A DNA stretch of 64,000 bases from Streptomyces misionensis (GTDB lineage Bacteria; Actinomycetota; Actinomycetes; Streptomycetales; Streptomycetaceae). The stretch covers positions 6,757,001 to 6,821,000 of the forward strand of contig NZ_FNTD01000004.1 of NCBI RefSeq assembly GCF_900104815.1, given 5' to 3'. The notes below the pieces were generated by a model. The model was given only the letters and a program-made list of their open reading frames with translations. It did not search any database and had not been told where the DNA came from. Shown in pieces: positions 1 through 64,000 of this stretch; position 1 is the first letter of the stretch, and each line of letters starts with the position of its first letter. Position numbers and translations under genes: made by a program.

Positions 1-801
1 GCCGCTCCCGGTGTGGAACATGCCGTTCTCCAGGTCGGCCTCGACCCAGGGGCCCGTGCCGACGCAGTTGCCGAACCAGCAGGCATTGCCCCAGTAGATG
101 GCGTTCATCGTGGCGTTACCGGTGTCGGTGTGCGTGTTCTCGCCGCTGCCGTAGTCGAAGCAGCACCACTGGTTGGTGTAGTTGGACGAGGTCACCATGT
201 AGATGCCCTCGGGCTGGGAGCCGGTGGGGGCACCGCTGGCGTTGTCGATCCGGTATCCCACGCCGGGCGTCACCTTGACGCCGAAGACCTGGTGGCCGCC
301 GGCGGTGACGGGCAGGGCCGCGGCGTCGGCACCCACGTCGGCCCCGCCCGCTCCCGGGCCGCTCCAGTAGCCGCCCCAGGAGATGGGCATGTCGTTGTGC
401 CGGCTGCTCTGGTCGTAGATCTTGGTGATCGTGCAGGAGGTTCCGGCGCAGAAGGAGGTCTGGGCCGACGCGTCGGCGTACCCGCCTGCGGACAGCAGAC
501 CCACGTCGTGGTACGCGTGGTCGGAGGCGCGCTGGACCTGGTACAGCGGTCCGTTGTAGGCGGCGAACAGCGCCCGGGTCGTGGAGTGCGCGGCGATACA
601 AGGGGTGCCGCCGGCGGCGTAGATGTCACAGGGCAGCGTTGCCGCCGCGGCCGCCGTGACCTTCGCCGTCCGCTCGGTCGGGCCGCTCGCGGCGGCCCGA
701 CCGCCAAAGAACACCGCCGCCATCACCAGGACCAGCAGGACGACGCCGAGGGGTCTGACGCGGCGTAAGCCGGTGAGGGGGAAGGACCTGCTGTCGTACA
801 T
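1..801 (-). CDS. Secreted alpha-L-arabinofuranosidase, GH54 catalytic domain (partial, runs off left edge)
   Basis: The N-terminal 267 codons are present; the rest lies beyond position 1. The ATG at 801-799 follows an AAGGAGG site. Residues 1 to about 45 form a signal peptide or N-terminal anchor (LGVVLLVLVMAAVFF). The mature part begins PCDIYAAGGTPCIAAHSTTR and continues with LYQVQRASD, CTITKIYDQSSRHND and NQWCCFDYGSGE, which match the GH54 (AbfB-type) catalytic domain that removes arabinose side chains from arabinoxylan and arabinan. The paired cysteines (PCD, TPC, FC, SCT, CC) fit the family's disulfides. Codon 12, inside the signal peptide, is TTA (766-768), so translation should depend on bldA tRNA. 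A C-terminal arabinose-binding domain is expected outside the window but not seen. Confidence 0.9.
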   Translation of the reverse strand, partial: MYDSRSFPLTGLRRVRPLGVVLLVLVMAAVFFGGRAAASGPTERTAKVTAAAAATLPCDIYAAGGTPCIAAHSTTRALFAAYNGPLYQVQRASDHAYHDVGLLSAGGYADASAQTSFCAGTSCTITKIYDQSSRHNDMPISWGGYWSGPGAGGADVGADAAALPVTAGGHQVFGVKVTPGVGYRIDNASGAPTGSQPEGIYMVTSSNYTNQWCCFDYGSGENTHTDTGNATMNAIYWGNACWFGNCVGTGPWVEADLENGMFHTGSG

Positions 802-807
802 GGATGC

Positions 808-821
808 CTCCTTCGAAGGAG
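808..821 (-). promoter_or_regulatory. Palindrome overlapping the ribosome site of the GH54 gene
   Basis: CTCCTTCGAAGGAG is a perfect 14-base palindrome whose GGAG half is part of the Shine-Dalgarno sequence of the arabinofuranosidase gene, ending 7 bases before its ATG. In RNA, the CTCCT half could pair with AGGAG and mask ribosome binding. It could instead be a protein operator. Inference from sequence only. Confidence 0.4.
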
Positions 822-958
822 TGGGGGGACGACGGCGGCCACGCGGGCCGGCCCCGGATCGGGCGTACACGCCCGGGGCCGCTGCCGGACGACGAGCGGC
901 AGGGCCTCGTGGGCACGAGAGCGTCTCAGGTCGTCCACACGGGAAACGGTGTGCCGAG

Positions 959-993
959 GCCGTCCGGGCCCCGGAGCCCGGAGCCCGGACGGC
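959..993 (-). terminator. GC-rich hairpin after the alpha-galactosidase gene
   Basis: GCCGTCCGGGC (959-969) and GCCCGGACGGC (983-993) are perfect 11-base arms with a 13-base loop, starting about 25 bases past the minus-strand stop at 1019. There is no T-run, as is common for actinomycete terminators. The rest of 802-1018 shows no gene. Confidence 0.6.
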
Positions 994-1018
994 GATTCCT
1001 ACGGCAGTTCCGGCAGGC

Positions 1019-2662
1019 TCAACTCAGGTTCCACCGCTGGTTGTCCTGTCCGTTGCAGGTCCACAGTTCGGCCAGCGCACCGTTGGCGGTGGAGCCGCCG
1101 GTGACGTCCAGGCAGAGTCCGGACTGGACCCCGGTGATGGTGCCGTCGGAGTTGATCCTCCACTGCTGGTTGGTCTGGCCGTTGCACTGCCAGATCTCCA
1201 CCTTGGTGCCGGGCGCGGTCTGGTTGTCGTAGGCGTCAAGGCACATCTGGGAGCTGCCCGAGTAGACGGTCAGCTGCTGGGAGGAGGTGTGCGTCCAGAG
1301 CTGGTTGGCTCCGCCGCCGCAGGTCCAGATCTCGACCTGGGTGCCCGCGGTGGTGGCCGAGTCGGGTACGTCCAGGCACTTGCCGGCGCCCACCGCGTGG
1401 ATCTCGCCGGTGGCATCCCCGCCTCCGGTGCTGCTGCCACCGGCGACCCGGTACATGACCACCCCATGCGCCGGGACCGACGCGCTGATCGTGCCGGAGG
1501 TGGTCGATGTCGCCCCGGACCACAGGTCGGTCAGCGTGTAGCCGGCGGCGCCGGTCTTGCCGACTGCGTTCGCGGTGGTGCTGATGGTCGCGGTCGACCC
1601 GGTCTCGTTGAACAGGACGACGGACACGTCGCCGTTCGCGAGCGGTTTGGCCAGGACGTCCAGGCCGTTCGAGGAGGACACCATGGTTCCCTGCCTGCCC
1701 AACGAGTCCTGGTCCACCGCGATCACACGGGAGTTGGTGTAGGTGGCCAACGTGGCGGAGGAGGCGGAGGTCAGGTTCGTGCCGGCGATGAGCGGGGCCG
1801 CCATCTCGGCCCACAGGCTGAACTCCGAGCGGGCCTCGGTGTCCGACAGGCCGCTGTTGCCGACCTCCAGCATGTCCGGGTCGTTCCAGTGGCCGGGGCC
1901 GGCGTAGGAGGCCAGACCCACGTTCGAGTGGAAGATCGAGAGCATGCTGGAGTAGCTCGCGGTGATGTCCCCGGTGGTGCGCCAGCTGTTGCCGACGTTC
2001 GCGCCCCAGGTCCACACGTTGTCCTGGCCCCAGTTGCACAGGCTGTACAGGATGGGCCGGCCGGTCGCGGCGAGGGCGTCGCGCATCGCGGTGTAGCGGG
2101 TCTGCGCGGCCACTCCGTTGTTGTTGCAGTTGTCGTACTTCAGGTAGTCGACGCCCCAGGAGGCGAAGGACTGGGCGTCGGTGGTCTCGTGACCGAGACT
2201 GCCGGGGTAGCCGGCACAGGTGGCGGTGCCGGCGTCCTCGTAGATGCCCAGCTTGAGACCGAGCGAGTGGACGTAGTCGGCGGTCCCCTTGATGCCGTCC
2301 GGGAACTTCGCCGGATCGGGAACCAGCCGGCCCGAGGAGTCCCGGGAGTGCGTCATCCAGCAGTCGTCGATGTTGACGTACGTGTAGCCCGCCGCCTGCA
2401 TGCCGTTGGTGTGCATCGCCTGCGCGGTGGACTTGATGAGCGACTCGGAGACGTTGCAGCCGTAGGCGTTCCAGTCGTTGAACCCCATCTGCGGCGTCAG
2501 CGCCAGGCCGTTGCCCAGCGCGGCCGCGGGCTGGGCCGTACCGACAGCGAGCAGGGGGAGCGCGAACGCGAGAAGGGCGCCGGCCGCTGTGAGCGCTAAC
2601 ATCCGCGACCGGCGCGCCAGATGGCGCAGCCTTCGTCGTGCGGGGGGAATGTGTGCGGGCAT
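1019..2662 (-). CDS. Secreted alpha-galactosidase, GH27 with C-terminal ricin-type lectin domain
   Basis: 547 aa, ATG at 2662 with GGAGG (2677-2673) ten bases upstream. Residues 1-49 are an export signal (RRSRMLALTAAG, hydrophobic core, AAA cleavage). GH27 catalytic domain at about 50-330: MGFNDWNAYGCN, IDDCW, GLKLGIYEDAGTATC, nucleophile D177 in YLKYDNC, acid/base D232 in WRTTGDI, and WNDPDMLEVGN. A beta-sandwich linker follows, then a CBM13/ricin-B domain at about 415-547 with QxW-type repeats NQLW, NQQW and NQRW. It should release terminal alpha-galactose from plant galactomannan or raffinose-type sugars outside the cell. Codon 22 is TTA (2597-2599), in the signal peptide, as in the neighbouring arabinofuranosidase gene. 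Confidence 0.95.
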   Translation of the reverse strand: MPAHIPPARRRLRHLARRSRMLALTAAGALLAFALPLLAVGTAQPAAALGNGLALTPQMGFNDWNAYGCNVSESLIKSTAQAMHTNGMQAAGYTYVNIDDCWMTHSRDSSGRLVPDPAKFPDGIKGTADYVHSLGLKLGIYEDAGTATCAGYPGSLGHETTDAQSFASWGVDYLKYDNCNNNGVAAQTRYTAMRDALAATGRPILYSLCNWGQDNVWTWGANVGNSWRTTGDITASYSSMLSIFHSNVGLASYAGPGHWNDPDMLEVGNSGLSDTEARSEFSLWAEMAAPLIAGTNLTSASSATLATYTNSRVIAVDQDSLGRQGTMVSSSNGLDVLAKPLANGDVSVVLFNETGSTATISTTANAVGKTGAAGYTLTDLWSGATSTTSGTISASVPAHGVVMYRVAGGSSTGGGDATGEIHAVGAGKCLDVPDSATTAGTQVEIWTCGGGANQLWTHTSSQQLTVYSGSSQMCLDAYDNQTAPGTKVEIWQCNGQTNQQWRINSDGTITGVQSGLCLDVTGGSTANGALAELWTCNGQDNQRWNLS

Positions 2663-3194
2663 CGTCCGTGGACCTCCGGAAACGAGTTGCTCCTGGGAGC
2701 GGAGCCGGTGGGGCGCAGGGGGTGGTTCACCCGGTCACCCGTGCACGCGCGGGAGCCGGGTTGGTGCACCGTCGGAAGGCGTGGCGCAAGCGGTCGGCTC
2801 CAGGACGCGCCGGGGCCGTCCGTCGTTCTCGGGGCCAAGTCCGCCTTCGTCGAGGTGGGATCGCTCCAGGGTCACACCTCTACGGTCGGCAGTCACGAAC
2901 TCCCGGGGGACGTGATCTCACGTGTCGCTCTCCGACGGAAAGTGTGCGTAATTCCAAATGAAATGTTTGCTGTTGTTGAAAAGGAGGCTGGCACACAGCG
3001 GGGGCGGACTCAAGGGTCTGGACGGCATTGCCGTGGGCTTGCGCGAGGAGGTCTGGATTCACCCCCCGGGCGCGGCGTGCGGTCGGCGCCCGTCCCGGTG
3101 CCGGCTCCCGGCGGCGCGAGGACGCAGGGCCGTGCCGCTTCCGGCGTCGCGGCGGTGTCGCGTAGTGCCGGGGGGTGAGGGGTAGAGGACGGGG
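2663..3194. other. Intergenic region between divergent alpha-galactosidase and protease genes
   Basis: 532 bases with no convincing gene on either strand. A relatively AT-rich patch at about 2940-2985 is the likely promoter region for the minus-strand alpha-galactosidase gene. No clear -35/-10 pair or operator was recognised. Confidence 0.5.
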
Positions 3195-4256
3195 GTGAGG
3201 ACGGCGGGGGAAGAGGGGCTGGAGGCCTCGCGGGTCGCGGAGGTCCTGGTGGCGGGGCAGGGCGGTCCGCCGGGGCGGCGTGGGTCCGGGTACCGGGTCG
3301 GGGAGCGCTGGGTGCTGACGGCCGCGCATGTCGTGGCGGGCCGGGAGGCGGCGGTGCGGGTCCGGTTCGACGCGGACATGCCGGGGGAGTGGGGTGCCGA
3401 CGCCCGGGTGGTGCTGTGCGCCCCGGCCGCCGATGTGGCGCTGCTGGAGATCACGGCCGTACCGGACGGCCGGGGCGCCGTCGAGCCGCCCCGTTACGCC
3501 GCCGTGCCCGACGAGGACGTGGTGCTGGCCTTCAGCGCGATGGGGTTCCCCCGCTTCAAGCTGCGGGAGGACGCCGGGGACGGCGCGCCCGGCCGGTACC
3601 GGGACTCCTGCCATGTCGCCGGCTCGGTCTCCGTGCTGTCCAACCGCCGTGAAGGGACACTGGAGTTGGCGGTCGCGGTGCCGCCCGGTGACAGCGAGCC
3701 GCACCGCTCCCCCTGGGAGGGCATGTCGGGCGCGCTCGTGTGGTGCGGGGGCGCGGTGATCGGCATGGTGGGCGCGCACCACCGGTCCGACGGCCTGGGC
3801 AGGCTCGCGGCGGGCCGGGTGGAGCGCTGGTACGACGCGCTGGCCCCGGCCGAACTGGCCCTGCTCCGGCGCTGCGCCGGGCTGCCCCCGCGCGAGGCGC
3901 TCGGCACCGCCGACGGAAGCACGGGACGCCGCCCGGTGACCGGCCTCGCGGGGCTGCCCCCCGACCTTCCGCTGCGTGAACTGGCCGAACTGGTGGACGC
4001 GTTGACGGCCGTACCGGCACTGCGCGGCGGCAACGGCATGGGGCTCGTCCTGGACGGCATCAGCGACCGGGTGGCGGCCAACAGTCCCCGCGACCCCCGG
4101 CTGCGGATGGACGTCTACGGCATCGTGCGCACCTGTCTGCGCTATCCCGGCACCCTCGATCAACTCCTGGAAGCCGTACGCCTGCTGGAAGGCCCCTCGG
4201 TCGAGATGGACCGGGTGGACGACGCGGCGGCCCGGCTCGCCCGGCGCCGCGGCTGA
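3195..4256 (+). CDS. Trypsin-like serine protease with C-terminal effector-associated domain (EAD2-like)
   Basis: 353 aa, GTG start with AGAGGA 5 bases upstream. No signal peptide, so cytoplasmic. Residues 10-235 form a chymotrypsin-fold protease: H45 in LTAAHVV, D80 in AADVALLEI, S178 in EGMSGALV (GMSGA replaces the usual GDSGG). Residues about 250-345 (LPPDLPLRELAELVDAL to LLEAVRLLEG) look like the small helical effector-associated domain found in NTP-dependent conflict systems of multicellular bacteria, where such domains pair an effector with a partner carrying the same domain. A similar region begins the VMAP-type protein at 10784-12268, so the two may interact. In those systems the protease is thought to be an effector released on infection or stress; that role is inferred here. 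Confidence 0.85.
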   Translation: MRTAGEEGLEASRVAEVLVAGQGGPPGRRGSGYRVGERWVLTAAHVVAGREAAVRVRFDADMPGEWGADARVVLCAPAADVALLEITAVPDGRGAVEPPRYAAVPDEDVVLAFSAMGFPRFKLREDAGDGAPGRYRDSCHVAGSVSVLSNRREGTLELAVAVPPGDSEPHRSPWEGMSGALVWCGGAVIGMVGAHHRSDGLGRLAAGRVERWYDALAPAELALLRRCAGLPPREALGTADGSTGRRPVTGLAGLPPDLPLRELAELVDALTAVPALRGGNGMGLVLDGISDRVAANSPRDPRLRMDVYGIVRTCLRYPGTLDQLLEAVRLLEGPSVEMDRVDDAAARLARRRG

Positions 4257-4350
4257 CTCGAACTCGCGGGCCCCGACAGGTCGCAGGGTTGCGGGCCGTG
4301 CGGCGCTGGGTCATGCTGGTCGAGACATCGGTAATGCATAACTCGTAGGT

Positions 4351-4548
4351 ATGGGAGGGGACTTGGCAGCCGTGGAGCATCCGATGCCTGCCATCGAGTC
4401 CGGCCTCGTCGATCTCTCGGGCATCTCCCTCGAAACACTGCGCTCCATGGAGGGCGGCACGTTCACCGAGTCTCTGGAGCAGCTGCTGCACCACATCGAC
4501 GGCCCGCAGGCCATCACGGTGTCATACAGCCCGTCCCGCTTCGACTGA
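4351..4548 (+). CDS. Small FxSxx-type RiPP precursor-like peptide with atypical C-terminus
   Basis: At most 65 aa. The start is unresolved: ATG 4351; GTG 4372 (11 bases after GGGAGGGG at 4353-4360); or ATG 4384 (6 bases after GGAG). The segment ESGLVDLSGISLETLRSM through LEQLLHHI resembles the leader region of FxSxx-COOH precursors as I remember them. The tail ends YSPSRFD and lacks the FxSxx-COOH motif that gives the family its name. It sits 36 bases upstream of the HExxH enzyme gene, the usual place for the substrate of that enzyme class. I infer a precursor whose last 10 or so residues (TVSYSPSRFD) are modified. An alternative is a small regulatory partner. Confidence 0.7.
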   Translation: MGGDLAAVEHPMPAIESGLVDLSGISLETLRSMEGGTFTESLEQLLHHIDGPQAITVSYSPSRFD

Positions 4549-4584
4549 GCGACGAGGTGATCAGCAGGGTGCTGTGGGGGACAC

Positions 4585-6441
4585 GTGGCCGCTGATGCCA
4601 CGACCACGGGGGAACAGACGGGGGAACACCTCCCGTTCCACCGGCTTTCGGCAGCAGGTGTCCGGGCCCTCGCCCACGGCGAGGGCGACGGCACGGTCAT
4701 CGCGGAACTGCTGCGCGCGGAACGCAGCCGCAGGCTCCTGCTGCTGAGGGCGCTGCGCAACGGACTCGACCGGGGCGGCGCGCGACCGCAGGACCTGGCC
4801 TGGTTCGCCGAGGCCTGGGACCTGCTGGAACACGCCCAGCGGCAGGCGCCCGAGGTGTGCGAGGACGTGCTGATGTCCCCGAACACCGGCATGTGGGTCT
4901 CGCTCGCGGTGCGCCGCATCCGGGGCCGGCCCTACGAGAACGCGCCGCACTGGGTGGTCCTCGGCCATCTGGCGGCGCTCGCGGCGGCGGTCGCGGCACG
5001 GGCCGGGCTGGACTTCTCCATCACCGTGCCGGTGCGGCGCGGACTGGTGCCGCTGCCCACCCTGGGCTGCGCGGTGCTGGACGCCCCCGAGCCCTGGGGC
5101 ACCGCGAGGGTCACCGGACGCGAGGGGCGGCTGTGGGTCACCGGGGCGGCCGGCGAGGTCGAGGTCCCCGCCGACCGGGAGCGGCACGGACGGGACTGGA
5201 TACCGGTGCGCCGCACGACGCTGGAGACCGGGGCACGGGCCAAGACCGTTGTGCTGGAGGAGCTGGACCCCTACCGGACGTTCCCCCACCCGAGCGAGCC
5301 CAGCCTGCTGTCCCCGACCGAGGCGGCCCACTGGGAGTCGCTGCTCGCCGAGGCATGGCGGATGCTGCTGCGCGACGAGACGGGGAGCGTCGAGGCGATG
5401 CGGACCGGCCTGATGTCGGTGGCGCCGACACCCAGGAGAGAAAGGTTTCGGCCGCACAGCAGCACGGCCGGTGACGCGTTCGGCGGGGTCACGGCGTCCC
5501 GGCCGGACGACGCCGCCCAGCTCGCCGCGACCCTGGTGCACGAGTTCCAGCACACCAAGCTGGGCGCCCTGATGCACCTGGAGCCGCTGAGCGAGGCGGC
5601 CGACCCCGAGGGGCCGGACACCCTGCTCTACGCCCCCTGGCGCGACGACCCGCGCCCGCTCGGCGGACTGCTCCAGGGCATCTACGCCTTCTTCGGCGTC
5701 ACCCGCTTCTGGCGCGCCCACCGGCACAGCGCCGACCCGGCCTACGCGCCCCTCGCGCACTTCGAGTTCGCGCTGTGGCGCGCCCAGGTGTGGGCCGCGC
5801 TGACCACGGTGCGCGGACACGAGCGGCTGACCCCGCTCGGGCGGTACGTGGTCGAGTGCCTGACCGAACGCTGCGCCGAGTGGATGGCCGACGAGGTGCC
5901 CGCGACGGAGCTGCGCCTGGCGCGGGAGGCCGCGGACGACCACCGGGCCCGCTGGCGGGCCCACCATCTGCGGCCCCCGGCCGAGGCGGTGGAGGCGGCG
6001 GTCCGCGCCTGGCACCGCGGCGATCCCCGCCCGCCGACCGCCCTCGCGGCACCGCCCCTGCTGGTCCCCGACACCGCGGTCCGCTTCATGGACGGCGCCG
6101 CCGTCCTGGCCCGGCACCGGCTCGGCGATCCGGACGGGGCCTGGCGCGACCCCGGGGGAGCCCGGGCGGTGGCGGGAGCCGACGCGGCCGAGGTCCTGCT
6201 GGCCCGCGACGACCACACCGGAGCGCGCGCCGCGTTCACCGCCCGGCTGTCGGGCGGGGACGCACCCGTGTCCGCCTGGCCCGGCCTGGGCCGCGCCCTC
6301 GCGCACGACCCCGCCCACCAGGCCGCCGCCCGGCTGCTCCTGCTCCACCCCGAACGCGCCCGCGCCGTCCACGACGCCCTGCGAACACCGGCCGGCCACC
6401 GCGTGGACCCGGTACGCCTGGCGTCCTGGCTGGGCGCCTGA
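4585..6441 (+). CDS. HExxH-motif peptide-modifying enzyme (aKG-HExxH peptide beta-hydroxylase family)
   Basis: 618 aa, GTG start after GGGGGA. The family hallmark HEFQH is at residues 319-323 in TLVHEFQHTKLGAL, followed by a helical region with FEFALWRAQVWAALTTVRGHERLT. This architecture and length match the HExxH proteins encoded beside FxSxx-type precursor peptides, first called putative peptide modification proteins and later described as alpha-ketoglutarate/iron-dependent peptide beta-hydroxylases (recalled, not checked). The C-terminal 130 residues are alanine-rich and variable. It is likely co-transcribed with the small peptide just upstream. The radical-SAM partner (FxsB) common in such clusters is absent from this window, so hydroxylation may be the only modification. 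Confidence 0.85.
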   Translation: MAADATTTGEQTGEHLPFHRLSAAGVRALAHGEGDGTVIAELLRAERSRRLLLLRALRNGLDRGGARPQDLAWFAEAWDLLEHAQRQAPEVCEDVLMSPNTGMWVSLAVRRIRGRPYENAPHWVVLGHLAALAAAVAARAGLDFSITVPVRRGLVPLPTLGCAVLDAPEPWGTARVTGREGRLWVTGAAGEVEVPADRERHGRDWIPVRRTTLETGARAKTVVLEELDPYRTFPHPSEPSLLSPTEAAHWESLLAEAWRMLLRDETGSVEAMRTGLMSVAPTPRRERFRPHSSTAGDAFGGVTASRPDDAAQLAATLVHEFQHTKLGALMHLEPLSEAADPEGPDTLLYAPWRDDPRPLGGLLQGIYAFFGVTRFWRAHRHSADPAYAPLAHFEFALWRAQVWAALTTVRGHERLTPLGRYVVECLTERCAEWMADEVPATELRLAREAADDHRARWRAHHLRPPAEAVEAAVRAWHRGDPRPPTALAAPPLLVPDTAVRFMDGAAVLARHRLGDPDGAWRDPGGARAVAGADAAEVLLARDDHTGARAAFTARLSGGDAPVSAWPGLGRALAHDPAHQAAARLLLLHPERARAVHDALRTPAGHRVDPVRLASWLGA

Positions 6442-6476
6442 CGCTTTCCGCGCGCGTGGCCGTCCGGCTCGGGCGA

Positions 6477-6491
6477 GCCCCGGCCCGGGGC
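6477..6491. terminator. Possible bidirectional terminator between convergent genes
   Basis: GCCCCGG-C-CCGGGGC is a perfect inverted repeat in the 139-base gap between the HExxH gene (plus) and the NB-ARC/TPR gene (minus). It is short with a tight loop, so the assignment is tentative. Confidence 0.35.
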
Positions 6492-6580
6492 GGCCGCCGC
6501 GACCACCGGGGCCGGGCGCGGTCCCGTGACCGTGCCCGGCTTCCGTCACGCAGGCCGGCGGGGCACCGCCCCGCGCGGGC

Positions 6581-9500
6581 TCACAACGGCAGCGGGTCGA
6601 TGTCGCAGTTGGCTCGCTGACGGTCGCGGAACTGCACCGTGGCCGGGTGGCGGGTGCCGGAGTCGGACTGGAGGCGGGGGGCGTCCAGCACCCGTTCCAT
6701 GCGGGTCAGGGTGTCCTCGCGCAGCGCCGCGCACGCGGCGTCCTCGCCCACCGCGAGGAGGTCCAGCGACAGGTTGGCCGCGCAGGCCAGCGTCGTCGGG
6801 TGGTCCTCGCCGTACGCGACCCGGCACAGGGCCAGGGTGTCCTCGCCCCGGCGCCGCGCCTCCTCGGGCCGGCCCAGCGCGGCGAGGTCGCTCGCCAGGT
6901 TGATGGCGCAGACGAGGGCCAGCGGGTGCCCCGCGCCGAGCCCGTCGGCGAGCGAGCCGAGCGCCGCCTCGTCCAGCCGCCGCGCCTCCTCGGGCTGCCC
7001 GAGCAGTCGCAGGGTGACGGCGAGGTCGACGTCCGCGGACAGGACGTGCGGGTGGTGCGGGTCGTAGATCTGCCGGTAGCCCTCACACGCCTTGACGCCC
7101 CGGGTGCGGGCGGCCTGGAGATCGCCGTTCTGCCGCAGCGCCATCGACAGGGCCAGCGCCGCGGCCAGCGACTGCGGGTGCGTCTCGCCGTACCGGCGGG
7201 TGAACTGGGCGTACGCTTCCGTGGCCAGCTCCAGCGACCGCGCGTGGTCGCCGGCCTTGCGGGAGGACTCGCTGAGCTGCCGCTTGGCCTCGATGGTGGC
7301 GGGGTTGCCCTGACCGAAGACGTCCTGGTAGGCGCTGAGCATGGACTCGTGCAGCGCGCGCGCACCGACGTAGTCCCCGGTCTCGCGCACGTCGATGGCC
7401 ACGTGGTTCTCGGAGTGCAGCGTCCGCCGGTCCTCCCGGCCGTACAGCCGCAGCTTCAGCGACAGGGTCCTGCGGTCGAGTTCGAGGGCCCCCTTGAAGT
7501 CACCGACCAGGCGCAGGCTCACACAGAGGTTGTGGGCGATGTTGAGCGTGGTCGGGTCGTCCTCGCCGAACGCCCGGTGCGCCCGCTCGTACGCGGTCCG
7601 GTCCAGCTCCGCGGCGGTGGCGAACCTGCCCTCCACCCGGCGTACGGCCGCCTCCAGCTGGAGTGCGTCGAGGGCGTCCTCGCGGTTGTCCTCGCCGTCG
7701 GCGGGGGCGGTGCGCTCGTACACCTCCCTGAGGTGGAGCACCAGCCGGGCCGCGTCGTCGAACCGGCCGACCACCCAGTACATGAAGCACAGCCACTGCC
7801 CCATCAGCAGCGTCTGCTGGTCCTCCTCGCCGAAGATCTCCAGCCAGGCCCGCCACGCCTGCTCGGAGAAGTCCAGCGACACGTCGTGGTCGCCCCACCA
7901 GTACAGGTACTGGGCGATGTTGTGCACGAGCTGCCGTACCCAGGGCTGGTCCGAGCGGATCGCGTCGGCGGCGATGACATGGCTGTACAGCTCCGCGTAC
8001 CGGGGCCAACTCGTCGGCTCCATCGGTGCCTTGGGGTCGGCGGCGGCCAGCAGGGTGTGCGCCCCGTGGCGCATCCGGACCTGCTCCTCGGGCGTCATCC
8101 GGTTGTTGAGGACGAGCTGCACCAGGCGGTGCATCTCGATGGAGTTGGTCCGGTGGTCGATCCGGGCCAGCGAGTAGCGGTTCACCTCTCTTATGGCGCG
8201 GGCCAGCCGGATCGGGTCGTTCAGCGCGGCGTCCAGCTCGGGGAAGATGCTGCTGTTGCCGAGGCCGGAGAAGATCGACCGGGAGATCGGGTCGGGCGCG
8301 AAGTAGGAGCACAGCTGGAGCAGTCGCAGCGCGGCGGGGCTGCGGGTCTCCAGGTGGTCGAGGGAGACGTTCCAGGCCGCGGCGACGGGCAGTTGGTAGT
8401 CCGGCGGCGGGGCGACCTCGAGGAGTTCCATCCGCTTGCTCTCGAACAGCCGCAGGTACTCGGAGGCGGGCATCCCGGTCTCCGCCCGCCAGGCCGCCGC
8501 CTGTTCGAGGGCGAGCGGCAGGTCGCCGAGCGCCTCGGCCAGCGCGTCCGCCTCCTCGTCCCGCAGCGGGGGCCCCGAGCGGCGCAGCAGCTCCTTGCTC
8601 TCCTCACGGGTGAACACGTCCACCTCGAGGGAGCCGCCCACCTGCCCCCAGCGCCGGTTGCGGGAGGTCACCAGGATGGTGCCGTGGCCGCCCTGCGGGA
8701 AGTAGTGGCGCACCTGCTCGGGGTTGTCGGCGTTGTCGAAGATGAGCAGCCAGCGGGCGTACGGCCGGCCCTCGCGCAGCGCCTCCCGGACGGCGGGTCC
8801 GGCGATGTTGGCCTCGGTGGTCGTCACCAGGCCCAGCCGCTGCGCCAGTTCCACCAGGGCCTGGCCGATCTGCCCGGGCCGCTCGGAGGGGATCCACCAC
8901 ACGACGTCGTACTCGGACTGGTGCCGGTAGGCGTACTCGATCGCGAGCTGGGTCTTGCCGACACCGCCCATCCCGTGGATCGCTTCCGGCAGCACCGTGG
9001 TGGTGCCCTCCCGCAGCCGCTGGTCGAGCAGCTCCAGCAGGGCGTCGCGTCCGGTGAAGTTGGGGTTGCGCGGCGGCAGGTTCCCCCAGACGCGCGGCTG
9101 CGCGGTGCGCTCTCCCTCCACGGTCTCCTGGTGCGGTGTCGGCATCGATGTGGCTCCTTCGGAAACGGTCCGGGATTCCGGCTCGGCGGCGTGTCCTGCC
9201 GCCGCCGAGGCCGAGGCGGGGGGCACGGATCCCGTGGACGTGCGTAACGGCTTTTCCAGGCTGACTGCGTATCGCCGATCGTGCCAGCTCAACACCTTGG
9301 CCAACATGGCGGCACGCTGGTCGTAGCGCCCCGACAGCGCGCGCAGAGCGGTCAGCTCCACACGGAGGAAGGCGATGTTGCGGCTGTTGACGCGGGGCAT
9401 CGCCAGGGTGTCCAGTGGTTCGTCCGGGGAGGGCAGCAGGGCACGGTCCGTCCCGTCCCCCGCCAGTAACCCCCGGACGTCGTACAGCACTCGTGCGGTG

Positions 9501-10510
9501 GCGCTGCGGCGCCCCAGCGCGAGCAGTTCCTCGCGGACATCGGGGGCGAAGTCGAACAGCACGTCGGCCGGGCCGTCGCCGCTCGCCGGGACGGGCCGGG
9601 CCAGTCCGCTCATCAGCAGTTCGCAGACGTGCACCGGGCCGGCGTCCGGGGTGGCCGCGACCACGGTTTGGATGACGGGCAGGCTGAGCGGCGCGGCGGC
9701 CAGCCGGGTGGCGAGGGTGAACGCCGTGGGGCTGGCGGCGGCCCGGAAGTCGGAGACCCGGTCGGCGGCGGGCACGGGGCTGTGCGGATCGGGCACGTCC
9801 TGCGCCCAGGGCAGCGCGCGGGCCGCGTCCGGCCTGCTCTTCCACTCCCGCGCCGGTACGGCGGACAGGTCCAGCCACTCCGGTTCGGCGCCGGACACCA
9901 GCCGGGCCAGCGCGGCGGCCCAGCGCTCGGTCAGGGCCAGCACGGGGACGACGACGGGGGCCGCCCCCTCCGCCCCGGTCCCGGCCACGCCCGCCGCGTC
10001 CGCCGGGGCCTCCCGCTCCGCCCAGCACCAGGCGCTGTTGGCCACCCAGGGGCGGGGGGCCCGGATGCGCACCCGGTACACGTCGAGGCCGGTGCGGAAC
10101 CACAGGTGCGGGGGCAGCATCTGCACCACGGCGACCGGCTGCGCCCGCCCCCAGTCGCGCAGCAGCGGATGCACCGTGCCCAGCCGCCAGCCCGTGGCGA
10201 TGCCGTCGGTCAGCACCAGCACCACCCGGCGCGCGTCCGCGGGCGCCGGGCCGAGCGGCTCCTCGGCGCACACCTGCGACGGGTCCGTCTCGTCGGTGCC
10301 CAGCAGCCGCACCACCCGCACCCGGCCGAACCGCCCCGCCCGCTCCAGTTCCCGGACCAGATCGTCCTCGACCGCTTGGTCCCACACCCGCATCGTGGGA
10401 TGCGCGTCGACGACGAGCACCGCCTCGGCGGCCTCCCGCCCGAGCCGGCTCAGCACACGGGCGGCCTCCCGGCGGGCCCGTTCCGGTCGCTGTTCGTCGT
10501 CATCGTGCAT
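6581..10510 (-). CDS. SAV_2336-like N-terminal domain / NB-ARC NTPase / TPR protein (FxSxx-COOH system TPR type)
   Basis: 1309 aa from the ATG at 10510 (MHDDDEQRPERARREAARVL). A longer frame continues upstream, but its sequence is low-complexity. N-terminal 450 residues resemble the SAV_2336-type domain (VLVVDAHPTMRVWDQ, VLVLTDGIATGWR). NB-ARC follows: Walker A GMGGVGKT near residue 510, Walker B LLIFDNADN near 588, TILVTSRNRRWG, LPLALEQAAAW. From about 800 to 1290 it is TPR repeats (for example AFGEDDPTTLNIAHNLCVSLR, about 42-residue period). It is a STAND-type ATP switch: a ligand on the repeats should trigger assembly. In related systems it accompanies the peptide and HExxH genes, which are convergent here. 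Codons 348 (9467-9469) and 422 (9245-9247) are TTA, so bldA control is likely. Confidence 0.9.
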   Translation of the reverse strand: MHDDDEQRPERARREAARVLSRLGREAAEAVLVVDAHPTMRVWDQAVEDDLVRELERAGRFGRVRVVRLLGTDETDPSQVCAEEPLGPAPADARRVVLVLTDGIATGWRLGTVHPLLRDWGRAQPVAVVQMLPPHLWFRTGLDVYRVRIRAPRPWVANSAWCWAEREAPADAAGVAGTGAEGAAPVVVPVLALTERWAAALARLVSGAEPEWLDLSAVPAREWKSRPDAARALPWAQDVPDPHSPVPAADRVSDFRAAASPTAFTLATRLAAAPLSLPVIQTVVAATPDAGPVHVCELLMSGLARPVPASGDGPADVLFDFAPDVREELLALGRRSATARVLYDVRGLLAGDGTDRALLPSPDEPLDTLAMPRVNSRNIAFLRVELTALRALSGRYDQRAAMLAKVLSWHDRRYAVSLEKPLRTSTGSVPPASASAAAGHAAEPESRTVSEGATSMPTPHQETVEGERTAQPRVWGNLPPRNPNFTGRDALLELLDQRLREGTTTVLPEAIHGMGGVGKTQLAIEYAYRHQSEYDVVWWIPSERPGQIGQALVELAQRLGLVTTTEANIAGPAVREALREGRPYARWLLIFDNADNPEQVRHYFPQGGHGTILVTSRNRRWGQVGGSLEVDVFTREESKELLRRSGPPLRDEEADALAEALGDLPLALEQAAAWRAETGMPASEYLRLFESKRMELLEVAPPPDYQLPVAAAWNVSLDHLETRSPAALRLLQLCSYFAPDPISRSIFSGLGNSSIFPELDAALNDPIRLARAIREVNRYSLARIDHRTNSIEMHRLVQLVLNNRMTPEEQVRMRHGAHTLLAAADPKAPMEPTSWPRYAELYSHVIAADAIRSDQPWVRQLVHNIAQYLYWWGDHDVSLDFSEQAWRAWLEIFGEEDQQTLLMGQWLCFMYWVVGRFDDAARLVLHLREVYERTAPADGEDNREDALDALQLEAAVRRVEGRFATAAELDRTAYERAHRAFGEDDPTTLNIAHNLCVSLRLVGDFKGALELDRRTLSLKLRLYGREDRRTLHSENHVAIDVRETGDYVGARALHESMLSAYQDVFGQGNPATIEAKRQLSESSRKAGDHARSLELATEAYAQFTRRYGETHPQSLAAALALSMALRQNGDLQAARTRGVKACEGYRQIYDPHHPHVLSADVDLAVTLRLLGQPEEARRLDEAALGSLADGLGAGHPLALVCAINLASDLAALGRPEEARRRGEDTLALCRVAYGEDHPTTLACAANLSLDLLAVGEDAACAALREDTLTRMERVLDAPRLQSDSGTRHPATVQFRDRQRANCDIDPLPL

Positions 10511-10783
10511 GAGTGCTCTCAAGGCGCCGAAGTGACGGTGAGAGTGCGGTGGAGTCCCGCAGACTCCAGGCATGCGTGACATCCACGGACCAAGCCTCGC
10601 AGCGCGGGCACCCCCGAAGCAAGGACGCATGGAGGCTCGCGCGCGGTGCACGCCACGGCACGGCGGGAGCAGGAAGGCGGACGCGGAAGGGACCGGGGCC
10701 GGTGGATTCACGCTGGTGCATGTCGGGCACCCCCACTCACGACGCGCGGACGGTCGAAGGCCGCCGGGGCCCGGCCGGCCGCG

Positions 10784-12268
10784 TCACGGCTTCACCGGCG
10801 CGTGGGCGGGACCCGGCGGCTCGGGCTTGCGCTCGGGATCGTCGAACAGGATCGCCAGATGGCGTCCCACATGGTTGTCCCACCCCTCCGGCCCCATGGC
10901 CAGTGCCTCCTTGCGCCAACGTCCGGTCCGCTCCAGCAGCCCGGACAGTCCCCGGTCCTGCACGATGTCGGCCACCGCTTCCTTGAAGGCCGGGTCGGAG
11001 CAGTCGCCGCGGTGCCAGATCATGGCCGGCACGCCCGCGCGCAGGGCCGCCAGGTACTCCTGCCGGCCGGCCCCGGAGTCCGTGCCCGGCGGCTCGCTGA
11101 GCACCAGGCAGACGGCCTGCTCGTCCTCCTTCAGCTCCCGTTCCAGATGGAAGTGGGAGTGGCCCGGGCGGTTCCAGTACGAGTGGGTGTCCGCCGGACG
11201 CTCCTTGTACTGGCGCCACTTGTTGTGCCAGGGGCGGTGCCACGCGGCCTTGCGCAGGCGTTCGAAACTGCGGACGAGGACCGTGTAGTCCATCACCAGC
11301 GGAGTGGGCGAGCCGGAGTCCGCCTCCTTGTGCCACCACTCGACCGGCTCTCCCAGCAATTCCCACGGAAGGATGAATTCGAGTACGACGGGTTGCCGCA
11401 GATCCGACCAGCGTTCCTCGGTCTGCTCGATGAGCGTGTCCACCTTGGCCGGCAGTTCGTCGCGGTGCAGGTGCAGCGTCTGTCCGGGAATGGGGTGCCA
11501 GCCCTCGGCGTCCGACTGCCGCCAGTGGGAGAGGTAGTACCGGTCGGGATCCACCCCGTCCGGCTCGAACTGGATCATCAGATAGGCCGGCATCGGCGTG
11601 GTCTGCGGCTCGGCGACGGCCCCGAGCCGCCACTCGGCCATCTGGTCCTCGAGATTCCAGACGCGGGCCTGGGCGCGGTTCCAGCGGCGCAGCCGCTCGG
11701 CGGCCTCCCGCTGTCCGTCCTCGACCAGCTGGTCGGCGGCCAGCGACAGGAACGCCATGCTCACGGGCAGCTCCCGCGCCGCCGAATTGCCGCCGGCCAG
11801 GCGTAAGAACACCGCCCAGCCGGTGTCGCACCAGGGGGGCAGCTCCTGGGTGCGCGAGCGGCTGGCCCGGCGCGCCATCGCCGCCAGCGTGGCCGCGGAG
11901 CGCAGTTCCATCAGGTCCGGGCGCAGCGGGTGCAGATCGGCGCCGTCGAAGAAGTCGACCGCCTCCCACTCGTCCACCAGGCGGCGCAGCGCCAGCACGG
12001 TGACGGACTGCTGCTCCACATAACCGAGGCAGCGCACCAGGCAGGGCAGTCCGTCGGGGACCCCCGCGCAGCTCTCCACGAGGCGCAGCAGATAGGGGCG
12101 CAGCGTCCCGTTCCCCAACGGCTCGACGGGCGTGCCCAGTTCCTGGCTCAGCATGGTCACCAGCAGATCGGCACTGGCCGGGTGCCGCAGGGTGGCCGAT
12201 TCCTGGAGCACGTCGACGACACCGGCCACCAATTCGTTGCGAACCCGCGCGGGGTTCCGTCCTTCCAC
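10784..12268 (-). CDS. VMAP-type conflict-system protein (effector-associated domain plus VMAP-C)
   Basis: 494 aa, GTG start with GGAGG 8 bases upstream. Residues 1-100 (ELVAGVVDVLQESATLR, LRPYLLRLVESCAG, VRCLGYVEQQSVTV) look like an effector-associated domain related to the C-terminus of the protease at 3195-4256. The remainder, with LVMDYTVLVRSFERLRKAAWHRPWHNKW, VCLVLSEPPG and LRAGVPAMIWHRGDCSD, matches the vWA-MoxR-associated protein C-terminal (VMAP-C) region. In published classifications VMAP links a sensor NTPase with an effector in three-part conflict systems; here the candidates are the NB-ARC/TPR protein and the protease. Codon 155 is TTA (11804-11806). It lies 273 bases upstream of the NB-ARC gene on the same strand; that gap holds no gene. 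Confidence 0.85.
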   Translation of the reverse strand: MEGRNPARVRNELVAGVVDVLQESATLRHPASADLLVTMLSQELGTPVEPLGNGTLRPYLLRLVESCAGVPDGLPCLVRCLGYVEQQSVTVLALRRLVDEWEAVDFFDGADLHPLRPDLMELRSAATLAAMARRASRSRTQELPPWCDTGWAVFLRLAGGNSAARELPVSMAFLSLAADQLVEDGQREAAERLRRWNRAQARVWNLEDQMAEWRLGAVAEPQTTPMPAYLMIQFEPDGVDPDRYYLSHWRQSDAEGWHPIPGQTLHLHRDELPAKVDTLIEQTEERWSDLRQPVVLEFILPWELLGEPVEWWHKEADSGSPTPLVMDYTVLVRSFERLRKAAWHRPWHNKWRQYKERPADTHSYWNRPGHSHFHLERELKEDEQAVCLVLSEPPGTDSGAGRQEYLAALRAGVPAMIWHRGDCSDPAFKEAVADIVQDRGLSGLLERTGRWRKEALAMGPEGWDNHVGRHLAILFDDPERKPEPPGPAHAPVKP

Positions 12269-12398
12269 CCCCGTGACCTCCGATCGCCACCAGCCGCCAG
12301 TCCGTACCCGGTGACGGTGCCGACCAGCGTACGGCCACTGCTCCCGCCACGTCAGGGTGTCGGGGGCGCACGGCGAACGCGCCGCCCCGGCGGTCCGG

Positions 12399-12707
12399 TC
12401 AGCGCTCCCCCTCGTCTTCCTCCCCGGAGATCAGCACCTTTATCTGTGTCCCGTCCGGAGTGACCAGTTTCGGGTGCAGGGTGAGGCGGATCCGCTGGGT
12501 GCGCGAGGTCTCCAACCGGCCGTCGGCCCCGGCCTCGACCACCCAGAAGCGCACCTTGCCGCTCGCCCCGCCCTTGCGGCCCACCACGACGTCCGCCTCG
12601 ATCTCCACCGGTCCGAGCTCGAACCGCACCGCACCGGTCGGTCCCTGGGTCAGGGCGGCGTCCAGTTGCTGGCTCAACTCCCGGATCATTTCAGCGAGTT
12701 CGATCAC
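12399..12707 (-). CDS. Trypsin-co-occurring domain protein (trypco2 family)
   Basis: 102 aa, GTG start (MIELAEMIRELSQQLDAAL). The pattern AVRFELGPVEIEADVVV, GKVRFWVVEAGADG and TQRIRLTLHPK is the full trypco2 domain: an N-terminal helix and a beta-rich body. These small proteins are encoded near trypsin-like proteases with effector-associated domains and are thought to be protease partners, substrates or activators. Its protease would be the gene at 3195-4256. It is first in a minus-strand run trypco2, VMAP, NB-ARC/TPR (130 bases before VMAP). No TTA codon. The C-terminus is acidic (SGEEDEGER). Confidence 0.88.
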   Translation of the reverse strand: MIELAEMIRELSQQLDAALTQGPTGAVRFELGPVEIEADVVVGRKGGASGKVRFWVVEAGADGRLETSRTQRIRLTLHPKLVTPDGTQIKVLISGEEDEGER

Positions 12708-12796
12708 ACGGCGATCCTATCGGCGTGCCGGTGGTGCGCGCAGGCCGAAACGGCACCGTGTGCGGCGGCGCGCCGTCCCGCCGTGATCGCTCGCCC

Positions 12797-12817
12797 TATA
12801 ATCCACCGATTCGGTGG
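12797..12817 (+). promoter_or_regulatory. Candidate promoter -10 with adjoining operator palindrome
   Basis: TATAAT (12797-12802) is directly followed by CCACCGA-T-TCGGTGG (12803-12817), a perfect inverted repeat with 7-base arms. It lies where transcription would begin, 21 bases before the ATG of the oxidoreductase gene. A repressor bound here could block initiation, or the RNA could form a 5' hairpin. No clear -35 was seen. Confidence 0.5.
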
Positions 12818-12837
12818 ACAACCCCGCGGAGGTACGA

Positions 12838-14814
12838 ATGGTCGACGCGCACGGACGTGAGCCTCTGAAGCTGGTCGTGGTCGGGGCGGGCGCCTCCGGG
12901 ATCCTGACCGCCGTCCATGTCGCCGAGGAGGCCGCACGGACCCGCGCGCCGGTGGAACTCACGCTGGTCGACCCCGGTCCGCGGGACGCCGCGGGCGTGG
13001 CGTTCTCCACCGCGAACCCGCGTCACCTGCTCAACGTGCCGGCCGGCGGCATGAGTTGCCTGCCCGACCGGCCCGACCACTTCGTCCGCTGGCTGGTCCG
13101 CGAGCGGATGCCCACCGCGACCGGGCGGACCTTCGCGCCCCGCCGCCACTACGGCGACTACCTCCTCGCCACTCTCGCCGCCCGCGTCGAACGCGCCCGC
13201 GGCCCGCTCGCCTTCCGGCGCCGGTCCGCCCGTGCCGTGGCCTGCTCGGTGCACGGGGGACGGGCGCGGGTACGGCTGTCCGACGGGGCCTGGCTGACCG
13301 CCGACGCCGTGGTGATCGCCACCGGCCCACTGGCCGGCCGGGCATCCTGGGCGCCCGCAGAGCTGCGGGAGTCCGGACGGTTCGTGACCGACCCCTGGGC
13401 GCCCGGCGCGCTCGACGGACCGCTCGCGGACGGCCGGGAGGTCCTGCTGGTCGGCGCGGGCCTGACCGCCGTGGACGTCGCCCTCGCGCTGGACCGCCCG
13501 GGACGCACCGTGCACGCCCTGTCCCGGCACGGAAGACTGCCCCGGCGCCACGCCCTCGTCCCCCTGCCGCCGATGGCCCCGGCCGAGCCGCTGACGGGGC
13601 TGCCGCTGTGCCAGCTGCGCCCGGCCGTGCTGCGGCACATCCGGCGCGTGACGGACGAACTGGGCGACTGGCGGCCGGCGTTCGACGGCCTGCGCCCGCT
13701 GGTCTCCCGGCTGTGGGCCGGACTCGACGACGAGGAGCGGGCGGAGTTCCTGCGCAGCCACCGCCACCTCTGGGAGATCCACCGGCACCGGATGGCGCCC
13801 GAGACGGCCGAGACCGTCACCCGGCTGCGCACCGCCGGGCGGCTGCGCCTGCACACGGGCGAGGTCACGGCGGCCCGGCGGGACGGCGACGTGCTCACCG
13901 TGACGGTCACCGGCTCCCGGGAACTCGGCGCGGGCTGGGTGGTGGACTGCACCGGCCAGGGCCTGCGGGTCGTCGAGTCCCGTGACCCCCTGCTGAGCTG
14001 CCTGGTCTCCTCCGGGTTGGCCCTGCCCGGCCCGCTCGGGATCGGGCTCGCCACCACCGCCGAGGGGCGGCTGCGGGCCCGGGACGGAGCCGTCGTGCCG
14101 CTGTGGACGCTGGGCGCGCACCGGCGCGGCGACCTCTGGGAGAGCACCGCCGTACCCGAAATCCGGGAGCAGGCAGCCGCGTTGGCGCGGACGTTGCTGA
14201 AGTCCCGTTCGACGGCCACACGTGCGATCGCGCGTGCCGAGCGCGCCCGTCCGGTGCCGGTGCCCGCCCGGCCGGGGGCCACGGTGTGGCTGACCGGGCT
14301 GCCCGGCGCGGGTACGAGCGGCATCGCCGCCGAACTGGCCGCGCGCATACGGGCCGAGGGCCACCGGGTGGAGGTCCTGGACGGTGACGAGATCGGCGCG
14401 GGCCTCCCGGCGGGACCCGCCTCCGTTCGCGAGGACCGGGATGCGCGTGTACGGCGGGTCGGCATGGTCGCGGAGGTGCTCGCGCGCAACGGCGTCATCG
14501 TCCTGGTGCCGGACCGCGCGCCCGGTCGCGGCGCACGGGACGGCGTCCGGCTGCGTCACGACCTCGCCCGCGTCCCGTTCCTGGAGGTCCACGTCGCCGC
14601 GCCCGTGGCGGCCCCCGCCGCCCGGGAGGCCGGAAGTCCCCACACCCGGCGGGCGGCGGGCGCACCGGCCGGCGCGGCGGGCGTGACCGGCCTGGCCGAC
14701 GACCCGTACGAGCCGCCGGACTGCCCGGAACTGCGGCTGGAGTCCCACTGGCGGACCCCCGCCGAGTCGGCGGACGCGGTGCACGCCCTGCTCACCGAAC
14801 GGGGGCTGTTCTGA
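12838..14814 (+). CDS. FAD/NAD(P)-binding oxidoreductase fused to a degenerate APS-kinase domain
   Basis: 658 aa. The ATG at 12838 is chosen because GGAGG lies at 12828-12832; a GTG at 12814 is in frame but inside the operator palindrome. Residues 10-470: FAD-binding NAD_binding_9-type oxidoreductase with GAGASG near residue 17, RHLLNVPAGGM, VVIATGP, a second nucleotide site LLVGAGLTAVDVALAL, and DCTGQG. Residues about 478-658 are an adenylylsulfate (APS) kinase fold (VWLTGLPGAG, VEVLDGD, REDRDARVRRVGMVAEVLARNGVIVLV, DDPYEPP, AVHALLTERG). Its P-loop reads GLPGAGTSG, with Thr in place of the essential Lys, and the APS-binding loop is replaced by APGRGARDG. The kinase part is therefore probably inactive and may serve as a binding or regulatory domain. 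The substrate is unknown. Confidence 0.85.
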   Translation: MVDAHGREPLKLVVVGAGASGILTAVHVAEEAARTRAPVELTLVDPGPRDAAGVAFSTANPRHLLNVPAGGMSCLPDRPDHFVRWLVRERMPTATGRTFAPRRHYGDYLLATLAARVERARGPLAFRRRSARAVACSVHGGRARVRLSDGAWLTADAVVIATGPLAGRASWAPAELRESGRFVTDPWAPGALDGPLADGREVLLVGAGLTAVDVALALDRPGRTVHALSRHGRLPRRHALVPLPPMAPAEPLTGLPLCQLRPAVLRHIRRVTDELGDWRPAFDGLRPLVSRLWAGLDDEERAEFLRSHRHLWEIHRHRMAPETAETVTRLRTAGRLRLHTGEVTAARRDGDVLTVTVTGSRELGAGWVVDCTGQGLRVVESRDPLLSCLVSSGLALPGPLGIGLATTAEGRLRARDGAVVPLWTLGAHRRGDLWESTAVPEIREQAAALARTLLKSRSTATRAIARAERARPVPVPARPGATVWLTGLPGAGTSGIAAELAARIRAEGHRVEVLDGDEIGAGLPAGPASVREDRDARVRRVGMVAEVLARNGVIVLVPDRAPGRGARDGVRLRHDLARVPFLEVHVAAPVAAPAAREAGSPHTRRAAGAPAGAAGVTGLADDPYEPPDCPELRLESHWRTPAESADAVHALLTERGLF

Positions 14815-14935
14815 GGGGCCGCGGCACACGTTCCGCGGGCGCCTCGCAAGGGGCGCCGGGCGCGGCTCCACCCTCGGCCGGACGTCACATACCGGCCAGC
14901 GATCGTGGCATATACCGGCCGAAAGATTGACAAGC

Positions 14936-14964
14936 CATAACTCACCTGTTTTTCCCTGCGTTTA
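14936..14964 (+). promoter_or_regulatory. BldN-like promoter for the chaplin gene
   Basis: CATAAC (14936-14941) and CGTTTA (14959-14964) are 17 bases apart. They resemble the sigma-BldN consensus as I remember it (-35 CGTAAC, -10 CGTTNA), the sigma factor that drives chaplin genes during aerial growth. A TTGACA at 14927-14932 overlaps this region but has no matching -10. Confidence 0.5.
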
Positions 14965-15013
14965 CCTTCACGCGGGCGAGCGCCCGCGATCAAGTCTGGA
15001 AGGCAGGGAACCT

Positions 15014-15703
15014 ATGAAACGGGTTACCCGAAACGGTGTGATCGCCCTCGCGGCCGCCTCGGGCGCGATGGCTCTGGCCGGGACGGCGTACGCCGACTCC
15101 ACAGCGGACGGGGCCGCGGTCGGCTCGCCCGGGCTGATCTCCGGCAACGGGATCCAGCTTCCGGTGCACGTCCCGGTGAACGTGTGCGGGAACACCGTGA
15201 ACGTGGTGGGGCTCCTCAACCCCGCGATGGGCAACAGCTGCGCCAACAAGGGCGGCACCGCCACCAAGGGCCACGAGGGCGGTTCCACGACGGGGGGCGG
15301 AGCCACGGCCGCCGGAGTGGAGAAGGGCTCGCCGGGTGTCGTCTCCGGCAACGGCATCCAGTTGCCGGTCGACCTGCCGGTCAACGTCAGCGGCAACACC
15401 GTGGACGTGGTGGGGATCGGCAACCCCGTCTTCGGGAACCACTCCGAGAACACGTCGAGCACCCACTCCACCCCGCCCGTCACACCCCCGCGGAGCACTC
15501 CGCCGGTGCACTCCAAGCCCCCGGCCCGCCCCCAGGCGCCCTCGGTGCCGGAGCCCGCGCCGTCCGTGGCCGTGCACCAGCCGACGGGCGCGCTCGCCCA
15601 GACCGGCGCCGACGGCACCCTCACGGCCGCCGTCACCGGCGCCGCCTCCCTGATCGGCGGCGCGGCCCTGTACCGGCGCTTCCGCCCCGGCGCGTCGCGC
15701 TGA
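15014..15703 (+). CDS. Long chaplin with two chaplin domains and LAxTG sortase signal
   Basis: 229 aa; the ATG at 15014 gives a clean signal peptide (residues 1-27, cut after AYA). Chaplin domain 1 at 37-79 (GSPGLISGNGIQLPVHVPV) has the usual two cysteines, Cys58 and Cys76. Chaplin domain 2 at 105-147 has Ser126 and Ser144 at the matching places and no cysteine. A Pro/Ser/Thr-rich wall-spanning linker runs 148-190, then LAQTG (194-198), a membrane segment about 203-220 and a basic tail RRFRPGASR: a class E sortase anchoring signal. Long chaplins are attached to peptidoglycan and help shorter chaplins form the amyloid sheath of aerial hyphae. The upstream BldN-like promoter fits developmental expression. 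Confidence 0.95.
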   Translation: MKRVTRNGVIALAAASGAMALAGTAYADSTADGAAVGSPGLISGNGIQLPVHVPVNVCGNTVNVVGLLNPAMGNSCANKGGTATKGHEGGSTTGGGATAAGVEKGSPGVVSGNGIQLPVDLPVNVSGNTVDVVGIGNPVFGNHSENTSSTHSTPPVTPPRSTPPVHSKPPARPQAPSVPEPAPSVAVHQPTGALAQTGADGTLTAAVTGAASLIGGAALYRRFRPGASR

Positions 15704-15718
15704 TCCGCACCACCGCAC

Positions 15719-15762
15719 AACGGGAAGGCCCCGTGGGACACGTCCCACGGGGCCTTCCCGTC
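15719..15762. terminator. Strong bidirectional terminator
   Basis: A perfect 18-bp stem (left arm 15721-15738, right arm 15743-15760), starting GGGAAGGCCCC and ending GGGGCCTTCCC, with loop CACG. A-T pairs extend it outward. It separates the chaplin gene from the convergent COG4705 gene. Confidence 0.9.
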
Positions 15763-15777
15763 CGTCGTCGGGAAAGA

Positions 15778-16575
15778 TCAGAGCGCGGCCCGGCTGTCCC
15801 GGCGGGACACCGCGAGGAACGCCACGAACGCGACGATCGCCACGGTCCACGACAGGGTGACCGGGCCCAGCCCCCAGCCGAGGCCGCCGCGGCCCGTCGG
15901 CAGGGCCATCCAGTCCGCGAGCGAGGCGCCCAGCGGGCGGGTGATGACGTACGCGGTCCAGAAGGCCGCCACCGCGCCGAGCACCCCACCGCGGTGGGCG
16001 ACGGCCGGGACGCAGATGGCCACCGCGAACAGGACCACCGACCCCAGGTACCGCAGTCCGATGCTCGCCGTGAGGTCACCGGCCGCGGTGCCCAGGGCGA
16101 AGGTGGCGAGCACGGCCGCCCAGTAGAAGCACTCGCGGCGACGGGTGCGCACGGTGTGGATCGACAGGGTCCGCTCGGTGGCGTACCAGAGCGCGAAGAC
16201 GGCGGCCAGGGCGACGAGGAAGAGCGGAGTGGACAGGGTGTACGGCACGCCGAGGCCCACGTGGAGCACGTCCGCGGCCATGGTGCCGAACACGCTGACC
16301 ATGACGATGGCCGTCCAGTAGATCCAGGCCACGTAGCGGCGGACGGCGAACTGGAGCACGAGCGCGGCGACGAAGGCGACGCCGCCGAGACCGACCGCGG
16401 GGATCGGGCCCAGCACCCGTGCCAGGAGGTCGGAGGCGGTCTCGCCCATGCCGGTGGTGAGGACCTTGACGATCCAGAAGTAGACGGTGACCTCCGGCAC
16501 TTTGCTCGCGCTCTCGCGTATGCGCGCGCGTGCGTGCCCGGCGGGCCGCCGGTCGAGGACGTGCTCTGTGCTCAT
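15778..16575 (-). CDS. COG4705-family integral membrane protein
   Basis: 265 aa from the ATG at 16575 (MSTEHVLDRRPAGH); upstream in-frame sequence is basic low-complexity. After a short cytoplasmic N-terminus, about eight to nine hydrophobic segments follow, including two repeats of the family signature: VTVYFWIVKVLTTGMGETASD, and the related ECFYWAAVLATFALGTAAGD. COG4705 proteins are uncharacterised membrane-anchored proteins whose internal repeat suggests a transporter-like or channel-like fold. Function unknown. Two 11-base-spaced direct repeats lie 95-115 bases upstream (16670-16688), suggesting control by an OmpR-type response regulator. Confidence 0.85.
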   Translation of the reverse strand: MSTEHVLDRRPAGHARARIRESASKVPEVTVYFWIVKVLTTGMGETASDLLARVLGPIPAVGLGGVAFVAALVLQFAVRRYVAWIYWTAIVMVSVFGTMAADVLHVGLGVPYTLSTPLFLVALAAVFALWYATERTLSIHTVRTRRRECFYWAAVLATFALGTAAGDLTASIGLRYLGSVVLFAVAICVPAVAHRGGVLGAVAAFWTAYVITRPLGASLADWMALPTGRGGLGWGLGPVTLSWTVAIVAFVAFLAVSRRDSRAAL

Positions 16576-16669
16576 GCCCCGCACCTTCGCACGCGCGCCC
16601 GCCCGCCCCCCAGCCCCCTTTGCCATTGTTTTGGGGCTTCTGGTGCAGCCGTTGCCCGAGCGCCCCGCG

Positions 16670-16688
16670 AACCTGAACGCAACCTGAA
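16670..16688 (-). promoter_or_regulatory. Direct repeat, possible response-regulator site
   Basis: AACCTGAA occurs at 16670-16677 and again at 16681-16688, an exact 11-base spacing, one helical turn apart. This is the arrangement used by OmpR/PhoP-family dimers. It lies upstream of the COG4705 gene. No response regulator gene is nearby in this window. Confidence 0.35.
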
Positions 16689-16918
16689 AGCGTCACCGAA
16701 ACCCCTGGTCAGAGGGGTGTGAGCCGGGTGAAGATCGTCGGTTCAGCCGTCGGAGGTCCGGGAGGCCGGCGGCGGCAGACAGATGCCGAGCCGGGCGCAG
16801 CGCGGTCGGCGTGGTGCGGCAGCGTGATCAGGGGCGCCCGGAACCGTGCGCAACTCTGCCCCGGTCGGCGGACCGAGGTCTGGCCGGCGCCTTGCAGAAA
16901 CCTCGCGCGCACGGGGAG

Positions 16919-16952
16919 CCGGTGCCGGACCGGGTGGGCGGTCCGGCACCGG
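16919..16952 (-). terminator. Terminator of the Nudix-like gene
   Basis: CCGGTGCCGGACCG (16919-16932) and CGGTCCGGCACCGG (16939-16952) are perfect 14-base arms around GGTGGG, just past the minus-strand stop at 16958. Confidence 0.8.
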
Positions 16953-16957
16953 TGGTG

Positions 16958-17494
16958 TCAGAAGGCCAGGCCCACGTGGGCCAGGGCCTGCTTCAGCAGT
17001 ACGCCGTGGCCGCCCGGCATCTCGTTCTGCACGGCGGCCGACGCGGCCTCCTGGGGGCTGAACCACACCAGGTCCAGGGCGTCCTGACGCGGACGGCAGT
17101 CACCGGTGACGGGGACCACGTAGGCGAGGGACACCGCGTGCTGACGCGGGTCGTGGTACGGCGTGATACCGGCCGTCGGGAAGTACTCGGCGACCGTGAA
17201 CGGCTGGAGCGAGGCGGGCACCCGGGGCAGGGCCACCGGGCCGAGGTCCTTCTCCAGATGGCGCAGCAGCGCGTCACGGACCCGCTCGTGGTGCAGCACC
17301 CGCCCGGAGACCAGGGTCCGGCTGACCGTACCGTCCGGGCCGATGCGCAACAGCAGCCCGATGCTGGTGACTTCGCCGCTGTCGTCCACCCGTACGGGCA
17401 CGGCCTCGACATACAGGATCGGCATCCGGGCCCTGGCCATCTCCAGCTCGTCCGTGGTCAGCCAGCCGGGTGTGGTCTCGGTCATGTCAGACAT
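16958..17494 (-). CDS. DUF4916 / Nudix-fold family protein
   Basis: 178 aa from the ATG at 17494 (MSDMTETTPGWLTTDELEMARARMPILYVEAVPVRVD); an ATG 3 codons later is also possible. The pattern GWLTTDELE, PILYVEAVPVRVDDSGEVTSIGLLLR, GRVLHHERVRDALLRHLEKDLG and QHAVSLAYVVPVTGD is the actinobacterial DUF4916 family with a Nudix-like fold. The full GX5EX7REUXEEXGU Nudix box is not evident (only GRVLHHERVRDALLRHLEKDLG), so hydrolase activity is uncertain. It is followed by a strong terminator. The start lies 8 bases past the stop of the upstream amidohydrolase gene, so it may be the last gene of that operon. Confidence 0.8.
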   Translation of the reverse strand: MSDMTETTPGWLTTDELEMARARMPILYVEAVPVRVDDSGEVTSIGLLLRIGPDGTVSRTLVSGRVLHHERVRDALLRHLEKDLGPVALPRVPASLQPFTVAEYFPTAGITPYHDPRQHAVSLAYVVPVTGDCRPRQDALDLVWFSPQEAASAAVQNEMPGGHGVLLKQALAHVGLAF

Positions 17495-17501
17495 TGCTTG
17501 A

Positions 17502-18680
17502 TCATACTTTCCGGGTGGGGCGGCCGCGGGGATCGCGGACCGGTTCGGACACGGGTGGTCCATAGATCCTGCGGGCGTTGTCGCGGCCCGTCCAGGTCGC
17601 GATCCGCAGGGCGTCTGGCAGGGTCAACTCGTCGGCGTCCACCCGGCTTTGCAGCAACTCGGCTAGGCCCAGGCGGAAGCAGAGGGCGCCCAGGTGGTGG
17701 AATTCGGCCAGCCCGTACGCGTCGGAGCTGTACAGCAGTTTGCGGAACGGGGTGATCTCCAGGGCCTCTTCCAGCACCGCCCGGGCCCGCGCCGGACCGG
17801 TGTGGTGCAGGGCCAGCCCCACGTCCAGGTACACCCGCTCGAACACCGCGGCCAGGTAAGCGGCTTGACGCTGGTACGGCCAGCAGTGAAGCAGCAGGAC
17901 GGGGATGGTGCCGGCGACGCGGTGCAGCCAGTCGGTGAGCAGCGCGGGGTCCGCCCGGTGCAGCCGTACGTCCGCGTCGCCGAACCCGGTGTGCAGTTGC
18001 AGGGGCAGACCCAGGTCGACGGCGGTCCACAGCAGGTGACGGACCAGGACCGGGTCCGCCAGCCGGCCACCGCCGGCGGCGAGCCAGCGGCCGGCGGCGA
18101 CGGTCACCTCCGCGTCCGCGGGCCGCCGGGGATCGAGGGCGAACCCGGTGCGGTAGGCGGCGACCGACTTCACCGCCACCACTCCCGGCCGCCGCACCGC
18201 CGCCTCGGCCGCCGCGCGGAGGGCGGCCGCGTACTCGCCGGCCTCCACGCCCCGCGCGGCCACCGCCTCCGCGAGCTGCTCCAGCCGAACCACCTCGCAC
18301 GCCACCGCGCCCGCCGCGCGGGCCAGTTCGGCGGGGGAGGTGACGGGGTGCGGGGCGTAGCCGGTGTCCACGCAGAACGTCCCGACGCCCGCGGCGGACA
18401 GGAACCGCCGGTTCACCTCCTGCCCGCCGAGCGCCGTGCGCCGGGCCACGTAGGCGTCCGGCGGCGCGTGCCGGGGGAGGTCCAGCAGGGGTGCCGAGTG
18501 CCGTCGTACGGCGATGCCCACCGGGCTGTCGAAGGGCGAGACGCCGGGCCAGGCCGCGCCCTCGGTGAGCAGGGACTCGAACTCGTGGAAGGCGAGGTCG
18601 GCGGTCACCGCGCCGTGGCAGTGGTGGTCCACCAGCTCCAGCTCGGCCAGCGCCTCGTGGACCGGCCCGGTGGGCGCCAT
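17502..18680 (-). CDS. Amidohydrolase, FluG N-terminal-like
   Basis: 392 aa; the ATG at 18680 (MAPTGPVHEAL) is 2 bases after the stop of the glutamine-synthetase-like gene. Metal-binding amidohydrolase (TIM barrel) motifs: LVDHHCHGAV at the N-terminus, LQLHTGFGD and LLLHCWPYQRQ in the middle, LLYSSDAYG near the end. This matches the N-terminal half of fungal FluG; the C-terminal half of FluG is a glutamine-synthetase-like domain, here encoded by the neighbouring gene. The pair probably makes and/or hydrolyses a gamma-glutamyl amide. The substrate cannot be read from sequence. Confidence 0.85.
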   Translation of the reverse strand: MAPTGPVHEALAELELVDHHCHGAVTADLAFHEFESLLTEGAAWPGVSPFDSPVGIAVRRHSAPLLDLPRHAPPDAYVARRTALGGQEVNRRFLSAAGVGTFCVDTGYAPHPVTSPAELARAAGAVACEVVRLEQLAEAVAARGVEAGEYAAALRAAAEAAVRRPGVVAVKSVAAYRTGFALDPRRPADAEVTVAAGRWLAAGGGRLADPVLVRHLLWTAVDLGLPLQLHTGFGDADVRLHRADPALLTDWLHRVAGTIPVLLLHCWPYQRQAAYLAAVFERVYLDVGLALHHTGPARARAVLEEALEITPFRKLLYSSDAYGLAEFHHLGALCFRLGLAELLQSRVDADELTLPDALRIATWTGRDNARRIYGPPVSEPVRDPRGRPTRKV

Positions 18681-18682
18681 GC

Positions 18683-20086
18683 TCAGTACGTCCAGCGGTA
18701 GGCCGCCGCCACCTGAGCGTCGTCCAGGCCCTCGACGGCCGCCGCCTCGCCGAGCCGCACGGCGCTCACCGCGTCCGCGAGGACCGGTCCGAGCGCGGCC
18801 CGCAGCACCTCGTCGCCGCGGAACTCCCGCACCGCCTCGGGCAGCGACGCGGGCAGCCGCCGCACCCCGAGCGCCGCCGCCTCGTCCGCGCCGTAGCGGG
18901 CCGGGTCGCCGGTGATCTCCTCGGGGAGCCGCAGACCGGCCGCGAGTCCGTCGAGTCCGGCGGCGAGCAGACAGCCGAGCGCCAGATGCGGGTTGGCGGC
19001 CAGGTCGACCGGCTTCACCTCCAGGTTGGCGTCCTGGTGCCGGCGGCCCGTGGTGCCGGTGACCAGGCGCAGCGCCGCCTCCCGGGTCTCGCGGCCCCAC
19101 GCCGTGAACACCCCCGCCCACTGGGAGGGGCGCAGCCGCAGATAGCTGGCCGGGCTGGGCGCGGTGACCGCCGTCAGCGCGGGCAGCCGGGCGAGGACGC
19201 CGGCCGCGAAGGACTCCGCGTCGGGCGTCAGGCCGTACCGGCCCTCGCCGCCCGCGTGCAGGTTCACCCCGTCGCGCCAGCAGGACAGGTGCACATGGCC
19301 GCCGTTGCCGACGCTCCCGGCGAGGACCGCCGGGGAGAACGACACCCGCAGGCCGTGCCGCCCGGCCACCGCCCGGATCGTCTGCCGCACCAGCAGGCTG
19401 CGGTCGGCCGCCGCCACCGGGTCCAGCGCGCCCGTGGACAGCTCGAACTGCCCGGCCGCGTACTCGGGGTGGACCTGGTCGACGTCCACGCCCTGGGCGG
19501 CGAGCGCGGCCAGCAGGTCGGCGAGGCAGTCGCTCAGTTCCACCTGCCGGATCGCGCCGTACGCCGGTCCGGACACCGCCGGCACGAACTCCCCGGCGGG
19601 CGCCGAGCCGAGCCCGAGCGCCCACTCGACCTCGATCGCCGCCTTGAAGCCGAGCCCGTGCCGCTCGGCCGCCTCCGCGACGGTACGGCGCAGGAAGGTG
19701 CGGGCGCAGCCGGGGTGCCGGTCGCCCTCCTGGGTGATCCGGTCCACCGGCGCCCACGCCCAGCCGGGCTGTCCGGCCAGCACCACCAGGTGGTCGAGGT
19801 CCGGGTAGAGCCGCAGGTCGCCGTCGGGGGAGCCGAGGACGTCGGTGGTGACGACCGAGTCGTCGGCGAGGAAGGTGTCGAACACCGGGGACATCCCGAC
19901 GCCCCAGGAGACGGCGGCCTCCAGCCGGGCCGTCGGGATCGTCTTCACCCGGGTGACGCCGGCCGTGTCCACATAGGCCAGGACGATGCCGCGCACCCCC
20001 TGGGCGGTGAGGGCGGCGGTGAGCGGGGCGACCCGGCACAGATCGGCGGGGCGCCCGCCGGGCACGGGGTCGGCAAGCGTGGTCAT
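18683..20086 (-). CDS. Glutamine-synthetase-like ligase (FluG C-terminal / GlnA3-4 type)
   Basis: 467 aa, ATG at 20086. GS-fold motifs: AYVDTAGVTRVKTIP (beta-grasp), FKAAIEVEWAL (metal-binding Glu), QFELSTGALDP, GNGGHVHLSCW (conserved His loop), SPASYLRLRPSQW, and HQDANLEVKPVD in place of the usual active-site RxE region. True GSI has NRSASIRIP-type motifs that are absent, so this is more likely a gamma-glutamyl ligase for an amine such as a polyamine or ethanolamine than the ammonium-assimilating enzyme. Translationally linked to the FluG-like amidohydrolase downstream. No nearby regulator. Confidence 0.85.
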   Translation of the reverse strand: MTTLADPVPGGRPADLCRVAPLTAALTAQGVRGIVLAYVDTAGVTRVKTIPTARLEAAVSWGVGMSPVFDTFLADDSVVTTDVLGSPDGDLRLYPDLDHLVVLAGQPGWAWAPVDRITQEGDRHPGCARTFLRRTVAEAAERHGLGFKAAIEVEWALGLGSAPAGEFVPAVSGPAYGAIRQVELSDCLADLLAALAAQGVDVDQVHPEYAAGQFELSTGALDPVAAADRSLLVRQTIRAVAGRHGLRVSFSPAVLAGSVGNGGHVHLSCWRDGVNLHAGGEGRYGLTPDAESFAAGVLARLPALTAVTAPSPASYLRLRPSQWAGVFTAWGRETREAALRLVTGTTGRRHQDANLEVKPVDLAANPHLALGCLLAAGLDGLAAGLRLPEEITGDPARYGADEAAALGVRRLPASLPEAVREFRGDEVLRAALGPVLADAVSAVRLGEAAAVEGLDDAQVAAAYRWTY

Positions 20087-20120
20087 GCGTCTCCTCCGCG
20101 GGCTCGGCCCGTCAGGCGCG

Positions 20121-20930
20121 TCAGGGTTTCACGGCGACCGCGCCGAGCTGCGGCACGGCTTCGGCGCCCGGGCCGGCGCGCCACTGGGAGCAGGGCACCA
20201 GGCCCGGTTCCACCACGTCGAGGCCGTCCAGGAAGGAGGCGATCTCGGCGCGGCCGCGGGCGGTGATCGGCGGGGTGGCGTGGGCGTTCCAGAACTCCAT
20301 CGCGGCGGCGTTGCCCTCGCCGCCCGCCCCGGGGTCGGTGGTGGGGTGGGTGAGCACCAGATGGCTGCCGGAGGGCAGCGCCGCCATCAGCCGCCGCACG
20401 ATGTCCCGGGCCTCGTCGGCGTCCAGGACGAAGTTCAGGATGCCCAGCATCATCAGCGCGACCGGCCGGTCCAGGTCCAGGGTGTCGGCGGCGCGCCGGA
20501 GGATGGCGTCCGGGTCGTGCACATCGGCGTCCACGTAGTCCGTGACGCCCTCGGGGGAGCTGGTCAGCAGCGAGCGGGCGTGCACCAGCACGATCGGATC
20601 GTTGTCGACGTACACCACCCGCGCCTCGGGGGCGATGCGCTGCGCGATCTCGTGGGTGTTCTCCACGGTGGGCAGGCCGGTGCCCACGTCCAGGAACTGC
20701 CGCACGCCCTGCTCGGCGGTGACGAAGCGCACCGCCCGCGCCAGGAACTCCCGGTCCGCGCGGGCCACTTCCCGGATCACCGGGAACATCCCGGCGACCT
20801 GGTCGCCGACCCGCTGGTCCACCTCGTAGTGGTCCTTGCCGCCGATCCAGTAGTTCCACACCCGGGCGTTGTGCGCCACGGAGGTGTCCAGCCTCGCCGG
20901 TCCGGCCGTCACGGCGTCACCGTCGGTCAC
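20121..20930 (-). CDS. SAM-dependent methyltransferase, DUF574 / Methyltransf_19 family
   Basis: 269 aa from the GTG at 20930 (VTDGDAVTAGPARLDTSVAHNARVWNYWIGGKDHYEVD), which has GAGAGGGG 8 bases upstream; an in-frame ATG at 20969 would add 13 residues. The opening RVWNYWIGGKDHYEVDQ, FLDVGTGLPTVENTHE (SAM-binding loop), VYVDNDPIVLVHAR and LMMLGILNFV define this Streptomyces-expanded family, related to Rossmann methyltransferases of unknown substrate. It follows the glutamine-synthetase-like gene's start region on the same strand and is divergent from the HAD gene. Confidence 0.88.
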   Translation of the reverse strand: MTDGDAVTAGPARLDTSVAHNARVWNYWIGGKDHYEVDQRVGDQVAGMFPVIREVARADREFLARAVRFVTAEQGVRQFLDVGTGLPTVENTHEIAQRIAPEARVVYVDNDPIVLVHARSLLTSSPEGVTDYVDADVHDPDAILRRAADTLDLDRPVALMMLGILNFVLDADEARDIVRRLMAALPSGSHLVLTHPTTDPGAGGEGNAAAMEFWNAHATPPITARGRAEIASFLDGLDVVEPGLVPCSQWRAGPGAEAVPQLGAVAVKP

Positions 20931-21094
20931 GTCACTCGCCCCTCTCCCGTGCGGATGGCCCGCCGTCATTGTGCCGTTTGGTGATCGCCCTGTCCCGGGA
21001 TCCGCGCACGGTCGGCGGTTCGGGGCAGCCGGAGGACGTTCCGCCCCATGGGGGACACTGGGTGGGTACCCTGACCCCCGCCCGGAAGCAGGCC

Positions 21095-21949
21095 ATGCCC
21101 GTCACGCCCACGCCCCTCCTCGACATCCCCGGTCTGCCCGCCGGTCCCGTGGACATCCGCCTCGTCGTCACCGACATGGACGGGACCCTGCTGGACGACG
21201 CCAAACGGATACCGGACGGCCTGTGGCCGATGCTCGCCGAGCTGCGCCGGCGCGGGGTGCTGTTCAGCCCGGCGAGCGGGCGCCAGTACGCCACGCTCGT
21301 ACGGCAGTTCGAGGACGTCGCCGACGGCATGGTGTTCATCGCGGAGAACGGCACCTATGTCGTGCGCGACGGCGCCGAGCTGAGCTCGGACCCCCTGGAC
21401 CGCTCCGTCGCGGCCGGGGTCGCCCGGGCGGTACGGCGGCTCGGCGCGGACGGCGGCGACGCGGGCGCCGTCGTCTGCGGCAAGCGGGCCGCGTACGTGG
21501 AGCGGACCGACGAGGCGTTCCTGGCACAGGTGCGCCGCTACTACGTCGAGCACCGCGTCGTCGACGACGTCACCGCGGTGGACGACGACTTCATCAAGGT
21601 CGCCGTCTTCGACTTCGGCTCCGCCGAACGCTCCACCGCCCCCGCGCTCGCCCCGTTCGCCGACACCCACCAGGTCGTCGTCTCCGGCGAGCACTGGGTG
21701 GACGTGATGAACCGCACCGCGAACAAGGGCACCGCCCTGCGGGGGCTCCAGCGCGCCCTCGGCATCACCCCGGCCCAGACCATGGTCTTCGGCGACTACC
21801 TCAACGACCTCGAGATGCTCGACGCCGCCGACTGGTCCTTCGCCATGTCCAACGCCCACCCGGAGGTCATCCGCCGGGCCCGCCACCTGGCGCCGTCGAA
21901 CAACGACAACGGGGTGCTGCGGACGATCGCCCGGGTGCTGGGGCTGTAA
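21095..21949 (+). CDS. Cof-type HAD-superfamily phosphatase
   Basis: 284 aa from the ATG at 21095 (MPVTPTPLLDIPG). HAD motif I DMDGTLLDD (nucleophile D27, D29), motif II FSPASGRQY, motif III K in MNRTANKGTALRGLQ, motif IV FGDYLNDLEML. The C2-type cap and C-terminal layout fit the Cof/YbjI group, which dephosphorylates sugar phosphates and related metabolites with broad range. Single gene, no clear partner. Confidence 0.9.
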   Translation: MPVTPTPLLDIPGLPAGPVDIRLVVTDMDGTLLDDAKRIPDGLWPMLAELRRRGVLFSPASGRQYATLVRQFEDVADGMVFIAENGTYVVRDGAELSSDPLDRSVAAGVARAVRRLGADGGDAGAVVCGKRAAYVERTDEAFLAQVRRYYVEHRVVDDVTAVDDDFIKVAVFDFGSAERSTAPALAPFADTHQVVVSGEHWVDVMNRTANKGTALRGLQRALGITPAQTMVFGDYLNDLEMLDAADWSFAMSNAHPEVIRRARHLAPSNNDNGVLRTIARVLGL

Positions 21950-22053
21950 GCGGCGGCGCGTCCGCCGGCGTCGAGGGGGGTGCGCGTCGATACGGGAGGC
22001 GACCGGGTCGAGGCGTAGGCGGCGGCCGTGATCGCGGCGGCCGCGGGGCGTGG

Positions 22054-22701
22054 TCACGACGCCCGTTGCAGGCAGTCCTCCGCCACGCCCTTGTCGAGCG
22101 CCGCCCGTACCAACGCGGCGGCGAGGACGGCGGGTTCGGTGTCTCCCGCCAGTTTCGTCAGCTTGGCGGGGTCCTTCGGCAGACCGAGGCGTTCGGCGCC
22201 GGAGAGGGCCTTGCCGTCCAGGTACGGGCCCAGCTCCCGCCAGACGCGCTGGGCCTCGCGCAGGAAGATGTCCGCGCCGGCCGGGCCGATGCCGGGCTCC
22301 TCCTGGAGGAGCCGCTTCAGCTTCCCGGTGTCGCCGTGCGCCTCCTCGTGCAGCCGGCGCAGATCGCCGCCCCAGCGCTCGTCCAGCTGCTCGGCGCCGT
22401 CCCCCAGCTGGGTCGCCGTGCGCTCGTCGTAGCGCCGGTAGCCGCCCCGGCCCAGCGCGTCGACCCGCTGCTGCCAGTCCGCGTCGGCCATCCGGCGCGG
22501 ACTGTCGAGCCGGTCCTCGTGCAGGGCGCGGGCGGCGGCCACCGCCACCGAGGCCCGGATCCTGGCGCTGAGCAGGAGCGACAGCACCAGCAGCCGGTAC
22601 AGCGGCTGCGGGGTGTCCGCGAGCCGGATGCCCGCCTCCTCGGCGTAGGTCCGCCCGTACGCGGACACCAGCTCCCGCACCACCCGCTCGTCGCGGTTCA
22701 C
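22054..22701 (-). CDS. Helix-hairpin-helix (endonuclease III-like) protein
   Basis: 215 aa from the GTG at 22701 (VNRDERVVRELVSAYGRTY), which overlaps the upstream stop in a GTGA, showing translational coupling to DUF3140. The layout PLYRLLVLSLLLSARIRASVAVAAARAL, ... LLQEEPGIGPAGADIFLREAQRVW contains a hairpin-helix-hairpin (PGIGPAGA) as in HhH-GPD DNA glycosylases. The catalytic Lys and iron-sulfur cysteines of endonuclease III were not found, so glycosylase activity is uncertain. Probable DNA-binding or repair role. Confidence 0.75.
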   Translation of the reverse strand: MNRDERVVRELVSAYGRTYAEEAGIRLADTPQPLYRLLVLSLLLSARIRASVAVAAARALHEDRLDSPRRMADADWQQRVDALGRGGYRRYDERTATQLGDGAEQLDERWGGDLRRLHEEAHGDTGKLKRLLQEEPGIGPAGADIFLREAQRVWRELGPYLDGKALSGAERLGLPKDPAKLTKLAGDTEPAVLAAALVRAALDKGVAEDCLQRAS

Positions 22702-23048
22702 GGCCCCGGCTTCAGCGGATCGTGGCCCAGCGTCATCAACCGGTGCCTGCGGCGGGTGTCCTCCGGCGCCCGCTCGGGCTCCGGCTCGTTCTCCATGTCC
22801 ACCAGGTCGCCGACGGTGTCGACGACCTCGTACATCACCCGGACGTCGTCCTCGGTGAGGTCGGTGCGGCGCTTCTGGAGGATCGCGAGGACATGCCGCC
22901 CGGTCTCGGTGCCGGCCTGGTCGGGCAGCGGCTCCGCCGCCACCTCGGCGTCCCGGACCCTGAGCCAGGCCGCGAGTTCCGCCGAGGTCATGTTGACCAC
23001 GCGGTGGAAATCCTCCCACAGCGCCTCGGTCTCCAGGGCGTCGGCCAT
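22698..23048 (-). CDS. DUF3140 domain protein
   Basis: 116 aa, ATG at 23048 with GGGGAG 5 bases upstream. Signature EALWEDFHRVVNMTSAELAAWLRV, GRHVLAILQKRRTDLTEDDVRVMYEVVDTVGDLV: the DUF3140 family of small, mostly helical actinobacterial proteins of unknown function. Acidic C-terminal stretch (ENEPEPERAPED). Overlaps the HhH gene by 4 bases and follows dps by 43 bases, so the three may be a stress or DNA-protection operon; that is inference from context. Confidence 0.85.
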   Translation of the reverse strand: MADALETEALWEDFHRVVNMTSAELAAWLRVRDAEVAAEPLPDQAGTETGRHVLAILQKRRTDLTEDDVRVMYEVVDTVGDLVDMENEPEPERAPEDTRRRHRLMTLGHDPLKPGP

Positions 23049-23091
23049 TGGGGCTCCCCTTCCGTACGAGAACTGTCGGTGGCGAGATCCG

Positions 23092-23568
23092 TCAGCGCGG
23101 GTGGTTCTCCGCCTCGAACATCCAGCGCTCCTTCTCCAGATCGGCGGTGATGCCGATCAGCAGGTCCTGGGTCACCGGGTCCGCCTCCTCGGTCGCCGCG
23201 ATCCGCTCGCGCAGCCGGCCGATGGCCGCCTCCAGCGCCGACACCATCAGCTCGACCACCTCGGTGTCGCGCAGCCAGCCCTCCTTCGCGCCGGGCAGCG
23301 CGAACGTGGCCGCGATCGTCTCGGGCCGGCCGTCCGGCGGCACGCCCAGCGCGGCGGCGCGCTCGGCGACCGTGTCGGAGTGGGTGCGCGCCGTCGCGAC
23401 CACCTCGTCCAGCTGGAGGTGGATCGAGCGGAACCGGGGGCCGACGATGTTCCAGTGCGCCTGCTTCCCGACCAGCGACAGGCCGAGCAGATCGACCAGC
23501 GTGTCCTGGAGCGCGGCCCCGGTGACCCCGAGCGCCTTCTCGGACAGCGTGCTCTTCACCACGGTCAT
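23092..23568 (-). CDS. dps: Dps-family DNA-protection / ferritin-like protein
   Basis: 158 aa, ATG at 23568. All Dps ferroxidase ligands are present with canonical spacing: H38 and H50 (KQAHWNIVGPRFRSIH), D54, D65 and E69. Dodecameric Dps proteins oxidise Fe(II) with peroxide and shield DNA in stationary phase. No lysine-rich N-terminal tail, so DNA binding may be weak. A large nested dyad (23581-23637) lies directly upstream and is a candidate operator. DUF3140 and HhH genes follow on the same strand. Confidence 0.93.
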   Translation of the reverse strand: MTVVKSTLSEKALGVTGAALQDTLVDLLGLSLVGKQAHWNIVGPRFRSIHLQLDEVVATARTHSDTVAERAAALGVPPDGRPETIAATFALPGAKEGWLRDTEVVELMVSALEAAIGRLRERIAATEEADPVTQDLLIGITADLEKERWMFEAENHPR

Positions 23569-23580
23569 GGTGCCTGCGTC

Positions 23581-23637
23581 CCCTTTCGTCAGCGTCGTAC
23601 GGCTTTCGAATCCTCCGTACGATCTCGTCCGAAAGGG
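23581..23637 (-). promoter_or_regulatory. Nested inverted repeats upstream of dps
   Basis: Inner arms TCGTACGG (23595-23602) and CCGTACGA (23615-23622) around a 12-base spacer with TTCGAA at its centre; outer arms CCCTTTCG (23581-23588) and CGAAAGGG (23630-23637). All share nearly the same centre. It begins 13 bases from the dps start codon, so binding would affect transcription or translation of dps. Confidence 0.5.
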
Positions 23638-23673
23638 CGGGTGCCCAGCGTCGGCGCGCGCAAACAGCCCAGC

Positions 23674-24483
23674 TCAGCGGGGCAGTACCCGGTCCAGGAA
23701 GCGGACGGTCTCGGCGAAGGCCTCGTCCTTCACCGTCTCGTGGAACACCTCGTGCCGCGCCCCGGGGAAGATCCGCTCGGTCAGATCGCCGCCGCTGAGC
23801 CGCTCGACGCCAGTCCGGCTGCCGGGCAGCGGCACCAGCCGGTCGTCGTCCCCGTGCAGCCACAGCAGCGGCAGTCCGGGCACGGCACCGGCCTCGGCGA
23901 CGGCGTCCAGGGCCTGGACGAACGCCTGGAGGGTGGGCCGCTTCATCGGGCCGTGCCAGACCAGTGGATCGGCGGCGTACGCGGCGCCCACCGCCGGGTC
24001 GCGGGAGAGCGCGGACGGGCTGACCGGGGTGTCCGGGATCTCCGGCAGCGCCAGCAGCCGCCCCGGCAGCTCCCAGGCGCCGATCACCGGCCCGGACAGG
24101 ATCAGCGCGCGCAGCCGCGCGCCGTACCGCTGGGCGTAGCGGGCCGCGATCAGCCCGCCCATGGAGTGGCCAACCAGGACCAGCGGCAGCCCCGGATGGG
24201 CGGACTCGGCCAGCTCGGCCACCGCGTGCAGATCGGTGACCACGTCCTCGAAGTCCTCGATCAGCACCCGCTCGCCGGCCGACCGGCCGTGCCCCATGTG
24301 GTCGGGCGCGTACACGGCGGCTCCGTGTCCGGTGAGCACCGCCGCGAGCGGGTCGTAGCGGCCCGCGTGCTCCCCGTACCCGTGCGCCAGCAGGGCGAGG
24401 AAGCGGGGCGCGGGGTGGGGCCACTCGCGGACGGCCAGCTCCCCACGGGTGCCGTCGAGGGTGTGCGCGCGGACGTGGGGCAT
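23674..24483 (-). CDS. Alpha/beta hydrolase, monoacylglycerol lipase-like
   Basis: 269 aa. Hydrolase fold with oxyanion HG (LAHGYGEHAGRY), nucleophile Ser in VGHSMGGLIAARYA, acid in LWLHGDDDRLVPL and final His in ARHEVFHET. The GEHAGRY and PDHMGHGRS segments are typical of the serine aminopeptidase S33/lysophospholipase group (PldB, monoglyceride lipase). No signal peptide, so it acts in the cytoplasm, probably on acyl-glycerol or similar esters. Divergent from the thiolase gene, which may share regulation. Confidence 0.88.
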   Translation of the reverse strand: MPHVRAHTLDGTRGELAVREWPHPAPRFLALLAHGYGEHAGRYDPLAAVLTGHGAAVYAPDHMGHGRSAGERVLIEDFEDVVTDLHAVAELAESAHPGLPLVLVGHSMGGLIAARYAQRYGARLRALILSGPVIGAWELPGRLLALPEIPDTPVSPSALSRDPAVGAAYAADPLVWHGPMKRPTLQAFVQALDAVAEAGAVPGLPLLWLHGDDDRLVPLPGSRTGVERLSGGDLTERIFPGARHEVFHETVKDEAFAETVRFLDRVLPR

Positions 24484-24522
24484 CTCTCCTCCTGCGGCCT
24501 CGGTAGCTCTCCGGAGGATCTT

Positions 24523-24568
24523 CCCAGGGGGCCGTCCCTGGGTCTATAGTCCAAAACTAGCAGTGCTA
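24523..24568. promoter_or_regulatory. Divergent promoter region with inverted repeats upstream of the thiolase
   Basis: CCCAGGG (24523-24529) and CCCTGGG (24536-24542) form one dyad; TATAGT (24545-24550) is a possible -10; TAGCA-G-TGCTA (24558-24568) is an 11-base palindrome in a locally AT-rich stretch just downstream. The last is well placed to act as an operator for the thiolase/ligase genes. Confidence 0.4.
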
Positions 24569-24625
24569 ATTAAGCGTTGTCCCGGTCGTGCTGATCCACA
24601 GCGTCGTAGGTCAGGAGTCGAACCC

Positions 24626-25813
24626 GTGCGTCCCGTCCACTTCGCGGCCGCCCGCCGCACCCCCATCGGCAAGCTGCGCGGAGCCCTGTCGTCGGTGCGT
24701 CCCGACGACCTCGCCGCGACCGTGATCCGTCACCTGGTCGCCGAGGTGCCCGCGCTCGACCCCGCCCGCATCGACGACGTCTACTGGGGCGCGGCCAACC
24801 AGGCGGGCGAGGACAACCGCAACGTCGCCCGGATGGCCGTCCTGCTCGCCGGGCTGCCCGAGTCCGTGCCCGGCGCCACCGTCAACCGGCTGTGCGCCTC
24901 CGGCCTGGAGGCCGTCACCGCCGCCGCCCGCACCATCGCCGCGGGCGAGGCCGACATCGTGATCGCCGGCGGCTCCGAGTCGATGAGCCGCGCCCCCTTC
25001 GTGCTGCCGCGCCCCGACGAGGCCCTGCCGCAGCGCATCGAGACCTTCGACACCCGGCTCGGCTGGCGCCTGGTCAACCCCGCCATGAAGGAGCTGCACG
25101 GACTGCTCGCCATGGGGGAGACCGCCGAGGAGGTCGCCGAGCGGCACGGCATCTCCCGCGCCCGGCAGGACGAGTTCGCGCTGCGCAGCCACCAACTCGC
25201 CGCCGCCGCCCGGAAGAACGGCCACTTCGACGACGAACTCCTGCCTGTCGAACGGCCCGACGGTGTGGTCGTCGAGCAGGACGAGTGCGTCCGTGAGGAC
25301 ACCTCGCTGGAGAAGCTGTCCCGCCTCAAGCCGGTCTTCCGTGCGGGCGGCACGGTCACCGCGGGCAACGCCTCCCCGATGAACGACGGTGCCGCCGGTC
25401 TGCTGCTGGTCAGCGAGGAGGCCCTGGCCGAGCTGGGTCTGGAGTCCCTCGGCCGCTACGTCGCCGGCGCCTCCGCGGGCGTCCACCCCGACGTGATGGG
25501 TCTCGGCCCGGTCCCCGCCACCCGCAAGGCGCTCGCCCGGACCGGCTGGGAGATCGGCGACCTCGAGGAGGCCGAGTTCAACGAGGCGTTCGCCGCCCAG
25601 GCCCTCGCCTGCGTCGACCAGCTCGGCATCGACCCCGGCCTGGTCAACCCGACCGGCGGCGCCATCGCCCTCGGCCACCCCCTCGGCTGCTCGGGCGCCC
25701 GCATCCTGACCACCCTGCTGCACCGCATGCGCCGCACCGGCGCACGGCGCGGGCTCGCCACCATGTGCGTGGGCGTGGGGCAGGGCACCGCGATGCTGGT
25801 CGAGAGGGACTAG
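24626..25813 (+). CDS. Acetyl-CoA C-acyltransferase (thiolase)
   Basis: 395 aa, GTG start with GGAG 8 bases upstream. Thiolase catalytic set: Cys90 in [12 protein letters not shown], His in [26 protein letters not shown], and the second Cys in [11 protein letters not shown]. Length and motifs fit a degradative FadA/PcaF-type enzyme rather than a condensing KAS. Followed 77 bases later by an acyl-CoA ligase on the same strand, so the pair likely works in fatty-acid or aromatic-acid breakdown. Confidence 0.93.
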
Positions 25814-25890
25814 CTTTCCACGCTTCCCGTCAAGGGATTGGTACCACCGTCGGCCCTCCCGGGCCGCAGCAAGGAACGGAGCAGCACCCC

Positions 25891-27399
25891 ATGGCAACCC
25901 TGTCCGTCGCCGCCATCCTGGCCGAGAACGCCAGGCGCCGCCCCGCCAAGACCGCCCTCGTGGAAGGGGACCGGCGGCTGAGCTTCGGCGCGGCCTGGCA
26001 GGCGGCGCTGGCCCAGGCGGGTGCGCTCACCGGCCTCGGCATACGGCCGGGCAACCGGGTCGCCCTCATGGCACCCAACACCGCCGAGTTCCCGCTCGCC
26101 TACTACGCGATCGCCGCGGCCGGCGGTGTCGTCGTCCCCGTGCACCTGCTGCTGTCGGCCGGCGAGGTCGAGCACGTCCTGAAGGACAGCGGGGCCTCGC
26201 TGCTCCTCGTCCACCCGGCGCAGGCCGGGACCGGACGCGCCGCCGCCGACGCCGTCGGCGTCCGGGTGGTCACCCTGGGCGAGGAGTTCGACCGGCTCGC
26301 CGCCGAGGCCGAACCGCCGGCCTCGTACGCCACCCGGGCCGCCGACGACCCGGCCGTGATCCTCTACACCAGCGGCACCACCGGCGTGCCCAAGGGAGCG
26401 GTGCTCAGCCACTTCAACCTGGTGATGAACGCGACCGTGTGCGCCTTCGACGCCAACGACATCCGGTCCGACGACATCGCCCTCGGCGCGCTGCCCCTGT
26501 TCCACGCCTTCGGCCAGACCGTCTCGCTCAACTCCACCTGGCGGGCGGGCGCCACGCTGGTGCTGCTGCCCCGCTTCGACGCGGCCCGCGCCATCGAACT
26601 GATGGTGAAGGAGGACGTCAACACCTTCCACGGCGTGCCCACCATGTTCGTCGCGCTCGCGGGCGCCGCGGCCGACGCCGACGTGCTGCCCGAACTGCGC
26701 GTGTGCATCTCCGGCGGGGCCTCGCTGCCCGTCGCCGTACTGGAGCGGTTCGAGGCCGCGTTCGGCGCGCGGATCTACGAGGGGTACGGGCTGTCGGAGA
26801 CCTCGCCGACCGCCACCGTCAACCAGCCGGTGTTCGGCACCAAGGCCGGCACCATCGGCCACCCGTTGTGGGGCGTCGACGCGGAGATCGCGCGCGCCGA
26901 GGTGGAGGGCCGCATCGAGCTGCTGCCGCCCGGCGAGCTGGGCGAGGTCGTCATCCGCGGCCACAACGTCTTCTCCGGCTACCTCGGCCGCCCGGAGGCC
27001 ACCCAAGAGGCCCTGGTCGACGGCTGGTTCCGCACCGGCGACCTCGGCACCAAGGACGAGCAGGGCTTCCTCCGGATCGTCGACCGCAAGAAGGACGTCA
27101 TCATCCGCGGCGGCTACAACGTCTACCCGCGCGAGGTGGAGGAGGTCCTGGTACGGCACCCCGCCGTCGCCCAGGTCGCCGTCATCGGCCTGCCCGACGA
27201 ACTGCACGGCGAGGAGGTCTGCGCGGTCGTCGTCCCGGTGCCGGGCAGCGCCCCCGACGCCGCCGCCCTCACCGAGTGGTCCAAGGAGCACCTCGGCCGC
27301 CACAAGTACCCGCGGCGCGTGGAGTTCACCGACGAACTGCCGCTCGGCCCCAGCATGAAGGTCCTCAAGCGGGAACTGCGGGCCCGCTTCACGGACTGA
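25891..27399 (+). CDS. Long-chain fatty-acid/acyl-CoA ligase (AMP-forming)
   Basis: 502 aa from the ATG at 25891. ANL-superfamily motifs: P-loop YTSGTTGVPKGAV, YEGYGLSETSPT, GWFRTGDLGTKDEQGFLRIVDRKKDVIIRGGYNVYPREVEEVL, and the C-terminal catalytic Lys in GPSMKVLKREL. It activates a carboxylic acid as acyl-AMP and then acyl-CoA. The LPLFHAFGQT pocket and GGYNVYP motif point to fatty acids, but the chain length is not readable. Probably co-expressed with the thiolase upstream. Confidence 0.92.
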   Translation: MATLSVAAILAENARRRPAKTALVEGDRRLSFGAAWQAALAQAGALTGLGIRPGNRVALMAPNTAEFPLAYYAIAAAGGVVVPVHLLLSAGEVEHVLKDSGASLLLVHPAQAGTGRAAADAVGVRVVTLGEEFDRLAAEAEPPASYATRAADDPAVILYTSGTTGVPKGAVLSHFNLVMNATVCAFDANDIRSDDIALGALPLFHAFGQTVSLNSTWRAGATLVLLPRFDAARAIELMVKEDVNTFHGVPTMFVALAGAAADADVLPELRVCISGGASLPVAVLERFEAAFGARIYEGYGLSETSPTATVNQPVFGTKAGTIGHPLWGVDAEIARAEVEGRIELLPPGELGEVVIRGHNVFSGYLGRPEATQEALVDGWFRTGDLGTKDEQGFLRIVDRKKDVIIRGGYNVYPREVEEVLVRHPAVAQVAVIGLPDELHGEEVCAVVVPVPGSAPDAAALTEWSKEHLGRHKYPRRVEFTDELPLGPSMKVLKRELRARFTD

Positions 27400-27464
27400 C
27401 CGACCGGCCCCCGCCGGAAACCACCGACGCGGGACCGATGCGTGGCCCTAGCATCGGTCTCCGC

Positions 27465-28244
27465 ATGAACATGATGACGCTCTGGCACATATCCGGCTGG
27501 GAGTTCGCCGCCCTGGCCCTCGCCGCCCTGCTCGTCGGCTTCTCCAAGACCGCGGTGAGCGGGGCCAACACGGTCAGCCTCGCCGTCTTCGCCGCGATCC
27601 TGCCGGCCCGCGCCTCCACCGGCATCCTGCTGCCCGTCCTGATCGCCGGCGATGTGCTCGCCGTGCTCACCTACCGGCGGCACGCCCACTGGCCCACCCT
27701 GTGGCGGCTGTTCCCGGCCGTCGCCGTCGGCGTGGTGGTCGGCACGGTGTTCCTGCTGTGGGCCGACGACGGGATCGTACGGACCTCGATCGGCGCGATC
27801 CTGCTGCTGATGGCCGGGGTCACGCTGTGGCGGCGGCGCGGGGAGGGCGGCGCGGCGGAACAGAAGCCGGACGCGGTGACGACCCGCTCCGGCCGGCTCA
27901 AGGCCCGCTCCTACGGCGTGCTCGGCGGGTTCACCACGATGGTCGCCAACGCGGGCGGCCCCGTGATGTCGCTGTACCTCCTCTCCGCGGGCTTCCGGAA
28001 ACTGGGCTTCCTCGGCACCTCGGCGTTCTTCTTCCTGATCGTCAACGTCTCCAAGGTCCCCTTCAGCGCGGGACTCGGCCTGATCGACGGCCACTCGCTG
28101 CTCCTCGACGCCGCCCTCGTGCCCTTCGTCGTGCCCGGCGCCCTGTTCGGCAGATGGGCCGTCCACCGGATCAACCAGCGGCTCTTCGAGCAGCTGGTGA
28201 TCGCGGCGACGGTCGTCGGCGGGGTGCAACTGCTGGTGGGCTAG
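27465..28244 (+). CDS. TauE/SafE-family sulfite exporter-like membrane protein
   Basis: 259 aa from ATG 27465 (MNMMTLWHISGWEF); ATG 27438 would add 9 residues. About eight membrane segments in two related halves, each starting with the family pattern: ALLVGFSKTAVSGANTVSLAVFAAILPARASTGILLPVLIAGDV, and GVLGGFTTMVANAGGPVMSLYLLSAG. DUF81/TauE-SafE proteins export sulfite or organosulfonates. Stop codon overlaps the convergent HAD gene's stop by 3 bases (28242-28244 against 28241-28243). Confidence 0.9.
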   Translation: MNMMTLWHISGWEFAALALAALLVGFSKTAVSGANTVSLAVFAAILPARASTGILLPVLIAGDVLAVLTYRRHAHWPTLWRLFPAVAVGVVVGTVFLLWADDGIVRTSIGAILLLMAGVTLWRRRGEGGAAEQKPDAVTTRSGRLKARSYGVLGGFTTMVANAGGPVMSLYLLSAGFRKLGFLGTSAFFFLIVNVSKVPFSAGLGLIDGHSLLLDAALVPFVVPGALFGRWAVHRINQRLFEQLVIAATVVGGVQLLVG

Positions 28245-29083
28245 GACTCGTTCACGCCGCCTAAGAGTCCCAGCAGCGCCGGTACGTCCGCGAAGGAGTC
28301 CACGACGTGGTCGGGGGTGCCGCTCGCCTGCTCCAGCGCGTCCGGCTGGAACTTGCCGGTCCGCACCAGCACCCCGGTGAGCCCGGCCCGCTGCGCCGCG
28401 AGGACGTCCGTCTCGACGTCGTCGCCCACCATCAGCGCGTGCCGCGCCGGGACGCCGAGCCGGGACAGCGCCGCCTCGAAGAAGGCCCGCGACGGCTTGC
28501 CCGTGACCTCGGCCTCGACGCGGGCGGCCCGTTCGAGTCCGAGCAGGAACGCTCCCGAGTCGAGCTGGAGGCCGGCGTCGGTGCGCCAGTACAGATTGCG
28601 GTGCATGGCGATCAGCCGGGCGCCGCGCTGGAGATGCCCGAAGGCCCGGTTGAGCGCGGTGTAGTCGAACTCCGGGCCGGCTCCGCCGAGTACGACCACC
28701 TCGGGATCGTCCTCCACCAGGTCGACCCCCGCGAGATCCGCGGCGATGTCCCCGCTGTTGAGGAGCAGGCAGCGGGCGCCCGGCCAGTGCTCGGCGAGAT
28801 ACGCGGCGGTCACGGCCGGCGCGGTGAGCACGTCCCGCTCGCCCACCTCGAACCCGGCCCGCGCCAGCGTCCCGGCGATGGACGCCCGGGTCCGCGACGT
28901 CGTATTGGTGACCAGGGCCACCGCCGGCCCGGCCGCCCGGACCCGGCGCAGCGCCGCCACGGCGCCCGGCAGCGGCCGCCAGGACACGGTGAGCACACCG
29001 TCGATGTCGACCAGCAGGGCCCGCACGGAGGCGAGGGACCCGGCCCCGGCCCCGGCGGACCGCACGGACTCCTCGGACTGCAT
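28241..29083 (-). CDS. HAD-IIA phosphatase (NagD/LHPP-like)
   Basis: 280 aa from the ATG at 29083. HAD motif I LLVDIDGVLTV, motif II ALVTNTTSRTRASIA, motif IV LMVGDDVETDVLAAQRAGLTGVLVRTGK, with a C2 cap between. The motif and length fit the phospholysine/phosphohistidine pyrophosphatase-like subgroup of HAD-IIA. The substrate is not determined. Codon 274, seven codons from the end, is TTA (28262-28264), so full-length product may depend on bldA tRNA. Confidence 0.88.
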   Translation of the reverse strand: MQSEESVRSAGAGAGSLASVRALLVDIDGVLTVSWRPLPGAVAALRRVRAAGPAVALVTNTTSRTRASIAGTLARAGFEVGERDVLTAPAVTAAYLAEHWPGARCLLLNSGDIAADLAGVDLVEDDPEVVVLGGAGPEFDYTALNRAFGHLQRGARLIAMHRNLYWRTDAGLQLDSGAFLLGLERAARVEAEVTGKPSRAFFEAALSRLGVPARHALMVGDDVETDVLAAQRAGLTGVLVRTGKFQPDALEQASGTPDHVVDSFADVPALLGLLGGVNES

Positions 29084-29144
29084 GCCTTCGACGGTAGCGG
29101 CCCGACGGCCCGGCCGCCCCCCGTCACCTCGTAGGCTCACCCCC

Positions 29145-29981
29145 ATGTCCCCGCAGCCCACCGAACCGCGGCCCGGGCCGCCCGCCCGGTCCGCCGCGCC
29201 ACCACCGGCCCCGCCCTGCGCGCCGGGCGAGCGGCCCCGGCACGTCCTCGTCCTCGGCGGCACCGCGGAGGCCCGCCGGCTCGCGGCCGCGCTGGTGGCG
29301 CACCCCGCCAAGATCCGGGTGACGACCTCCCTGGCCGGCCGGACCACCCGGCCGGACGCGGTGGCGGGAAGGACGCGGACCGGCGGCTTCGGCGGGGCCG
29401 ACGGACTCGCCGACTGGCTGCGGGCCCACCACGTGGACGCCCTGGTCGACGCCACCCACCCCTTCGCCGAGACGATCACCGCGCACGCGGCCCGCGCGGC
29501 TGCGGCCACCGGGGTGCCGGCGGTCGTGCTGCGCCGCCCCGGCTGGCGACCGGTACCCGGCGACCGCTGGCACGACGTCCCGTCCCTGGCCGGGGCCGCC
29601 GAGGCACTGCCCGGCCTGGGCGACCGGGTGTTCCTCACCACCGGACGCCTGGGCCTGGCCGCCTTCGCACACCTGACGAGCCACCATTTCCTGGTGCGCT
29701 CGGTGGAGCCACCGGACCCGCCGCTGCCCCCGGACACCGAAGTGCTCCTGGCCCGCGGCCCCTTCACCCTCACCGGCGAACGCGCCCTGCTGCGCACCCA
29801 CCGCGTCGACGTCCTGGTCACCAAGGACAGCGGCGGCGAGGCCACGGCCGCGAAGCTCACGGCCGCACGCGAACTGGGCCTGCCGGTGGTCGTCGTACGC
29901 CGCCCGCCGCTGCCGCCGGGCGTGGCGGCGGTCGCGGACGTACCGGCCGTGCTGCACCGGCTGGGCGTGGACCAGGCGTGA
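29145..29981 (+). CDS. cobK: Precorrin-6A/cobalt-precorrin-6A reductase
   Basis: 278 aa, ATG at 29145. After a proline-rich N-terminal tail of about 30 residues, CobK/CbiJ motifs follow: HVLVLGGTAEARRLAAAL (NADPH-binding), VDATHPFAETITAHAARAA, LTTGRLGLAAF, LVTKDSGGEATAAKLTAARELGLPVVVVRRPP. It reduces precorrin-6A in corrin-ring synthesis (cobalamin pathway). It is convergent with cobF (9 bases apart), which encodes the preceding step's enzyme in the aerobic route. Confidence 0.93.
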   Translation: MSPQPTEPRPGPPARSAAPPPAPPCAPGERPRHVLVLGGTAEARRLAAALVAHPAKIRVTTSLAGRTTRPDAVAGRTRTGGFGGADGLADWLRAHHVDALVDATHPFAETITAHAARAAAATGVPAVVLRRPGWRPVPGDRWHDVPSLAGAAEALPGLGDRVFLTTGRLGLAAFAHLTSHHFLVRSVEPPDPPLPPDTEVLLARGPFTLTGERALLRTHRVDVLVTKDSGGEATAAKLTAARELGLPVVVVRRPPLPPGVAAVADVPAVLHRLGVDQA

Positions 29982-29990
29982 GCGGTCCGC

Positions 29991-30764
29991 CTACCGCTGC
30001 CCGGGGTTCCTCCGCAGCAGGTAGGTGTCCATGACCCACCCCTTGCGCTCGCGGGCCTCGGCGCGCGCCCGCTCGATCTCCGGGCCGGCCTCGGCGAGCG
30101 GTCCCGAGATGAGGATCTCGTCCGGGGTGCCTATGTAGGCGCCCCAGTAGATGTCGATGTCCTCGTCCGCGTACCGCCGGAACGCCTGGTGGGCGTCGAG
30201 CATCACGACCACGTCGTCCACCCCCTCCGGGAAGCCCTCGGAGAGCCTGCGCCCGGTGGTGATCTGCACGGGCCGGGCGACCCGGTTCAGCCCCGTGCGG
30301 TGCCGGGCGACCAGCGCGGAGACGCTGCTCACCCCCGGGACCACGTCGTACTCGAAGGCGACGGCGCCCCGCTCCAGCACCTCCTCCAGGATCCCGAGCG
30401 TGCTGTCGTAGAGCGCCGGGTCCCCCCACACCAGGAAGGCACCGGTCTCGTCCTCGCCCAACTCCTCGGCGATCATGCGCTCGTAGATGCCGGCGCGGGC
30501 GCTGCGCCAGTCCCCGACGGCCGGTGAGTACGCCGACCCGCCCGCCGCGCGGTCCCGCTCCGGGTCCCGGGCCTCGACCACCCGGTAGGAACCCGCGGGC
30601 AGATGCGCGTCCAGCATGTCCCGGCGCAGCTGGGTGAGATCGCTCTTCGCCTCGCCCTTGTCGAGCAGGAAGAACACGTCCGTGCCGCGCAGCGCGCCGA
30701 CCGCCTGCAAGGTCAGCTGCTGGGGGTCGCCCGCACCGATACCGATGACATGAATCTTTCGCAC
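29991..30764 (-). CDS. cobF: Precorrin-6A synthase (deacetylating)
   Basis: 257 aa, GTG start (VRKIHVIGIGAGDPQQLTLQAV). The SAM-binding tetrapyrrole methylase opening IHVIGIGAGDP, FFLLDKGEAKSDL, AFLVWGDPALYDSTLGILEEV, YDVVPGVSSVSALVARHRTGLNRV and PVQITTGRRL match CobF, which methylates C1 and extrudes acetate in aerobic cobalamin synthesis. Its product is the substrate of CobK encoded beside it. No B12 riboswitch was recognised near either gene. Confidence 0.93.
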   Translation of the reverse strand: MRKIHVIGIGAGDPQQLTLQAVGALRGTDVFFLLDKGEAKSDLTQLRRDMLDAHLPAGSYRVVEARDPERDRAAGGSAYSPAVGDWRSARAGIYERMIAEELGEDETGAFLVWGDPALYDSTLGILEEVLERGAVAFEYDVVPGVSSVSALVARHRTGLNRVARPVQITTGRRLSEGFPEGVDDVVVMLDAHQAFRRYADEDIDIYWGAYIGTPDEILISGPLAEAGPEIERARAEARERKGWVMDTYLLRRNPGQR

Positions 30765-30822
30765 GCCACCGAGTCTGCCGTATGCCACCGACAACGCCTC
30801 CCCCGCCTCCGGACGCGGCGGC

Positions 30823-31329
30823 TCAGGGGCCGAGCCGGGGCGCCTCGGCCACGGCGTCCACGGGCCCGGCGCCCTCCTCCACCCGCCCGGCCAGCTCCCG
30901 CCCCCAGCGCACGATCCCGGCCAGATCCAGCCCGTACGGCCGGTCCTCGCCCCGCCCCCGCTCCCACTCCTCGACCGCCCCCGCGCCTCGCCGCAACAGC
31001 CGTGCCCCGCCCACGGCGTTGCCCCGGGCCGCGTGCGTGAGGCCCACCGCCAGCTGGGCCAGCCCACGCCACAGCGCGCGCTCCTCCTCGGGCCCCGACT
31101 TCCAGGCGTCCTCGAACACCTCGTGCGCGTGGAACGGCCGGCCCGCCTCCAGCAGCGCCTGCGCCTCGGCCACCGTCTCCCGCGGCGCCCGCACGACACC
31201 CTCCGGCTGCCGCGGCACCCCCCGCTCGCCGTACGCCAACGGCCGCCCGAGCCCGTCCCGGGGCCGCGCACTGCGCGCCCGCCCCTCCCTGTCCCGGTCC
31301 CGGCCCGCCGACCCGTCCGCGTTCGTCAT
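30823..31329 (-). CDS. DUF309 domain protein
   Basis: 168 aa from the ATG at 31329 (MTNADGSAGRDRDREGRA). The core EAQALLEAGRPFHAHEVFEDAWKSGPEEERALWRGLAQLAVGLTHAARGNAVGGARLLRRGAG contains the family HAHEVFE motif and a helical bundle. Function unknown; the conserved His/Glu pair may bind metal. Charged, Arg/Gly/Asp-rich N-terminal tail of about 55 residues. Lies 58 bases upstream of cobF on the same strand. Confidence 0.85.
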   Translation of the reverse strand: MTNADGSAGRDRDREGRARSARPRDGLGRPLAYGERGVPRQPEGVVRAPRETVAEAQALLEAGRPFHAHEVFEDAWKSGPEEERALWRGLAQLAVGLTHAARGNAVGGARLLRRGAGAVEEWERGRGEDRPYGLDLAGIVRWGRELAGRVEEGAGPVDAVAEAPRLGP

Positions 31330-31389
31330 ACGACCGATTGTCCCCCGCCCCCGCCCCGGCCCGTTTTCGGCACACCCCCGCACGTGCGG

Positions 31390-31395
31390 TAAAGT
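31390..31395 (+). promoter_or_regulatory. -10 box of tRNA-Pro copy 1
   Basis: TAAAGT ends 41 bases before the tRNA. The other tRNA copy has TAGGGT at exactly the same distance, followed by similar leader sequence (GCGTGATGACGCGG here, GCGTGATCACGCGG there), which supports both as promoters. Confidence 0.5.
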
Positions 31396-31436
31396 GCTCT
31401 TCGCGTGATGACGCGGGCCACCGCGAGTCGACGCAT

Positions 31437-31510
<74 letters not shown>

Positions 31511-31527
31511 CTTGAGAGAGTCGCAGA

Positions 31528-31565
31528 TCAGGGCCGGTTTCGGAGAAATCCGAGACCGGCCCTGA
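31528..31565 (+). terminator. Terminator after tRNA-Pro copy 1
   Basis: Arms 31528-31544 and 31549-31565 pair fully apart from one G-T wobble (core GGGCCGGT/ACCGGCCC), with loop GAAA. It begins 18 bases after the tRNA and may also serve the convergent minus-strand gene. Confidence 0.85.
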
Positions 31566-31575
31566 CCATGTTCCC

Positions 31576-32256
31576 TCAGTTCGCCGCCGTCCCCACCCGC
31601 CTCGTCAGATGCGCGGGGGCCTCGACGTCGTTCGGCAGGAGGGGGTCCGGTCGCAGTTCGCCCCAGGTGGTGTGCAGGGGGAGAACGCCCGCCCACAGGC
31701 CGAGTTCGGCGTCGGGGCCGGTGCCGTCGTCCGGGGCGCCCTCGCGGATCTTGACGGAGGCCTCGTCCAGGGAGAGGGCCAGCAGTGCCGTCGCGGCGAG
31801 TTCCTTGCGGCTGGGGCGCCGGGCGTAGTCCCACTGGCCGGGGGCGGCGTGCTCGGTCAGGCAGCGCAGGCCCGCCAGCTTCTCGTCGGGGTCCGTGACC
31901 AGGCGGGGCGTGCCGAAGATCATGGCGCTGCGGTAGTTGACCCCGTGCTCGAAGACGGAGCGGGCCAGCACGAGTCCGTCGATGTGGGTGACGGTGACGC
32001 AGACGGTGGCGGCGGGGGAGGCGAGCATGCTGCGGCCGGCCACCGAGCCGTGGAGGTACAGGGTGGTGCCGTCCGTTCCGTAGACGGTCGGCACCACCAT
32101 CAGGGTCCCCTCGACGTCGACGCCCAGGTGACAGACGAAGCCCGCGGCCAGGATGGCGTCGAGCCGGTCGCGGTCCAGGCTTCCCTGCTCCCGCAGACGG
32201 CGGTGCCGGGTGCGCTCGGTGACCGGCAACTGCCGTTCGGGGGTACCGGAGTTCAT
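31576..32256 (-). CDS. Pyridoxamine 5'-phosphate oxidase-family flavin-binding protein
   Basis: 226 aa, ATG at 32256. Split-barrel flavin-binding pattern: ERTRHRRLREQGSLDRDRLDAILAAGFVCHLGVDVEGTLMVVPTVYGTDGTTLYLHGS, CVTVTHIDGLVLARSVFEHGVNYRSAMIFG. This is the COG3467/NimA-like group, whose members bind FMN or heme and reduce nitroaromatics or other small molecules. Substrate unknown. It stands alone between tRNA-Pro and the glycan-degradation genes. Confidence 0.9.
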   Translation of the reverse strand: MNSGTPERQLPVTERTRHRRLREQGSLDRDRLDAILAAGFVCHLGVDVEGTLMVVPTVYGTDGTTLYLHGSVAGRSMLASPAATVCVTVTHIDGLVLARSVFEHGVNYRSAMIFGTPRLVTDPDEKLAGLRCLTEHAAPGQWDYARRPSRKELAATALLALSLDEASVKIREGAPDDGTGPDAELGLWAGVLPLHTTWGELRPDPLLPNDVEAPAHLTRRVGTAAN

Positions 32257-32391
32257 GGGCGCTTCCCTTCCGGGGCATGGCGAGGTGACGACGACGGGGA
32301 AGAGTACTGATTCCGCCGAAGAAACGCCATGGATCTTCGTAAATCGTCGGAAGAGAGGGTTGAGGCGACGAGATCCCTTGTGCTGGTCGGG

Positions 32392-33729
32392 TCAGCGGAG
32401 GCCGAAGTCCGGGGCGGGGCGGTCCGGTCCGAACAGCCGGGCGGGCACCGCGTCGGCCAGCACCCGGTACCCGGCGGGGTTCAGGTGCAGATGGTCGCCG
32501 ACGTCCAACGACGGCAGCAGCCTGCGGGGTTGGCCGGGGTCGCGGACCGCCCGGTCGAAGTCGAGGACGGCGTCGAAGCGGCCGCTGGTGCGGATCCAGC
32601 GGTTGACCGCCTGCCGGGCCGCCTCGCGGTAGCCGTTCGGGTCGTCGTAGCCCGTGTTCCCCCCGAAGGGCGTCAGCGTGGCGCCGTACACGGGGATGCC
32701 CTGCGCGTGCGCCCGGACCACGATCTGGTCGTAGGCCGCGAGCAGGTCCGCGGTGGTCTGCCGCTGTGCGGCCTCGGTGGGCGCGGCGGTGCCGATGTCG
32801 TTGACGCCCTCGAAGAGGATCAGCCATCGGACCCCGCTCTGCGCCAGCACATCGCGGTCGAAGCGGGCCAGCACATTGGGTCCGAGGCCGTCGTTCAGCA
32901 CCCGGTTGCCGCCGGCCGCCTGGTTGAGGACCGCGACCCCGGCGGTGCGGGGCGAGGACCGCAGCCGGGCGAGCAGCTGGTCCGTCCACCGGTCGTTGCC
33001 GTCGGTGGTGGAACCCCGGCCGTCGGTCAGCGAGTCGCCCAGCACGACGGCCGCCGCGGTGGTGCTCTTCGACCAGACCTCCACCCCGCTCAGGAAGTAC
33101 CAGTGGGCGGTGGTGGCGGCCCCGCCCAGGTCCGCGTCGTCCACGTGGTCCCCGGTCACCAGGTAGGAGGTGGTCCGGGAACCGGGGTGCGAGGTGATGT
33201 CGTCCGACGCCTGGCCGTCGGCCAGATAGAGCGTCACCGTGAGGTTGGAGCCCGCCCGCAGGTCGAAGTCCAGCGGGTCGGAGACGGCCTCGGCGCCGAC
33301 CGGGACCACCGTCGAGGAGCGGCCGTCGAAGGTCACCTTCCGGGTGGTGCCCGCCTGGACGGCACCGGACCCGGCGCGATTGCCGTCCGGGAGCGCCACC
33401 GACACGGCGGTGATGGGCAGCGCCGCGCCGCCGAACGCGTTGGAGAAGCGCAGCCGCAGATGCGTACCGCCGACCGAGACGTGCACGGTCTGGCGCACCG
33501 TGCTGTCGGCGAGGACCCGGCCCGGCTGGGTGAACGGCGCCGGGGGCATGTTGCCCGGCTCGGTCAGCTGGGGCATCGAGGTCCAGGTGTTCACCCAGTG
33601 TCCGGCCGCGGCGACCTGGGCCGTGCTCGTCGTGCGTTCGCCGCCGGCCGCGGAGGACGTGGCGACACCGGTGACCGTGAGCACGGCCGCGGCGGCCAGG
33701 CTCACCAGGAGTGCGGATGTTCGGGCCAT
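32392..33729 (-). CDS. Secreted SGNH/GDSL-family esterase
   Basis: 445 aa, ATG at 33729 with GGAGG upstream. Signal peptide about 1-28 (ALLVSLAAAAVLTVTGVATSSAA). SGNH blocks: VVLGDSLTDGRGS (Ser), AAGGNRVL (Gly), FEGVNDIG (Asn) and GDHLHLNPAGY (Asp/His), preceded by a beta-rich region (HWVNTWTSMPQ, TVRQTVHVSVGG). Its start codon is 17 bases after the stop of the GH115 gene, so the two are one operon. An acetyl- or other ester-removing role on glucuronoxylan is the likeliest job; that is inference from the partner. Confidence 0.9.
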   Translation of the reverse strand: MARTSALLVSLAAAAVLTVTGVATSSAAGGERTTSTAQVAAAGHWVNTWTSMPQLTEPGNMPPAPFTQPGRVLADSTVRQTVHVSVGGTHLRLRFSNAFGGAALPITAVSVALPDGNRAGSGAVQAGTTRKVTFDGRSSTVVPVGAEAVSDPLDFDLRAGSNLTVTLYLADGQASDDITSHPGSRTTSYLVTGDHVDDADLGGAATTAHWYFLSGVEVWSKSTTAAAVVLGDSLTDGRGSTTDGNDRWTDQLLARLRSSPRTAGVAVLNQAAGGNRVLNDGLGPNVLARFDRDVLAQSGVRWLILFEGVNDIGTAAPTEAAQRQTTADLLAAYDQIVVRAHAQGIPVYGATLTPFGGNTGYDDPNGYREAARQAVNRWIRTSGRFDAVLDFDRAVRDPGQPRRLLPSLDVGDHLHLNPAGYRVLADAVPARLFGPDRPAPDFGLR

Positions 33730-33746
33730 GACCTGTGTTCCCTCCT

Positions 33747-36700
33747 TCAGCGCAGCCGGAGGCTCTCGGGCGGGCCGAGGTAGCTGGGCTTGAGTCCGCC
33801 GGTGTCCACGACGAGGTTCTGCAGGACCACCGTGGGGTCGACCATCCAGAACTTCAGCACGTGGAGTCCGGGCCGGGTGATCCGGTGCGTGGTGGTGGTG
33901 ACGTTGACGTTGTCCGAGGTGTTCCGCTGCCACTGCATGTTCATCGTGCCGTCGTCGGAGCCGGTGACCTTGGTGATGTTCACCGGCTGCGGCCGGTCGT
34001 CGTCGAAGGAGACGGCGTAGGTGAGGCCGTCGCTCGCCAGGATGTTGTTCCTGGGCGACAGGTACGCGGACACCGTGACCGGTCCGGTCGTGAAGAGCGT
34101 GACGGGGTACTCCAGCCGGGGGCCGTCGCCGCCCGGTGTCTGCCGGGGCGCGGTGACCGGGAAGGGCTCCATGCCCGAGCCGGTCCGGCCGATGCCGGGG
34201 ATGCGCCGCCAGGAGACGACGCCCCCGCCGTGGGCGCTGCCGTAGTGGTCGGCCTCGATGGAGACGCAGCCGCCCGCCTCGACGAATCCGCTCAGGCTGC
34301 GCCGGGGCACGTCCGGGTTGTCCACCGGGACCCGTACCGTCACCTGCTCGCCGCCGGGGCCGGTGACCGTGACGGGCACACTCCGCCTGCCCTTGGGCGC
34401 GCGGGCCCAGTCGGCCCGGACGGTGACCCGCACCTGGCTGTCGACCCGCCCCCGCGTGGCGTCGACGGTCAGCCACGGGACGCCGGTCCTGATCCGGTAG
34501 TCGAAGGGCGTCGTCCCCCGGTTGAAGATCTCGATGTACGGGACCGGTCCGGTGGCGTACGGGCTGAGCGCGGGCAGCGCGCACTCGGCCGTGGAGCCGG
34601 GCCACGCCTGGTCGGAGCCGTCGACGGCGACGCCCATCCGGGACCCCGCGGCCGGGGTGATCCGCTTGACGGCGGGGAAGATCACGTCGGGGATGGCCGC
34701 GTTGTCGATCTGCGGCTGCTGCCAGGGGGCGTCCGGGCCGTACCGGGCGACATCGCCGTAGTCGATGTGCGGCTGGGTCTGGAAACCCTTCCACTTCCCG
34801 TCGGCCACCGTGTTGTTGAAGCGGTCGGCGAGCGCCTTGTCGGTGCGGAAGTACGACTCCGCGGCCGACGCGAGCGAGTTGGCGGCGGCCCGGCCCTGGG
34901 CGGCGTAGAGCAGGTTGGTGAACTGGGCCTGGCGCAGGGCGTAGAGGTTGGCGGTCGCCTTCACCGGATACAGCACCAGCTCGTAGAAGCCGTCCCGCCG
35001 GTCAGCCGGCAGGGCGGACTCGATGCGCTCGGCCGCGGCGGACAGCTCCCGCCACTCCTGCGTGACCCGTTCCATCTCCTGGTAGTTGGTGATGCTGAAC
35101 GGCGTCGCCTGGTCGTCGTAGACGACGGCGGAGGGGTCCGTGGCCAGGTCCTTGTCCGGGTCCACGGTGATCCTGCGGTTGAGCAACTCCGGTTTGCGGC
35201 GGGCCTGGAGATGCCCGTACGTGCCCAGGACGGCGGCGATGGCGCCGGCGTGTTCGGACCCGAAGTTCTGCCGGGCGTAGTGCTCCAGCCACTCGGTGAC
35301 GTTCTCGACCGGCCACCGGGCGGGGTCCCAGGCGTAGTCCAGGAAGAACTGGGTGGGCAGCTCGTTGCTCTTGAGGTCACCGGAGTTGACGATCCACAGC
35401 TGCCGGATGCCGTAGGTGTAGGCCTGGTTCAGCTGGTCCCAGACATTGGCCAGGTTGGCGGTGTCGACCCACTTGTAGTTGCGGCCGGCGCCGACGTAGT
35501 CGAAGTGGTGGTAGAGGCCGTAACCCCCCTCGCGCGGCGGCAGCGACGGGCTCGGCACCAGGCGCAGGTTGCCCCAGTTGTCGTCGGTGAAGACCACGGT
35601 CACGTCGTCGGGCGCCCGCAGCCCCTGTTCCCAGTAGCGCTGGACCTCCTTATAGAACGTCCACACCTGCGGGGTCTCGGACAGCGGCTTGCCGGTGACG
35701 TCGGCGATGATCTGCCGCTGGGTGGAGACGATGCTGCGCATCAGCTCGATGCCGTCGCCGTCGGGCAGCGCGGTGTCGCCGTTGCCGCGCATGCCGAGGG
35801 TCACCACGCCCTCGAAGCCCTCGCGCACCTTGCGGCGGATGCCTTCCGTCCAGTACGCCTTCAGCGCGTCGGAGTTGTGGCGGAAGCTCCACTCGCCGGT
35901 GCCGCCGTAGGGGTCGTGGCCCGGGGTGACGACATTGCCCTGGGCGTCGCGCACGGCGGGTACGGCGTGCCGGTTCCACTCCTCGATGCCGCGCATCATG
36001 GGGGCCTCGTGGGAGGTGCCCATGACGATGCCGTAGGCCGTCGCGGTGGCGTGGTTCTCCGGGTCGTCCTCGGCGAAGGCGCGCCCCCACACCGCGGGCC
36101 AGAGGTAGTTGGCCTTCAGCCGCAGCATCAGCTCGAAGACCTTGGCGTAGAAGTGGTGGTTGAAGCCGTCGGGGTGGCCGGGGGCCAGGCCGGGGCCGAA
36201 GCGGGCCGGGGCCCACGTGCCGAGCGCGGGGTTCTCGTCGTTGATGAAGAAGCCGCGGTACTTCACCGCGGGCGTGCCCTGGGTGTGCCGGCCGGGCCGG
36301 ACGTGCAGCAGGTCCTGGTGGTCCGGGGTCGCGTCGGCCCACCAGTACCAGGGGGAGACGCCGATGCCCCGGCTGACGTCGTAGATCCCGTAGATGGTGC
36401 CGCGCTGGTCGCTGCCGGCGATCACGAAGGCGCGGTCGACACCGGGCAGCGGGTCCTCCACCACCTGCTCCAGGGAGGTCTCCCACTTGCCCGCTATCCC
36501 GGTCACGTCCAGCTTGCCCGCGGCCACCAGGGCGTCGATCAGCGGGCTCTTGCCGATGGTGCCGATGAGGACGACCTCGCGCCGGCCCGCCGGGAGGGTG
36601 TGGGACAGACCCGGCTCGACGCCCGTGACCCGCTCGAGGTCCTCCTTGAGGTCGCCGGCCGCGCGGACGACGCCCGGGTGGTCGGAGGCGCTGACCACGA

Positions 36701-36950
36701 GGGGGGTGGCCGCACCGCGTTCGACGAGCGGGAAGGTGCCGGGCCCGCGCGAGGTGGTGATGTACGCGCCGGGGTCGGTGGGCCGCACCGTGCTCGCGGT
36801 CGTACCCGCCCAGGCGGCACCGGCCGTGCCCAGCAGGGAGGCGGCGGGGGTCGCCAGGGCGGTGAGACCGGCTCCCAGGGCCAGTGCCGTTCGCCGGCTC
36901 ATGCCGGTGCCGGGTCGTGTCGGGTGGGGCCCGCGCCGCGCAGAGTCCAT
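33747..36950 (-). CDS. Secreted GH115 xylan alpha-1,2-glucuronidase
   Basis: 1067 aa, ATG at 36950 with GGAGG 5-6 bases upstream. Tat-type signal peptide: MSRRTALALGAGLTALA, cut near AWA. GH115 hallmarks: GIYDVSRGIGVSPWYWWAD, YRGFFINDENPALGTW, LKANYLWPAVWGRAFAEDD, IVMGTSHEAPMMRG, TLGMRGNGDTALP, WGNLRLVPSP. Later Ig-like regions are followed by RVSLSG-type beta domains to the end. The family removes glucuronic or 4-O-methylglucuronic acid from xylan, including internal positions. Regulated with the downstream esterase by the divergent LacI gene through the palindrome at 36993-37011. Confidence 0.93.
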   Translation of the reverse strand: MDSARRGPHPTRPGTGMSRRTALALGAGLTALATPAASLLGTAGAAWAGTTASTVRPTDPGAYITTSRGPGTFPLVERGAATPLVVSASDHPGVVRAAGDLKEDLERVTGVEPGLSHTLPAGRREVVLIGTIGKSPLIDALVAAGKLDVTGIAGKWETSLEQVVEDPLPGVDRAFVIAGSDQRGTIYGIYDVSRGIGVSPWYWWADATPDHQDLLHVRPGRHTQGTPAVKYRGFFINDENPALGTWAPARFGPGLAPGHPDGFNHHFYAKVFELMLRLKANYLWPAVWGRAFAEDDPENHATATAYGIVMGTSHEAPMMRGIEEWNRHAVPAVRDAQGNVVTPGHDPYGGTGEWSFRHNSDALKAYWTEGIRRKVREGFEGVVTLGMRGNGDTALPDGDGIELMRSIVSTQRQIIADVTGKPLSETPQVWTFYKEVQRYWEQGLRAPDDVTVVFTDDNWGNLRLVPSPSLPPREGGYGLYHHFDYVGAGRNYKWVDTANLANVWDQLNQAYTYGIRQLWIVNSGDLKSNELPTQFFLDYAWDPARWPVENVTEWLEHYARQNFGSEHAGAIAAVLGTYGHLQARRKPELLNRRITVDPDKDLATDPSAVVYDDQATPFSITNYQEMERVTQEWRELSAAAERIESALPADRRDGFYELVLYPVKATANLYALRQAQFTNLLYAAQGRAAANSLASAAESYFRTDKALADRFNNTVADGKWKGFQTQPHIDYGDVARYGPDAPWQQPQIDNAAIPDVIFPAVKRITPAAGSRMGVAVDGSDQAWPGSTAECALPALSPYATGPVPYIEIFNRGTTPFDYRIRTGVPWLTVDATRGRVDSQVRVTVRADWARAPKGRRSVPVTVTGPGGEQVTVRVPVDNPDVPRRSLSGFVEAGGCVSIEADHYGSAHGGGVVSWRRIPGIGRTGSGMEPFPVTAPRQTPGGDGPRLEYPVTLFTTGPVTVSAYLSPRNNILASDGLTYAVSFDDDRPQPVNITKVTGSDDGTMNMQWQRNTSDNVNVTTTTHRITRPGLHVLKFWMVDPTVVLQNLVVDTGGLKPSYLGPPESLRLR

Positions 36951-36992
36951 GCCGCCCTCCGTGGGGCCCGCGAGCCCCTTCGCCGATAGTGT

Positions 36993-37011
36993 TTCCGGAA
37001 ACTTTCCGGAA
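36993..37011. promoter_or_regulatory. LacI-type operator between GH115 and its regulator
   Basis: TTCCGGAAACTTTCCGGAA is a perfect inverted repeat with 9-base arms around one C, 42 bases upstream of the GH115 start codon and 163 bases upstream of the lacI start. Its GAAACTTTC core resembles the CGAAACTTTCG element described in Streptomyces xylanase promoters (recalled). Confidence 0.75.
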
Positions 37012-37174
37012 GTTGTCGCGAAACGTTAGGGACGGGCCGACCGGCCGTCAATACTCGCGGCACCAACTGCCCCGCCAGGCCGACGGGTTGGCGGCGGTGA
37101 CGGCCCGGCCCGGCACGCCCGCGGGCCGGCAGGGGCGATTGCCTATGCTGAGGGGCGCAGGCGAGGAGGCTCGG

Positions 37175-38194
37175 ATGGCAGCACAGGACGCGGGGCGCGT
37201 CACGATCGCGGACATCGCCCGGGAGGCGGGCGTGTCCCTGCCGACGGTCTCCCGGGTGCTCAACGGGCGCGCCGACGTGTCCCCTTCGACCCGGCGCCGG
37301 GTCGAGGAACTGCTGGCCCGGCACGGCTACCGGCGGCGCGCCGCGCCGGCCGCCGGCCGGGCCGAACTGATCGACCTGGTCTTCAACGACCTCGACAGCC
37401 CCTGGGCCGTGGAGATCCTGCGCGGCGTGGAGGACGTGGCGCACGCCTCGGGGCTGGGCACCGTGGTCTCCGCGGTGCACCACCGCAGCACGTCCGCCCG
37501 GCAGTGGCTGGTCAACCTGCGGGCGCGGGCCTCCGACGGCGTCATCCTGGTGACCTCGGAGCTGGCCCCCGAACTCCACGCCGAGCTGCGCCGCCTGGGC
37601 GTGCCCACGGTCATCGTCGACCCGGCCGGTGTGCCCACCTACGGCATACCGACGATCGGCGCCATGAACTGGGCCGGCGGGCGCAGCGCCGTCGAGCACC
37701 TGCTCGGCCTCGGGCACCGCCGCATAGGCGTCATCACCGGGCCCCCGACGCTGCTGTGCAGCCGGGCCCGCCTGGACGGGTACCGGGCGGCGCTGGAGTC
37801 CTCCGGCGTGCGGATCGACGACCGGCTCGTCCGGCAGGGGGACTTCTCCCACGAGGCCGGCTTCGCCTCCGGCACGGAGCTGATCGGCCTCGCCGACCCG
37901 CCGACCGCGATCTTCGCGTCCAGCGACCAGATGGCGCTCGGCGTCTACGAGGCGGCCCGGCAGCAGGGGCTGCGCATCCCGGACGACCTCAGCGTGGTCG
38001 GCTTCGACGACCTGCCGCAGGTCCAGTGGTCCCCGCCGCCGCTCACCACCGTCCGCCAGCCGCTCGACGAGATGGGCCAGGTCGCCGCGCGCACGCTGCT
38101 GCGGCTGATCCAGGGGGAGACCCTGGAGAGCCCGCACATCGAACTCGCCACCCAGCTGGTGGTCCGCAGCAGCACCGGTCCCGCGCCCCGCTGA
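37175..38194 (+). CDS. LacI-family transcriptional regulator (xylan genes)
   Basis: 339 aa, ATG at 37175 with GGAGG 6 bases upstream. N-terminal HTH VTIADIAREAGVSLPTVSRVLNGRADVSPSTRRRVEELLARHGY, with a minor-groove hinge after it, then a periplasmic-binding-like sensor (LIDLVFNDLDSPWAVEILRGVED, SDQMALGVYEAARQQGLRIPDDLSVVGFDDLPQ). Divergent from GH115/esterase with a perfect operator between, so it likely represses them until a xylan-derived sugar binds. Also likely autoregulated. Confidence 0.92.
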   Translation: MAAQDAGRVTIADIAREAGVSLPTVSRVLNGRADVSPSTRRRVEELLARHGYRRRAAPAAGRAELIDLVFNDLDSPWAVEILRGVEDVAHASGLGTVVSAVHHRSTSARQWLVNLRARASDGVILVTSELAPELHAELRRLGVPTVIVDPAGVPTYGIPTIGAMNWAGGRSAVEHLLGLGHRRIGVITGPPTLLCSRARLDGYRAALESSGVRIDDRLVRQGDFSHEAGFASGTELIGLADPPTAIFASSDQMALGVYEAARQQGLRIPDDLSVVGFDDLPQVQWSPPPLTTVRQPLDEMGQVAARTLLRLIQGETLESPHIELATQLVVRSSTGPAPR

Positions 38195-38314
38195 CCCACG
38201 GCTCGGCCCGACGCCCGTCGTGTCCGCGCGAACCGGCGCCGCGTGCGCGTCACCCGGACCCGCGGTGTGACGCAGCGCACGGGAACCGCCCGGTCCGTGC
38301 GGAGAGAAGTGGGT

Positions 38315-38941
38315 GTGAACAAGTCAGACAACGACACGCGCCGCCGCGTGCGCGAGGGGGACCGCGAGGCGTTCGCCCAGCTCTACGAGGATTTCGCCCG
38401 GGCCGTGTACAACCACGCGCTGCGGCTGACCGGTGACTGGTCGACGGCCGAGGAGGTCATGTCCGAGACCTTCCTGACCGCGTGGCGCTCGCGTGACCGG
38501 GTCCAGGAGGAGGGCGGCTCGCTGCTGCCCTGGCTGCTGGGCATCGCCACCCACAAGGCGGACAACGCGCGCCGTGGCGCCCGGCGGCGGCAGCTGTTCC
38601 TGGCGCGCCAGTCCCCGGGCGCGGTGGAGGACTTCGCCGCCCGGACGGCCGGGCGGATCGACGACGCGCGCCGGCTGCACGCCGTCCAGGCCGCGCTGGG
38701 CAGGCTGCGGCGGCCGGAACGGGAGGTGCTGGTCCTGTGCGTGTGGTCGGGCCTGGACTACCAGGAGACGGCCGAGGCGCTGGGCATCCCGGTCGGCACG
38801 GTGCGGTCCCGGCTGTCGCGCGCCCGCAAGAAGCTCGCCCGGCTCGCCGACGAAAGCGGCCGGGAACCACGCGTCCGCCGCGGAGAGACAACCAGTGCGG
38901 CCGCGCTCGCGGCCCTGCCCGTGCGGGAGGAACTCACATGA
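38315..38941 (+). CDS. ECF-type RNA polymerase sigma factor
   Basis: 208 aa from the GTG at 38315 (VNKSDNDTRRRVREGDREAF), GGAGAG upstream. Sigma region 2: EAFAQLYEDFARAVYNHALRLTGDWSTAEEVMSETFLTAWRSRD; region 4: LRRPEREVLVLCVWSGLDYQETAEALGIPVGTVRSRLSRARKKL. Sigma-1.1 and region 3 are absent, as in ECF factors. ATGA overlap with the downstream CU044_5270 protein, a pairing common in actinomycetes in which that protein probably acts as an anti-sigma-like or target protein. Stimulus unknown. Confidence 0.92.
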   Translation: MNKSDNDTRRRVREGDREAFAQLYEDFARAVYNHALRLTGDWSTAEEVMSETFLTAWRSRDRVQEEGGSLLPWLLGIATHKADNARRGARRRQLFLARQSPGAVEDFAARTAGRIDDARRLHAVQAALGRLRRPEREVLVLCVWSGLDYQETAEALGIPVGTVRSRLSRARKKLARLADESGREPRVRRGETTSAAALAALPVREELT

Positions 38942-39996
38942 CCGACGGCACCGCTGCCCGGAACCGGCCCGACGACCGCGACGAGATCGCCCGTCTGCTG
39001 CCGGCCCCGGCCGACCGGGACCTCACGCGCGAGCAGCACCTACGGCACAAGGAACTGCTCATGCAGCACATCGACCACGACCGCGCCGCGTCCACCGCGG
39101 CCGCCGGGCCCGCCGGGCGCACCCCGCGGCGCAGGCCCGTACTCGTCGCGTCGGCGACCGCGCTGGCCCTGGCCGGCGCGCTGACCGCGGGCATCGCCAT
39201 GACCGGCACCGACGGGCGGACCCACGGCGGTACCACGACGGCGGTCGCGGACACGCGGCCCGCCGCGGCCCTGCTGCACCGGATCTCCGCCGCCGCGGCA
39301 CGGCACGACACGCTCACCGTGCGGGACGACCAGTTCGTGTACACCCGGGAGAAGATCCGCGAGGCCGACGTGACCAGCGGCAAGGCCGTCGTCGGCCCGC
39401 TGAAGGACGACGAGACGTGGCTGGCGCAGGAGCCCGGACCGCTGCACAGGCTCGGACTGTCCCGGGTCGACGGCGAGACCCTGCCCCTCAACGCCGAACT
39501 GGGCGACACCGAAGGCACCCCGGCCGGCTTCGGCCGCCCCACCTACCACTGGCTCGGCTCGCTGCCCACCGACCCCGGACGGCTGCTCGACTACCTGTAC
39601 GCCAAGACGCCCGAGGTCGAGCGACGCCAGCGCGACCAGGCGGTCTTCGAGCAGATCGGCAGCCTGCTCGGCGGGATGATGCCGCCCCGCACGGCCGCCG
39701 CCCTCTACCGGGCCGCCGCCGAGATCCCCGGCGTCCGCCGAACCTCCGAGGCACGCGACGTGATCGGCCGGCAGGGCCTCGGCATCGTCCGCGACGACAC
39801 GCGCTACGGCGTACGCACCGAGTGGGTCTTCGACCCGAAGGACTACTCCTTCCTCGGCGCCCGCACCTTCTTGATCAGGGACACGTCGTACGGGAAGGCC
39901 GGCACCCTGCTGTCCGGCACGGCCGAACTGGCCCACGCCGTCGTCGACAAGGCGGGCCTCAGGCCCGCCGAGGCGGACGGTACGCGGACCGCCTGA
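38938..39996 (+). CDS. CU044_5270-family membrane protein, sigma-factor partner
   Basis: 352 aa; ATG at 38938 overlaps the sigma stop (ATGA). N-terminal cytoplasmic part with DRDEIARLLPAPADRDLTREQHLRHKELLMQHI, one membrane span about 78-97 (PVLVASATALALAGALTAGIAM), then an extracytoplasmic domain of about 250 residues (LLHRISAAAARHDTLTVRDDQFVYTREK, PLDYLYAKTPE-type region, ARDVIGRQGLGIVRDD). This matches CU044_5270 proteins, always seen next to ECF sigma genes. The cytoplasmic stub could hold the sigma factor, but a zinc-binding anti-sigma motif was not seen. Confidence 0.85.
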   Translation: MTDGTAARNRPDDRDEIARLLPAPADRDLTREQHLRHKELLMQHIDHDRAASTAAAGPAGRTPRRRPVLVASATALALAGALTAGIAMTGTDGRTHGGTTTAVADTRPAAALLHRISAAAARHDTLTVRDDQFVYTREKIREADVTSGKAVVGPLKDDETWLAQEPGPLHRLGLSRVDGETLPLNAELGDTEGTPAGFGRPTYHWLGSLPTDPGRLLDYLYAKTPEVERRQRDQAVFEQIGSLLGGMMPPRTAAALYRAAAEIPGVRRTSEARDVIGRQGLGIVRDDTRYGVRTEWVFDPKDYSFLGARTFLIRDTSYGKAGTLLSGTAELAHAVVDKAGLRPAEADGTRTA

Positions 39997-40013
39997 CGAC
40001 CGGCCGCCGACGC

Positions 40014-40037
40014 CCCCCGCCCCGGCCGGGGCGGGGG
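40014..40037. terminator. Bidirectional GC-rich terminator
   Basis: CCCCCGCCCCGG directly followed by its perfect complement CCGGGGCGGGGG, giving a 24-base palindrome in the 74-base gap between the convergent CU044_5270 and MalG-type genes. Confidence 0.65.
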
Positions 40038-40070
40038 AGCGCGCGGAGAGCGGACCTCCGGGCCCGGCGG

Positions 40071-40958
40071 TCACCCCTTGTTCGAGCCGAGCGTCAGCCC
40101 GCTGACGAACTGCCGCTGGAGCGCGAAGTACACGGCCAGGGTCGGGATCGCGGTCAGCAGGGAGCCGGCGGCGACCAGGTTCGGATCGGTGAAGTACTGG
40201 CCGGAGAGGTTGTTCAGGGCCGAGGTGACCGGCATGTTCGCGCCGGTCGAGATCAGTACGAGGGCCCAGAAGAAGTCGTTGTAGATCCAGATGGACAGCA
40301 GGGTCGCGAGCGCCGCCATCGCGGGTTTGCACAGCGGCAGCGTGATCTGCCAGTACAGCCGCCACACGGAGGCCCCGTCGACCAGCGCGGCCTCGGTCAG
40401 CTCGTGCGGCAGCGAGCGCATGTAGTTGCTCAGCACGAAGGCGCAGAACCCCGACTGGAACGCCACGTGGATCAGCACGAGGCCGAGCGCCGAGTCGTAC
40501 AGCTTGCCGCTCGCGGTGATGCCCGGCAGGTTTGTCAGCAGGTACAGCCGGTACAGCGGGGTGATGATCACCTGCTGCGGCAGGAGGTTGCCGGCCGTGA
40601 AGACCAGCAGCAGGGCGAGGTTGAGCCGGAAGTCGAAGCGGCTGACGTAGAAGGCCACGCAGGAGGACAGGAACAGCGTGAGCAGCACGGCCGGTACGGC
40701 GATCACCAGGGTGTTGCCGAAGTAGTGCAGCATGTCCGACTGCCGGAAGGCGTTGGTGAAGTTCTCGAAGGTCAGCCGGTCCGGCCAGGACACATAGCCC
40801 TTGGCGCTGGTCTCGGCGTAGGGCCGCAGCGCCGAGAAGACGGCCCACAGCAGCGGTGCCAGCCACGCCAGCGCCGTGCCGGCGAGGAAGACGTGCAGCA
40901 CCACCCGGGCCGGGCGGACGGGGGCGCGGCGCCCCTGCGGGAGGGTGGAGGCGCTCAT
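40071..40958 (-). CDS. Carbohydrate ABC transporter permease (MalG-type)
   Basis: 295 aa, ATG at 40958. Six membrane segments, and the permease EAA signature near the C-terminal half: EAALVDGASVWRLYWQITLPLCKPAMAA, the contact to the ATPase. N-terminal VLHVFLAGTALAWLAPLLWAVFSALRP and C-terminal FVSGLTLGSNKG are typical of MalG-like CUT1 permeases. Overlaps the MalF-type gene by 4 bases (ATGA). Part of a binding-protein/MalF/MalG operon with no ATPase gene. Confidence 0.92.
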   Translation of the reverse strand: MSASTLPQGRRAPVRPARVVLHVFLAGTALAWLAPLLWAVFSALRPYAETSAKGYVSWPDRLTFENFTNAFRQSDMLHYFGNTLVIAVPAVLLTLFLSSCVAFYVSRFDFRLNLALLLVFTAGNLLPQQVIITPLYRLYLLTNLPGITASGKLYDSALGLVLIHVAFQSGFCAFVLSNYMRSLPHELTEAALVDGASVWRLYWQITLPLCKPAMAALATLLSIWIYNDFFWALVLISTGANMPVTSALNNLSGQYFTDPNLVAAGSLLTAIPTLAVYFALQRQFVSGLTLGSNKG

Positions 40959-41917
40959 GCCCGGCGCTCCTTGCGGAAGGTGGCGATCAGATACGGGATG
41001 ATCACGGCGAGGGAGACGACCAGCAGGACGACGGCGATCGCGGAGCCGTACCCGATGCGGCTGGACTCGCCGATGATGTTGTCGGTCACCAGGATCGACA
41101 GCAACTCGGTGCCCTGCGCGCCCTTGTTGAAGACGAAGACCAGGTCGAAGGCGCGCAGCGACTCGATGATGGTGACGACGAGGACGACCGTGTTGGTCGG
41201 CCGCAGGGTGGGGAAGACGACGTTCCTGAACGCCTGCCACTCGTTCGCGCCGTCCAGCGCGGCGGCCTCGCGCAGCGACGGGTCGACGCTCTTCAGCCCG
41301 GCCAGGTACAGGATCATCATGTAGCCGGTGTGCCGCCAGGACGCGGCGATCAGGACGGCCCACAGATTCAGGTGCGGGTCGCCGATCCAGTCGATGTAGT
41401 GGCCGGGCTTGTTCGCCCCGATGATGCTGTTGATCAGCCCGGTGTCGGGGTTGTAGACCAGCTGCCAGACGAAACCGATGCACGCCATGGAGATGACGAC
41501 CGGCAGGAAGAACGCGGTCTGGTAGACGCGGCTGAACCGGATCCGCTTGTCCAGCTGCACGGCGAGGAACAGGCCGAGCGGTGTGGGGATCAGGATGAGG
41601 ACGGCGAACCAGACGACGTTGTGCTCGACGGCCGGCCAGAACTGCGGATTGTCCGCGAAGAGTTGGCGGAAGTTGTCCAGGCCCACCCAGCTGATCGAGT
41701 CGAACCCGATGCCGTCCCAGGTGGTGAAGGCGAGGGCGATGGAGGCGAGCGCGGTGACCCAGACGAGGGCCACGTGCAGCACGGTGGGCACGCCCGCCAT
41801 CAGGGCCAGGACGAGCCGGTCCCGGCGGGTCAACAACTGCCGCTTCCCCCTCGTGCGGCTCGCGCGCGGGGTGCCGGGAGGCGGCGCGGTGGCCGCCTGC
41901 GGCGGCTTCCTCGTCAT
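40955..41917 (-). CDS. Carbohydrate ABC transporter permease (MalF-type)
   Basis: 320 aa, ATG at 41917, 8 bases after the binding-protein stop. Basic N-terminus (TRKPPQAATAPPPGTPRASRTRGKRQ), six membrane segments, and EAA motif EAAALDGANEWQAFRNVVFPTLRPTNTVV. Works as a heterodimer with the MalG-type permease encoded next. Since no ATPase gene is present, energy likely comes from a shared MsiK-type ATPase elsewhere in the genome, as known for Streptomyces CUT1 importers. Confidence 0.92.
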   Translation of the reverse strand: MTRKPPQAATAPPPGTPRASRTRGKRQLLTRRDRLVLALMAGVPTVLHVALVWVTALASIALAFTTWDGIGFDSISWVGLDNFRQLFADNPQFWPAVEHNVVWFAVLILIPTPLGLFLAVQLDKRIRFSRVYQTAFFLPVVISMACIGFVWQLVYNPDTGLINSIIGANKPGHYIDWIGDPHLNLWAVLIAASWRHTGYMMILYLAGLKSVDPSLREAAALDGANEWQAFRNVVFPTLRPTNTVVLVVTIIESLRAFDLVFVFNKGAQGTELLSILVTDNIIGESSRIGYGSAIAVVLLVVSLAVIIPYLIATFRKERRA

Positions 41918-41925
41918 GGGGGCGC

Positions 41926-43239
41926 TCACGAGGACGCGAAGATCGTCTTCTTCTGGCGCTCGATGGACGCCAGCAGGCCGTCCACGCCCTTGGGATTCTG
42001 CAGGAACTTCTGCAGTCCTGGCTGCATCACCGTGGAGGTGAAGTCGGGCCGGGAGTCGCGGTCCATGAACTGGGTGAGGTTCTTGGCGCCGCTGATCATC
42101 GCGAACGCCTTCTTCTGCAACGGCGAGTAGGCGGACGTGTCGGCCTTGCCGGAGGCGGCCACCACGCTGGAGTCGGTCCTGAGGTACAGCTCTTCGGCGG
42201 CCGGGGTGCCGAGGTACTCCAGCAGTTTCACCACGCCCGCGTGGTTCTTCGGGGACCTGCTCACCATGAAGCCGTCGGTGGGTGCCTCCACCGTCTCCAG
42301 GCCGTGCGCGGGGTCGATCTGCGGGAACGGGAAGAAGTCCAGGTCGTCCAGGGCGGTCTTGTCGGTGAACTGCTGGGCCACGAAGGAGCCGAGGAGGTAC
42401 ATGCCGGCCTTCCGGGCGGCCAGCGACTGGGCCGCGTCCTGCCACGTACGGCCCATGAAGCCGTCCTGGTGGTAGGGGAGCAGCTCGGCCCAGTGGTCGA
42501 AGACGGCCCTGACCCTCGGGTCGGTCCAGGACGCCTTGCCCGCCATCAGCCGCACGTGGAAGTCGTAGCCGTTGAGCCGGAAGTCGATCTGGTCGAAGGT
42601 GCCCATCGCGGGCCAGGCGTCCTTGTCCCCGAAGGCGATCGGGACGAGGCCGTCCTTCTTCATCCGCTTGCACAGGGCGACGAACTGGTCCCAGGTGGCG
42701 GGGATCTCGTACCCGTACCGGCTGAAGACGCTTCTTCGGTAGAAGACCGCCCATGGATAGGTGGTCATCGGCACGAAGTAGTACGTGCCGTCCTCGCCCT
42801 TGCTCAGCTTCTTCATGGCGTCGGGGAAGTTGTCCCCGATGCGCGCCCACACGTCGTCGATCGGCGCGGCCAGTTTCTTCGCGGCGAAGAACTGCATGCG
42901 GTACCCGGCGAACCAGTTGAACACGTCGTCGGGGGTGCCCTGGAGGTAGGAGTTGATCTGCTCCTGGAAGGTGTTGTGGTCCTTGGTGTTCACCCGGACG
43001 GTGATCCCGGACTGCTTCCGGAAGGCCGCGTAGACGCTTTCGAAGGCCTTCTTCGGCACGGCGTCGGAGGCGTTGGAGCCGACGGTGACCGTCTTCGGGT
43101 CGGCGGCGGAACCGCTGCCGCCGCAGGCGGCGAGCAGCGGGGTGCCGGCCCCGGCGAGCAGTGCGGCGGAGCCCGCACCGCGCAGCAGGGAGCGACGGCT
43201 GGGAGACGGGACGGACGGACCGGGGTGGGACGGACGCAT
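41926..43239 (-). CDS. Lipoprotein sugar-binding protein of ABC importer
   Basis: 437 aa, ATG at 43239 with GGAG 7 bases upstream. Signal peptide with twin arginine SRRSLLRGAGSAALL and lipobox LLAAC, so a surface lipoprotein that may travel by Tat. Mature fold is an extracellular solute-binding protein type 1 (VNTKDHNTFQEQINSYLQGTPDDVFNWFAGYRMQFFA, WDQFVALCKRMKKDGLVPIAF). First gene of the importer operon. The closeness of xylan enzymes suggests an oligosaccharide, but specificity cannot be read. Confidence 0.92.
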   Translation of the reverse strand: MRPSHPGPSVPSPSRRSLLRGAGSAALLAGAGTPLLAACGGSGSAADPKTVTVGSNASDAVPKKAFESVYAAFRKQSGITVRVNTKDHNTFQEQINSYLQGTPDDVFNWFAGYRMQFFAAKKLAAPIDDVWARIGDNFPDAMKKLSKGEDGTYYFVPMTTYPWAVFYRRSVFSRYGYEIPATWDQFVALCKRMKKDGLVPIAFGDKDAWPAMGTFDQIDFRLNGYDFHVRLMAGKASWTDPRVRAVFDHWAELLPYHQDGFMGRTWQDAAQSLAARKAGMYLLGSFVAQQFTDKTALDDLDFFPFPQIDPAHGLETVEAPTDGFMVSRSPKNHAGVVKLLEYLGTPAAEELYLRTDSSVVAASGKADTSAYSPLQKKAFAMISGAKNLTQFMDRDSRPDFTSTVMQPGLQKFLQNPKGVDGLLASIERQKKTIFASS

Positions 43240-43585
43240 GGCGGCTCCCGAGGGATACAGGGTTCGGCCACGGGGGTGAGTCGATCGCCGCGGACTTGTC
43301 GAAACCGCTCATAAACCAACTCGACCGAACAGTGTGGCCGTCATCACAGCCTCGGGGGTGCGTGGGCGTCAAGAGGTGGGCGCACAACGGGAGTTGTCTT
43401 GCCCGAAACGTGACCGCCGCCGTGTGCCGCTCGCGGCTCCCGCGGTGCGGTTGTCCTTACATCCGGACTTACTGGTGAACCTATGTCTGGACAAACTCTT
43501 GACAGGGGGTCCGGCAAGGACTTGGATCGCCTCCCGACGCAACAGCGCCCTTTCCCGTCGCACGCACAGCGAGGTGCAAGCAACG
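43240..43585. other. Divergent control region between two sugar transport operons
   Basis: 346 bases with no convincing gene. It holds a promoter-like TTGACA (43499-43504) with TTGGAT (43522-43527) 17 bases on, and a 20-base element at 43487-43506 that partly matches the operator of the LacI gene at 50590. Nothing diagnostic was seen near the minus-strand importer's start. Confidence 0.5.
43487..43527 (+). promoter_or_regulatory. Promoter with overlapping half-conserved operator
   Basis: CTGGACAA-ACTC-TTGACAGG (43487-43506) has the same 8-4-8 layout as GCTGTCAA-CCCT-TTGACAGC at 50541-50560; the right half differs at one base, the left half matches at four of eight. TTGACA doubles as the -35 with TTGGAT as -10. 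Suggests the LacI at 50590 controls this transporter operon. Confidence 0.5.
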
Positions 43586-44605
43586 ATGGACCGCTCTTCC
43601 CGTCCGGGCCCCCACAGGCTGGTTCCGCTGGTGGCCGTGGCCGCCGCGGCGGCGCTGGCCCTCACCGGCTGCTCCAGCGGCCACGGTGGCAAGAAGGCCG
43701 AACAGGCCGCCGCGAACACCTCCGCGGGCAAGGCGAACACCCCCCGGATGACCGTCGCCCTGGTCACGCACCAGGCGCCCGGCGACACCTTCTGGGACAC
43801 CGTGCGCAAGGGCGCCGAGGCCGCGGCGGCCAAGGACAACATCAAGCTCGTCTACTCGGCCGACCCGAACGCGGGCAACCAGGCGAACCTGGTCCAGAAC
43901 GCGGTCGACCAGAAGGTCGACGGCATCGCCGTCACCCTGGCCAAGCCCGACGCGATGAAGAGCGTGCTCGGCAGGGCGGAGCGCGCCGGCATACCGGTGG
44001 TGGGCCTCAACTCCGGGCTCGCGGACTGGCGCAAGCTCGGGCTGACGGAGTTCTTCGGGCAGGACGAGAGCGTGGCCGGCGAGGCGTTCGGCGACAAGCT
44101 GAACACCACGGGTGCCAAGAAGGTCGTCTGCGTGATCCACGAGCAGGGCAACGTGGGCCTCACCCAGCGCTGCGACGGGGTGAGGAAGACCTTCAAGGGC
44201 ACCACCGAGACGCTGTACGTCAACGGCACCGACATGCCCTCCGTGCGGGCCACCATCACGGCGAAACTGAAGCAGGACACCGCCATCGACACCGTCGTCA
44301 CCCTCGGCGCCCCGTTCGCCGCGACCGCGGCGCAGTCGGTCGGCGACGCAGGCGGCAAGGCGAAGGTCGCGACGTTCGACCTCAACAAAGACCTGGTCAA
44401 GGCCGTGCAGAACGGCAGCGTCGAGTTCGCCGTCGACCAGCAGCCCTATCTCCAGGGCTATCTGGCGGTCGACTCGCTCTGGCTCTACAAGTACAACGGC
44501 AACTACAGCGGCGGCGGCGTCCAGCCGGTCCTCACCGGCCCGGCGTTCGTCGACAGGTCCAACGTGGACAAGATCGCCGGGTTCGCCGCGAAGGGGACGC
44601 GGTGA
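43586..44605 (+). CDS. Lipoprotein sugar-binding protein (ribose/inositol type)
   Basis: 339 aa, ATG at 43586. Signal peptide and lipobox ALTGC (LVPLVAVAAAAALALTGC). Type-2 periplasmic binding protein: MTVALVTHQAPGDTFWDTVRKGAEAAAAKDNIKLVYSADPNAGNQANLVQNAVDQKVDGIAVTLAKPDAM, like RbsB/IbpA. Its stop overlaps the permease start (GTGA). The next genes encode permease, ATPase and a TIM-barrel isomerase, and dehydrogenases for inositol-like sugars lie nearby, so the ligand is probably inositol or a related sugar. Confidence 0.92.
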   Translation: MDRSSRPGPHRLVPLVAVAAAAALALTGCSSGHGGKKAEQAAANTSAGKANTPRMTVALVTHQAPGDTFWDTVRKGAEAAAAKDNIKLVYSADPNAGNQANLVQNAVDQKVDGIAVTLAKPDAMKSVLGRAERAGIPVVGLNSGLADWRKLGLTEFFGQDESVAGEAFGDKLNTTGAKKVVCVIHEQGNVGLTQRCDGVRKTFKGTTETLYVNGTDMPSVRATITAKLKQDTAIDTVVTLGAPFAATAAQSVGDAGGKAKVATFDLNKDLVKAVQNGSVEFAVDQQPYLQGYLAVDSLWLYKYNGNYSGGGVQPVLTGPAFVDRSNVDKIAGFAAKGTR

Positions 44606-45666
44606 CGGGCCCGGGGACCGTCGGCGCACCGCCGGCACCCGGCCCCCGGGCGGCGGACGGCCGCACCGCACGCCGCCCGCCGGCGCTGCGGCTGCTGGCC
44701 CGGCCCGAGGTGGGCGTCTTCCTCGGCGCCGCCGCCATCCTGGTCTTCTTCCTGATCGCCGCGCCGTCGGTCCGCCAGGGCGGCTCGATGGCCACGGTCC
44801 TCTACCAGTCCTCCACCATCGGCATCATGGCACTGCCGGTCGCCCTGCTGATGATCGGCGGCGAGTTCGACCTGTCGTCCGGCGTCGCCGTGATCACCTC
44901 GGCGCTCACCACGAGCATGCTCTGCTACCAGCTGACCCTGAACCTGTGGACCGGGGTGATCGCCGCCCTGGTCCTCTCGCTCGCCGTCGGCGCCTTCAAC
45001 GGCTGGATGGTGGTCAGGACCGGGCTGCCCAGCTTCCTGGTCACCCTCGGCACCTTCCTGATCCTCCAGGGCGTGAACCTCGCCGTCACCAAGCTGGTCA
45101 CCGGCAACGTCGCCACCGACGACATCAGCGACATGGACGGCTTCGGCCAGGCGAAGAAGATCTTCGCGTCCTCCTTCGACGTCGGCGGCGTCCAGGTGAA
45201 GATCACCGTGGTGTGGTGGCTGGTCTACGCCGCGCTCGCCACCTGGGTGCTGCTGCGCACCAAGTACGGCAACTGGGTCTTCGCCGTCGGCGGCGACCAG
45301 GACAGCGCCCGCGCGGTCGGCGTCCCGGTGCGGTTCACCAAGATCACCCTGTTCATGCTGGTCGGCTTCGGCGCCTGGTTCACCGGCATGCACAACCTGT
45401 TCTCCTTCAACACCGTGCAGTCCGGCGAGGGCGTCGGCAACGAGCTGATCTACATCGCCGCCGCCGTCATCGGCGGCTGCCTGCTCACCGGCGGCTACGG
45501 CTCCGCGATCGGCCCGCTCTTCGGCGCCTTCATGTTCGGCATGGTCAACCAGGGCATCGTCTACGCCGGCTGGAACCCCGACTGGTTCAAGGCCTTCCTC
45601 GGCGTGATGCTGCTCGGCGCCGTCCTGATCAATCTGTGGGTCCGGCGCACGGCGACGCGGAGGTAA
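44602..45666 (+). CDS. Sugar ABC transporter permease (RbsC-type)
   Basis: 354 aa, GTG start in a GTGA overlap with the binding-protein stop. About nine to ten hydrophobic segments, with the BPD_transp_2 pattern: GGEFDLSSGVAVITSALTT, FNGWMVVRTGLPSFLVTLGTFLILQGVNLAV, IYIAAAVIGGCLLTGGYGSAIGPLFGAFMFGMVNQGI. This single permease type forms a homodimer in CUT2 importers. Basic end (RRTATRR). Confidence 0.93.
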   Translation: MTGPGTVGAPPAPGPRAADGRTARRPPALRLLARPEVGVFLGAAAILVFFLIAAPSVRQGGSMATVLYQSSTIGIMALPVALLMIGGEFDLSSGVAVITSALTTSMLCYQLTLNLWTGVIAALVLSLAVGAFNGWMVVRTGLPSFLVTLGTFLILQGVNLAVTKLVTGNVATDDISDMDGFGQAKKIFASSFDVGGVQVKITVVWWLVYAALATWVLLRTKYGNWVFAVGGDQDSARAVGVPVRFTKITLFMLVGFGAWFTGMHNLFSFNTVQSGEGVGNELIYIAAAVIGGCLLTGGYGSAIGPLFGAFMFGMVNQGIVYAGWNPDWFKAFLGVMLLGAVLINLWVRRTATRR

Positions 45667-45669
45667 CCG

Positions 45670-46569
45670 ATGAACGACAACGCGGCCGGCACCCACGGCG
45701 CCGTCCTGCCCGACGCCCCCGCCGGGGACGCGCCCCTGGTCGAACTGCGCGGGGCGGGGAAGTCGTACGGCAACGTCCGCGCCCTGCACGGCGTCGACCT
45801 CACGGTACGGGCCGGCCGGGTCACCTGCGTGCTCGGCGACAACGGCGCCGGCAAGTCCACTCTCATCAAGATCATCTCCGGGCTGCACCGGCACACCGAG
45901 GGCGACTTCCTGGTCGACGGCCGCCCGGTGCGCTTCGGCACCCCGCGCGAGGCCCTGGACCGGGGCATCGCGGCGGTCTACCAGGACCTGGCGACCGTGC
46001 CCCTGATGCCGGTGTGGCGCAACTTCTTCCTCGGCTCCGAACTGACCAAGGGCCCCTGGCCGCTGCGCCGGCTGGACATCGCCCGCATGAAGGAGACCGC
46101 CGACCGGGAACTGCGCCGCATGGGCATCGTCCTGGACGACCTGGAACAGCCCATCGGCACCCTCTCCGGCGGCCAGCGCCAGTGCGTGGCCATCGCCCGC
46201 GCCGTCCACTTCGGCGCCCGGGTCCTCATCCTGGACGAGCCGACCGCCGCCCTCGGAGTCAAGCAGTCCGGGGTGGTGCTGAAGTACATCGCCGCCGCCC
46301 GCGAGCGCGGCCTCGGCGTCGTCCTCATCACCCACAACCCCCACCACGCCTATCTGGTCGGCGACCACTTCGGCGTGCTGCGCCTCGGCACCCTGGAACT
46401 GTCCGCCGACCGCGGCGAGATCACCCTCGAAGAGCTGACCGACCACATGGCGGGCGGGGCCGAACTGGCCGCCCTCAAGCACGAGTTGGCACAGGTACGC
46501 GACGTGGGGACCGACGGGCCCCCCGAACGGCCGGACCCCGCCGACACCTCCCCCGAAGGGAACCCCTGA
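45670..46569 (+). CDS. Sugar ABC transporter ATP-binding protein
   Basis: 299 aa, start 3 bases after the permease stop. Walker [11 protein letters not shown]-loop [19 protein letters not shown], signature [15 protein letters not shown], Walker [14 protein letters not shown]-loop ITHNPHHA. It has only one ATPase domain, while RbsA-type CUT2 ATPases usually have two; so a dimer of this half-size protein should power the importer. Such single-domain forms are seen in actinomycetes. Confidence 0.93.
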
Positions 46570-46571
46570 CC

Positions 46572-47474
46572 ATGCCCCACGTCCTCGACCGCATCCGGGT
46601 CGGCTCCGCCCCCGACTCCTGGGGCGTCTGGTTCCCGGACGACCCCCGGCAGGTGCCCTGGGACCGCTTCCTGGACGAGGTCGCCGAGGCCGGGTACGAG
46701 TGGATCGAACTCGGCCCCTACGGCTATCTGCCCACCGACCCCGCCCGGCTCGCCGAGGAGGTGGACCGCCGGGGCCTGAAGGTCTCCGCGGGCACCGTCT
46801 TCACCGGACTGCACCGCGGCCCCGGTGTCTGGGCCGACACCTGGGCGCACGTCGGCCGGGTCGCCGCCCTCACCCGGGCGATGGGCGCCCGGCACCTGGT
46901 GGTGATCCCGTCCTTCTGGCGGGACGACAAGACCGCCGAGATCCTGGAGCCGCCCGAGCTGACCGCCGAACAGTGGGGCCACCTCGCCCGGGGCATGGAG
47001 CGCCTGGGCCGCGAGGTGAAGGAGACGTACGGCCTCGACATCGTGGTCCACCCGCACGCCGACACGCACATCGACACCGAGGCGCACGTCGCGCGCTTCC
47101 TCGACGCCACCGACCCGGCGCTGGTCGGCCTCTGCCTGGACACCGGGCACTACGCTTACTGCGGCGGCGACAGCGTCCGGCTGATCGAGACCTACGGCGA
47201 GCGCCTCGGCTATCTGCACCTCAAGCAGGTCGACCCCGCGGTCCTCGCCGACGTCGTCGCCCGGGGACTGCCCTTCGGGCCCGCCGTCCAGCGCGGTGTC
47301 ATGTGCGAACCGCCGCACGGCGTACCGGACCTGGGCCCCGTCCTGGAGGCGGCCCAGAAGCTGGGCGTGGACCTGTTCGCCATCGTGGAGCAGGACATGT
47401 ACCCCTGCGAACCGGACCGGCCCCTGCCGATCGCGGAACGGACCCGGCGCTTCCTGCGGTCGTGCGGGGCATGA
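46572..47474 (+). CDS. TIM-barrel sugar isomerase/epimerase or inosose dehydratase (IolE-like)
   Basis: 300 aa, ATG 2 bases after the ATPase stop. AP-endonuclease-2-type TIM barrel: RVGSAPDSWGVWFPDDP, GYEWIELGPYGYLPTD, HLVVIPSFWRDD, VVHPHADTHIDTE, GLCLDTGHYAYCGGD, YLHLKQVDPAV, IVEQDMYPCEPD. The GSAPDSWGVW opening and metal-binding Glu/Asp/His set resemble inosose dehydratases. With the importer and nearby IolG-type dehydrogenases it likely processes an inositol-like sugar. Overlaps the next gene by 4 bases. Confidence 0.85.
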   Translation: MPHVLDRIRVGSAPDSWGVWFPDDPRQVPWDRFLDEVAEAGYEWIELGPYGYLPTDPARLAEEVDRRGLKVSAGTVFTGLHRGPGVWADTWAHVGRVAALTRAMGARHLVVIPSFWRDDKTAEILEPPELTAEQWGHLARGMERLGREVKETYGLDIVVHPHADTHIDTEAHVARFLDATDPALVGLCLDTGHYAYCGGDSVRLIETYGERLGYLHLKQVDPAVLADVVARGLPFGPAVQRGVMCEPPHGVPDLGPVLEAAQKLGVDLFAIVEQDMYPCEPDRPLPIAERTRRFLRSCGA

Positions 47475-47899
47475 ACGTCACACCCCAGCGCCTCGCGGAG
47501 GCAGGTGACTTCCTCGACCGCGTCACCCGGTGGGCCGCACGCCGCGAGGACATCGCCGGCCTGCTCCTGGTCGGCTCCTACGCCCGCGGTGCCGCACGCC
47601 CCGACTCGGACGTCGACCTCGTCCTGCTGACGACGGACCCCGCGTACTACTTCGCCGACGCCTGGGCCGGGGAACTCGCCCTCGGCGACGCCGTGCGCAC
47701 CCGGGCCTGGGGCCCGGTCACCGAACGCCGCTACGCCCTGCCCTCCGGCCTGGAGATCGAGTTCGGCATCGGCACCCCCGACTGGGCGCGGACCGACCCC
47801 GTCGACCCCGGCACCCGCCGCGTCGTCACCGACGGCGCCCGTGTGCTGCACGACCCCGGGGGCGTCCTCGCCGCGCTGCTCGCGAGCTGCCGTCCGTGA
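47471..47899 (+). CDS. MNT-type nucleotidyltransferase domain protein
   Basis: 142 aa, ATG in an ATGA overlap with the isomerase gene. Minimal nucleotidyltransferase motif GSYARGAARPDSDVDL: G35-S36 and metal-binding D47 and D49; third Asp likely in LEIEFGIG (Glu). Such small proteins occur as antitoxins with HEPN toxins or as solitary enzymes; no HEPN partner is adjacent. Coupling to a sugar operon is odd and its role is unknown. Confidence 0.85.
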   Translation: MNVTPQRLAEAGDFLDRVTRWAARREDIAGLLLVGSYARGAARPDSDVDLVLLTTDPAYYFADAWAGELALGDAVRTRAWGPVTERRYALPSGLEIEFGIGTPDWARTDPVDPGTRRVVTDGARVLHDPGGVLAALLASCRP

Positions 47900-47900
47900 G

Positions 47901-47914
47901 CCCCGCGCGGGGTT
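47901..47914 (+). terminator. Short GC palindrome at the end of the sugar operon
   Basis: CCCCGCGCGGGG followed by TT, 1 base past the nucleotidyltransferase stop codon. Weak terminator candidate. Confidence 0.35.
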
Positions 47915-48022
47915 CCTGCGCAACCACGACGGATTCACCCCCGGCGCGGCCGGGAACCAAGTCGGGGCACGCGGGCGTTGGAGAAGGAGACGGGGGAGGC
48001 CCGCGCAGACGGGAGGACGAGG

Positions 48023-48214
48023 ATGACACACCGCACGGAACCCCGGCAGACGGCACAGGACACCGCGGACGCGGCCCTGCGCCGGGACCGCTTCGGCAAG
48101 CTGCCCGAGCGGATACGCCCCGAGGACACGGTCGAGACCAGGCCGGCGACCCTGCCGGACCCGGCCCGGGACCGCTATCACGCGGACGAGTGGCTGGTGC
48201 GGTACTGCGGCTGA
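48023..48214 (+). CDS. Small hypothetical protein
   Basis: 63 aa, ATG at 48023 after GGGAGGACGAGG. Hydrophilic sequence MTHRTEPRQTAQDTADAALR, then RDRFGKLPERIRPEDTVETRP and a tail ending HADEWLVRYCG. No known domain recognised. The good ribosome site, GC codon bias and stop just before the convergent gene support it as a real gene. Confidence 0.65.
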   Translation: MTHRTEPRQTAQDTADAALRRDRFGKLPERIRPEDTVETRPATLPDPARDRYHADEWLVRYCG

Positions 48215-48254
48215 CGAACGCCCCGGTACCGCGACCGGCCCCCGGCGCGCGGCG

Positions 48255-49259
48255 TCAGGCCTGCCGCACCTCCGCCAACCGCACCGGGCGGTGCTCGCGG
48301 CGCGAGAGCGTGCAGGCCTCCGCGATCCAGCCCGCCTCCAGCGCGTCCTCGACGGTGCACGGCGACGGCCGCTCACCCGCCACCACCTCCGTGAACGCGG
48401 CCAGTTCGGCCCGGTAGGCGGCGGCGAAGCGGTCCATGAAGAAGTCGTGCGGGGGACCGGCCGGAAAGCTCACCCCGGCTTCGGCCGAGCGCAGCGGCAG
48501 CTTGTCGTCCAGACCGACCGCGAGGGCGTCGGTGAAGCCGTGCAGCTCCATCCGCACGTCGTAACCCCGGCCGTTGTGACGGGAGTTGGAGACCACCGCG
48601 AGCGTGCCGTCGTCCAGGGTGAGGAGCGCGCCGGTGGTGTCGGCGTCACCGGCCTCGCCGATGTAGCCGGCCCCCCGGTTGCCGCCGACCGCGTACACCT
48701 CGGCCACCTCGCGGCCCGTGACCCATCGGATGACGTCGAAGTCGTGCACGGAACAGTCCCGGAAGATCCCGCCGGAGGCGGCGATGTACGCGGCCGGCGG
48801 CGGCGCCGGGTCCAGCGTCGTGCAGCGCACGGTGTGCAGCGGGCCCAGCTCGCCCGCCCGCACGGCCTCCCGCGCGGCGGCGAAACCCGCGTCGAAGCGG
48901 CGGTTGAAACCGATCTGGACCGGCACCGTACCGTCGCGCACCGCGTCGCGCACCGCCATGCCCTCCGCCATGGTGCGGGCCACCGGCTTCTCGCAGAACA
49001 CCGGGACACCGGCCTCGACACCCGCCCGGATCAGCGCCGGATGGGCGTCGGTGGCCGCCGCCACGACCAGCCCGTCCACCCCGGCGGCCAGCAGCGCCTC
49101 GGGCGAGTCGGCGATCTCGGCCCCGAACCGTTCGGCGGCGGCCTTGGCGGCGTCCGCCAACGGATCGGCGACCACCAGCGAGGTGACGACGTCGAGCGCG
49201 CAGAGGGTTTCGGCGTGGAAGGCGCCGATGCGGCCGAGGCCGAGGATTCCGATACGCAT
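48255..49259 (-). CDS. iolG: Inositol 2-dehydrogenase-type oxidoreductase (Gfo/Idh/MocA)
   Basis: 334 aa, ATG at 49259. Rossmann start MRIGILGLGRIGAFHAETL, catalytic EKP motif (VFCEKPVARTMAEG), IGFNRRFDAGFAAAREAV, GGIFRDCSVHDFDVIRWVTG with the conserved Asp/His pair. These match inositol 2-dehydrogenases of actinomycetes. Probably oxidises myo-inositol or a stereoisomer using NAD. Same strand as, and 49 bases after, the second dehydrogenase. Confidence 0.88.
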   Translation of the reverse strand: MRIGILGLGRIGAFHAETLCALDVVTSLVVADPLADAAKAAAERFGAEIADSPEALLAAGVDGLVVAAATDAHPALIRAGVEAGVPVFCEKPVARTMAEGMAVRDAVRDGTVPVQIGFNRRFDAGFAAAREAVRAGELGPLHTVRCTTLDPAPPPAAYIAASGGIFRDCSVHDFDVIRWVTGREVAEVYAVGGNRGAGYIGEAGDADTTGALLTLDDGTLAVVSNSRHNGRGYDVRMELHGFTDALAVGLDDKLPLRSAEAGVSFPAGPPHDFFMDRFAAAYRAELAAFTEVVAGERPSPCTVEDALEAGWIAEACTLSRREHRPVRLAEVRQA

Positions 49260-49308
49260 GGGTTGCCACTCCTGACTGATCGGGAAGGTTCCGGTCGGGC
49301 GAACGCGC

Positions 49309-50460
49309 CTACGGGCGCACCCACGTGCCGCTCTCGGCGGACTGCGCCATCGCGTCCAGTACGGCCGCGGCGCGCACCGCGTCGGCGAGCGTCGCGCCGT
49401 ACGGCGTGCCCTCGGCGATGGAGCGCACGAACCGGTAGGCCTCGATGACCTTGAGGTCGTCGTACCCCATCGGGTTGGCCGCGCCCGGCTGGAACGCGGC
49501 GAACTCCCCGGCGCCCGGGCCGACGTGGACGGTGCTCATCGGCTGGTCCTGGTAGCTCGTGCCCCGGCCGACCGCGAACTCGTTCATCCTCCGAAAGTCC
49601 CAGGACACCGCCCCCCGGGTGCCGTGCACCTCGAAGCCGTAGCCGTTCTGCTCGCCGACCGAGACCCGGCAGGCCTCCAGCACGCCCCGGGCGCCGGAGG
49701 CGAAGCGCAGCAGAGCGCCGACGTAGTCCTCGTTCTCCACCGGCCCCCGCGCCCCGCCGGCGGCGCGGGCGTGACCGGCGGTGGCGCCGGCGGGGCGGGC
49801 GCGCTCCGGCACGAAGACCGCGGTGTCGGCGGTCAGCGCGGTGATCTCGCCGAGCAGGAAGCGGGCCAGGTCGGCGCCGTGCGAGGCCAGGTCGCCGAGC
49901 ACTCCGCGGCCGCCGCGCCGCCGCTCGTAACGCCAGGTCAGGGCGGAGTCCGGGTGGGCGGCGTAATCGCTGAACAGCCGGATGCGCGCATGGGTGACGG
50001 TGCCGATCTCGCCGGTGGCGATCAGCTCGCGGGCGGCCTCGACGGCGGGCGCGTTGCGGTAGTTGAAGCCGACCGCGCCCTGCACCCCGGCCTCGCCGGC
50101 CGCGTCCGCGACCGCGCGGGCGTCCTCGGCGGTCAGCCCCACCGGCTTCTCGATCCAGAGGTGCTTGCCGGCCTCGGCCATCGCCACACCGATCTCTCGG
50201 TGCAGGAAGTTCGGCGCGGTGACGCTGACCGCCCGCACCCGGGGATCGGCGGCCACCTCCCGCCAGTCGCGGGTCGCGGCGGCGAACCCGTACCGCTCGG
50301 CGGCCTCCTCGGCCCGCCCCGGCACCTCGTCGGCGACCGTGATCAGCCGGGGCCGCAGCGGGAGCCGCGGATAGTGGTGGGGGAGACGGGCGTACGCCTG
50401 GGTGTGCACCCGGCCCATCCAGCCGAACCCGACGACGGCGACACCCAGTTCATCCACCAT
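49309..50460 (-). CDS. Gfo/Idh/MocA-family oxidoreductase
   Basis: 383 aa, ATG at 50460 with GGAGAGAGG upstream. VAVVGFGWMGRVHTQAYARLPHHYP (NAD-binding), IEKPVGLTAEDARAV (catalytic Lys), VGFNYRNAPAVEAARELI, LGDLASHGADLARFLLG. A glycine- and alanine-rich insertion (PAGATAGHARAAGGARGPVE) sits at mid-protein. Likely a sugar or inositol dehydrogenase acting with the neighbouring iolG-type enzyme. Divergent from the LacI gene with the dyad 50541-50560 between, so probably repressed by it. Confidence 0.88.
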   Translation of the reverse strand: MVDELGVAVVGFGWMGRVHTQAYARLPHHYPRLPLRPRLITVADEVPGRAEEAAERYGFAAATRDWREVAADPRVRAVSVTAPNFLHREIGVAMAEAGKHLWIEKPVGLTAEDARAVADAAGEAGVQGAVGFNYRNAPAVEAARELIATGEIGTVTHARIRLFSDYAAHPDSALTWRYERRRGGRGVLGDLASHGADLARFLLGEITALTADTAVFVPERARPAGATAGHARAAGGARGPVENEDYVGALLRFASGARGVLEACRVSVGEQNGYGFEVHGTRGAVSWDFRRMNEFAVGRGTSYQDQPMSTVHVGPGAGEFAAFQPGAANPMGYDDLKVIEAYRFVRSIAEGTPYGATLADAVRAAAVLDAMAQSAESGTWVRP

Positions 50461-50540
50461 GGCAGCCTCTCTCCGGGCACCGGCCCGCGCTTGGACCGGT
50501 CCATCTCCCTGCCGGGACACCTTTGTTCGGACATGGCGGA

Positions 50541-50560
50541 GCTGTCAACCCTTTGACAGC
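50541..50560. promoter_or_regulatory. LacI operator between dehydrogenase and regulator genes
   Basis: GCTGTCAACCCTTTGACAGC: perfect 8-base arms with a 4-base spacer, placed between divergent genes. Each arm contains TTGACA on one strand, so a bound repressor would cover -35 sites in both directions. Confidence 0.75.
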
Positions 50561-50589
50561 GGGACTCACCCCATGGAACGGTCCACCCC

Positions 50590-51627
50590 ATGAGACCGCC
50601 GACCATCCGCGACGTGGCCGAGCGGGCCGGGGTGTCGAAATCGCTGGTCTCGCTGGTGCTGCGGGACTCGGGCCCGGTGCGCCCGGAGAAGCGGGAGGCC
50701 GTGCTGCGGGCCGTGCGCGAACTGGGCTACCGGCCCAACGCGGCCGCCCGCAGCCTCAGCGAACAGCGCACCCGCACCATCGGCGTCCTCCTGGACGACC
50801 TGCGCAACCCCTGGTTCGTGGATCTGCTCGACGGCCTCAACCCGCCGCTGCACGCGGCCGGGCTGCGCATGCTGCTCGCCGACGCCCGCCTCAACCGGCG
50901 GCTCGGCCACGACCTCGCCGAACCCTTCCTGGACCTCGGCGTGGACGGCCTGGTGGTGGTCGGCACGGTCCCGGACGCGGGCGCCCTCGGCGCGCTCGCG
51001 CACCGGATGCCGGTCGTGGTGGCGGGCGCCCGGGAACCGCAGCCGGACCGGGTGGACGTGATCGCCGGGGACGACGAGCGCGGCGCCCGCCTGGCCACCG
51101 AACACCTGCTCGACCTCGGTCACCGCAGGATCGCGCACCTCGCGGGCCGCGGCGCCGTCGGCGAGCTGCGCCGGCGCGGCTTCGAGGCGGCGATGCGGGC
51201 CCGGGGCGCCGAGCCGCTGGTCGAGCCCGGCGACCTCACGGAGGAGGGCGGCTACCGGGGCGCCGTACGGCTGCTCCGCAGCCCGCGGCGCCCCACCGCA
51301 CTGTTCGCCGTCAACGACATGGCCTCGGTCGGCGCCCTCTCGGCCGCCGAGGAACTGGGCCTGAAGGTCCCGCGCGACCTCTCCGTGGCCGGCTACGACA
51401 ACACCAGCATCTCCCGGCTGCGGCACGTCCGGCTGACCACCGTGGACACCGCCCCGCACGAGGTCGGCCGCCGGGCCGCCCACTGCCTCCTCGACCGCTT
51501 CGACCGGCCGGGCACTCCGGGGCGGCTCCACCTGGCGACGCCGACCCTGGAGATCCGGGGCACGACGGCCGCCCTGGCCGCCTCGGCGGGGGCTCCCCAG
51601 CGGTTGCGGGGGCTCCCTAGAGGTTGA
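50590..51627 (+). CDS. LacI-family transcriptional regulator (inositol-like sugar genes)
   Basis: 345 aa, ATG at 50590. HTH TIRDVAERAGVSKSLVSLVLRDSGPVRPEKREAVLRAVRELGYRPN, hinge AARSLSEQRTRTIGV, then sensor domain (GVLLDDLRNPWFVDLLDGLNPPL, FAVNDMASVGALSAAEELGLKVPRDLSVAGYDN). Candidate operator directly upstream and a related element in front of the transporter operon at 43586. Its end overlaps the convergent cupin gene by 11 bases. Confidence 0.92.
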   Translation: MRPPTIRDVAERAGVSKSLVSLVLRDSGPVRPEKREAVLRAVRELGYRPNAAARSLSEQRTRTIGVLLDDLRNPWFVDLLDGLNPPLHAAGLRMLLADARLNRRLGHDLAEPFLDLGVDGLVVVGTVPDAGALGALAHRMPVVVAGAREPQPDRVDVIAGDDERGARLATEHLLDLGHRRIAHLAGRGAVGELRRRGFEAAMRARGAEPLVEPGDLTEEGGYRGAVRLLRSPRRPTALFAVNDMASVGALSAAEELGLKVPRDLSVAGYDNTSISRLRHVRLTTVDTAPHEVGRRAAHCLLDRFDRPGTPGRLHLATPTLEIRGTTAALAASAGAPQRLRGLPRG

Positions 51628-51961
51628 TGGCGTACGCCTTGCGCAGCGTCTCGTGCACGGTCCACGTCGTACGGTCGCCCGCGCGCAGCACCGCCATGTC
51701 GCCCGGCCCGACCCGCAGCGTCGGCCCGTCCTCGCACTCGATCGTCGCCGAACCGCTGAGCACGACGAACAGCTCGTCGGCCTCGGTGTCGGTGACCACG
51801 CCCGGGGTGATCTGCCAGATCCCGCGGATCTGCCGGCCGTCCGCCGACTCCCAGACCACCTTCCCGGTCACCTCCGGGCTCCCGGAGACGATCTGCGCGG
51901 GGTCGAGGGGCTCGGGTTCGAGGTCGGCGTCGGGGATGTGGAGCGCGAAGCTGTGCGTCAT
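51617..51961 (-). CDS. Cupin-domain protein
   Basis: 114 aa, ATG at 51961. A small single-domain cupin (DUF861/EutQ-like): GIWQITPGVVTDTEADELFVVLSGSATIECEDGPTLRVGPGDMAVLRAGDRTTWTVHETLRKAYAI. The GDMAVLRAGDRTTWTV strand is the second cupin motif; the metal-binding His of motif 1 is replaced (GVVTDTEADELF). Function unknown; may bind a sugar acid or other small molecule. Confidence 0.87.
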   Translation of the reverse strand: MTHSFALHIPDADLEPEPLDPAQIVSGSPEVTGKVVWESADGRQIRGIWQITPGVVTDTEADELFVVLSGSATIECEDGPTLRVGPGDMAVLRAGDRTTWTVHETLRKAYAINL

Positions 51962-52082
51962 GGGCCGACCCTAGCGGGGCCCGCACGCCCGCCGCCGTCG
52001 ACAGAGTGTGCGGCATCGGACCTGGTCGCAGGACACTTCGTCGGGCCGCGCCGACTGGCGGTGCCGTGCGGCGGGGGCGACC

Positions 52083-52643
52083 GTGGAAGACATGGCGGAC
52101 TCGACCGCGGCGGCCCGCGAGCCGGACGGACCCCATGAGCACGCGGCGGGCGGGCGGCCGCCCGGCGGGCACAGCACCCGCGAGGCCGTCCTCTTCGGCG
52201 GGGTCTACGGCGCCGTCCTCGCCAGCTCGATGGTCGCCGCCCTCAGCCGCTACGGCGGCACCACACCCGCCAGCCGCCGCTACGACGCCCTCTGGCTGCT
52301 GGTGACCGCGCTCGCCTCCGCCATGGCCCACGGCTACGCCCACTACATCGCCGAGCGCGCCCCGCACCGCCGCGGGGACGGCCTGCGCGCCGTGCGCGGG
52401 GAGTGGCCGCTGGTCACGGCGGTACTGCCGACCGTCTTCCTGCTCGCCGGCTCGGGCTGGGGGTGGTGGCCGGCGAAGGGCGTGGAGTACCCCGCGTTCG
52501 TCCTCAACATCCTGATCCTCTTCGGCCTCGGCTTGATCACCGCCCGCCAGGCCGCCCGCGCCTGGCCGTCCGCCGTCCTGATGGGCCTCGGCGACGCCCT
52601 CCTCGGCCTCGTCGTCGTGGTCGCCAACGCCCTCATCAAGTGA
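52083..52643 (+). CDS. Hypothetical integral membrane protein
   Basis: 186 aa from the GTG at 52083 (GGGGG 5 bases upstream); an ATG 3 codons on is possible. Hydrophilic N-terminus of about 30 residues (DGPHEHAAGGRPPGGHSTRE), then four to five membrane segments: AVLFGGVYGAVLASSMVAAL, ALWLLVTALASAMAHGYAHYIAE, PLVTAVLPTVFLLAGSGWGWW, YPAFVLNILILFGLGLITARQ, VLMGLGDALLGLVVVVANAL. His-containing helix SAMAHGYAHYIAERAPHRR. No characterised family recognised; ends 84 bases before tRNA-Pro copy 2. Confidence 0.8.
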   Translation: MEDMADSTAAAREPDGPHEHAAGGRPPGGHSTREAVLFGGVYGAVLASSMVAALSRYGGTTPASRRYDALWLLVTALASAMAHGYAHYIAERAPHRRGDGLRAVRGEWPLVTAVLPTVFLLAGSGWGWWPAKGVEYPAFVLNILILFGLGLITARQAARAWPSAVLMGLGDALLGLVVVVANALIK

Positions 52644-52680
52644 TCCGGCCGCCGATGTCCGGGCAGCCGCGCGCATACGG

Positions 52681-52686
52681 TAGGGT
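52681..52686 (+). promoter_or_regulatory. -10 box of tRNA-Pro copy 2
   Basis: TAGGGT ends 41 bases before the tRNA, the same spacing as TAAAGT before copy 1. Confidence 0.45.
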
Positions 52687-52727
52687 TGACCTGCGTGATC
52701 ACGCGGAACAGCCCGCGCGGAGCACGA

Positions 52728-52801
<74 letters not shown>

Positions 52802-52814
52802 CGGTAACGTCGCA

Positions 52815-52846
52815 GATCAGAGGGATCCTTCGGGGTCCCTCTGATC
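52815..52846 (+). terminator. Intrinsic terminator after tRNA-Pro copy 2
   Basis: GATCAGAGGGATCC (52815-52828), loop TTCG, GGGTCCCTCTGATC (52833-52846), one G-T wobble, then GTTTTC. The C(UUCG)G tetraloop and T-run make a textbook terminator. Confidence 0.93.
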
Positions 52847-52935
52847 GTTTTCATGGGCGCGGTCTCCTCCCGCTGGCCGACCGGCAGGAAACAGCCAGGA
52901 CGGCCAGTACGACGGAGAGCCAGGAAGCAGGTTGG

Positions 52936-53553
52936 CTACGACTGCTCTCTCAGTCGCGCCCAGGTCTGAGTGTCCAGGCTGTCATGGGGTCCCATGCGGG
53001 AGACTTCGGCGCCGTCACGCCCCAGGGCCACGATGACGGGACGGGCTCCACGACTGCTCTGGGGAGACGTCCACACAGCGACGAGACGGCGCTGCTCGGG
53101 GACCTCGATCCGGCGGGCACCGATGAGGACCTGCCCCACGTCCTGCCCGAGGCGTACTGTGACGCAACCGATCCATGGGGCCGCGGCGAGGGAGCGCGGA
53201 GGGTCGAGGCCGCGAGTGAGGCTGAGCGCGCCCCCGCCATTGCACACGTCGAGCACATCAACATCGACAGGATCGTTTCCGGAGCCGCTGCCGCCCCCGA
53301 CGTACCGCCACTGCCTGCCGAACCATTCCAGGAGCGCGATGTGCTCACGCATTCGCGATGACTTCGGACGCCACAGGATCCAGATCGCCCCGACACCGGC
53401 AGAGTCGTCGACATCCACCGACACCACGGTCAGCACGCGCCGCGGCACCCACCATGGCCGCGGCCTCTCTCCCGCCAGCGCCCGCTTCAGCACGCCCCGC
53501 AGAAGAAACTCCCACCGGGGTCCCGCACACACGGTCTCTCCCCATGCCGGCAT
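52936..53553 (-). CDS. Hypothetical protein
   Basis: 205 aa from ATG 53553 (MPAWGETVCAGPRWEFLLRGVLKRALAGERPRPW). The start is uncertain: no strong ribosome site; a TTG 11 codons earlier is possible. It reads like a real protein with alternating beta strands: VLTVVSVDVDD, GAIWILWRPK, LLEWFGRQWRYVGGG, IGCVTVRLGQDVGQVLIGARRIEVPEQRRLVAVWTSP, PVIVALGRDGAEVSRMGPHDSLDTQTWARL. No family recognised with certainty. It lies beside tRNA-Pro copy 2 and the gene remnant. Confidence 0.6.
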   Translation of the reverse strand: MPAWGETVCAGPRWEFLLRGVLKRALAGERPRPWWVPRRVLTVVSVDVDDSAGVGAIWILWRPKSSRMREHIALLEWFGRQWRYVGGGSGSGNDPVDVDVLDVCNGGGALSLTRGLDPPRSLAAAPWIGCVTVRLGQDVGQVLIGARRIEVPEQRRLVAVWTSPQSSRGARPVIVALGRDGAEVSRMGPHDSLDTQTWARLREQS

Positions 53554-53657
53554 ACGCCTGCGATACCCGGCGCGCGAGGGCGGCAAGCGCGCTGCTGCTG
53601 AGGCAACACCTCACTACCTCCGGTCAAAGATCTTTACGGGACATCATCGACCGTCCC

Positions 53658-53843
53658 GACGCTGCGCGGGTGCGTGTCGGCGTCGCAGACCTCTCCCGGG
53701 CGCGGCCCGTGGAGCGCGAAGCGGACGACGACCAAGAGGGCGGGCGCGGCCTGTGTCTCGGGGCGGCGCCGGCCGCCGACTGGGGCACGGATGAGCGGCG
53801 CTGGGGCAAGATCGTATGGGCGGACTCGGAGGCGCGCGGGTGA
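53658..53843 (+). pseudogene. C-terminal remnant of a histidine-kinase-like ATPase (RsbW-type)
   Basis: The frame reads VRVGVADLSRARPVEREADDD, then EGGRGLCLGAAPAADWGTDERRWGKIVWAD to a stop at 53843. This matches only the C-terminal third of anti-sigma-type ATPases, where VRVEVxDxS and GRGLxLVxALADxWG are the usual forms. The N-box (E..xNA) portion is missing; the frame upstream to 53358 is unrelated sequence antisense to the neighbouring gene. I infer a 5'-truncated relic. Confidence 0.6.
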
Positions 53844-53861
53844 CGGGAGACCCCCGGAGGG

Positions 53862-53901
53862 CGAAGCCCCGGCCGGTGAACTCCACCGAGCCGGGGCCTC
53901 G
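53862..53901. terminator. Hairpin between remnant and SDR gene
   Basis: CGAAGCCCCGGC (53862-53873) and GCCGGGGCCTCG (53890-53901) pair with one mismatch around a 16-base loop. Confidence 0.5.
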
Positions 53902-54009
53902 TCGTCTCACGGCCGTCTCACACAGGTCTCGCGAACTGCGAGGACGGACCCACTCCCTGACCTGTTCGGTCCTCTACAACCTGTCCCGACCCTGGGACCC
54001 GGGGAGGCG

Positions 54010-54771
54010 TCAGCCCTCGCGGCCCGGGAGCATGGTCAGGGCCCGGGAGCGCTGGGCCACGAGGTCGTCGTAGGTGCCGTCGCGCTCGGCCCAGCGGTGG
54101 CCCAGCACGCCCTTCACGAGGATCTCGCGGGGCGTGGGCTGCGCCGAGAGGAGTTCCATGACCTCGGTGGCGAAGCCGTCGAGCGGCAGTGCGTGCGGGT
54201 TCACCTTCTCCTGGCCCGCCGTGGCGACGGCCGGCGGGACCAGTTCGACGACGCCGACACCGGTGCCGTCGAGCTGCGCGCGCAGCGCCTCCGAGTAGGC
54301 GTGCACCGCGGCCTTCGAGGCGGCGTAGCTGGGCATGGGCGGGAACGGCAGGAAGGCGATGCCGGAGGTGACGGTGACGAAGGTGCCGGCGCCGCGCCCG
54401 ACCAGATGCGGGGTGAAGGCGTCGACGACCCGGATGGTGCCGAGCAGGTTGGTGTCGATAGTCGCCCGCGCAGCCTCGAAGTGCGCGGGGTCGCGCAGGT
54501 CCTCCAGGAGCATGACGCCCGACATGGTGACCACCGTGTCCAGCTCCGGGAACCGGTCGAGCACGGCGTCGCGCAGGGCCGCGACGGAGGAATCGTCGGT
54601 GACGTCGACGCGGAACGTGCCGAAACCCTCCCCGGCGAGCTTTGCGAGGGCCTCCTGGTTGCGGCCGCCGACGGCCACGGTGCTGCCCGCCGCGGCGAAC
54701 CGCCGGGCCAGCTCCCGCCCGATGCCCGAGGTTCCGCCGACGACCAGGACGGTGCGGTTGGAGAGATCCAC
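54010..54771 (-). CDS. Short-chain dehydrogenase/reductase (DltE-like)
   Basis: 253 aa, GTG start with AAGGGAAG upstream. Classical SDR: cofactor motif GGTSGIG (12-18), VDVTDD, catalytic Ser in TVTSGIAFLPF, Y149 and K153 in SYAASK. R in AVGGRNQEAL suggests NADPH preference. Substrate unknown. Divergent from an XRE/MmyB-type regulator, the common arrangement in which the regulator represses its neighbouring reductase. Confidence 0.93.
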   Translation of the reverse strand: MDLSNRTVLVVGGTSGIGRELARRFAAAGSTVAVGGRNQEALAKLAGEGFGTFRVDVTDDSSVAALRDAVLDRFPELDTVVTMSGVMLLEDLRDPAHFEAARATIDTNLLGTIRVVDAFTPHLVGRGAGTFVTVTSGIAFLPFPPMPSYAASKAAVHAYSEALRAQLDGTGVGVVELVPPAVATAGQEKVNPHALPLDGFATEVMELLSAQPTPREILVKGVLGHRWAERDGTYDDLVAQRSRALTMLPGREG

Positions 54772-54847
54772 GAGATCTTCCCTTCGATCTTATGAACAGT
54801 TCCCTCGCAGTCTCGGCCGCGCCCGCCGGGTGTGGCAGTGCCCCCGT

Positions 54848-54882
54848 CTTCCCTGGTCCCGGCCTTCCCTGGTCCTGCCAGG
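54848..54882. promoter_or_regulatory. Direct and inverted repeats in the SDR/XRE divergent promoter
   Basis: CTTCCCTGGTCC occurs at 54848-54859 and 54864-54875, 16 bases apart; CCTGG (54868-54872) and CCAGG (54878-54882) also form a dyad. Candidate binding sites for the XRE regulator encoded at 54922. Confidence 0.4.
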
Positions 54883-54921
54883 GCCCCCTCTCGCACCCGC
54901 GCACCGCATTACGGTGTCGGT

Positions 54922-55800
54922 ATGAAGGACGTCGGTACGAAGGACGAGGAATCCGACAACCGGCTCGGCGCCTACCTGCGCGCCCGGCGTGAGCTGGTGA
55001 CACCGGAGCAGGCGGGGCTGCCGCCCGGCGGCAACCGCCGGGTGCCCGGCCTGCGCCGGGAGGAGGTCGCGCTGCTCGCCGGGATCAGCCCCGACTACTA
55101 CCTGCGCCTGGAACGGGGCCGGGACAAGAACCCCTCCGTCCAGGTCCTCGAAGCCCTCGCGCATGTCCTGCGGCTCGACGACGTCGAGCGCACGTATCTG
55201 CTCGGCCTCGCGGCGGCGCGCCCCCGGGCGCCGCGCCGCAAACGGCCCGAGCACGTGCCGGCGCGGGTGCACCAGCTGCTCGCCCACCTCCAGATCCCCG
55301 CGTTCGTCGAAGGCCGGGCGTTCGACGTCCTGGCCTCGAACCCGATGGCCGTCGCCCTCTCCCCGCGCCTGCGGCCCGGCGAGAACCGGCTGCGCTCCCT
55401 GCTCCTCGACCCCGAGGAGCGGGCCTTCCACCAGGACTGGGCGAGGGCCACCGCCGACTTCGTCGCGGCCCTGCGCACCACCATCGGCGACGACACCGAC
55501 AACCCCCGGTTCGTCGAGCTGGTCGGCGAACTCGCGCTGTCCAGCCAGCGGTTCCGCTCCCTGTGGGCCCGCCACGACGTCCGCGGCCTCGACGGGGGCA
55601 CGACCACGGTCCACCACCCCGTGGTCGGCGAACTGCGCCTGCACCGCGACAAACTCCCGGTCGACGACGTCATCCTCGTCGTCTACTACCCCGACAAGGA
55701 CAGCGACAGCGACGAGAAACTGCGGCTGCTCGCCGCGCTGTCGCACAGCGAGGCCACCGGCCCGGCGCGGGACGGAACGGCGGACGTCACGCGCGGGTGA
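54922..55800 (+). CDS. XRE-family regulator with MmyB-like ligand-binding domain
   Basis: 292 aa, ATG at 54922. HTH_31: LGAYLRARRELVTPEQAGLPPGGNRRVPGLRREEVALLAGISPDYYLRLERGRDKNPSVQVLEALAHVLRLDDVERTYL, then an MmyB-type PAS-like domain (IPAFVEGRAFDVLASNPMAVALSP, RSLLLDPEERAFHQDWARATADFVAALRTTIG, FRSLWARHDVRG, HHPVVGELRLHRDKLPVDD). These actinobacterial regulators usually control a divergent SDR gene, which fits here. Confidence 0.93.
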   Translation: MKDVGTKDEESDNRLGAYLRARRELVTPEQAGLPPGGNRRVPGLRREEVALLAGISPDYYLRLERGRDKNPSVQVLEALAHVLRLDDVERTYLLGLAAARPRAPRRKRPEHVPARVHQLLAHLQIPAFVEGRAFDVLASNPMAVALSPRLRPGENRLRSLLLDPEERAFHQDWARATADFVAALRTTIGDDTDNPRFVELVGELALSSQRFRSLWARHDVRGLDGGTTTVHHPVVGELRLHRDKLPVDDVILVVYYPDKDSDSDEKLRLLAALSHSEATGPARDGTADVTRG

Positions 55801-55898
55801 CGGGCGCGCGGGGCGGGCACCGCCCGGCGCGAACGCGTCGAGGACCCGGCCGAGGGGTGGGGTCGCCTCGGCGTGTCGGGGGATGGCAGGATGTCGGG

Positions 55899-56261
55899 AT
55901 GCGCTGGGAGTCAGAGACGTTCGTGCAGGTCCGACGGCATAGTCGGGTCTTCGAGGTCGTGGTGCGCGGTGAGATCGACTACGACGAGAGCGACCTGCTC
56001 GGCGCTGCCTGGGACGAGGCGGACGAGTACGACATGCCGGCCACGGTGGTGGACCTGACGGGGCTGACCTTCGGCGACAGCCAGCTGCTCCGTTCGCTGC
56101 TGGACGCGCGGCGGCGCCACCAGGCCAACGGCCGCGTCTTCGTCCTCCTCGGCCCCTTGCAGGAGAGTGTCACCAGGCTGCTCACCATCAGTGGCACCCT
56201 GGAGCACTTCACCCTCACGAACTCCCGCGCCGAGGCGGTGCGTACCACCGGCGGGTGGTGA
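55899..56261 (+). CDS. STAS-domain anti-sigma antagonist
   Basis: 120 aa, ATG at 55899. STAS fold with FEVVVRGEIDYDESDLL and VVDLTGLTFGDSQLLRSLLDARRRHQANGRVFVLLGP. The phospho-acceptor loop is GDSQLL; the Ser is present though the usual DSSGL is modified. Probably binds the HATPase/anti-sigma encoded at 57273 and is the entry gene of the SigB/F-type operon (131 bases before the sigma gene). Confidence 0.88.
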   Translation: MRWESETFVQVRRHSRVFEVVVRGEIDYDESDLLGAAWDEADEYDMPATVVDLTGLTFGDSQLLRSLLDARRRHQANGRVFVLLGPLQESVTRLLTISGTLEHFTLTNSRAEAVRTTGGW

Positions 56262-56309
56262 CGGGCGCCGCCCGTGCCGCGCCGGCCGGCGTGATCGTCG
56301 TCACGGCGT

Positions 56310-56334
56310 GCATGTGCGGCGCGGACCGGGGTAA
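56310..56334 (+). promoter_or_regulatory. SigB-type autoregulatory promoter candidate
   Basis: GCAT (56310-56313), 15-base spacer, GGGTAA (56329-56334), fitting the Streptomyces SigB-group pattern GNNT-N14-16-GGGTA(C/T) except the last base. It would let the sigma factor promote its own gene. Confidence 0.45.
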
Positions 56335-56352
56335 CCGGGCGCGAGCAAGGAC

Positions 56353-56371
56353 AGCCGCCGCAACGGCGGCT
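56353..56371 (+). promoter_or_regulatory. Hairpin in the sigma-gene leader
   Basis: AGCCGCCG-CAA-CGGCGGCT, perfect 8-base arms with 3-base loop, ending 21 bases before the TTG start and upstream of the GGGGAG site. Confidence 0.45.
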
Positions 56372-56392
56372 CGGGTACGAAAGGGGAGCGGG

Positions 56393-57250
56393 TTGACTGC
56401 GATCGGCGCGGTGAAGACGGACGTCTGCGCGGCAGACGGGACGGTGGAGTTGACCGGAGTCACGGACCCCGCGGCTGTGGCCCCCAAGGACGCGCGCGAG
56501 CTGTCGAAGGTCTTCTTCGACCAACTGGCACGGCTGGAGGAGGGAACCCCGGAGTACCAGTACGCGCGCAACACGCTGATCGAGATGAACATGTCCCTGG
56601 TCCGCTACGCGGCCGGCCGGTTCCGCAGCCGCGGGCCGGAGGAGATGGAGGACATCGTCCAGGTCGGCATGATCGGGCTGATCAAGGCGATCGACCGGTT
56701 CGAGATCTCCCGGGAGGTGGAGTTCACCTCCTTCGCCGTGCCGTACATCGTGGGCGAGATCAAGCGGTTCTTCCGTGACACGTCCTGGGCGGTGCACGTG
56801 CCGCGGCGGTTGCAGGAGGCCCGGGTCCAACTGGCCCGCGCCACCGAGGAACTGCGCAGCCGGCTGGGCCGTACGCCCACCGTCAAGGAACTGTCCGAGC
56901 TGATGTGCCTGTCCGAGGACGAGGTGGTCGAGGCCCGGCTGGCCTCCAACGGCTACAACTCCGCCTCCCTGGACGCGGCCATCGGCGGCAGCGAGGACGG
57001 CGAGTCCGCGTTGCAGGACTTCATCGGGACCGAGGACGCGGCGCTCGAACTGGTCGAGGACTTCCACGCCCTCGCGCCGATGATCGCCGAACTGGAGGAG
57101 CGCGACCGGCTGCTGCTGCACCTGCGGTTCGTGGAGGAGCTGACCCAGGCCCAGATCGGCGAGCGGCTCGGGGTGTCCCAGATGCACGTTTCCCGGCTGC
57201 TGTCGCGCACGCTCAAGCGGCTCAAGGAGGGTCTGCTGGCCACCACGTGA
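56393..57250 (+). CDS. SigB/SigF-group RNA polymerase sigma factor
   Basis: 285 aa from TTG 56393 (LTAIGAVKTDV), chosen for GGGGAG just upstream; longer frames exist. Region 2: TLIEMNMSLVRYAAGRFRSRGPEEMEDIVQVGMIGLIKAIDRFEISREVEFTSFAVPYIVGEIKRFFRDTSWAVHVPRR; region 3 VQLARATEELRSRLGRTPTVKELSELM; region 4 RFVEELTQAQIGERLGVSQMHVSRLLSRTLKRL. This is the stress/sporulation sigma group controlled by anti-sigma HATPases and STAS proteins, all encoded next to it. Confidence 0.95.
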   Translation: MTAIGAVKTDVCAADGTVELTGVTDPAAVAPKDARELSKVFFDQLARLEEGTPEYQYARNTLIEMNMSLVRYAAGRFRSRGPEEMEDIVQVGMIGLIKAIDRFEISREVEFTSFAVPYIVGEIKRFFRDTSWAVHVPRRLQEARVQLARATEELRSRLGRTPTVKELSELMCLSEDEVVEARLASNGYNSASLDAAIGGSEDGESALQDFIGTEDAALELVEDFHALAPMIAELEERDRLLLHLRFVEELTQAQIGERLGVSQMHVSRLLSRTLKRLKEGLLATT

Positions 57251-57272
57251 CACACGTCATGAAAATCGGGGG

Positions 57273-57845
57273 ATGGAGTCCGGGATGCGGGGTATTGGCG
57301 GGCGAGTGAACGCAGTGCGAACGACGCCCATGGCGTCCTGGGCCCCTGCCGGCGCCGGGCGGAGCATGCCCGTGGAACCGCCCGCCGCGGCCGTGGAGTT
57401 CGACGGAGACGTCGGCTGCATCGCCGCGGCGCGGCACCACGCGGCCCGGTTCCTGGACCGCGCGCGGACGGAACACGGCATCGAGGTCTCCGACCGGGCC
57501 CTGGACCTCACCCAGCTCGTGGTCAGCGAAGTGGTCACCAACGCCTGCAAGTACGCCCCCGGCCCGTTCGGCCTGGACCTGCGGATCACCGGCGGCCTGA
57601 TCGAGATCTCGGTGCGGGACTCCGATCCCGCGCTGCCGGCGGCCCGGGCCGCCGAACCGAGCCGGGTGGGGCAGCACGGCCTGGAGATCGTCCTGGCCGT
57701 CGCCGAGACCTTCGAGGCGCGCCGCGAGGGCACGGGCAAGAGGGTCACCGCCCGCGTCGCCCTCGCGGACACCGGCACCACCGGGCGCGCGGCCGGCCGG
57801 AGCCCCGGCGCGCGCCCGGCTACGAGCGCCCCCGGCGCACGGTGA
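57273..57845 (+). CDS. Anti-sigma-type HATPase (RsbW/SpoIIAB-like)
   Basis: 190 aa from ATG 57273; GTG 57309 is an alternative. N-box VVSEVVTNACKYAP with catalytic Asn, G1 box SVRDSDPALP, G2 box GQHGLEIVLAVAE. As in RsbW, it should bind and inactivate the sigma factor and phosphorylate STAS partners. C-terminal tail is Ala/Gly/Arg-rich (GTTGRAAGRSPGARPATSAP), unrelated to the domain. The stop overlaps the SpoIIE start (GTGA). Confidence 0.9.
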   Translation: MESGMRGIGGRVNAVRTTPMASWAPAGAGRSMPVEPPAAAVEFDGDVGCIAAARHHAARFLDRARTEHGIEVSDRALDLTQLVVSEVVTNACKYAPGPFGLDLRITGGLIEISVRDSDPALPAARAAEPSRVGQHGLEIVLAVAETFEARREGTGKRVTARVALADTGTTGRAAGRSPGARPATSAPGAR

Positions 57846-59731
57846 CACACCCGGCCCGCGGCACCCGCCGGGCCCGGAATCCGGCCCTACCCCTTGCCCC
57901 GGTATCTGACGGGCCCGCAGCCGGCCTGCCCCCGGCGCGAATTGCCCCCGGCCGGGCGAAGCGGGTTGCGTCCGGCAGCAGGATGCGCAACTGTTGCCGG
58001 AAGGCATCTATTTCCCAGGGCAGGAAGGTGGTGGGGCGCGCTTCGGGCGTGCCCCTGCTTGTGTGCGCATTTCGCGGCTCCCCTGCAAGCCCGCGCGACG
58101 TCGCCGCCCGTGTCGGTGCGGCGTGGGGCGAGGCCCCCTGCCCCGTGCTGGTCGTCGACCGGCACGGCGCCCTCGTGCGGCTCAACCGGGCCGCCCGCTC
58201 CCTCCTGCCACAGGCCGCCGACGGCGACCGGCTGGACGGCATCGCACCGGCCTGGCTGTCCGACGCCCATCGGCACGTGGTCGAAGGCACCCCGGGCGCC
58301 ACGCCGGGCCCGCTGACCGGCGCCATCGACGAACGCGTCTTCGAGGCCCATCCCTCGCCGTCCACGGACGGGGGCGTGGTGTGGTGGCTGGTCGACGACA
58401 CCGACCGCCGCCGGGCCGAACAGGCCCTGCACAGCGCCCATGAGCGGGCCGACGTCCTCGCGGAGGCGTCCAGTCGGCTCCTGTCCACGCTGCACGTGCC
58501 CCGCTGCATGGAGGAGGTCGCCGCCATGGCCGCCGAGCACCTGGCCGAGGCGGCCGTGCTCGTGGCGCCCCCGCACGGCCGGCGCCACACCCTGACGTAC
58601 GCGCGCCGCGGCGGGCCGGTGAGCCAGGTGACCCGGAAGATCGATCCGTTCGGCGTGCACGGCCTCAGCGAGGCCCTCCAGGGCTTCCCGCCCGTGCCGG
58701 CGCGCTGGATCGATCCCCGCGACATCCCGGACTGGCTGCTCCCCGACGGGTTTACCGAGCCGCCCGGCTCCGTCATCATCGCCCCGCTGCCCGGCCACGG
58801 GGTGCCCGCCGGGGCGCTGGTCCTGCTGCGCGCCGGCACCGAGAGGTCCTTCTCCGACGGGGAGGAGGCGTTCGCCCGGCTGTTCGCCGCGCGGGCCGGG
58901 GCCGCCCTGTCCGCGGCCCGGCTCTACACCGAACAGGCCGCCATCACCGCCACGTTGATGCGCGAACTGCTCCCGCCCACCCTGGAGCGGGTGCACGGGG
59001 TGGAGTACGCGGCCGGATACCGCCCGGCCAAGGACCACGAACGGGTCGGCGGCGACTTCTACGACTTCCACCCCGGCGCCGACCCCGACCAGGAGACCGT
59101 CGTCGTCCTCGGCGACGTCGCGGGCAAGGGCCTGGACGCGGCCGTGCTGACCGGCAAGATCCGCAACACCCTGCACGCGCTGCTGCCGCTCGCCGCCGAC
59201 CACCAGCGGGTCCTGGCCCTGCTCAACGGCGCCCTGCTGACCTCGCACCACGCCCGGTTCGCCACGCTGGTGCTCGCCTCGGTGAGCCGCCGGGACGGGC
59301 GCGTGCGGGCCCGGCTGACCAGCGCCGGGCACCTGCCGCCGCTGATCGTCCGGGAGAACGGCGAGGTGGAACAGGTCCCCACCCGCGGCACGCTGGTCGG
59401 CGCGCTGCCCGCGGTGAGCGCGCGCACGGTCGAGACGACGCTGGCGCCGGGGGAGACCTGCCTGCTGTACACCGACGGGATCACCGAGGCGCGCGGCGGC
59501 CCGCTCGGTGACGAGTTCTTCGGCGAGGCCCGGCTCAGGCGCGCGCTGGCCGAGTGCGCCGGCATGCCGGCCGAAGCGGTCGTGGAACGGGTGCAGATGC
59601 TCGCCGCGCAGTGGCTCGGCGGGGGCCGCCACGACGACATGGCCGTCCTCGCCATCAGCGCGCCCAGGAACGGTCCGCTGTCGGTGGCGGGCGGCGAGGG
59701 CCGGCCGTCGCAGAGCAGGAGGAGCAGGTGA
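57842..59731 (+). CDS. PAS-GAF-SpoIIE phosphatase of the partner-switching operon
   Basis: Up to 629 aa from a GTGA-overlapping GTG; the first 60 residues are low-complexity so the true start may be later (for example ATG 57983 or GTG 58028). PAS at about 90-190 (PVLVVDRHGALVRLNRAARSLLP), GAF at about 200-360 (SSRLLSTLHVPRCMEEVAAMAAEHL), SpoIIE/PP2C at 395-610: VGGDFYDF, LGDVAGKGLDAAVLTGKIRN, LTSAGHLPPLIV, LLYTDGITEAR, GGGRHDDMAVLAI. All metal-binding Asps are intact. It should dephosphorylate STAS partners and so free the sigma factor. Confidence 0.92.
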   Translation: MTHPARGTRRARNPALPLAPVSDGPAAGLPPARIAPGRAKRVASGSRMRNCCRKASISQGRKVVGRASGVPLLVCAFRGSPASPRDVAARVGAAWGEAPCPVLVVDRHGALVRLNRAARSLLPQAADGDRLDGIAPAWLSDAHRHVVEGTPGATPGPLTGAIDERVFEAHPSPSTDGGVVWWLVDDTDRRRAEQALHSAHERADVLAEASSRLLSTLHVPRCMEEVAAMAAEHLAEAAVLVAPPHGRRHTLTYARRGGPVSQVTRKIDPFGVHGLSEALQGFPPVPARWIDPRDIPDWLLPDGFTEPPGSVIIAPLPGHGVPAGALVLLRAGTERSFSDGEEAFARLFAARAGAALSAARLYTEQAAITATLMRELLPPTLERVHGVEYAAGYRPAKDHERVGGDFYDFHPGADPDQETVVVLGDVAGKGLDAAVLTGKIRNTLHALLPLAADHQRVLALLNGALLTSHHARFATLVLASVSRRDGRVRARLTSAGHLPPLIVRENGEVEQVPTRGTLVGALPAVSARTVETTLAPGETCLLYTDGITEARGGPLGDEFFGEARLRRALAECAGMPAEAVVERVQMLAAQWLGGGRHDDMAVLAISAPRNGPLSVAGGEGRPSQSRRSR

Positions 59732-60813
59732 GCAGGGTCGCCCAGGCTGCCCCGCATCGCGAGCGGCTGTGGGAAGCCGTCGTGGCCGGTGACGAGTACG
59801 CCGGCGTGGCCGCCGTCCAGGAGGCGCTGGCCGCCGGGATGGACGCGGAGACGGCGCTGCTGGACGTGATCGCCCCGGTGCAGGAGAAGGTCGGCGAGGA
59901 GTGGGCCGCCGACCGGATCAGTGTCGCGGTGGAGCACGCCGCCACGGCCGTCAACGAACGGGTGGTCGCCGCCGTGGCGCGCATGACGGCGGGCGACGCC
60001 GGCCGGGCGCCCCGCGGCCGGGTGACCGTCGGATGCGTGGACGGCGAGTGGCACGCCTTTCCGGCCCGGCTGGTGACCGAGGTGCTGCGGCTGCGCGGCT
60101 GGCAGGTGGACTACCTGGGCGCCCAGACGCCCACTCCGCACCTCATCGCCCATCTGCACCACACCGACCCGCGGGCCGTGCTGCTGTCCGGCTCGCTCCC
60201 GCCCCGGCTGCCGGCCGCCCACACGGCGATCACCGCCTGCCAGGCCGTCGGCGTCCCGGTCCTGGCCGGCGGCCGTGCCTTCGGCCGGGACGGCGGGTAC
60301 GCCCGCTCGCTGGGGGCCGACGCATGGGCCCCGGACGCCCGCGGCGCGGCGGACGTGCTGGCGCGCGGCCTGCCGCGGCCGGCCCCGGCGGCGGCCCGGC
60401 AGGTGGTCGACGACCTGCCTCACCTGGCCGACCAGGAGTACACGCTGGTCGTCCACTCCCGCGGGCGGCTGGTGAAGCAGACCCTCGCCGACCTGGAGGA
60501 CCGGTTCCACGTGGTGCGCTCCTACACCGACGTGCAGCGGGAACGGACGGCCGAGGACATCGCCCACATCGTCGACTTCCTGGCCTGCGCCCTCTACGTC
60601 GACGACGCCGAGGTGTTCGCCACGTTCCTCGCCTGGACCGCGGGCATACTGGAGGCGCGCGGTGTCCCGGCGCGTTCCCTGCGGGCGGGGCTGGACCTCC
60701 TCGCCGCCCAACTGCACGACTTCCCCCGGGCGTTGCGTCTCCTGGAGGAGGGGAACCGCGCCCTCGACGCCCGCCCCGGTGACCTCGCCGCCGGCCCCGC
60801 CACCCGCGCATGA
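59728..60813 (+). CDS. Cobalamin-binding protein with CarH-type W-x9-EH light-sensor signature
   Basis: 361 aa, GTG in GTGA overlap with SpoIIE; GGAGGAG upstream. Residues 1-85: four-helix B12 cap (LLDVIAPVQEKVGEEWAADRISVAVEH) with W59-x9-E69-H70, the motif that lines adenosylcobalamin in CarH/LitR photoreceptors. Residues 97-220: Rossmann B12-binding domain with E107-x-H109 (lower cobalt ligand), WQVDYLGAQTP, VLLSGSLPP and VLAGGRAF. Residues 220-361: all-helical region (HIVDFLACALYVDDAEVFATFLAWTAGILEARGVPARSLRAGLDLLAAQL). No DNA-binding domain, unlike CarH; instead it is encoded inside a sigma partner-switching operon. Likely senses light or cobalamin status and passes this to the phosphatase or STAS proteins. 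Confidence 0.9.
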   Translation: MSRVAQAAPHRERLWEAVVAGDEYAGVAAVQEALAAGMDAETALLDVIAPVQEKVGEEWAADRISVAVEHAATAVNERVVAAVARMTAGDAGRAPRGRVTVGCVDGEWHAFPARLVTEVLRLRGWQVDYLGAQTPTPHLIAHLHHTDPRAVLLSGSLPPRLPAAHTAITACQAVGVPVLAGGRAFGRDGGYARSLGADAWAPDARGAADVLARGLPRPAPAAARQVVDDLPHLADQEYTLVVHSRGRLVKQTLADLEDRFHVVRSYTDVQRERTAEDIAHIVDFLACALYVDDAEVFATFLAWTAGILEARGVPARSLRAGLDLLAAQLHDFPRALRLLEEGNRALDARPGDLAAGPATRA

Positions 60814-61205
60814 CCGGTTACTTTCCCGCCGAGTTCAGCGTGGAGATCACGGAGCATCCCGCCGGCTGCACCGTGCGCATCGCGGGTGAGCTGGACTACG
60901 ACACGAGCGACGAACTGGTGGAGACCGTCGTCCGGCATCTGCGCGGCCGCAGGCACACCGGCGAGGTACGGCTGGACTTCGGCGGCCTGACCTGGATCGA
61001 CTCCTCCGGCCTCTCCGCCCTGCTGATGATCCACCGGACCACCAGCGCGCTCGGCGCCGCCCTGCGCCTGGACAACCGGCCGGGCTTCCTCGACCACCGG
61101 CTGCGCCTCACCGACATCCTCGATCACCTCACCGGTCCCGTGCGTGCCGGGGGCCTGCCCGGCTCCGAGGGGGAAGGCGACCACACCCGGGCCGGGGTTT
61201 CCTGA
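60810..61205 (+). CDS. STAS-domain anti-sigma antagonist, last gene of operon
   Basis: 131 aa, ATGA overlap with the B12-binding gene. STAS motif VRIAGELDYDTSDELVETVV, LDFGGLTWIDSSGLSALLMIHR: canonical phospho-acceptor DSSGL. It should bind the HATPase when unphosphorylated and release the sigma factor. Tight overlap with the B12 gene suggests equal production. C-terminal hydrophilic tail. Confidence 0.92.
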   Translation: MTGYFPAEFSVEITEHPAGCTVRIAGELDYDTSDELVETVVRHLRGRRHTGEVRLDFGGLTWIDSSGLSALLMIHRTTSALGAALRLDNRPGFLDHRLRLTDILDHLTGPVRAGGLPGSEGEGDHTRAGVS

Positions 61206-61297
61206 AGGGACGCTTCGGACCTCCGCCGAGAGGTGCGCCACACCCGGCGCGGACAGCGTGCATTCCGGGGTAAGCGCAGTTGTGAGGAGGTCGTGAG

Positions 61298-61339
61298 ATG
61301 CCCGCATATGACGGTCACATACGTGCAGTTGCCGTTTGA
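61298..61339 (+). CDS. Possible 13-residue leader peptide
   Basis: ATG CCC GCA through GTT TGA encodes MPAYDGHIRAVAV, with GGAGG (61286-61290) 7 bases before the ATG. No larger gene follows on this strand until 62115. It lies in the 268-base gap between the STAS and MarR genes, whose other content is an inverted GTTGCC/GGCAAC pair (61329-61360 area). Could be a regulatory peptide or chance. Confidence 0.3.
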   Translation: MPAYDGHIRAVAV

Positions 61340-61473
61340 CAACAATCTCCGGATGGCAACAAAGTAACCGTGTCGCATGTGCACGGGGAGGGAACTGGGA
61401 TGCTCCGGTCCGCGCAGGCCGCTCCGTGCGCGAGCCGCCGTGCACGGCGGGCGATGACGCGCCGCGGTGCGGT

Positions 61474-61962
61474 TCAGGCGGACTTGCTGCCCGATCCGTG
61501 CGCCTGTTCGTCGTGTATCTGCGCCGCCGCCGTCGAGCAGAACGCCTCGAGCCCTTCGGCGAGGGCGGTCCGCTTCGCCGCGGGCATCAGTTCGAGCACC
61601 GCCCGCAGCTCCGCCTCCCGGCGTCCGCGCAGGTCGGCGAGGAAGGCGCGGCCCCGGCCGCTGAGCCCGAGGCGCACCTCGCGCCGGTCTTCCGGACTGT
61701 GCCGGCGTTCCACGAAGCCGACCGCCTGGAGCCGGTCGAACAGCCGGCTGGTCGCGGGCGGGGTCGAGGCGAGCGACTCGGCGAGCGTGCGCATGTTGAC
61801 GCCGTCGTTGTGCTCCAGGATGTGCAGCAGGCGCAGCTGGGACGCCGAGGCGGGCGCGGTGGAGGCCCGGCCCCACAGGACTTCCAGCAACTCCGCGGCC
61901 GTGGAGGTCACGCGTGCGATCTCGGCGGGCTCCGGGCGGCGGTGGAAGGCAGTCACGGTCAC
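61474..61962 (-). CDS. MarR-family transcriptional regulator
   Basis: 162 aa, ATG at 61962. Winged-HTH: ELLEVLWGRAS, SQLRLLHILEHNDGVNMRTLAESLASTPPATSRLFDRLQAVGFVERRHSPEDRREVRLGLSGRGRAFL, with the DxRxxxLxLTxxGr wing (EDRREVRLGLSGRG). Long C-terminal dimerisation helices. Targets unknown; divergent from the SpoIIE-like gene at 62115. Not part of the operon on the other strand. Confidence 0.92.
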   Translation of the reverse strand: MTVTAFHRRPEPAEIARVTSTAAELLEVLWGRASTAPASASQLRLLHILEHNDGVNMRTLAESLASTPPATSRLFDRLQAVGFVERRHSPEDRREVRLGLSGRGRAFLADLRGRREAELRAVLELMPAAKRTALAEGLEAFCSTAAAQIHDEQAHGSGSKSA

Positions 61963-62114
61963 ACTCTCGCAGGCACTGGGGTGCCCGCCAGCGTACTAGC
62001 TATGGGTGCCGGAGGCGGATGGCCCGGGCGAACGGCGCGGTCCACGGGGTGTGGCACCCCGCGCCCGCCAGGTCCACACGTCCTGCGGCGACAGAGATTG
62101 GTTCATTCCTCATC

Positions 62115-63287
62115 GTGAAGAGATTCATCGCCGCCGAACGCGCCCTGCGGACGGCGGCCCCCCACCATTTGCTGGAAGCTCTCCGCCGCGTACTGAAGGA
62201 GCAGTACGCGGCGGAGGCCGTCGAGTTCTTGATGGCCGACTACGGCCTGAGCGTGCTCCAGCCGGTGTCCGTGCCGCCGCGGCCGTCCTGGCCGGTGTCG
62301 GTGTTCAACACACCGGCGGGCCGTGCCTTCGGCTCGCAGCGCTGCCACGCCGAGCACTGCCGGGACGGCCGGGTGCGGCTTCATCTGCCGGTCACCGTGC
62401 GGGGCGACCGGATCGGCGTGCTGTCCGTGACGCTGCCCGGCCCCGACCACGCCCGCCAGGACGAGGCGGAACTGTGCGAGGTCGCCGAGGTGCTGGGGCG
62501 TGAGGTCCTGGTGGCCGAGCGCGACACGGACGTGTTCGTGCAGGCGCGGCGCAAGGACCGGCTGACCCTCGCCGCCGAGATGCAGTGGCAGCTGCTGCCC
62601 GGCCGTGCGTTCTCGCTGCCCGAGTACGACCTGGCCGCCCAACTGGAGCCCGCCTACGCCATCTTCGGCGACAACTACGACTGGTCGGCCACCGCCGACC
62701 GGCTGATGCTGTACGTCACCAACGGCATGGGCGAGGGGATGGAGGCGTCCTTGCTGACCACCCTGGCCATCAACGCCCTGCGCAACGCGCGGCGGGCCGG
62801 TGTCTCCCTCGCCGACCAGGCCGCCCTCGCGGACCAGGCCGTCTACGGCCACTACCGCGGACGCTGCCATCTGTCCGTCCTGATGTTCGACTTCGACGTG
62901 GCCACCGGGCGGGTGAGCGTGGTGGACGCCGGCTCCCCCCATCTGCTGCGGCTGCGGCGCGGCGTGGTGGAGCGGATCACGTTCGACGCCCAGCTGCCCC
63001 TCGGCATGTTCGAGGAGACCGACTACGTGGCCCAGGAGTTCGAGGTCGAGCCGGGGGACCGGCTGGTCTTCGTCAGCGACGGGGTGCACGCGGTGGCCTC
63101 GCCCCTGGGGGAGCCCTACGGGGACGCCGCCCTGATCCGGGCGATCCAGTCCACCCGGCTGCTGCCCGCGGCGGAGGTGCCGCGCACCGTCCTGCGCGAG
63201 CTGACCGGCCACCGGGACGGGGCCGAGCCGGAGGACGACGCGCTCGTGGTCTGCCTGGACTGGCGGGGCCGGCCGGACACGCACTGA
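62115..63287 (+). CDS. PP2C/SpoIIE-type phosphatase with altered metal site
   Basis: 390 aa from GTG 62115 (VKRFIAAERALRTAAPHHLLEAL); weak ribosome site, so start is uncertain. N-terminal GAF-like region (LLEALRRVLKEQYAAEAVEFLMADYGLSVLQPV), then PP2C: AAEMQWQLLPGRAFSLPEYDLAAQLEPAYAIFGDNYDW, LMLYVTNGMGEGMEASLLTTLAINALRNARRAG, VVDAGSPHLLRLR, LVFVSDGVHAV, DDALVV. In the usual DGMGHG metal-binding box the Asp is Asn (TNGMGEG), so activity may be reduced or changed. Convergent with STAS at 63292. Confidence 0.88.
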   Translation: MKRFIAAERALRTAAPHHLLEALRRVLKEQYAAEAVEFLMADYGLSVLQPVSVPPRPSWPVSVFNTPAGRAFGSQRCHAEHCRDGRVRLHLPVTVRGDRIGVLSVTLPGPDHARQDEAELCEVAEVLGREVLVAERDTDVFVQARRKDRLTLAAEMQWQLLPGRAFSLPEYDLAAQLEPAYAIFGDNYDWSATADRLMLYVTNGMGEGMEASLLTTLAINALRNARRAGVSLADQAALADQAVYGHYRGRCHLSVLMFDFDVATGRVSVVDAGSPHLLRLRRGVVERITFDAQLPLGMFEETDYVAQEFEVEPGDRLVFVSDGVHAVASPLGEPYGDAALIRAIQSTRLLPAAEVPRTVLRELTGHRDGAEPEDDALVVCLDWRGRPDTH

Positions 63288-63291
63288 CCGC

Positions 63292-63705
63292 TCAGTTCCG
63301 CACTTCCAGCGCGGGCGTGAAGAGCCGCTGGGCGCCGATGAGGGACAGCAGCCGGCCGACCGCGGGACCGGCGGCGCGGAGGACCACCGCCTTGTCCTGG
63401 AGGCCGGCCCGCCGGCGCAGGTCCATCAGGACGGCCAGGCCCGCGCAGTCGCAGAAGCCGAGCCGGTCCAGGTCCAGTTCGAGGCCGCGCTCGGCCGTGG
63501 CGAGCGCCGCGAGCAGGCCGTCGCGGAGCCGGGCGCCGGAGTCGAGGTCCAGCTCGCCCGCTATCTCCACCCGGGTCCAGGGGCCCTCCGTCGTGTACGA
63601 GGCAGTCGCCAGGCCGGGGGGCAGCGAGCCGCGCCCGTCCCCCCGGCCCTCCGGGCGGCGGCCCGGAGAGAGCTGGAGAGAGGCGTGACGGACGGGGTCT
63701 TGCAT
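63292..63705 (-). CDS. STAS-domain protein with non-phosphorylatable acceptor site
   Basis: 137 aa, ATG at 63705. STAS fold: TRVEIAGELDLDSGARLRDGLLAAL, LELDLDRLGFCDCAGLAVLMDLRRRA. In the acceptor loop (typically FCDCSGL or DSSGL) the Ser is Ala (codon GCG): FCDCAGL. Without phosphorylation it would be permanently able to bind an anti-sigma HATPase. Hydrophilic 30-residue N-terminus. Ends 4 bases from the SpoIIE-like stop. Confidence 0.88.
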   Translation of the reverse strand: MQDPVRHASLQLSPGRRPEGRGDGRGSLPPGLATASYTTEGPWTRVEIAGELDLDSGARLRDGLLAALATAERGLELDLDRLGFCDCAGLAVLMDLRRRAGLQDKAVVLRAAGPAVGRLLSLIGAQRLFTPALEVRN

Positions 63706-63799
63706 GGCTCACTCCCTCATCTGAGCGCCCGGGGTCGGTTCCAGCGTTCCCCGTGACACCAAAATACGTCAAGCGATGCATGAAATGTAGTACGTGTTT

Positions 63800-63829
63800 T
63801 TGTGTGCATGAACACCGCCTCGGTAAACT
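63800..63829 (+). promoter_or_regulatory. Promoter candidate for the right-edge gene
   Basis: TTGTGT (63800-63805), 18-base spacer, TAAACT (63824-63829). The TAAACT ends 6 bases before the ATG, so the mRNA would be nearly leaderless. Confidence 0.4.
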
Positions 63830-63835
63830 CAGGGC

Positions 63836-64000
63836 ATGGATGGAGTGCCCGAACCCCACACCGGATGGACGTTTCTGACCAATCACGCCCGCGTCCTCGC
63901 GGCCATCGCGGACAATCAGAACGCCCGCATCCGCGACATCGCCGCGCACTGCCGGCTCACGGAACGAGCCGTGCAGAAGATCATCGTCGATCTGGAGGAG
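63836..64000 (+). CDS. Winged-helix transcriptional regulator (partial, runs off right edge)
   Basis: 55 codons to the window end. MDGVPEPHTGWTFLTNHARV, then LAAIADNQNARIRDIAAHCRLTERAVQKIIVDLEE: a winged helix start, with IRDIAAHCRLTERAVQKII as the recognition helix-turn-helix, like MarR/ArsR-type HTH proteins (helix-turn-helix domain-containing group in Streptomyces). Confidence 0.75.
   Translation, partial: MDGVPEPHTGWTFLTNHARVLAAIADNQNARIRDIAAHCRLTERAVQKIIVDLEE

What the first reader, a model, noticed from the sequence alone, without database searches (positions are those of the whole stretch)
3195..12707. Combined RiPP and NTPase conflict cassette
Six genes bring together parts usually described separately: trypsin-like protease with effector-associated domain, trypco2 protein, VMAP protein, and a SAV_2336/NB-ARC/TPR protein (conflict-system parts), plus a small FxSxx-like peptide and an HExxH peptide-modifying enzyme (RiPP parts). 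Layout is plus-strand protease, peptide, enzyme, facing minus-strand trypco2, VMAP, NB-ARC. Seen: motifs and gene order. Known: these families co-occur in conflict systems and FxSxx-COOH loci. Inferred: the NB-ARC/TPR protein senses a trigger, VMAP and effector-associated domains relay it, and the modified peptide is a signal or sensor ligand.
Basis: partly seen in the sequence, partly recalled or inferred. Interest (0 to 1): 0.85.

Follow-up and report, generated by a model that had tools for sequence, protein, structure and literature searches.

The report
Peptide-linked conflict cassette without its motor
Six neighbouring Streptomyces genes form a known type of predicted bacterial immune-like system built around a small modified peptide, but this version lacks the AAA+ motor protein that the published model of such systems puts at their core.

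Summary
The six genes are real: trypsin with EAD2; a 65-aa peptide; an HExxH enzyme (TIGR04267); a SAV_2336/vWA–NB-ARC–TPR protein; EAD2–VMAP; Trypco2. The combination is already described: Kaur et al. 2020 report peptide-processing genes in VMAP 'ternary' systems, and the peptide, ending SRFD, fits their RxD type, not FxSxx. NB-ARC/TPR and VMAP accompany the HExxH gene in 61 of 62 long related loci. What I did not find described: the MoxR AAA+ ATPase, a defining component, is missing here and in 42 of 83 scorable cassettes, with five changes on each of two gene trees. The vWA protein's N-terminal extension is detected in 0 of 42 MoxR-less and 33 of 41 MoxR-bearing loci; seven intermediate loci carry MoxR with altered catalytic motifs. 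Eleven genomes with a MoxR-less cassette show no VMAP-type MoxR at E 1e-20. Likely working, untested: the NB-ARC switch does the motor's work, the EAD2 pair recruits the trypsin, and the HExxH enzyme oxidises the peptide.

The parts
3195..4256 (+). Trypsin-like serine protease with C-terminal EAD2 (353 aa)
   Evidence: Pfam Trypsin_2 2.8e-9, EAD2 1.7e-22; triad positions H in 34 of 34, D in 33 of 34, S in 33 of 34 trypsin-type loci, window included
4351..4548 (+). Precursor peptide (65 aa), leader part ESGLVDLSGISLETLRS, C-terminus SYSPSRFD (RxD type)
   Evidence: peptide profile hits in 94 of 110 loci, window included, listed; dN/dS 0.28-0.63
4585..6441 (+). HExxH enzyme (618 aa), predicted alpha-ketoglutarate/Fe peptide oxidase; motif HEFQH
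   Evidence: TIGR04267 1.3e-49; solved sequence relatives 22nu/22ob and 8s5f ChlH
6581..10711 (-). vWA(SAV_2336)-NB-ARC-TPR protein as the longest ORF; true start probably near 10510 (inference)
   Evidence: NF041121 2.7e-70, NF040586 9.4e-262; NB-ARC, DUF7779, TPR; AlphaFold2 model of aa 68-536, pLDDT 84
10784..12268 (-). VMAP: EAD2 + VMAP-M0 + VMAP-C (494 aa)
   Evidence: Pfam 2.4e-18, 1.1e-25, 9.6e-52
12399..12707 (-). Trypco2, trypsin-co-occurring protein (102 aa)
   Evidence: Pfam 8.7e-25

Best explanation
The cassette is a motor-less derivative of the RxD-type, peptide-linked VMAP conflict system. SHOWN: gene content, domain identity, conservation as a unit, absence of MoxR, and a pattern of repeated MoxR absence that goes with absence of the vWA N-terminal extension. 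INFERRED: (1) the HExxH enzyme binds the peptide's LVDL leader and oxidises its C-terminal SYSPSRFD core (beta-hydroxylation, or oxidative trimming at the RxD end). (2) The modified peptide stays in the cell and is a ligand or guard of the vWA-NB-ARC-TPR protein. (3) When the trigger perturbs that state, the NB-ARC domain, the only NTPase domain found in this cassette, switches and oligomerises, doing the conformational work given to MoxR in ordinary ternary systems. (4) This passes to VMAP, whose EAD2 recruits the trypsin through EAD2-EAD2 contact; with Trypco2 it is switched on and cleaves cell proteins, stopping growth or killing the infected cell. My own split: identity 0.95, repeated MoxR loss 0.9, steps 1-4 together about 0.35.
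For: Domains; unit kept in 61 of 62 long loci; RxD type and AP-ATPase/TPR-to-vWA fusion as described by Kaur et al.. MoxR absent in 42 of 83 loci; 5 changes on the NB-ARC tree and 5 on the VMAP tree, in both the least forced by starred branches. VMAP-vWA gap bimodal: 36-469 bp without MoxR, 1112-1841 bp with it. vWA N-terminal extension detected in 0 of 42 MoxR-less and 33 of 41 MoxR-bearing loci. Walker A and B intact in 37 of 37 scorable extension-bearing loci, one or both altered in 7 of 9 extension-less ones. No VMAP-type MoxR at E 1e-20 in 9 of 38 genomes reached through named MoxR-less loci or in G051 and G019. EAD2 pair exclusive in the genome. Two relatives without detected vWA and MoxR keep VMAP, NB-ARC/TPR, HExxH, peptide and Trypco2. 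Trypsin triad kept in nearly all trypsin-type loci. Solved HExxH relatives.
Against: No functional data. In L077, the nearest relative, no protease gene was found and its genome has a single EAD2, so the trypsin is not indispensable there or that cassette is decaying; 7 of 42 MoxR-less loci have neither EAD2-effector type that I profiled. 30 of 41 genomes with a MoxR-less cassette have a VMAP-type MoxR elsewhere, so help in trans is not excluded there, the window genome included. The extension profile was grown from a MoxR-bearing locus, and the room between the upstream gene and the vWA metal site overlaps between the two groups (29-182 codons, median 129.5, without MoxR; 42-272, median 194, with), so a diverged extension could be missed. 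Independent pairs for MoxR versus extension: 3 same, 0 opposite, 2 ties in most pairings, too few for significance. L128 and L069 have intact MoxR motifs without a detected extension. 47 of 110 detected peptides do not end in RxD or RD.
Confidence: 0.5

Rival explanations
1. An ordinary VMAP ternary system whose MoxR is borrowed from another VMAP system in the genome (window genome: MoxR about 4 Mb away, in a Trypco1 / trypsin-VMAP / MoxR / vWA-like gene row).
For: The window genome has that MoxR with intact Walker motifs; 29 of 38 other genomes searched have a VMAP-type MoxR too.
Against: 11 genomes have none at E 1e-20 (9, 2); the vWA N-terminal extension is undetected in all 42 MoxR-less loci; MoxR decays in place in relatives; Kaur et al. 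argue for cognate partners from congruent trees.
Confidence: 0.15
2. A RiPP natural-product cluster: the modified peptide is exported as an antibiotic or intercellular signal and the NTPase genes regulate or protect.
For: HExxH enzymes of this family act in RiPP clusters; 13 Streptomyces loci plus L132 and L146 have two peptide and two HExxH genes.
Against: None of the six genes matches a transporter family, and the two adjacent genes scanned are an alpha-galactosidase and a FAD/APS-kinase fusion; transporters further off were not looked for. Genes of conflict-system families make up the rest of the unit in most relatives.
Confidence: 0.2
3. The HExxH protein is a zincin metallopeptidase that simply cleaves off the C-terminal peptide, as Kaur et al. 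assumed in 2020.
For: HExxH motif; PflC shows proteolysis when the leader is missing (abstract and discussion of PMC12636437).
Against: The family profile is now named alpha-ketoglutarate peptide beta-hydroxylase; a solved relative is ChlH of Chlorogloeopsis (8s5f), by its name the HExxH part of ChlBH, which the preprint describes as such an oxidase (the link of the names is my inference).
Confidence: 0.15
4. A developmental or stress switch of multicellular actinobacteria rather than phage defence, with the same protein mechanics.
For: One large Streptomyces clade carries it; PADLOC gives only weak protease matches (Avs1b 1.9e-5, HamA 3.8e-4).
Against: EAD2 effectors of at least two unlike kinds and repeated component loss look like conflict-system evolution.
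Confidence: 0.25

Closest known systems
VMAP ternary conflict system with RxD-type peptide-processing genes (Kaur, Burroughs, Iyer, Aravind 2020, PMC7159879)
   Same: VMAP-C, vWA protein fused to AP-ATPase(NB-ARC)-TPR, HExxH gene, peptide ending RxD, EAD2 on VMAP and on a neighbouring protease, Trypco2 with trypsin
   Different: No MoxR AAA+ ATPase and no detected vWA N-terminal extension; HExxH read here as an oxidase rather than a peptidase
FxSxx-COOH system (NCBIfam TIGR04267, TIGR04269, NF040586; precursor family TIGR04268 as named in the finding)
   Same: HExxH enzyme and NF040586 TPR protein
   Different: No FxSxx C-terminus, no radical SAM FxsB above cut-off in the genome
PflC/PosC alpha-ketoglutarate HEXXH enzymes, which oxidatively cleave a C-terminal ARMD (PMC12636437)
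   Same: HExxH enzymes acting on a substrate whose C-terminus has the form xRxD
   Different: Pseudomonas clusters; the gene list given for pfl has no VMAP or NB-ARC. There the Ala of ARMD is decisive, whereas in 61 distinct RxD/RD-type peptides here the residue before R is mostly Q (20) or S (15), A in 2
Second VMAP system in the same genome (L158)
   Same: VMAP-C with a trypsin and a Trypco partner
   Different: Has intact MoxR (P0008), Trypco1 instead of Trypco2, trypsin fused to VMAP, no EAD2, no tblastn hit to peptide or HExxH in the 16 kb

Membership tests
VMAP ternary system | VMAP with VMAP-C domain | tested here: met
   PF20028 9.6e-52
VMAP ternary system | vWA component with two metal-binding Asp at the ends of strands 1 and 4 | tested here: met
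   NF041121 2.7e-70; AlphaFold2 alternating alpha/beta model with D35 at the end of strand 28-35 and D102 just after strand 94-101. Weak by sequence: CoxE vWA profile P 9e-4 but probability 23%, Pfam VWA_CoxE in 2 of 60, no PDB profile hit; fold search never ran
VMAP ternary system | MoxR AAA+ ATPase between VMAP and vWA genes | tested here: not met
   VMAP-vWA profile gap 289 bp and no MoxR profile hit in the first 20 kb of the window; the one MoxR match in the genome is near the other VMAP
VMAP ternary system | EAD on VMAP with a second copy on a signalling enzyme encoded nearby | tested here: met
   EAD2 on both, the only two in the genome
RxD-type peptide-processing system (Kaur 2020) | small precursor ending in RxD | tested here: met
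   ...SPSRFD; RxD or RD within five residues of the end in 63 of 110 detected peptides
RxD-type peptide-processing system (Kaur 2020) | AP-ATPase with TPRs fused to the vWA protein | tested here: met
FxSxx-COOH system | precursor with C-terminal FxSxx | tested here: not met
   C-terminus RFD; no match in NCBIfam
FxSxx-COOH system | radical SAM FxsB | tested here: not met
   TIGR04269: no hit over cut-off in the genome
alpha-ketoglutarate HExxH peptide hydroxylases (TIGR04267) | family profile and conserved HExxH and PWRxDxRP motifs | tested here: met
   168.6 bits against cut-off 40; motifs in A1 and in 22nu/8s5f; taking PWRxDxRP as a family mark is my reading
alpha-ketoglutarate HExxH peptide hydroxylases (TIGR04267) | Fe/alpha-ketoglutarate-dependent oxidation of a peptide | not testable with these tools
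   needs biochemistry

The most novel reading that the evidence does not exclude
In peptide-linked VMAP systems, oxygen- and alpha-ketoglutarate-dependent peptide oxidation plus a fused NB-ARC switch has displaced the AAA+ motor on at least five occasions. The oxidised or trimmed RxD peptide is itself the sensed ligand: its C-terminal Asp would sit in the metal site (MIDAS) of the vWA domain, as Asp of RGD does in integrins (integrin parallel recalled, not from a call), so loss of the modification or of the peptide frees the sensor. Hint only: both MIDAS Asp are kept in 37 of 42 MoxR-less loci, and the five exceptions, one Micromonosporaceae clade, also have a different peptide tail. Against: many loci with intact MIDAS have peptides without RxD; L149 has lost the second Asp yet keeps an RxD peptide; L114 and L134 keep RDE-ending peptides without a detected vWA domain.
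Probability: 0.1. Interest if true: 0.85.

Novelty: new variant of a known kind. Interest (0 to 1): 0.58.

Why it matters
The published model treats MoxR, vWA and VMAP as a constrained trio. A large natural set of cassettes that keep VMAP and the peptide machinery but lack MoxR (and, in two cases, a detectable vWA) says that in this branch the motor is dispensable and the NB-ARC/TPR-peptide module is the constant. It offers a compact, testable system, with relatives at each stage of motor decay. It also joins recent enzymology of HExxH peptide oxidases to a predicted immune module for whose peptide I found no tested role.

Tried and rejected
FxSxx membership: rejected (C-terminus, no FxsB). 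Longest-ORF VMAP (10737-12371): rejected, wrong frame. 'RxD is a PflC-type cleavage tag': kept only as a possibility, since Ala before R is rare here. 'RxD binds the vWA MIDAS': no general correlation. vWA by PDB sequence profile: no hit. 'Caspase-like' for the other EAD2 effector (L036, L120): my label by eye; Pfam finds only the EAD2 in them, so the report calls them a second, unnamed kind. Literature for MoxR-less VMAP systems: the searches and the parts seen of PMC7159879 (sections 8, 9, 24 and passages), PMC8195603 (passages) and PMC10907252 (passages) showed none. Supplements could not be read, so absence from print is not shown. PMC10907252 reports loci that keep MoxR but lack vWA or VMAP, a different reduction. 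Searches were searches on the HExxH enzymes.

Rows dropped or doubtful: of 110 loci, 27 lacked a scorable VMAP or vWA gene (ends of the DNA held, or true absence) and were left out of the 83. L039 and L055 are cut inside MoxR and were not scored for Walker motifs. For L119 and L123 only the altered Walker B was seen in the alignment; Walker A was read for L118. The L134 VMAP fusion has no Pfam trypsin hit, and that of L114 is below the gathering score, so these fusions are tentative.
Full report
WHAT IS THERE. The window lies in an 8.47-Mb genome of five contigs; the nearest named relative in the collection searched is Streptomyces misionensis (91% HExxH identity; 97% NB-ARC/TPR identity). Six genes fill 3195-12707. 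On the plus strand: a trypsin-like protease with C-terminal EAD2, a 65-aa peptide, an HExxH enzyme. On the minus strand, read from the right: Trypco2, a VMAP protein with N-terminal EAD2, and a vWA(SAV_2336)-NB-ARC-TPR protein. The VMAP frame is 10784-12268. The peptide is a real gene: its profile hits 94 of 110 loci, window included; a loose leader pattern of the VDL type is in 105 of 107 distinct peptides; dN/dS is 0.28-0.63 in nine comparisons.

IT IS A RECURRING UNIT. Of the 62 with at least 21 kb of DNA, 61 also encode NB-ARC/TPR and VMAP; the exception is L124.

IT IS KNOWN IN KIND. Kaur et al. 2020 (PMC7159879; sections 8, 9 and 24 read, plus passages) describe VMAP ternary systems (VMAP, then MoxR, then vWA, order strictly kept). 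They state that about 20% of the actinobacterial ones are associated with a zincin-like gene and a small peptide; FxSxx, RxD and acidic peptide types go with VMAP systems, and in the RxD and acidic types an AP-ATPase with TPRs is fused to the vWA protein. The window fits the RxD type except that MoxR is missing.

WHAT DIFFERS: NO MoxR. The one VMAP-type MoxR found in the genome (E 1e-5 or better), with intact Walker motifs, sits beside a second VMAP about 4 Mb away, with a Trypco1 gene, a trypsin-VMAP fusion and a vWA-like protein that has a sub-threshold HAD match. MoxR is absent from 42 and present in 41. The VMAP-vWA gap is bimodal, 36-469 bp against 1112-1841 bp, and no weaker MoxR profile hit hides in the 42. 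On the NB-ARC/TPR tree the state needs five changes, and starred branches force five; the VMAP tree gives five as well, though it carries long-branch warnings. Both are 'quick' trees. The trees do not tell gain from loss; loss is inferred because MoxR belongs to the described class as a whole and because decaying copies exist.

STEPWISE DECAY. A profile of the vWA protein's N-terminal extension, grown from L036, is found in 33 of 41 MoxR-bearing loci and 0 of 42 MoxR-less ones. A caution: the room for it, from the upstream gene's end to the metal-site Asp, is smaller without MoxR (median 129.5 codons, range 29-182) than with it (median 194, range 42-272) but overlaps, so a diverged extension could be missed. 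Across the 48 loci with any MoxR, 37 of 37 scorable ones with the extension keep Walker A (GK[ST]) and Walker B (DE); two more are cut by the end of the stretch. Of nine without the extension, seven have altered catalytic motifs: the Walker A lysine replaced in L112, L136, L118 and L145, and the Walker B glutamate in L118, L119, L123, L140 and L145, with changes also in what I take to be sensor-1 and the arginine finger; L128 and L069 are intact. L118/L119/L123/L140 are the sisters of MoxR-less L041, and L112/L136 of the MoxR-less Actinoplanes group. This reads as uncoupling, then inactivation, then loss. The independent-pairs test has only five pairs (3 same, 0 opposite, 2 ties in most pairings) and cannot be significant.

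NOT SIMPLY IN TRANS. G051 and G019, which hold MoxR-less cassettes, have no VMAP-type MoxR at E 1e-20, while the six MoxR-bearing genomes searched beside them do. Of 38 further genomes reached through MoxR-less loci, nine have none, among them all four Micromonospora of that group (L108 was not held and not searched; completeness of these genomes is not given). The other 29 have one elsewhere, as has the window genome, so borrowing is possible there.

FURTHER REDUCTION. L114 and L134 (two Streptomyces) have no detected vWA domain either. Their NB-ARC/TPR ORF has 129 or 69 residues before the NB-ARC part, and VMAP carries what looks like a fused N-terminal trypsin (Pfam 2.1e-4 in L114, below gathering; only my own profile in L134) next to Trypco2. 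If right, the fusion is natural support for the idea that EAD2-trypsin and EAD2-VMAP act as one. EAD2 was counted in seven genomes. The window genome and those of L078, L082, L109 and L120 have two each, lying in the cassette stretch; that of L095 has four, two in each of two such loci (L095, L140); that of L077 has one, and its protease gene was not found (with places compared). Stand-alone trypsin effectors occur in 31 of 42 MoxR-less and 0 of 41 MoxR-bearing loci; a second kind of EAD2 effector, whose other part Pfam does not name, occurs in 4 and 7; seven MoxR-less loci have neither. The trypsin type is thus largely one clade's choice, not a consequence of MoxR loss.

THE ENZYME. The HExxH protein is a solid TIGR04267 member. 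The alignment A1 matches the solved 22nu/22ob (E 7.3e-79) and 8s5f, ChlH (1.2e-20), with the PWRxDxRP motif kept. Recent preprints (PMC12636437: abstract, introduction, first results and discussion read; PMC13060819: passages) show HExxH enzymes to be alpha-ketoglutarate-dependent oxidases of Asp, His, Phe, Gln or Pro in RiPP precursors. One pair, PflC/PosC, oxidatively cleaves a C-terminal ARMD. The 2020 label 'metallopeptidase' should therefore probably be revised for this cassette. Which residue is oxidised is unknown; a core of the form [YFH][NSQ]P-x-R recurs in 31 of 61 distinct RxD/RD-type peptides.

THE vWA DOMAIN. Sequence evidence alone is weak. An AlphaFold2 model (mean pLDDT 84, pTM 0.82) alternates strands and helices, with Asp35 closing strand 28-35 and Asp102 just after strand 94-101, as expected of a vWA metal site. 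No fold search could be run. Both Asp are kept in 37 of 42 MoxR-less and 39 of 41 MoxR-bearing loci, so the site outlives the motor.

VERDICT. A real, conserved, six-gene cassette of a described class, and a new variant of it in lacking the AAA+ motor, with an evolutionary series behind it. The mechanism is inference.

Noticed in passing
L093-L096, L098-L104, L106, L107; also L132, L146: Two HExxH genes and two peptide genes per locus (15 loci); in the 13 Streptomyces ones the extra peptide lies upstream on the opposite strand and mostly ends like GYNPQRDE, close to those of vWA-less L114/L134.
   Followed up: partly
L077: Closest relative of the window cassette; the trypsin-EAD2 gene is not found, and an alpha-galactosidase gene ends some 0.7 kb before the peptide.
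   Followed up: partly
window 1019-2662 (-) and L041 57-2279: An alpha-galactosidase (melibiase) gene borders the cassette both here and in the distantly placed MoxR-less L041; of 109 other loci only L077, L041 and, over 127 residues, L120 match it at E 1e-20. A shared insertion site is possible.
   Followed up: partly
window 12814-14814 (+): Fusion of a FAD/NAD(P)-binding domain with an APS-kinase domain in one ORF; among 109 other loci only L077 matches.
   Followed up: no
window 14927-15703 (+): Chaplin-type gene: two ChpA-C stretches, 8.7e-49. Relatives lie in L077-L081.
   Followed up: partly
L120, L121, L129, L144, L147, L133: Second vWA metal-site Asp changed to His or Gln in a Micromonosporaceae clade whose peptides also have a different, longer tail; L133 still has MoxR.
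   Followed up: partly
G000:C4 near 7304000 and G000:C3 near 16600: Two further TIGR04267 genes in the genome, one on a 203-kb contig, with no hit to the cassette parts in the 20 kb around.
   Followed up: no
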